The notes beneath the pieces were generated by a model. It made no database searches and was not told the DNA's origin. It worked only from the letters and a program-made list of their open reading frames with translations. DNA of 21,604 nucleotides from a virus, in the IMG/VR virus record IMGVR_UViG_3300045417_000489, positions 1 through 21,604 of that record, one strand, 5' to 3'. Both the position numbers and the translations under genes were made by a program. Shown piece by piece: positions 1 to 21,604 of this stretch (within the stretch, counting starts at the first letter, position 1; each line of letters opens with the position of its first letter).

Positions 1-3000
1 TAACTTTTGGGTTTGGTCCTAGTGGAGCGCACACAGTCTATACAGTTATTAGAACATTAACAGGCACAAATATTGGTCAATGGTGGAGAGATCCATTTAT
101 CTCTCCAGGTGGACTTAGAATGACAGGCGCAGATCTTAAACCGTATAATGCGCCTAATTTAAGAGAAATATATAATGTCCTAAATAATGCAACTGGATCG
201 GGAGAGCTTCACCCAACTCAAGTTATAGATAGAATGAAATCTTATACGTCTGTAAACACAATAGGAGTATTAGATATTATATCTGAAGGACCTATAGAAG
301 GATTCGTATCTGGATTATATATACCAGACTTTAGTGGCAAGACTACAGGAGATGTAGGATATAACAGCGTCAGATTTCAACCATTCGAACAAACATATTC
401 TAATCCCGAAACAAGATCTATATATTGGAATGATACACCTATAACAAATTTACAGGGATTTTATAATTTTCAATATGTTGATTATAAATTTACTTATGGC
501 GAAAAAACAAATGATCATACTATCTTTAACCCTTACTTAAACCTTTATCAAGATAGAAGAAATTATTTTGGTGGTCAAGTAGATAGAAATAAAATACCCC
601 TAGAAACTTCTGTGACAAAACTTGTAAACGAAAGATTATATGGTGCATATTTAGTTACAGGATCACAATTTGTATACTATCCGAAAACTTTTTATATTTA
701 TAATTTAGATGTATCTAAAATTAAAGTTAACATTAAAGTAAATTCTCTTTATAACAGTATTATAACCGGTCCCAACGCTGGAGATATAGAAAGAATAAGA
801 TCTCAATTTAGGTTTTTAATTTATAGAGTCCTTAGCAATGGAGAAAAGATTATTTTAGATACTTCTAAGTATCCACCGTTTGTAAAAGAAGCTTATGCTA
901 AAACAGATATAGAAGTTGCTGGAAAGATAACTCAACCAAATGTTTTTTCTTTTTTAATAAATATTAGACCATATTCAGAAAATTTTCCATTTTTTGAAAT
1001 TTTACCAAATCAAATTGGTTGGGCTGTAGATATAGTAAAAATAACAAGAGAATCACTCGGTGGAGTAGCATTTAATAATACTACTCTTGATAGTTATACT
1101 GAAATATATTCAGATAGGTTTGTATATCCAGACACAGCTATGGTTTATACAAAATTTGATGCAAGGTATTTTGCTAGTATACCAGATAGGAATTATAAAA
1201 TTAGACTTTTAAAAGTAAAAATACCAGTTAATTATGATCCTATAAGTAGAAAATACTCTGGCCCATGGAATGGAAAATTTAAAGTAGCATGGACAGATAA
1301 TCCAGCTTGGTGTTTTTATGATCTAATTACGAGTAATAGATATGGACTAGGAAAATATATAAACTCTGTGCTTACAGATAAATGGACGCTATATGAAATT
1401 GCTCAGTATTGTGATGAACTTGTATCAGATGGAGTTGGTGGCCTTGAACCAAGATTTGTATGCAATCTATTAATTTCTACAAAAGAACAAGCATATAAAG
1501 TTGTTAACGATATGGCTAGTTTATTTCGATCAATTGTTTATTATAGCGCGGGACAGATTATAGTGTCTCAAGACGCAAAAAAAGAGCCTGTTTATCTTTT
1601 TACAAATAGCAATGTTATAAATGGAAATTTTGATTATCAAGACGCTTCCAAAAGAGCAAGAAAAACTGTAGCTATAGTAAGATACAACGATTTAACAAGA
1701 AACTATAAATCTTCAATAGAATATATAGAAGATAGAGATGCTATATTAAAATATGGTATTAAAGAAACGGAAATTGTTGCATTTGGCTGTACTAGCAAAA
1801 ATCAAGCTAGAAGACTTGGTAAATGGAAATTAGTTACAGATAATACAGAAACCGAAACGATAGATTTTCAAGTTGGTATAGAAGGAACTTTTGTAAGACC
1901 TGGAGATATTATTAATGTTTTTGATCAAAATAGGAAATTAAAAACTTACGCCGGAAGAACGATGGAATTAAAAACTGGTTACGCTATTTTAGATTTACCA
2001 TACACACAGCAAAATCTTTACGCAATTACTGGAGTTAATAAAAATTTTCAAATTAGCTTTCTTACTCCAACATATAATTTAAATCCTGGAACTTATTTAG
2101 GAGATTTTTATCTTACTGGTTTTTCAAATAATTTAAGTTCTAGTGGAATTAGCGGAATAAACTCTTCATTTCTCAGAAGAAGCCAAGTTCAAACAATAGC
2201 AATTAATAATCCAATAGTTTCTATTAGTGGCGGATCAGGTATATATTCAGATAAAATTAGAATTAATTTTAATACCGCTTTATCTACTAATGGATATGAA
2301 TTGCCTCAAAATACTATTTGGATGATGGATATTAATCCAAGTGGTTATGGAGGTGTATCTGGCGGACTAAATGTAAGGTCAAATATAAATAACTCTTTAA
2401 ACACAGCATATCCTGGCTCAAACTTAGAACCATATTTAAATGAACCAAAAGCGTATAGAATATTAAATATTACTGAAAAAGAAAATTCTATTTATAATAT
2501 AAACGCCTTGGAATATAATGTAAATAAATTTACAGACATTGATAACGTTGGAGTTCTTACGAATTTGCCAGTAAAACCTCCTTATCCATTACCTCCTACT
2601 TTAGTGCCAAGAATATTATACAGAAATACAAACAATATACTTACTGGATCTTATGGAGTTTTATATACAACAGATCAAGGAGGTATAAATAGTTTAATGT
2701 ATGAGATAATTCCACGAGCAGGTACGCCAAAAGAAAATCTATTTTATGTATATGTTAAAACTGGATCAAATTATGATAATTTATTATCTGCTCCAGAAAT
2801 AAATTTAAAAGATGTAGTAGCAATGAATGAAATAAGGACCGGAATTACACCAGCTTTATTAAATATAGGTCAAATACCACCATTTTTCACACCATTATAT
2901 ACAGGTGATTATTATTTTAAAGTTTTTAATACAAATAACATAGGAGAAAGATCTACTCCTGTTACAGCATTTTTAAGGCTTACAAATCAGGCTGCAATAT

Positions 3001-3035
3001 CAACAATAGAAGCAACGAAATTTAATATATTTTAA
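1..3035 (+). CDS. J: Tail tip / host specificity protein, lambda gpJ-like (5' partial)
   Basis: This is the central tip protein at the far end of a siphophage tail. Long blocks match lambda gpJ as I remember it. Counting from the ATG at 120, SEGPIEG lies at residues 55-61. Further on come a P-I-S-R-K-Y-S-G-x-W-N-G block, A-W-C-F-Y-D, K-W-T-L-Y-x-I-A-Q-Y-C-D, FGCTS followed by Q-A-R-R-L-G, and an R-P-G-D segment. The last ~150 residues look like an FN3-like domain ending in GDYYFKVFNTNN. The ATG at 120 has AGGTGG upstream, but the frame is open and coding-like from base 3 with no ATG, GTG or TTG, so the gene probably starts left of the window; 120 is the alternative start. It is short for the family: it ends soon after the FN3-like domain, with no stalk or receptor-binding C-terminus. 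The next gene starts 2 bp downstream, suggesting co-translation. Confidence 0.93.
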   Translation, partial: TFGFGPSGAHTVYTVIRTLTGTNIGQWWRDPFISPGGLRMTGADLKPYNAPNLREIYNVLNNATGSGELHPTQVIDRMKSYTSVNTIGVLDIISEGPIEGFVSGLYIPDFSGKTTGDVGYNSVRFQPFEQTYSNPETRSIYWNDTPITNLQGFYNFQYVDYKFTYGEKTNDHTIFNPYLNLYQDRRNYFGGQVDRNKIPLETSVTKLVNERLYGAYLVTGSQFVYYPKTFYIYNLDVSKIKVNIKVNSLYNSIITGPNAGDIERIRSQFRFLIYRVLSNGEKIILDTSKYPPFVKEAYAKTDIEVAGKITQPNVFSFLINIRPYSENFPFFEILPNQIGWAVDIVKITRESLGGVAFNNTTLDSYTEIYSDRFVYPDTAMVYTKFDARYFASIPDRNYKIRLLKVKIPVNYDPISRKYSGPWNGKFKVAWTDNPAWCFYDLITSNRYGLGKYINSVLTDKWTLYEIAQYCDELVSDGVGGLEPRFVCNLLISTKEQAYKVVNDMASLFRSIVYYSAGQIIVSQDAKKEPVYLFTNSNVINGNFDYQDASKRARKTVAIVRYNDLTRNYKSSIEYIEDRDAILKYGIKETEIVAFGCTSKNQARRLGKWKLVTDNTETETIDFQVGIEGTFVRPGDIINVFDQNRKLKTYAGRTMELKTGYAILDLPYTQQNLYAITGVNKNFQISFLTPTYNLNPGTYLGDFYLTGFSNNLSSSGISGINSSFLRRSQVQTIAINNPIVSISGGSGIYSDKIRINFNTALSTNGYELPQNTIWMMDINPSGYGGVSGGLNVRSNINNSLNTAYPGSNLEPYLNEPKAYRILNITEKENSIYNINALEYNVNKFTDIDNVGVLTNLPVKPPYPLPPTLVPRILYRNTNNILTGSYGVLYTTDQGGINSLMYEIIPRAGTPKENLFYVYVKTGSNYDNLLSAPEINLKDVVAMNEIRTGITPALLNIGQIPPFFTPLYTGDYYFKVFNTNNIGERSTPVTAFLRLTNQAAISTIEATKFNIF

Positions 3036-3037
3036 AA

Positions 3038-4462
3038 ATGAAAATAGAAAATTTAAATTTTACTTTGAGCTGGCAATCTAAAAGGAAAAACTTTATAGAA
3101 GGTTTAGATGAATATAATTTTCAATTTCCTTCTTATAATATTATAATAAAAAATACAGAAGACCTAATTATTAATAAATTTAATAATTTATCTAATCATA
3201 TACCAGAAATGGAAAGTATCCTGCATGGAAATCAGGACGGCTATGTATGCCCAAAGCTAATAGTTAGACCAAGCAATTCGGTATGCTCTACAGAATTTAA
3301 ATATAATTTTGAAAATAACTATACAAGATATAAAGAATTAAATAATAAAATTGGTTTTTATAAAAATTTAAATATCAAAATAGACTATCATCAAAATGAC
3401 GATGAAGATTTTTTTGTTGATGTACAATACAAAGAAATAGAAGGCATAGAAAAAAATAAACTTTTTCAAAAAGTATACAGAAGCACAGATTATTTTTCTG
3501 TTAAGTTATCTTTAGATAAGGAATATATTAAAGAAAAACAAATTCATTCTTTATTAATTGTAAGCGAGGCTTCTAATAGAGAATTTAAAAATAAAAAACT
3601 AAAAAATCTATTTATAGAAAATATTGAAGATAAATATCTAGACATTAACGATAAATATGTGTTATTGACTGTTCCTTTTATAGAAAGCAATATCGTAGAA
3701 TTTACAGAAAATATAAATATAAAAATCGCATGCTTAAATTCTGTTCAGTCTGATATATATAACTTTTTGAACAGCAGAGAAAATCAAGAAAATATAAATA
3801 TATTTCTAGAAGAATTTTTTTCAAATCAATTTTTTGATATAGGAAAGATATATAAACAAAATACTAATAATGAAATAATATTATATTATCAAAACTATTT
3901 ATATCTTTTTAATCAAGAAAGTTTAAGCTCTAACTCTGAACAAAACGATAGAGTAATAGATGAAACAAAATTTAATAAATATTTCCCACTTCTAAATAAA
4001 GATCAAAATAATAGAACAATCTGCTTATCCGATGATTTAAATATAGATAATATAAGAGATAATAACTTTGATCTTTCTTTAGGACATCTGGGTTATTATG
4101 GTAAAAATATAAATAAAATTGAAGACGTGGCAATTGATTTAGATTATTTTCAACAAAAAAATATATTATCAGCAAAAATTTTAGAAATAGAAGAAAACCA
4201 AGATCAATGTTCTTTGTATATGGAATTCATTACCAATCTTTATAGTAACGAAAAACTGTTTATTGAACCAAATCAAAATTTAAAATATATTAAAAAATAC
4301 AAAACGCTTATTGAAAATAAAGAATATATAACCTTATTATTTAAGTATACTTATTCTTTAGAAAATACAAATCAATATTTAATAGAAAATCCATCTATAT
4401 CTAAAAATCAAATAATTGCAGATAAAGATTTAATTAATTTTTCTGCAAAATTAATTTTATAA
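3038..4462 (+). CDS. Unrecognised 474-residue protein downstream of the J-like gene
   Basis: I do not recognise this family. The protein is rich in Asn, Lys, Ile, Glu and Tyr, with no signal peptide, membrane segment, repeat or catalytic motif that I can see. Alternating polar/hydrophobic stretches suggest a mostly beta structure with long charged loops, which would suit a virion protein. The ATG lies 2 bp after the stop of the J-like gene and has no clear Shine-Dalgarno site, so translation is probably coupled to J. Its stop codon is 2 bp from the stop of the convergent tape measure gene. By position it is most likely a tail tip accessory or receptor-contacting protein, perhaps replacing the C-terminal part that the J homologue lacks. 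That role is inference only. Confidence 0.8.
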   Translation: MKIENLNFTLSWQSKRKNFIEGLDEYNFQFPSYNIIIKNTEDLIINKFNNLSNHIPEMESILHGNQDGYVCPKLIVRPSNSVCSTEFKYNFENNYTRYKELNNKIGFYKNLNIKIDYHQNDDEDFFVDVQYKEIEGIEKNKLFQKVYRSTDYFSVKLSLDKEYIKEKQIHSLLIVSEASNREFKNKKLKNLFIENIEDKYLDINDKYVLLTVPFIESNIVEFTENINIKIACLNSVQSDIYNFLNSRENQENINIFLEEFFSNQFFDIGKIYKQNTNNEIILYYQNYLYLFNQESLSSNSEQNDRVIDETKFNKYFPLLNKDQNNRTICLSDDLNIDNIRDNNFDLSLGHLGYYGKNINKIEDVAIDLDYFQQKNILSAKILEIEENQDQCSLYMEFITNLYSNEKLFIEPNQNLKYIKKYKTLIENKEYITLLFKYTYSLENTNQYLIENPSISKNQIIADKDLINFSAKLIL

Positions 4463-4468
4463 AATTAA
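4451..4468. terminator. AT-only perfect palindrome spanning two convergent stop codons; weak bidirectional terminator candidate
   Basis: TTAATTTTATAAAATTAA is its own reverse complement over 18 bp. It contains the TAA of the plus-strand 474-residue gene (4460-4462) and the TAA of the tape measure gene (4467-4465 on the minus strand). As RNA it can form a 7-bp stem with a 4-base loop. In the minus direction a short U run follows; in the plus direction none does. The stem has only A-U pairs, so termination would be weak. No other terminator separates the two opposed transcription units. Confidence 0.3.
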
Positions 4469-7400
4469 CGACTTCTATACAAAAGTCCACCAGGCCTTTG
4501 CTGTTCTGTTATAACTTTTAATACTTGGACTTTTACTTTTTCTGCCAGTAACTTTGTTCTTCTTCTTTCTTTCTCTGTAGAATCTCTATCCTCTCCTTCG
4601 CCTTCTTCGTCTGAACTTTCTGAAGCGCCACCTTCTTTTGTTACATTAACTGTAACATTTACATTATTTGTTGAATAACTATCCCCGCCAGTCATTGAAT
4701 CTGACGAATTAGATCCATATCCTATCTCTCCACCTTCTGCAAATTTTTTAATCCGACCATTATTTAATTTATTAAAGAAATCTTTACCGTAAAGATTAAC
4801 TGCACTTTTACGCATAACATATTCACCATCCATTAGCATTGCTGGTACATTGTCTTCGCTCAATCCCCCTTGCGCGTATTTCTTAATATATCCACCATCT
4901 TTAAGAAATGATAATCCAAAACCTCCTAGTCCAAATCCAAATTTCCACCAAGATCCTTGTTGACGTTGTTTCTGAGCTTTATTATATGCGTTTTGCATTT
5001 CTGCCCTTCTTTGTTGTTCCATTTTTAATCTTTCTGCTTCATCTCTTAATCTTTGTGCTTGTCTTTCTAAATATCTTTCATAATCTTCAGCATTTTGCAA
5101 ATTGATATCGTCTACATATTTTATATAATTTAATAAATCCACTTCTCTTTCTGCTCTAATTTTGTTCATTGGGTTTGCTTCATCTGTTATAGCTTGTAAA
5201 CTTAATCTTGAGTCTATAGCTTCCCCACCACCAGTAGGTCGGAATTGATCATTATATAGATATGCATTCTGAAATGTCGTTTGCAATTCTCCGCCGGTTT
5301 GAAATTTTTCTATTGCTTGATTATTTAACATACTTAAAAAGCCAGAGCCATATTTATTAACTGCGCTTTTCTTTACAACATATTCTCCATTTGTTAACAT
5401 TGCTGGAACATCGTCCTTTGTTCCAGACCCACCAGTTACAGTTCCTCCAGAAGAATATCCTTTAACTAAACCCCCTTTATTAAATCCAAATAAACTTCCA
5501 AAACCGCCGCCTCCTCCTCCAAAACCAAAAAGATTACTTGTGCTACCAAAAAATTTGCCAAATGCGAGATTAATGCTTGCTTCCAAAGCAATTTGTTGAA
5601 TTTTATCTAATATATTTAAAGCGAATCTATTAAAAGCTTCCTCTGCTGTAGCTGTACCATTTGTAAAATCTAAAAATGCACTTCCAAATTCACTCTTAAT
5701 TGTTCTAGCAGTATCAATCGCCCCAAGCTGAACATCTCTAAATAATGTAGATGTATTGTAATCAAAAGTATCAGTAAAGGCATCTACAAAGTCCATAGGC
5801 TGAGTATTTCCAAGCTTTATATTTTTTTCTCTAATTGCTTGTCTTCCACTTAAAAGTTCATCTGAAAATATTGAGCCTTCCGCGCTTTGAGCGAGTAAAC
5901 TTAAATTCTCTGCAGCTGCCTGCGTAGCGAAATCTAATTTTACAAGATTATCTCCATATTTTTTTTCTAAATTTGCTCGAATAATTTCAAGTTTATTTGC
6001 CGCATCTTGTTGTAATGTTGAATCTAAAATAGAAGTATTGAGTGTATCAAATCCATTTTTTAAAGAAGAATTGCTAGCAGTTAATGCTTTTAATTTTGAT
6101 TGAAATTCTGATACCTGCCTTACGGATAAACTTCCTTGACTTTTTATTAAATTTAATTGCTCTTGTTCAAGAGCTTTTAATCTTTCTTTTGCTAAAGTTT
6201 TTGTTTGATCATCTAAAGTATTTTCATTTATTGAATTAATACCTTGTAAAGTTGAACCTGCAATTTCTTTTCGATAATCTGACGCTGACTTTCTTGTTAA
6301 TTCTTCTATGTCTAAACCTTCAAATCTATTAGATCTTATACTATCTATGGAGTCTCCAATAAGTTGTGAATTTTTTTCTTCTAAAAATATCTCGCCACGT
6401 CTAGCTTGTTGAATAATACTTAAACTTTTTGCAGCGCTTGATAAGGCAGGGATTAATAAATTGACATTCCCATTTAGTTTTTGAGTCAAGTCTGCTTCTA
6501 TAGCTTTATATTTATTAATAGCCTCTTGTTTTAGAGTCGCGTCTGAAATACTTGCTTCTAAAAATTTAAGATTCTCGCCAGAAAAAGAAGCTTTTTGACC
6601 GGCTTTATCTAAACCGACGCTGAGCTTGGCGAGTTGTTCGTCTGTTAGTTTTCCTTCTTTAGCAAGCATATCTGATGCTATTTTAATTTCATTTGAAAAT
6701 TCGGTCATTAAACCTATTCGTTTTGAATCTTCTTGAGTTCCTTCTGCAATTTTTGTTGCTGCAGATTTTGTTAAATTTTCAAGTATAGTTTTTGGACTAT
6801 ATTGTGTCATAAGTTCTGGATCTTTAAAAAGCTCAGCAAAGTTTGCTTGTTTTAATATTTCTGCTCCAGCTAATCTTCGCGCTTTTGCCTTAGCATCACC
6901 TTCTTCTGTTCCATCTCCTTGAGCAAAAAGTTCAGTTAAGTTTCTTGATAATTTTGTAAAAGAAAATATCCCTTTTGCAGCATTATCCATTGCTCTACCT
7001 GCTAATTCTATACTGCCGCCTAATTCTTTAAATTTTTCTATTATTTTGTTTACTTTTTCTTTTGGATCTCCTTCGCCTTCTAGTATATTCTTAATAGACT
7101 TTTTTATGCCTTCACTATTTTTTTCTGTTATTTCTCCAGCAGTGACTAAACCACCAACAAAATTATCTAATTCTGCATTAAAATTTTTTAAGCTTTCTGC
7201 CGCTAAATCTGATGATATTTTTTGAACAGCAAAGCTTTCTTTTTCTCCTTGAGATAATTTTCCATAATTTTTTGGTACTTTATATTTTTCGAAAACTCCT
7301 CCGAACCCTTGAGATGATCGAGCAATAGCTTCTGCATATGCAATATCCATTTGTTTTATTTTTTCATCTATCTGTTCTTGCGAAAACGGCAACATTCCTG

Positions 7401-10400
7401 TTTCCATAACGCTTTTTGGTCCATTTTGAATATTAGTTAAATTTGTAAAGCCAAATGGATCAGGGAGCTCACCAAAAGGAAGTCCGTCTGCTAATGATTT
7501 TTCTAAATCTTTCATTCCTTTAGATGTAGTAAATGAAACTAATTCAACAGCATTAGCATATCCAGATAATGATCCAATTAATTTTTCGTTATTAGAAAAT
7601 AATTCTGCGAAAGTCTCTCCAGATCTTGTTCGTAACATTCCAAAAGCGGTAATATTTTCATCAAATGTATCTTTTAAATTTCCATCTTTTTTAAGTTGAG
7701 CAATTTTAAGCGTGAATTCATCTATGCTTTTTGCAGACTCTTTTATGGTAGAAGCTTTTCCTAAAGCTTCTCTTAATCTTTCTTCATCTCCAGACTCTAT
7801 AGCATTTATAATCTGATCTCTTAGTTCAGGGCCAACGTCATTAAGTATTCTCCCTAAACTTGCTCGAGATTCTTTTTCTGCTCTTTGCAAATCTTTATTT
7901 GTGCCTTTTATTTCCCCAGTTTGTAGTCCTCGAATTTGTTCTCTAGAAGTTAAAAACCCTTGAACATTTTCATTAAATCTAGATAAATTATTTAAGGACG
8001 CTGCTGCTTGTTTTGCAAATTCTCCAGTTTTATCATTAAGTATCTCTAAAGATTTTTTAAATCCTAATACTGCTCCTGTTGCAGCTCCTATAGCAATACC
8101 CCATGGTCCAAATAAAGCTCCTGCTCCGGCAAAACTTGCAAACGTCCCAAGTCCTTCTGCTGCAGCTTGCGCATTTTTATCTCCTGGTCTAGAGGCAGCG
8201 ATTGTTTGTGCAATGATTGGAGCGCCGATACTTAAACCAATACCTGCGCTTTGTAATGTCCCCCCAGCAACTTGTCTTGCTTGTTGAACTCTACTTAAAG
8301 CCTCGGAAGCTCTTTGTGCTCTTGCCCCAGTGGTAGTATCTCTAATTCTTTCTAATTCTCTTAATTGTCTACCTCCACCAATGCCTAATCCTAAAAATCC
8401 TCCAGCAGATCTTTCTAAATTAGAAACATTTTGATTAAATGATCTTGTAGCGTTTGCAACTCCTTGTAAGCTACGATTCATATTTGTAGCGCTTTGATTT
8501 GTTAGATTATATTTTAAAGCTAGCGCGTCAACTTGCTTATTTGCATTTCTTAAACTTATTTGTTGATTTCTTAATTGATCTACGATCCCACGAAATTCTT
8601 TCTTTGCATCTGCTAGAAAAGTTTTTTGATATTGAAGCGCAGCTTGTTGAGATGCACCTGCTCCGGTCATAGAAGCAAACATTGCAGGGTTAATTTGCAT
8701 AAATGGAGGAGCAAAATTAGGTATATATCCTTCGGAGTACATCCCAGCTTTCTTTGCTTCATTTATATTTTTTTGAGCAGAGATACCCTGTTTAATTCCA
8801 TTTGGTTCATCCTCTGTATTATATACTCCAACGCCTAAAGGGTTATAAGAGCTCATTAATCTATTATCTTGTCCTATTCTAACCTTAGACATTGGTATGC
8901 CAGCTGACACTTCTCTTTTTATTGCTTCTCCAAACGCAGTAAAATTAGGAATAAATCCCTTTGACTTATTTCTTTTCTTTGGAACTCCCCTGCCTTCTGT
9001 CCTAGCAATTTTTTCTGCAAAACTATCTAAATTTCCTTCTGAGAGAGAATTTTTTAAATCACCAAAAGTAAATCTTCCTAATTCTTCAGTGTTTTTAAAC
9101 CTTTTAGATAAAACATATAATTCATTCTTATTTAAATCAAATGTATTAATTTCACTTGTAGATATTCTATTTAATGAGGCTTTAATTGCTGATTCAAAAA
9201 TTTGTCCAACAGTGGCTTCAATTGCGCTTCGACTTAGATTACCTCTAACATAATTTTCAAAATTTGCACTTTGGACAAGCTGTGGTCGAGTAGACACAGA
9301 GCTTATATAGTTCTTTGCGTTTTGTATTAATGAATTTGTTGCGTCTTTATATAATTGATCTGGAACTGCAGCGTCTCCTCCCGGAAATGGATAAGCGCTA
9401 AATCTATACGATCCATCATTTTTTGTATTTCCACCAGCTAACATTGATGGTCCACCAGCTGTAGATGGGTAAACTAAAACATAATTTTTTTTAAGTTTTG
9501 ATCCTTCTTTTTCTCCACGAGCTCCAGCTGTTAATTTTTCTTTTTCTCTTAATTGTTGAGTAATTAATCCTCTAGCTCCAGATTTTACAAATACTTGACC
9601 TCCTTCTAAAACTAAAGTTCTATTACGGAATAAACTCTCGTTAGATCTAAGCATTGCTCTTTCAGCCTCTTCTCCACGCAAGGGTTGATATTCTTGATTA
9701 ATTAATCTTCTAAATCTGTATTGCTGTCTGGCTTCTGAAACTGAAACATTTTCTGAAAATGCATTTGTAATAAAATTTGGTATATAGCCATTACTTGCAT
9801 ATGGATCAAAACCATTTTTCTTTATAAAATTATCTTTATAATTTTTACCCGCTTTACTATTTTGAGGAGGCATAATTGCTGGTTGATTCATTCCAGCAAA
9901 TTTCTTTACTTTTTCCGCAGAATTATATATAACCCTACCTTCTCCAGAGATATTCATTTCTTTTATTTTCCCTGGTTTATATCCTCCGGTTAAAGCTCCA
10001 TATACTTCTGATAATGCATAATTAGGTATAAAGCCTGAAGATTTAGTTGTAATTTGGCCGCCTTTAACTCCTACGCCTCTTGTAACTAATGAACCGCCAA
10101 TAGTTGAAGATAATGCTGCAGCCTGTGTTCTTAAAGCGTTTTGTTCTTTTAATATTCTTAATATTTGATTTTCTACAGATAAAACCGTGACTTGTTTTGC
10201 ATTAATCGCTGCAAGCAATTGAGGCTCTTGACTTAGGACTTGATTAATTTTTATTTGTAATTGAGCTCTGGCCTCAGCTTGTTGATTTATACCTAGTAAA
10301 GCTTTTGCTCCAGACGCTGCAAATTTAGATAAATCTAAACCAAGTTTTCCAATAACAGCACTAATTAAAACTATTCCAGGGCCAGATATAAATGTTGAAA

Positions 10401-11652
10401 GACCCTTTAATATACCCTCTCCTAGTCTACCTCCAATACTTTCACTATCTTGACTATTTATAAATTCTAAAACTTTATTAACGCTTTTTAAAACATTCTC
10501 TATAGCTGGTTGAAAAGCTCCAGAGCCTATTGTAGCACTAAGTTGTGCAGTATTTGCTATAGTTCTATTAAATAAAGCAGCGATAGTTTCGTTTAAAGTT
10601 TCATTTCTTCTAATAGCTTCATCCGTAGAAGACGTAGAAGTTTTTAGAGCTCTATCATATATAGAATATTCTTTACCTAGATCTCCTAAAGCAGCCTTTA
10701 GGACGTTAATTTGGAAAACCCCTCCAACACTTTCAGCAACTTGTGCTCTTTGAGAGTCTCCAAGAGTATCAAATGTTGTGCCTAATTCTTTTAATATTTG
10801 TAGTGCCGGTAAAGTGTTTCCTTCTAAATCTCTTACTGTTACTCCTAAAGATTGAAGTTGATCTAAGACTTCTGTTCTTTGTATTCTTGTAAAGATAGTT
10901 TTTAAAGAATTTCCAATAACTGCACCACCTCTAGCAGTAGTTTGCTGTACGCTAGTAACAATGGCTAATAATTCATCAAAATCAACATTAACATCTTGAG
11001 CCGAACTTCCTACTCGTTTAATTGCTTCTGCAAGGTCCGCAGAACTTACGGCAAATGCAGCATCAACATTAGCTAATTTATTAATAATAGCAGTCGAATC
11101 TAAAGCTGATTTATTAAAGCTATTTATCGTCGCAGTCAAAGCTTCTACTGCACTTACAGTATCTAAACCGCTAAGACGAGTTAATATAAGAGCATCTCTA
11201 GTTCTTTTTAATGTTTCTTCTGCGCCAAGACCTTGACGCGCAAGCTCTGTCGCAGCTTCTGCTACAGAACGAAATGATTGGCCAGTATCTTTAGCTATAT
11301 TAAATACTTCTGCACCGAATTTAGCTAGACCTTGGGTAGTCGTATTTAATATAACATTAATATCTGTGAGTGATTTTTGAACATCTACAGTTGTTCTAAT
11401 TAAATCTGTAAAGGCTTTTTGCACAGTATAAATTAGACCTGCGCTTGCTCCGAATGCAATAACGCGCGCATTTGATGCGTCTAACGATTTTTGAAACTCA
11501 TTTGCAGCACCAGTAATTCTACCTAAAGGCTGAGTAAAATTCTTTTCGTTTAATCCTTTAAATTTAAAATCACGAGATAACGCGCTTTGTATATCTCTTT
11601 CGAGTTGTCTCGTGTCTGCGCCTACTGAAATTGTAGCCGAAGTCCTAGCCAT
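4465..11652 (-). CDS. Tail tape measure protein (2395 residues)
   Basis: It sets tail length and fills the tail tube. Residues ~1-400 resemble the TP901/PhageMin_Tail type of tape measure core, with Ala/Leu-rich helices around 110-180 and 250-330. Membrane-like hydrophobic segments lie near 425-445 and 1175-1210. G[FY]IPN[FY] motifs occur near residues 540, 622, 898 and 975. Long charged helices follow, including ~2167-2230. The C-terminal third holds a Gly-rich stretch and two related modules, near 2050-2130 and 2240-2305, of the form DxVPAMLxxGEYVxxKSAVxxYG. It ends in a basic tail with RPGGLL. The ATG is preceded by AAAGGAAC and AAGGT. At the known ~1.5 angstrom per residue the tail would be about 0.36 micrometre long. 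The gene follows the chaperone-position genes, as usual, but tip genes do not follow on the same strand. Confidence 0.95.
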   Translation of the reverse strand: MARTSATISVGADTRQLERDIQSALSRDFKFKGLNEKNFTQPLGRITGAANEFQKSLDASNARVIAFGASAGLIYTVQKAFTDLIRTTVDVQKSLTDINVILNTTTQGLAKFGAEVFNIAKDTGQSFRSVAEAATELARQGLGAEETLKRTRDALILTRLSGLDTVSAVEALTATINSFNKSALDSTAIINKLANVDAAFAVSSADLAEAIKRVGSSAQDVNVDFDELLAIVTSVQQTTARGGAVIGNSLKTIFTRIQRTEVLDQLQSLGVTVRDLEGNTLPALQILKELGTTFDTLGDSQRAQVAESVGGVFQINVLKAALGDLGKEYSIYDRALKTSTSSTDEAIRRNETLNETIAALFNRTIANTAQLSATIGSGAFQPAIENVLKSVNKVLEFINSQDSESIGGRLGEGILKGLSTFISGPGIVLISAVIGKLGLDLSKFAASGAKALLGINQQAEARAQLQIKINQVLSQEPQLLAAINAKQVTVLSVENQILRILKEQNALRTQAAALSSTIGGSLVTRGVGVKGGQITTKSSGFIPNYALSEVYGALTGGYKPGKIKEMNISGEGRVIYNSAEKVKKFAGMNQPAIMPPQNSKAGKNYKDNFIKKNGFDPYASNGYIPNFITNAFSENVSVSEARQQYRFRRLINQEYQPLRGEEAERAMLRSNESLFRNRTLVLEGGQVFVKSGARGLITQQLREKEKLTAGARGEKEGSKLKKNYVLVYPSTAGGPSMLAGGNTKNDGSYRFSAYPFPGGDAAVPDQLYKDATNSLIQNAKNYISSVSTRPQLVQSANFENYVRGNLSRSAIEATVGQIFESAIKASLNRISTSEINTFDLNKNELYVLSKRFKNTEELGRFTFGDLKNSLSEGNLDSFAEKIARTEGRGVPKKRNKSKGFIPNFTAFGEAIKREVSAGIPMSKVRIGQDNRLMSSYNPLGVGVYNTEDEPNGIKQGISAQKNINEAKKAGMYSEGYIPNFAPPFMQINPAMFASMTGAGASQQAALQYQKTFLADAKKEFRGIVDQLRNQQISLRNANKQVDALALKYNLTNQSATNMNRSLQGVANATRSFNQNVSNLERSAGGFLGLGIGGGRQLRELERIRDTTTGARAQRASEALSRVQQARQVAGGTLQSAGIGLSIGAPIIAQTIAASRPGDKNAQAAAEGLGTFASFAGAGALFGPWGIAIGAATGAVLGFKKSLEILNDKTGEFAKQAAASLNNLSRFNENVQGFLTSREQIRGLQTGEIKGTNKDLQRAEKESRASLGRILNDVGPELRDQIINAIESGDEERLREALGKASTIKESAKSIDEFTLKIAQLKKDGNLKDTFDENITAFGMLRTRSGETFAELFSNNEKLIGSLSGYANAVELVSFTTSKGMKDLEKSLADGLPFGELPDPFGFTNLTNIQNGPKSVMETGMLPFSQEQIDEKIKQMDIAYAEAIARSSQGFGGVFEKYKVPKNYGKLSQGEKESFAVQKISSDLAAESLKNFNAELDNFVGGLVTAGEITEKNSEGIKKSIKNILEGEGDPKEKVNKIIEKFKELGGSIELAGRAMDNAAKGIFSFTKLSRNLTELFAQGDGTEEGDAKAKARRLAGAEILKQANFAELFKDPELMTQYSPKTILENLTKSAATKIAEGTQEDSKRIGLMTEFSNEIKIASDMLAKEGKLTDEQLAKLSVGLDKAGQKASFSGENLKFLEASISDATLKQEAINKYKAIEADLTQKLNGNVNLLIPALSSAAKSLSIIQQARRGEIFLEEKNSQLIGDSIDSIRSNRFEGLDIEELTRKSASDYRKEIAGSTLQGINSINENTLDDQTKTLAKERLKALEQEQLNLIKSQGSLSVRQVSEFQSKLKALTASNSSLKNGFDTLNTSILDSTLQQDAANKLEIIRANLEKKYGDNLVKLDFATQAAAENLSLLAQSAEGSIFSDELLSGRQAIREKNIKLGNTQPMDFVDAFTDTFDYNTSTLFRDVQLGAIDTARTIKSEFGSAFLDFTNGTATAEEAFNRFALNILDKIQQIALEASINLAFGKFFGSTSNLFGFGGGGGGFGSLFGFNKGGLVKGYSSGGTVTGGSGTKDDVPAMLTNGEYVVKKSAVNKYGSGFLSMLNNQAIEKFQTGGELQTTFQNAYLYNDQFRPTGGGEAIDSRLSLQAITDEANPMNKIRAEREVDLLNYIKYVDDINLQNAEDYERYLERQAQRLRDEAERLKMEQQRRAEMQNAYNKAQKQRQQGSWWKFGFGLGGFGLSFLKDGGYIKKYAQGGLSEDNVPAMLMDGEYVMRKSAVNLYGKDFFNKLNNGRIKKFAEGGEIGYGSNSSDSMTGGDSYSTNNVNVTVNVTKEGGASESSDEEGEGEDRDSTEKERRRTKLLAEKVKVQVLKVITEQQRPGGLLYRSR

Positions 11653-11672
11653 ACCTTGTTCCTTTGCTACTA

Positions 11673-11686
11673 TAAATTACACAAAA
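11673..11686 (-). promoter_or_regulatory. Recurrent intergenic element upstream of the tape measure gene (site 1)
   Basis: The minus strand reads TTTTGTGTAATTTA, 20 bases before the tape measure ATG, in the 58-bp gap after the 337-residue gene. The identical 14-mer lies at 14028-14041. Shorter versions lie at 17694-17703 and 15262-15268, each in a gap before a minus-strand gene. A phage promoter or a transcript processing site would fit. The TGTAAT core resembles a sigma-70 -10 box only imperfectly. Confidence 0.35.
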
Positions 11687-11710
11687 TATACTTAATTATG
11701 ATAATTTAAC

Positions 11711-12724
11711 TTATTTAACTCCATGTAATTTCATCAGGTCTTCCATGCCTAAAACTCCACCTTTTTTTAAAGCTTCTTGATGTAAACTTACACCTTTTTG
11801 ATTTTTGTTTATTTTTTCAAGATCTTCTTTGCTTGCGCCAATGATAGAAGTACCTACGGCGCCTTCGCTCTTTTTATTTTCTTTTGAGCCGTTTTTGTCT
11901 AAAACTTCTTCTAAATTTCTTGAACTTTCTAACCAGTCAATTAATTTATCTGGATCTTCGTATAAGTCGTCAGAAGGTTTATTCTTTGCCTCAGTTATAA
12001 TACTCTTAAAATATCTTGCATATCCAAATACCTCAACTTGATAAAAAGTAAGATGCATAATTGGTTTACCATAAAAATAATAAGGATTATCTTCGCTAAT
12101 ATTAAAAAGATTTAAATAAAAAGAAGACAACGCTATCTTCTTAAGGTTTTTATCAAAAAAATCTTCGTTAAATTCATTGTATATTTTTAATATATTTAAA
12201 ATATCTTGATCTTCTAATTCGTCAAATTCGTTTTCAGAAAAATATTTACTTTTTAAATCTTCATCTTTATATAATGAATTTTTCATATAATATTCATTTA
12301 TTTTCTTATTAGCATAGTCCTCTGCCGTAAATCCAATTAGCTCTTTCTTTTCTGATTTTAATTTATTTAATTTTAAATTTTCTTCATTAATTTGAATATT
12401 TATGGATTTAATTTCTTCGCTTCTGAACAATTTTGATTTTGTAGTTTTTAAATTAGATATATAAAAACCTATTTTATCTATTTCTTTATTTTTTTCTTCT
12501 GACCATAGTTTTTCTTTAATGATATATTTATCTTGATCCTCTAGAGTTGGAAGTCCTCTTTGGATTGCTTTATTCTTAAATTCTTCTTTTCTATGATCAG
12601 CTTCGCCAGAATCAAAACTTGTTTGATGTTTTATGAATATTTTATCTTTACGAAACGCCCTAATAGAATATCCTCTAAGGATATCTATAAAAATTAACTT
12701 CAACTTATTCTTGTCATGAATCAA
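11711..12724 (-). CDS. Protein in the tail assembly chaperone position (337 residues)
   Basis: The gene sits between the 259-residue protein and the tape measure gene, where siphophages carry tail assembly chaperones (lambda G and T). The protein is highly charged. Lys/Glu-rich helices at ~60-150 look like coiled coil, followed by an Asp/Glu-rich helical region and a Tyr/Phe-rich patch near 215-240. I know of no domain. The start is a TTG sharing TTGA with the upstream stop codon, with no Shine-Dalgarno site and no in-frame ATG until about residue 145, so translation must be coupled to the gene above or reached by frameshifting. The frame is -1 relative to the upstream gene, as in G/GT pairs, but it is open for only five codons before the TTG and no classical slippery heptamer is present there. 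The chaperone role is inferred from position. Confidence 0.7.
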   Translation of the reverse strand: MIHDKNKLKLIFIDILRGYSIRAFRKDKIFIKHQTSFDSGEADHRKEEFKNKAIQRGLPTLEDQDKYIIKEKLWSEEKNKEIDKIGFYISNLKTTKSKLFRSEEIKSINIQINEENLKLNKLKSEKKELIGFTAEDYANKKINEYYMKNSLYKDEDLKSKYFSENEFDELEDQDILNILKIYNEFNEDFFDKNLKKIALSSFYLNLFNISEDNPYYFYGKPIMHLTFYQVEVFGYARYFKSIITEAKNKPSDDLYEDPDKLIDWLESSRNLEEVLDKNGSKENKKSEGAVGTSIIGASKEDLEKINKNQKGVSLHQEALKKGGVLGMEDLMKLHGVK

Positions 12725-13500
12725 GTTGTGGCTTTCGCTTTATCATTTTTATATTCATCAGAATCAATTAGTTTAACTAATTTTTCAAATTCTTCTTGAG
12801 AAGAAGCTCTTCCTGTATACCAAAAACTTATTAAGTATACAAATTTTGATAGAGCTCTTCTTTCCCAAGAATCTTCGCTCTTTTCTTCTACTAAATCATA
12901 TGCTTCTAATTTTTCTTCATAAGATGATCCTTTGAATAAATCTTGAAATTTTCCTTCATCATCTTGTAACTGGCTTAATTGCAAAACCCACCACATAATA
13001 GTTTTATTTCTGGCTCTATTTTCCGCAGTTTGCTCAAATAGACTTGCTTGAGCAAATTCATAGTCTTGCAATTTTTCTCTTGTTTCCGCGATTTCTTTTA
13101 TAATTCTTTTGTATTCATTTTTTTCAGTTTCGCTTCTATTCTTTTCTTCTTTTAAAGAAACTTTTTGAAATTCTGTTTGTAGTTCAAAAAGTTTAATGTA
13201 TAATTTTGTGTATTCTTCTTTATCAGAATCACTAAATACTCCGCCATCATTGCTAAATCTTTTAGCTAAGAGCGCCCTTGTTAAAAGACCAGCTTTAATA
13301 CCTTCTGAAAGACGAACTCCGAAAAATAGCTCTGCTTCATCAAAAAGACCTCTACTAGGTTTCTTAATTGATAGCTTTATTGGAACATTAACTTTTGCTT
13401 TAGAAGTAACTTTGACTTCTTCGCCTTTTTCGTTTGTAGAAACATCTACTTTTTCGACTTCTTTTTCTTGATTAATAGTAAATTCATACATTGTTTTCAT
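12721..13500 (-). CDS. Protein in the tail assembly chaperone position (259 residues)
   Basis: The N-terminus carries a short Val/Thr-rich segment with Lys-Val repeats, then a P-S-R-G-L-F-D-E-A-E-L-F-F-G block followed by I-K-A-G-L-L-T-R-A-L-L-A-K-R. A charged helical middle comes next, then a Trp-rich stretch (I-M-W-W-V-L-Q-L-S-Q-L) and a C-terminal W-Y-T-G-R. This architecture is common in large-phage proteins at the tail chaperone position, but I do not recognise a named domain. I chose the ATG at 13500 because GGAG lies six bases upstream (13510-13507). Earlier starts at 13521 (TTG) and 13512 (ATG) would lengthen the 17-bp overlap with the upstream gene. It ends in TTGA, shared with the next gene's TTG start. 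The function is inferred from position, directly upstream of the presumed partner and the tape measure gene. Confidence 0.75.
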   Translation of the reverse strand: MKTMYEFTINQEKEVEKVDVSTNEKGEEVKVTSKAKVNVPIKLSIKKPSRGLFDEAELFFGVRLSEGIKAGLLTRALLAKRFSNDGGVFSDSDKEEYTKLYIKLFELQTEFQKVSLKEEKNRSETEKNEYKRIIKEIAETREKLQDYEFAQASLFEQTAENRARNKTIMWWVLQLSQLQDDEGKFQDLFKGSSYEEKLEAYDLVEEKSEDSWERRALSKFVYLISFWYTGRASSQEEFEKLVKLIDSDEYKNDKAKATT

Positions 13501-13771
13501 ATTTTTCTCCATTGTTTTCAACTATTTGATTAAGGTATTTTTTTATTTTACCATAATAGACTACGCCACCAATTGTTTTGATAAATTGGCGTTTTTTATT
13601 TTCATCCCAGTTTTTATAATTTTTAATAAAATTAGGATTTTTAAATATCATTAAGCTGGGTTTTAAAATACCAAAATTGTCTTTCAAACTTTTCTGTATA
13701 CTTTGCATAGAAAGATTTCCTTCTATTATCTTATCTATCGGAAAATTATAATTTATTTTTTTATGTCTCAT
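13484..13771 (-). CDS. Small hypothetical protein (95 residues)
   Basis: This is an unrecognised basic protein, rich in Lys, Asn, Ile and Tyr, with no signal peptide, membrane segment or motif that I can name. It starts at an ATGA overlap with the preceding 74-residue gene, and its end overlaps the next gene, so it is translated as part of the same tight cluster. It lies between the tail tube and tape measure genes, suggesting a tail assembly or minor tail role, but nothing in the sequence fixes this. The dense overlaps on both sides argue that it is a real gene. Confidence 0.65.
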   Translation of the reverse strand: MRHKKINYNFPIDKIIEGNLSMQSIQKSLKDNFGILKPSLMIFKNPNFIKNYKNWDENKKRQFIKTIGGVVYYGKIKKYLNQIVENNGEKYENNV

Positions 13772-13992
13772 TTTATTGATATATTTAATTTGCTGAAACT
13801 TTCTTCTATCTCTCTGATAGCGTCATTTGCATTATCGAGAATTCTTTTGCGTATTTTTTGATAAGTTTCATCATTTATATTATAACCTGAATCACCTAGA
13901 TCTTCAAGTATAAAAAAGAAATTTTTATATATATTTGTAATTTTTCTCTTTATCTGAAAAAGAGTAATATCTTTTATAGGATCATTTTCCAT
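13768..13992 (-). CDS. Small hypothetical protein (74 residues)
   Basis: This is an unrecognised, probably all-helical protein with a charged, amphipathic C-terminal half. It is the first gene after the terminator that follows the tail tube gene, and it begins the four-gene overlapping cluster leading to the tape measure gene. AAAGG lies about nine bases before the ATG, and a copy of the recurrent GTGTAATTTA element lies further upstream at 14028-14041, so transcription may restart here. It ends in an ATGA overlap with the 95-residue gene. The function is unknown. Confidence 0.65.
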   Translation of the reverse strand: MENDPIKDITLFQIKRKITNIYKNFFFILEDLGDSGYNINDETYQKIRKRILDNANDAIREIEESFSKLNISIK

Positions 13993-14027
13993 AATCTTTT
14001 ACCTTTATTTTAACCTTTAACCTAAAC

Positions 14028-14041
14028 TAAATTACACAAAA
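14028..14041 (-). promoter_or_regulatory. Recurrent intergenic element upstream of the 74-residue gene (site 2)
   Basis: The minus strand reads TTTTGTGTAATTTA, identical over 14 bases to site 1 upstream of the tape measure gene. It lies directly after the terminator hairpin of the tail tube gene and about 35 bases before the next ATG. A restart promoter for the chaperone/tape-measure genes would make sense here. Confidence 0.35.
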
Positions 14042-14071
14042 AATAACCCCCGCGAGAAGCGAGGGTTATTT
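14035..14071 (-). terminator. Rho-independent terminator after the tail tube gene
   Basis: The arms at 14041-14053 and 14059-14071 pair over 13 bp (one G-U pair on the minus strand) around a five-base loop. In the minus direction the stem is followed by a run of six T. It begins 22 bp after the tail tube stop codon, so it probably ends or weakens the message there, giving abundant tube protein and less of the downstream genes. The plus strand would also give a hairpin followed by several T. Confidence 0.85.
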
Positions 14072-14093
14072 TATAATTTTATTTAATTATTTA

Positions 14094-15239
14094 TTAGAAC
14101 TGACCGTTAATAAATAATCCATTATTCGTATCTTGAGGACCACCAACTTGAGTACTAAACGTTAACGTTACAGTCTTGTTGGCTCCGATATCAGAGCTAA
14201 ATTCTTGACTATCTAATTTAGCGCCTTTAAGTTTGAATTGAGCCATAGTCAAATTAGCGTCTGTTGGGCTTTTGATTGTTATTGATGGACTGTAAGTTGT
14301 AGAATCGTCTTCAACTAGACTTGCAAGATTTCCAGTTTCCATATCTGTTACTTGAGCGTCTATGCTTAATGTAATAGTTAATGGGAAATCAATTTCTCTT
14401 GCAAAAGCGAACTTATTTCCAAGTTTTTCAATTGGAGTACGAGCAAGGTCAAAGCTTAATGTATAACTTTGAATGTTGATTTTATCTACTTTTGCTCCAC
14501 CAGCAGAAGTATTACTTAAACTTAATGTAATATCTCCTGGGCGAAGAGCACTGATTGCATTTCCACTTCCAATTCCAACATTTTTTACAGCTTGTGGAAG
14601 TTGATAAAAGTGAGAAAGAGTTTTGCCGTCAGTTGGGTTTACAGCTGGTACATAATTACCACTAATACCATTTTGGAAATTCATATTTAAACCTTCTACA
14701 TTAATAGTGGTTGTTGGGAAATTACCAACAGAAGCTTCTGTTGAATAGGAAGTTATGAATCCATTACCAATTCCAATGACTCCGTTAACATTGCCAGTAT
14801 CAGAAAATCCTACTGCGTCATTGCCTTCTGGAGTTGTGCGGATAAAGTAATTTCTTTCATCAGTTGTTTTATTTAAGAATCCAGAGATTGCAGAAACATC
14901 AGAATCTGCATTGCCAGAAACAACTGTGAATCCAAGAATATTTTCATTTGCAAGATTAGCATTAATATAACTAAAATCTAGGGCAACAGTTGGGTTTGTT
15001 AAAATTACGCGATCAATTGCTGCGAGTTGACCAAATTGATTTACGTCTGTGCGCTCTACAGTAAAGCTATAGTTAGCAGTTTGAATCCTTTGAAGTTGTT
15101 TGACTAGGTTAAGGCTTGAATTTGGTGAATTTGAATCGCCACCAATTCCAAGCGTTAAAGTTCCATAATGAAATCCCGTGGCTGGCGCGGGTCCAGCATA
15201 AAGCGCTTCAGATTGATAAATTATTCTATTTCTAGGCAT
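14094..15239 (-). CDS. Major tail (tube) protein
   Basis: This is the probable building block of the tail tube. The 381-residue protein is rich in Ser, Thr, Asn, Gly and Val and looks beta-stranded throughout. The middle has Gly-rich stretches. The C-terminus has alternating beta segments with L-K-G-A-K-L-D-S followed by V-T-L-T-F-S-T-Q-V-G-G, and ends G-L-F-I-N-G. This style is typical of siphophage tube proteins that I know. The position fits: after the connector/neck genes, before the chaperone-position genes and the tape measure gene. A strong terminator directly downstream fits a highly made structural protein. The ATG has GGAG six bases upstream. At 381 residues it is longer than lambda gpV, so it may carry an extra surface domain. 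I see no distinct Ig-like domain. Confidence 0.78.
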   Translation of the reverse strand: MPRNRIIYQSEALYAGPAPATGFHYGTLTLGIGGDSNSPNSSLNLVKQLQRIQTANYSFTVERTDVNQFGQLAAIDRVILTNPTVALDFSYINANLANENILGFTVVSGNADSDVSAISGFLNKTTDERNYFIRTTPEGNDAVGFSDTGNVNGVIGIGNGFITSYSTEASVGNFPTTTINVEGLNMNFQNGISGNYVPAVNPTDGKTLSHFYQLPQAVKNVGIGSGNAISALRPGDITLSLSNTSAGGAKVDKINIQSYTLSFDLARTPIEKLGNKFAFAREIDFPLTITLSIDAQVTDMETGNLASLVEDDSTTYSPSITIKSPTDANLTMAQFKLKGAKLDSQEFSSDIGANKTVTLTFSTQVGGPQDTNNGLFINGQF

Positions 15240-15261
15240 ATTAAATTCTCCATTTATCTTT

Positions 15262-15268
15262 ATTACAC
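15262..15268 (-). promoter_or_regulatory. Partial copy of the recurrent intergenic element upstream of the tail tube gene (site 4)
   Basis: The minus strand reads GGTGTAATAAAG, sharing the GTGTAAT core with sites 1-3, 20 bases before a GGAG-led ATG. It is in the 54-bp gap between the 287-residue gene and the tube gene. This is the weakest of the four copies. Confidence 0.25.
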
Positions 15269-15293
15269 CTTATTTTTATATTTTTCCATCTTT

Positions 15294-16157
15294 TTATTGG
15301 TTTGGATATCTATTTTGACTTAATTCAAAATCTATAAATGCAGTAAATAAGTTAGGGTTTAATTTACTGTAATTATTACTTAATCTGTTATCTATTTTAG
15401 ATATGCTAACATTATCTATATATAAATACTCATAATCTGGCTGTTTACTAGAAATTAATTCTTGATAATTAAAACAATGACCCGTACAGCTGCCAAGCAT
15501 ATTAAACGGCATTTCATTATCATATATTAAGGGTATTAGGCTTCTAGAAGCATCTCTAAATATGCTAGTCACAGCATCTAATTTAAATATATTATCAGAT
15601 AATACTATTGCTCTTACATTAATATTCGTTTTATCTAAACCGCCAAAAGCTAAGGGTTCGTTTGCTCCACCTTGATATTTTAAATATACAACGGGATAAG
15701 TCTCGACATTTGGAGCTAAACCAGTAGGATTTTGATATGTCTGAGGTTTTAGTTGAAACTGGGTTTCGAATAATAAATCTTCTTCTGTTTCGCTGGTTAG
15801 ATATACATTAAAATCTTTTACTGCATAATTACCGCTAATAGAATTTGGTGCATCAGCTATTGGCTGACTAAAATATAATTGACCTTGACTCGCATTAATT
15901 CCACTTAAATAATTTTGTCCTACTTCAGTAAAAATATTATTAATATATACTCCACTAATAATATTTGCATTTGGCACAGACTCATCAATTACCATCTGTT
16001 TAAATGGTGCGCCATATGTATAATAACCATAGTATCTTGTTTCTATTGGCCAAAAATTACTTGAATGATTTGTGAAAGCTTCTCCTTTAGTAAGTAATTT
16101 ATTATCAAACCAAAACAGCATACTGGTCATTGCAATATTATTAAATTGGGCTTTCAT
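15294..16157 (-). CDS. Structural protein in the tail terminator position (287 residues)
   Basis: I do not recognise the family with certainty. The protein is aromatic-rich (many Tyr, Phe, Asn) and looks beta-rich, with a C-T-G-H-C-F motif near residue 225 containing a spaced Cys pair. It begins 1 bp after the neck-type gene and has GGGAG upstream of the ATG. It lies between the neck gene and the tail tube gene, the slot usually filled by the tail terminator (lambda gpU, SPP1 gp17). It is about twice the normal terminator length, so it may be a fusion, a different neck protein, or a terminator with an added domain. The structural role is well supported by context; the specific role is inference. 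Confidence 0.72.
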   Translation of the reverse strand: MKAQFNNIAMTSMLFWFDNKLLTKGEAFTNHSSNFWPIETRYYGYYTYGAPFKQMVIDESVPNANIISGVYINNIFTEVGQNYLSGINASQGQLYFSQPIADAPNSISGNYAVKDFNVYLTSETEEDLLFETQFQLKPQTYQNPTGLAPNVETYPVVYLKYQGGANEPLAFGGLDKTNINVRAIVLSDNIFKLDAVTSIFRDASRSLIPLIYDNEMPFNMLGSCTGHCFNYQELISSKQPDYEYLYIDNVSISKIDNRLSNNYSKLNPNLFTAFIDFELSQNRYPNQ

Positions 16158-16158
16158 T

Positions 16159-16740
16159 TTATTTAAAACTCCCTATAAAATTTTTGTATAACAAACTAAA
16201 GTATTTTACTGGTTTATAAGATGCTCTCCTAACTTTATTCTGACTTTGTATGCCTCTTCCAGACCTACTCGAAGAAAACATAAGTCCATATAAATAATTA
16301 CTAAATCCAGATATACCTTTTTCTATACTCTTTAACCAGCTATTACCGCCCTCAAAGGGCATTGGTGTATAAGTTTGAAGTTCTTCTAAAGAAGGCGAAG
16401 AGACTTTAAAATTGAATACTCCATCTTTAAATTCGCCTTTTTCTATTCTTGTGTTTTTATCTATTAGATCTGTAAGATCTTCTATGGGTTTTTCGCCTTG
16501 ATTAAATCCTATAAAAGTATATAAATTTCCTTCTCCATTTAAAGTTCTTGAAATATTTTCAGAATCTGGTCCACCCATTAATTCTTGAGAAATTGGATGA
16601 TTATTTATGTTATTTAAATATTCTTTTTTTTGATCTTCTAGTATTTTATTAGCAATAATACTAGCTCCTTTTTCTAAAAATTTTGCTTTAGTTTTAGATA
16701 TTTCATTTTTAAGAATTGATCTGTTGATTTTACCAGCCAT
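16159..16740 (-). CDS. Neck / tail completion protein, HK97 gp10-like by position and motif
   Basis: The 193-residue protein starts with a Lys-rich helix. Next comes HPISQEL (residues ~48-54), then a GGPDSENIS turn and GNLYTFIGF at ~71-79. This helix, H-P-x-x-x-E, G-G-x-x-x-x-x-I-S, G-N-L-x-x-F-I-G-F pattern is one I associate with gp10-like neck proteins of uncultured large phages; I cannot run the comparison. The C-terminal third is basic (S-S-S-R-S-G-R-G), perhaps contacting the portal or DNA. GAGG precedes the ATG. The stop of the preceding gene overlaps the start by one base (TAATG), and the next gene begins 1 bp after its stop. It would join the stopper to the tail during assembly. Confidence 0.65.
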   Translation of the reverse strand: MAGKINRSILKNEISKTKAKFLEKGASIIANKILEDQKKEYLNNINNHPISQELMGGPDSENISRTLNGEGNLYTFIGFNQGEKPIEDLTDLIDKNTRIEKGEFKDGVFNFKVSSPSLEELQTYTPMPFEGGNSWLKSIEKGISGFSNYLYGLMFSSSRSGRGIQSQNKVRRASYKPVKYFSLLYKNFIGSFK

Positions 16741-17177
16741 TATTTTGTTTCCTCTAAATAATATTGATAGTAAGTATTATTCAAATATTTTCTTACTCCT
16801 GCTGTAGTAATTTTATTAAAAGTTTTACCGTCGAATTGAATATTTACTACTTTGCCTTGATCTATGTAATCTCTTGCATCTTGTTTAACTACTAAAGTGA
16901 CGATACCACGAGTGATTGATAATCTAACATCTGTTAATATATCTTCACTTTGTTTTTTGTTATAAGATATTCTACCTTTAAAAGTAGCTTGAACAGGAAT
17001 ATAATCATAGGCTTCTGGAACGGATTGAATATCATAACCAAACAATGGAGTCGTCGCGGGAGAGACGATAACTTTAATTGGTTCTTTATTAACCGTAAAC
17101 TCTCTAGAAAAGTAGTCGAAAAATTTATCGAATTCTTTAGAAAATTTATCTGCAACGTTAGGGTCTATAAAGCTCAT
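16740..17177 (-). CDS. Head-tail stopper / connector protein (SPP1 gp16-like)
   Basis: The 145-residue protein has a helical N-terminus and then a beta-rich body. The body contains a V-T-L-V-V-K-Q-D-A-R-D-Y-I-D-Q-G stretch and ends in N-T-Y-Y-Q-Y-Y-L-E-E-T, a pattern common in small stopper-type proteins that close the connector channel and accept the tail. It is the second gene of the connector-neck-tube series and starts 2 bp after the 169-residue gene. It overlaps the next gene by one base. No clear Shine-Dalgarno site is visible, so coupling is likely. The assignment rests on length, order and general fold impression. Confidence 0.55.
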   Translation of the reverse strand: MSFIDPNVADKFSKEFDKFFDYFSREFTVNKEPIKVIVSPATTPLFGYDIQSVPEAYDYIPVQATFKGRISYNKKQSEDILTDVRLSITRGIVTLVVKQDARDYIDQGKVVNIQFDGKTFNKITTAGVRKYLNNTYYQYYLEETK

Positions 17178-17179
17178 TT

Positions 17180-17689
17180 TTAGCTAGCATTATATGTTGT
17201 GCGAATATTATATAACGCACCTCTTTCTGAGTTGTAAGATCCTGGAACCGTATCATCTCCAGCAACCTGTAGTGGAAAAATCTCATTTATATTATATTTA
17301 TCAACCAAAGACTTTAATTCTTCATATTCTTGCTTGCGGATCTGATAAAAATTTTTCAAAACTTCATTAGAGTTTAGTTTTTGCACACTGCCAAAATCAT
17401 CTTTAATTGAAGTATAATCACTAGAAGCGAGACTTCCTGCGCTTTTAATTTTAATATCAAAAAAATAAATTGAATACATTTTTTTAAATATATATTTTTG
17501 TATATCATTTAAACTTGGGGTGATCTCTAGTGTAGCGCTATCAATAAAATATTCAATATTTAATAAATTTCCAAGACCACCAATATTTCTTCTTACCCAT
17601 GCAGCGATTGCGGCTATGCTAAAATCACTTGGCTCGCCCATTTCTTCATATATTTCTTGGGCAATAGATGTAACAGTATTAATAATCAT
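17180..17689 (-). CDS. Head-tail adaptor / connector protein (SPP1 gp15 or HK97 gp6-like by position)
   Basis: The 169-residue protein is mostly helical, as expected for the adaptor that docks under the portal. It has an N-terminal helix with Q-E-I-Y-E-E-M-G-E-P, then A-A-W-V-R-R-N-I-G-G-L-G-N-L-L, a central K-K-M-Y-S-I-Y-F-F helix and a charged C-terminal helix. It is the first of four contiguous genes leading to the tail tube. AAGG lies close to the ATG, and a GTGTAATTTA copy lies directly before that. Its first ~11 bases overlap what looks like the end of a lost upstream gene. Capsid and portal genes are not in the window. The role is inferred from order, length and helical content. Confidence 0.55.
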   Translation of the reverse strand: MIINTVTSIAQEIYEEMGEPSDFSIAAIAAWVRRNIGGLGNLLNIEYFIDSATLEITPSLNDIQKYIFKKMYSIYFFDIKIKSAGSLASSDYTSIKDDFGSVQKLNSNEVLKNFYQIRKQEYEELKSLVDKYNINEIFPLQVAGDDTVPGSYNSERGALYNIRTTYNAS

Positions 17690-17757
17690 ACCTTAAATTA
17701 CACTTAATTCTTCCGCCTCCATCAGGAACCATTTCATCTCCTTCATCTAATATTTCC
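17679..17757 (-). pseudogene. Possible C-terminal remnant of a lost structural gene
   Basis: Read in the frame offset from the methyltransferase, this stretch gives about 23 sense codons ending DGGGRIKCNLRYDY and a TAA at 17681-17679. That stop lies inside the start of the connector gene, a normal overlap for neighbouring phage genes. The composition (acidic D-E-G-D-E then a Gly run) looks like a real protein end. A stop at about 17764-17766 closes the frame upstream, so no intact gene remains. It is short and could be chance. Confidence 0.35.
17694..17703 (-). promoter_or_regulatory. Recurrent intergenic element upstream of the connector gene (site 3)
   Basis: The minus strand reads GTGTAATTTA seven bases before an AAGG-preceded ATG. 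It matches ten bases of sites 1 and 2. It is closer to the start codon than the others, and it lies in a stretch that may be a coding remnant, so its role is uncertain. Confidence 0.25.
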
Positions 17758-18132
17758 GTACATTATGTATCTATTATTCCTTTTGCATTTTAGTATAGTT
17801 ATTGAGTCCTTAAATTCAAATTTAATTATTGGATTTTGACTAGTAACTATATCAAATCCACTATTCATCAATTTATCTGTTATTTCATTGATATTTCCAA
17901 AATAATTATGCACTTCTATGATTATTTCTTTAAATTTTCTTAAAATTTCAATAGGTGCACCAGCTATTATTTCGAATTCAGAACCTTCAGTATCAACTTT
18001 TAAGCACCCATCTTTAATTTGGTGTTCATTAACGATGGTCTCTAAACTAATTTTATTTAATCTTTTGTTAATATTTTCTGCATAGTAAACTTTTGTTTCT
18101 GATTGCTCTTTTTGTACATATGTTAAACTCAA
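17743..18132 (-). CDS. FkbM-type methyltransferase, C-terminal half only (probably non-functional fragment)
   Basis: FkbM-family enzymes methylate hydroxyl groups on sugars or small molecules using S-adenosylmethionine. The visible 129 residues hold the second half of the domain: I-S-L-E-T-I-V, then LKVDTEGSEFEIIAGA at ~44-59 (the family's K-I-D-V-E-G-A-E block) and an I-I-I-E-V-H strand at ~71-75. The N-terminal glycine-rich SAM site is absent. The only start is a TTG with no Shine-Dalgarno site, and a TGA lies four codons upstream. The missing half is not found elsewhere in the window. The base composition is very AT-rich, unlike the GC-rich block starting just upstream of its start. The last residues may also be altered, since another frame takes over across its end. 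I read it as a gene cut by recombination; a short working protein is unlikely. Confidence 0.6.
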   Translation of the reverse strand: MSLTYVQKEQSETKVYYAENINKRLNKISLETIVNEHQIKDGCLKVDTEGSEFEIIAGAPIEILRKFKEIIIEVHNYFGNINEITDKLMNSGFDIVTSQNPIIKFEFKDSITILKCKRNNRYIMYGNIR

Positions 18133-18155
18133 GCGTGGCTTTCATTGTTTGGTAA

Positions 18156-18401
18156 CTAAAGCCCGTCCGGCGGTGGGGCGATAAACTGCACCGCATCGGC
18201 CTCGTCATTGTTTGTGGCGGCGAGGATGAGAGCCTTGCAACGCAGATACTCGTTGCGGCAGGCGGCGATGTAATTTTTGATGGCCTCGCAACGGGCGGGT
18301 TCGTAGATGCCAAGGGCGGCGTTGATTTGCTCAAAAGCGGCGACATGAGATATGATTGCTGATTCGCAGGCTTTTTGAAGCAGGTCTAGTTGTCTATTCA
18401 T
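18156..18401 (-). CDS. Small helical protein of the GC-rich cassette (81 residues)
   Basis: This is an unrecognised, probably helical protein with four Cys spread along its length and a Pro-rich end (A-P-P-P-D-G-L). It has no membrane segment or signal peptide. It starts in an ATGA overlap with the 276-residue gene and shares its higher G+C, so the two travelled together. It is the last gene of the cassette; 23 bp later the AT-rich methyltransferase fragment begins. The function is unknown. The size and position after a structural gene could suit a fibre chaperone, but there is no direct evidence. Confidence 0.6.
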   Translation of the reverse strand: MNRQLDLLQKACESAIISHVAAFEQINAALGIYEPARCEAIKNYIAACRNEYLRCKALILAATNNDEADAVQFIAPPPDGL

Positions 18402-19228
18402 AGCGCAAACGGGAAACGCCTGTTATTGTCAGTAGCAGACAGGTCGTTCACATAACGAGCCAGAAACCAGTCCAAATAAATAATTTTTTCAGCACTTGCC
18501 AATGTTTTTATTCCAAACTGGTAAGCAAAAGTATTCTGAGGTGCTGTAGATAAGGTGCTGTCATAAACAGATGTTGGATCAGAATTTGCGGCGGTTTGCT
18601 CAAAAATCCTGAATCTGTGGCTGGTGCTGCTCATCAGTTCCACAGCAAATACGTATGCCTTGGAAGCTGAAGCGGTTATGCTTGTGTTTTCTCTTTGAAG
18701 TGAGCCAGAGCTGAAACCTTTTAGTGCTTGAAAATTTGGGGAAATAGAAGTGTCCAGCTCAAATCCAACCGTATCGGTTACCCCAAACAAATCCGTGCCG
18801 AAGAAGGGTGTGTAGCTCATTCTAAAAACCACATTGGCAACAGAGTTAAAACCGCATCGCAAGCTGTAAAGCTGAGAAGAACTATTAGTCGAAGCAGGAA
18901 GTTCTTGGCTTCTTTGAATCCCTAAAGCCCCCCTGTTATTCAGGGTTGATTGTGTTCTGATAAACCTCACGCCTATGGCTGGCTCCATCACCGCTGGCGG
19001 CGAAAAACTTGAGTCAACCCCAGTTCTTGCGCCTACCAAATTAGTTGCAAAATTTATTAACGAACCATTGTCGCCGAGAACAATCTGAATACCATTTGTT
19101 CCTGTTTCACCGCCATCAAGAAAATCTGTAAACTTTTGGAATTTGTAGTTTACTCCTTTCGAATTTGGCTTGATTGCAAAACTATCGGAGATACTTCCAA
19201 GCGTTGGATTTGGTCCGAAGAAGCCCAT
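18398..19228 (-). CDS. Probable virion surface protein of the GC-rich cassette (276 residues)
   Basis: I do not recognise a family. The protein is rich in Ser, Thr, Phe, Asn and Gly with regular beta-like alternation, and one segment (Y-V-F-A-V-E-L, then S-S-T-S-H-R-F-R-I-F-E) resembles strands of a lectin-like jelly-roll. It lacks signal and membrane segments. It starts 3 bp after the 422-residue gene, with AGGG about eight bases upstream of the ATG, and overlaps the 81-residue gene by 4 bp. The G+C is about 45% in a hand-counted line, against roughly 28-30% for the tail genes. By its partner and composition it is probably an appendage or decoration protein that binds a surface or glycan. 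This is inference. Confidence 0.65.
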   Translation of the reverse strand: MGFFGPNPTLGSISDSFAIKPNSKGVNYKFQKFTDFLDGGETGTNGIQIVLGDNGSLINFATNLVGARTGVDSSFSPPAVMEPAIGVRFIRTQSTLNNRGALGIQRSQELPASTNSSSQLYSLRCGFNSVANVVFRMSYTPFFGTDLFGVTDTVGFELDTSISPNFQALKGFSSGSLQRENTSITASASKAYVFAVELMSSTSHRFRIFEQTAANSDPTSVYDSTLSTAPQNTFAYQFGIKTLASAEKIIYLDWFLARYVNDLSATDNNRRFPFAL

Positions 19229-19231
19229 GGC

Positions 19232-20500
19232 TTAACCCTGCAAAGCCTGAAACCGCTTGCCCGCCGTGGCGCAAACGATGTTTACGGCTTCCGTTGGAAT
19301 AAAATTGCTCTCGAAAACTATTCCCCCGCCGTTGGCGGAAAGAAGGAGGCCTTGCGGCGTGGAGGAGACTGGCGTGAACCCGATGCCAAGATACATGGCC
19401 GTGTCGGATAGGTTTTGAACAACAAGGTATTTGCGGGAGGCGTTGGAAGCAAAAACCTCTTGGGAAGTTGCCGCCGTGGTGATGGACAGGGTGGCGGGGG
19501 CAGACGGTTGGGACAGGGTTCCTCGGTTCACCGTCCCGCTAAAAGAATAAGCTCTTAGTCGATAATAAATGTTCCCGCCACCCCCGGACGCATAGAAAAC
19601 TACTCTTGCGTATCTGCACCCGTTAGCTGGGACGATTCGATAGGCCATGACATCAAGCTGGTTGGAACTCGTTATGTTTTCAGCTACCCATGTTCCCGGT
19701 CCGGGGCCGTTGATGGCTGGAAGTATAAACTCTTTGGATAAAAATCCGCCCTGAGCCAAGAATGCGGCGTTGTTTGGTGAAAATTTGTTGACTGGCTGTG
19801 CGCTCGAAATTGATGAGAAGTTTGATTGCGTGGACGTTTGAATTGCAAAATAACCCGGATTGGACCCAAAGCTAGAACCCGTAAAATCAATTATATAATA
19901 ATCTGGGATGCCGCCCGCATCAAAGGTTGCCCCAGTAAACGATGCGGAGGGGTTATGGGCTTGAGGTGCTTGTTCCGCTGTTTGCACCAACCCAACCGCC
20001 GAAGCGCTATCCACCGTCACCCTGTTGCCGACATTTACATTAAGATGAGCCGATCCTCCAATCCAAGTCGAGCCTAAATTTTCTTGTTGAGCGTTGAACA
20101 ACTCAACTGGCAGAGGTCTTCCGCCACCGCCAAGCCCAATGGCCAGAAAATTCTCGTCATCGGCAAAGCCGAGCCGAACGGCCTTTTCGGGATAAAAGCC
20201 TCCTGCGCTATCGACATCACCTGCAAAAGCATTTGCCTGAGTGTTTTGCTGGTCTTCATAATGAATGACTAGCTGGTCGGAGTCTGCGTGGCCGGTGGTG
20301 CTGGCATCGGTCAAACGAACCATGGTGTTTGCACCAGCCGTGACAACGGCCCGATGCGAGCTTGAGGCGAAATTATAGTAGATTATTCCCCGTGTAGCGT
20401 TAGTGACCAAAAGCAACTGGTCTTGATCAATGTTAAGCCCCGTCAGCGTGATGACCTTGGTGTCTGCGTTGAATGTGTAGTTAGGATGAACTTGTTTCAT
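19232..20500 (-). CDS. Probable phage fibre / appendage protein of the GC-rich cassette (422 residues)
   Basis: The N-terminal ~85 residues (N-Y-T-F-N-A, V-I-T-L-T-G-L, later D-Q-L-V-I-H-Y-E-D-Q) have the repeated strand-turn pattern of a small domain that I have seen at the start of structural proteins in uncultured phages. A Gly-rich linker follows at ~121-126. The middle is Ser/Ala/Phe-rich. The last ~80 residues (A-S-R-K-Y-L-V-V-Q-N-L-S-D-T-A-M-Y-L-G-I-G, then S-A-N-G-G-G-I-V-F-E) form a compact beta domain frequent near the C-terminus of such proteins. The ATG has no Shine-Dalgarno site but sits behind an AT-rich 46-bp spacer with TATAAT-like repeats. G+C is about 50-55%, well above its flanks. 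It is likely an appendage protein presented on the virion, with its host contact unknown. Confidence 0.65.
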   Translation of the reverse strand: MKQVHPNYTFNADTKVITLTGLNIDQDQLLLVTNATRGIIYYNFASSSHRAVVTAGANTMVRLTDASTTGHADSDQLVIHYEDQQNTQANAFAGDVDSAGGFYPEKAVRLGFADDENFLAIGLGGGGRPLPVELFNAQQENLGSTWIGGSAHLNVNVGNRVTVDSASAVGLVQTAEQAPQAHNPSASFTGATFDAGGIPDYYIIDFTGSSFGSNPGYFAIQTSTQSNFSSISSAQPVNKFSPNNAAFLAQGGFLSKEFILPAINGPGPGTWVAENITSSNQLDVMAYRIVPANGCRYARVVFYASGGGGNIYYRLRAYSFSGTVNRGTLSQPSAPATLSITTAATSQEVFASNASRKYLVVQNLSDTAMYLGIGFTPVSSTPQGLLLSANGGGIVFESNFIPTEAVNIVCATAGKRFQALQG

Positions 20501-20546
20501 ATTATACTATATATTATATTTTTTTTTCATAAAAAATCTATATTTT
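20501..20546 (-). promoter_or_regulatory. AT-only spacer with TATAAT-like repeats and a weak hairpin
   Basis: This 46-bp gap is almost pure A/T. On the minus strand, TATAATATATAGTATAAT runs directly into the ATG of the 422-residue gene, so a -10-like box is present but would give a near-leaderless message. Just after the fibre-like gene's stop, AAAAAATATAGATTTTTT can fold into a 7-bp A-U stem, a weak terminator at best. Confidence 0.25.
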
Positions 20547-21604
20547 TTATCCTAAAGCTATAGCATAAGCAATAGCATTATTTTCAGTTGCTACTGGATC
20601 TGTATTTAAGATTACATTTTTAAATATTCCAGTACCAAATACATTTATATTATTTGCAAAAGTTTTAACTCCGCTTATAATTTGATTACCAGTATTGTGA
20701 ACGAGATTATTAGCTAAAATATTACCATCTACTCTTAAATTTGTTCCACTAATATAAACTGGTGAATTAATAAAGTTAATATTAGTACTAGAAAATGTCA
20801 TATCTCCAACGCCACTAAGATTTAATCCTACATCCACAAGGTTTACTTCTTGACCAGAAAACGTTGTTACTCCTGTGAATGTTTTATTGCCACCAATGTT
20901 CTGATTGCCTGAGGTAAATACAATATTACTTGATGTTGAATTTACGTATCCACTTAAACTATTGATTCTATTAACTAATGCAATTCCAGACAAATTTAAC
21001 GAGCCGCTTAGAGAATTAATCGTAGTCAGAAGAGATGTAAATTCTCCACTTAGTAAAACTCCAGTACCATTAACAGTTGGTCTTAATGCAAAAGTTTTCA
21101 CTCCACTGATATTTTGATTCCCAGTATTATATACAAGATTAGGCGCAGATATTGGATTTGTTAAAATTACATTTCCGTTAGTAATTGTGATATCAACTCC
21201 AGACAAAGCAAGATTATCAATATTATTTAAATTCAATGCATTAAATATACCTGTGCCTTGAATTTCAAGATTATTTATAAAAGTTTTATTACCAGAAATA
21301 TTTTGATTGCCAGTAGTTCTTACTGTTGAAGTTAGGTCTACTTGCGCTGCCTCGCCGCTGAGAAGAACTCCAGTACCATTAACAGTTGGTCTTAATGCAA
21401 AAGTTTTAACTCCACTTATAGTTTGATTTCCGGTGGTATAAACAATTGTTGTTGGTAGCCCTGCAGCTTCTCCACTTAGAAGAACTCCAGTACCATTAAC
21501 AGTTGGTCTTAATGCAAAAGTTTTAACTCCACTTATAGTTTGATTTCCGGTGGTATAAACAATTGTTGTTGGTAGCCCTGCAGCTTCTCCACTTAGAAGA
21601 ACTC
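20547..21604 (-). CDS. Repetitive fibre-like structural protein (5' partial)
   Basis: The frame is open through the right edge. The TTG at 21236 is an internal Leu codon, so the gene starts outside. At least six GNQ[TNI]I[SG]G[VN]KTF motifs occur, usually after T-G and often followed by ALRPTVNGTGVLLSGE. Toward the window edge the units are perfect 39-residue repeats; toward the C-terminus they degrade and are broken by Leu/Ser-rich segments with L-S-G turns. Such Gly/Thr/Asn repeats suit a trimeric beta-helical shaft. The C-terminus is short (E-N-N-A-I-A-Y-A-I-A-L-G), with no visible chaperone or enzyme domain. It lies upstream of the connector genes and next to the GC-rich appendage cassette, so a head or neck fibre is as possible as a tail fibre. 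No receptor-binding domain is visible in the part seen. Confidence 0.78.
   Translation of the reverse strand, partial: VLLSGEAAGLPTTIVYTTGNQTISGVKTFALRPTVNGTGVLLSGEAAGLPTTIVYTTGNQTISGVKTFALRPTVNGTGVLLSGEAAQVDLTSTVRTTGNQNISGNKTFINNLEIQGTGIFNALNLNNIDNLALSGVDITITNGNVILTNPISAPNLVYNTGNQNISGVKTFALRPTVNGTGVLLSGEFTSLLTTINSLSGSLNLSGIALVNRINSLSGYVNSTSSNIVFTSGNQNIGGNKTFTGVTTFSGQEVNLVDVGLNLSGVGDMTFSSTNINFINSPVYISGTNLRVDGNILANNLVHNTGNQIISGVKTFANNINVFGTGIFKNVILNTDPVATENNAIAYAIALG
21361..21604 (-). repeat. Perfect 117-bp tandem repeats inside the fibre-like gene
   Basis: Units at 21361-21477 and 21478-21594 are identical by eye over 117 bp, and a third begins at 21595 and runs off the window. The period is 39 codons, so gain or loss of a unit keeps the frame. 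A diverged related unit lies near 21047-21150, and partial ones occur further left. Confidence 0.95.

Follow-up and report, generated by a model that had tools for sequence, protein, structure and literature searches.

It is an open question, and a practical one, how unrelated phages swap receptor-binding proteins and can nevertheless be assembled. The question arises with a GC-rich run of three genes in the AT-rich tail operon of a siphovirus-like phage. The sequence studied is the IMG/VR virus record IMGVR_UViG_3300045417_000489, positions 1 to 21,604, a 21.6-kb record referred to here as the window; loci and contigs compared with it are labelled with L-numbers. A preliminary description had taken the three genes for a mobile host-range cassette, moved as one unit into an unusual place and possibly forming an unnamed appendage system.

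Gene Organization and Composition

The main features of the window are the following.

120-3035, plus strand: J-type central tail fibre gene
4465-11652, minus strand: tape measure gene, siphovirus-like; smaller tail and neck genes are also on the minus strand
17180-17705, minus strand: start of the conserved tail/neck block, the island edge in relatives
17743-18132, minus strand: native FkbM methyltransferase remnant (C-terminal 129 aa), beheaded by the insertion
18156-18401, minus strand: 81-aa small protein gene
18398-19228, minus strand: 276-aa tip adhesin gene
19232-20500, minus strand: 422-aa anchor/adaptor gene, with N-domain, variable middle and C-domain
20547-21604, minus strand: native low-GC adhesin/fibre gene with BppL_N-type 'TGNQxISGVKTF' repeats; the 5' end lies beyond the window

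The three genes (the trio) are co-oriented and nearly gapless, as first described, with a 3-nt gap between the 422- and 276-aa genes and a 4-nt overlap between the 276- and 81-aa genes. They lie between the BppL_N-repeat adhesin and the conserved tail/neck block (17705 downward). The resident adhesin is matched by Pfam BppL_N (1.1e-27) and by baseplate and tail proteins of PHROGs, and it has homologues in AT-rich relatives.

The GC content of the trio is 0.45–0.54 versus about 0.30 in the flanks, and GC3 is 0.52, 0.40 and 0.63 for the 422-, 276- and 81-aa genes, with 0.13–0.20 in all 14 other genes. Under the codon usage of the flanks, the trio costs 2.0–2.6 bits per codon versus 0.98–1.40 elsewhere. 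The tetranucleotide distance along the window peaks at the trio, and a two-change-point maximum likelihood fit on GC placed the borders at 18128 and 20468 (log-likelihood gain, 110). Taken together, these measures put the contrast far beyond chance, and the distinct composition ascribed to the trio was confirmed, its codon usage differing from that of the rest of the phage. Since the 276-aa gene has an intermediate composition, the imported block is a mosaic itself. Elsewhere in the window, GC rises locally to about 0.41 within the tape measure gene (7751–8750), and a 474-aa plus-strand gene adjoining the J-like fibre (3038–4462) has about 21% GC and no PHROG or Pfam match.

Junctions of the Insert

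Low-GC intergenic DNA of 46 nt precedes the 5' junction, which falls at or inside the opening codons of the 422-aa gene. On the other side, the foreign DNA passes the 3' end of the trio (18156) by about 32 nt, to about 18123. Past the stop of the 81-aa gene, donor-like DNA enters ATGAAAGCCACGCTTGAGTTTAA, which is the start of the next gene in contig L016, where the gene after the 81-aa homologue begins MKATLEFNLPEE... After this donor gene start, the sequence turns low-GC within the FkbM methyltransferase.

18123-18145, minus strand: opening of the donor's fourth gene, 8 codons (MKATLEFN), by nucleotide match to L016 at 6200; cut at the 3' junction

The FkbM remnant is matched by Pfam Methyltransf_21 (4.1e-7) at model positions 90–166 only, while L080 and L081 have an intact 225-aa FkbM at this site, immediately ahead of the neck gene that they share with the window. 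From the positions of the junctions, at the adhesin stop and in mid-FkbM, the insertion replaced the native sequence between them. The N-terminal SAM-binding half of FkbM was lost to it, and the frame is still open. Both junctions were observed in one contig only; a near-identical contig, L055, stops at window position 17921 within the FkbM remnant, 200 nt short of the junction.

The Trio in Other Phages

IMG/VR yielded 53 relatives of the 81-aa protein, with up to 86% identity, placed behind a tip gene in contigs of 42–61% GC. Nearly all such contigs with enough upstream sequence have the order class a anchor, MGFFG-like tip and small protein, which recurs in dozens of IMG/VR contigs; the window shows an anchor homologue, an MGFF-start tip and a small-protein homologue in this order and belongs to the same family. 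The virion genes that flank the trio form three or more sets with single families only in common. As these sets are nearly disjoint, the trio is present in several phage backgrounds, and the same order in at least three of them indicates that it moved as a unit. The earlier proposal of joint movement thus agrees with the synteny in unrelated higher-GC phages; the three genes do occur together elsewhere. That the trio is an import from other phages is well supported.

DNA and protein searches of cultured phage records gave no match to the trio, a genome scan with the 81-aa alignment found no prophages or hosts with relatives of that protein, and a Pfam search of the trio proteins gave no match. 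IMG/VR scans with the 422-aa or the 276-aa protein alone found no relatives, because only the ends or the rare tip domain are shared.

Insertion Site

Nucleotide similarity ends at window positions 17703–17708 in nearly all of the 25 relatives found for the neck gene in IMG/VR. The small flanking genes were matched by no PHROGs profile and are considered neck genes from gene order. Beyond this edge, AT-rich relatives carry different adhesins, glycosyltransferases, sulfotransferases, FkbM and other genes, as judged from translated frames. In L068, from the same low-GC phage family, the island (2348–4098) contains its own tagged adhesin (see below), a 176-aa short anchor, a 50% GC glycine-rich tip and a gene remnant. 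At its start, this tip matches that of L146, a GC-rich phage; L068 represents a second, parallel import, again with a GC-rich tip.

Pelagimyophages are known to have fibres and glycosyltransferases in a hypervariable 'host recognition cluster', which is flanked by VrlC and the neck gene (PMC7029224). The variable island in the relatives and this known cluster make the trio's placement typical, so the view of the site as unusual was abandoned: it is a hypervariable island between adhesin and neck/tail block. The pelagimyophage and cyanomyophage cluster is likewise a hypervariable island extending from adhesin or baseplate to neck genes (PMC7029224), and the window qualifies as an analogous one. 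The two differ in that the window phage, with its J-type central fibre and its tape measure, is siphovirus-like, no sheath or VrlC that would place it with T4-like myoviruses having been found in the window, and in that its island carries a whole three-gene import of foreign composition.

Anchor, Tip and Small Protein

Two domains were delimited in the 422-aa anchor.

20246-20500, minus strand: N-domain ('LLLITN' domain, about 85 aa), mostly beta, pLDDT about 93; putative socket
19235-19501, minus strand: C-domain of class a ('SRKYLxxQNxSDTxMYLGxGF...LEG'), from alignment; putative coupling to MGFF-type tips

The AlphaFold (AF2) model, confident only at residues 1–87 and 332–422, presents the anchor as a modular protein. 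Residues 2–88 match PHROG 5838 'virion structural protein' (3.8e-6, profile positions 4–96); the N-terminal domain of that family is therefore present, with the rest of the 1106-position profile unmatched in the 422-aa protein. Relatives of the N-domain numbered 185 in IMG/VR. Searched against PDB folds, the anchor matched nothing below E 0.001 and gave only weak cupin-like and fibre hits.

The 276-aa tip consists of a short MGFFG start and a variable receptor-type domain that is probably all-beta; its structure prediction, made without relatives, was poor (pLDDT 36). The usual tip stem, MGFFGGG...SSxAGTAGLVPAPAAG, is missing, and as MGFFG alone is shared, the tip is a variant of the trio family. 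Its body had no match among the 53 tips, and it is 57% identical to the L113 tip and 61% to the L174 tip. This rare receptor-type domain (window 18398–19228, L113 5138–5947, L174 3858–4679) thus occurs with three anchor types and different tip starts: the L113 and L174 tips start with MPL and stand behind anchors unlike that of the window. A tip body swapped between tip-start classes makes the module itself a mosaic.

The 81-aa protein is a short version of a 105-aa family. It had no Pfam or PHROGs profile match, and one of its relatives gave a single insignificant tail-fibre match (E 0.049). Its position and size are compatible with a tip assembly chaperone, which it possibly is. The assignment of the trio to receptor-binding or appendage parts is supported.

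The anchor C-domain and the tip start vary together. Class a anchors precede MGFF-type tips (43:0) and class b anchors precede MPL-type tips (0:34), counts that include related loci; the Fisher p is inflated by this relatedness and was not relied on. The pairing also holds within one phage group with a shared MKQ[IV]W anchor start, and the L125 tip, which begins MPLFS, fits it.

A C-Terminal Tag before N-Domain Genes

The resident adhesin upstream of the anchor ends in a short peptide.

20550-20576, minus strand: C-terminal tag AIAYAIALG of the resident adhesin, putative docking plug for the anchor N-domain

The tag consensus is (A)IA[Y/F/M/L]AIAL(G), searched for at frame ends with the pattern [IVLM][AVS][YFML][AS][IVLTG][AV][LIVF]G{0,2}. 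In the N-domain scan, 80 of the 185 IMG/VR loci were taken. The frame immediately before the N-domain gene ends in the tag in 68 of 82 sites, and in 65 of the 71 where the N-domain protein starts with MK. Control gene starts in the same loci had a tagged upstream frame in 0/1109 cases, the controls being 1116 starts minus 7 tagged ones that all turned out to be N-domain genes. Without the tag, the upstream proteins fall into 14 groups of no detectable similarity to each other and range in length from 45 to 1295 residues. The tag codons differ synonymously between phages of 31% and 68% GC, and the distance from tag to next start ranges from −4 to about 209 nt.

Counted from the tag, 75 of 16,498 frames of at least 40 aa end in it. 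An N-domain follows within 200 nt in 72 and at about 209 nt in two; the remaining one is in a copy of L113, a locus fetched after the N-domain search. Since the N-domain was the route by which many loci had been retrieved, the count in this direction is biased; the reverse direction is free of this bias.

Among low-GC phages, L068, L168 and L173 have their own resident tag and N-domain gene, and in relatives without an anchor the adhesin C-terminus differs from AIAYAIALG. Independent records with the tag are the Arthrobacter phages Atuin (ALAIALAIAL) and Sonali (ALAFAIAL) and the podovirus ctQRb9 (AVAYAIALGG); in Synechococcus phage B23, the rule holds only partly. No tag was found upstream of the N-domain genes of T4-like cyanophages or of most MA-starting ones, so the tag is not a requirement for the N-domain in every case. 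A limited literature search found no description of this linkage between a C-terminal tag and the N-domain of the next gene, which is what is new here.

Two further observations concern the setting of the tag. In the cultured phages, the tag and N-domain pair lies at 2907–6050 of L176 (Atuin gp180–181) and 2884–6068 of L177 (Sonali gp25–26), the Atuin pair adjoining recA-like and tRNA nucleotidyltransferase genes, not tail genes. In one phage group, L105–L139, the tag is on a free-standing frame of 45–48 residues (MPITATVCGPASISVAVGTPIVTGG...AVALAIALG), not on a fibre gene, just upstream of the N-domain gene (e.g., before 4001 in L105).

Proposed Mechanism and Alternatives

Import and docking chain considered jointly, we regard it as reasonably probable that the trio is an imported receptor-binding module working as a chain of swappable parts, its couplings being suggested by the linkage and co-variation of sequence types. 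DNA from a phage of 45–55% GC replaced the segment from the adhesin end to mid-FkbM in the hypervariable host-recognition island. The C-terminal plug AIAYAIALG of the resident adhesin would then be bound by the N-domain of the 422-aa anchor, the 276-aa tip, through its short conserved start, would be bound by the anchor C-domain, and the distal domain of the tip would bind the host receptor. The 81-aa protein might help the tip to fold or load. The phage would gain a new binding tip, and a plug and socket conserved across unrelated phages would let the imported anchor fit the resident fibre at once.

Extended beyond this locus, the proposal is that a C-terminal peptide of about eight residues on many unrelated fibre and structural proteins is a docking signal for the N-domain of about 85 residues, through which unrelated phages exchange receptor-binding chains without losing fit. 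We lean towards this general plug-and-socket as somewhat better than an even bet.

The import may also be real and the tag a trimer cap or a maturation or export feature of fibres, standing before N-domain genes through block inheritance. Such inheritance would likewise keep the neighbours together, the linkage could reflect another shared role, and some N-domain genes have no tag. However, 14 dissimilar upstream families are tagged, which block inheritance alone does not explain, and in the examined loci every tagged gene is followed by an N-domain gene. We judge this unlikely, although it is the alternative with most weight.

A recent, non-functional import, a fragment hitchhiking in an island that tolerates debris, would account for the beheaded FkbM, a 3' junction that cuts two genes and an 81-aa gene shorter than its relatives. 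It is improbable in view of the three intact ORFs of the trio, the 5' junction, which coincides with the anchor start or lies just inside it, and the matching tag at the end of the resident adhesin.

Still less probable, to the point of being a minor concern, is a chimera, arising in assembly or in the library, of two phages present in the same sample. This would have to be two independent misjoins that return to colinearity with one and the same phage family, in itself an unlikely event, and the order and orientation of the flanks are as in L080 and L081, while a different contig, L068, has the same architecture with other genes. What speaks for a chimera is the single contig with sharp composition breaks, the 3' one within two genes, and the end of L055 just before the junction. 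Finally, a nucleotide-level role of the tag (translational coupling, promoter or recombination site), suggested by its position next to the start of the following gene, was rejected as hardly credible on the synonymous codon differences between 31% and 68% GC phages, with the variable distance also against it.

Comparison with Known Systems

In serial layout, the proposed chain of fibre, anchor and tip resembles the long tail fibre of T4, in which gp34, gp35, gp36 and gp37, with assembly factors, form proximal shaft, hinge and distal tip in series; the likeness is one of layout only, and no sequence relation is claimed.

Klebsiella phage KP32 has branched dual receptor-binding proteins, with a branching domain in gp37 and a conserved peptide in gp38 (PMC13082707). 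As proposed for the window system, one receptor-binding protein there carries the next via a short conserved peptide on a dedicated domain, which makes swaps possible. In KP32, the peptide is N-terminal on the distal protein and the domain is on the proximal one, whereas in the window system the peptide is C-terminal on the proximal, upstream protein and the domain N-terminal on the distal one, and the sequences differ. A T4 gp10-like branching domain was not found by Pfam (no match) or PDB fold search (no significant match), and the window system is not of the KP32 type.

Alteromonas phages A5, V22 and P24 share a host recognition module of fibre and chaperone, for which the chaperone role was demonstrated (PMC10579305). 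Like the trio, this module is multi-gene, has a small downstream protein and is common to distantly related, morphologically distinct phages; the protein families differ as far as searched, and the chaperone role in the window is a guess. As interpreted here, the window system works like the KP32 and Alteromonas modules and is a member of neither.

The PHROG 5838 proteins of cyanophages S-PM2, S-RSM4 and S-RIM32 also have the N-domain at the protein start and lie downstream of a fibre-like gene. They differ in length (about 1100 aa), no MGFF or MPL tip gene was seen behind them, and the gene upstream ends in 'FNATRSKYGV' or similar, not in the tag.

Implications

The import of the trio is real and its placement is ordinary; the trio represents a variant of the modular receptor-binding chains already known. 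The term unnamed appendage system holds insofar as no cultured phage record matches the trio, but a variant of such chains is no new organelle. If the docking proposal is true, the tag and its matching domain would be a simple compatibility rule that predicts which fibre parts can be swapped, and the rule would help sequence-only annotation of many unnamed virion genes. Cultured Arthrobacter phages have the tag, and so do many uncultured phages; the rule can be tested in a laboratory host.
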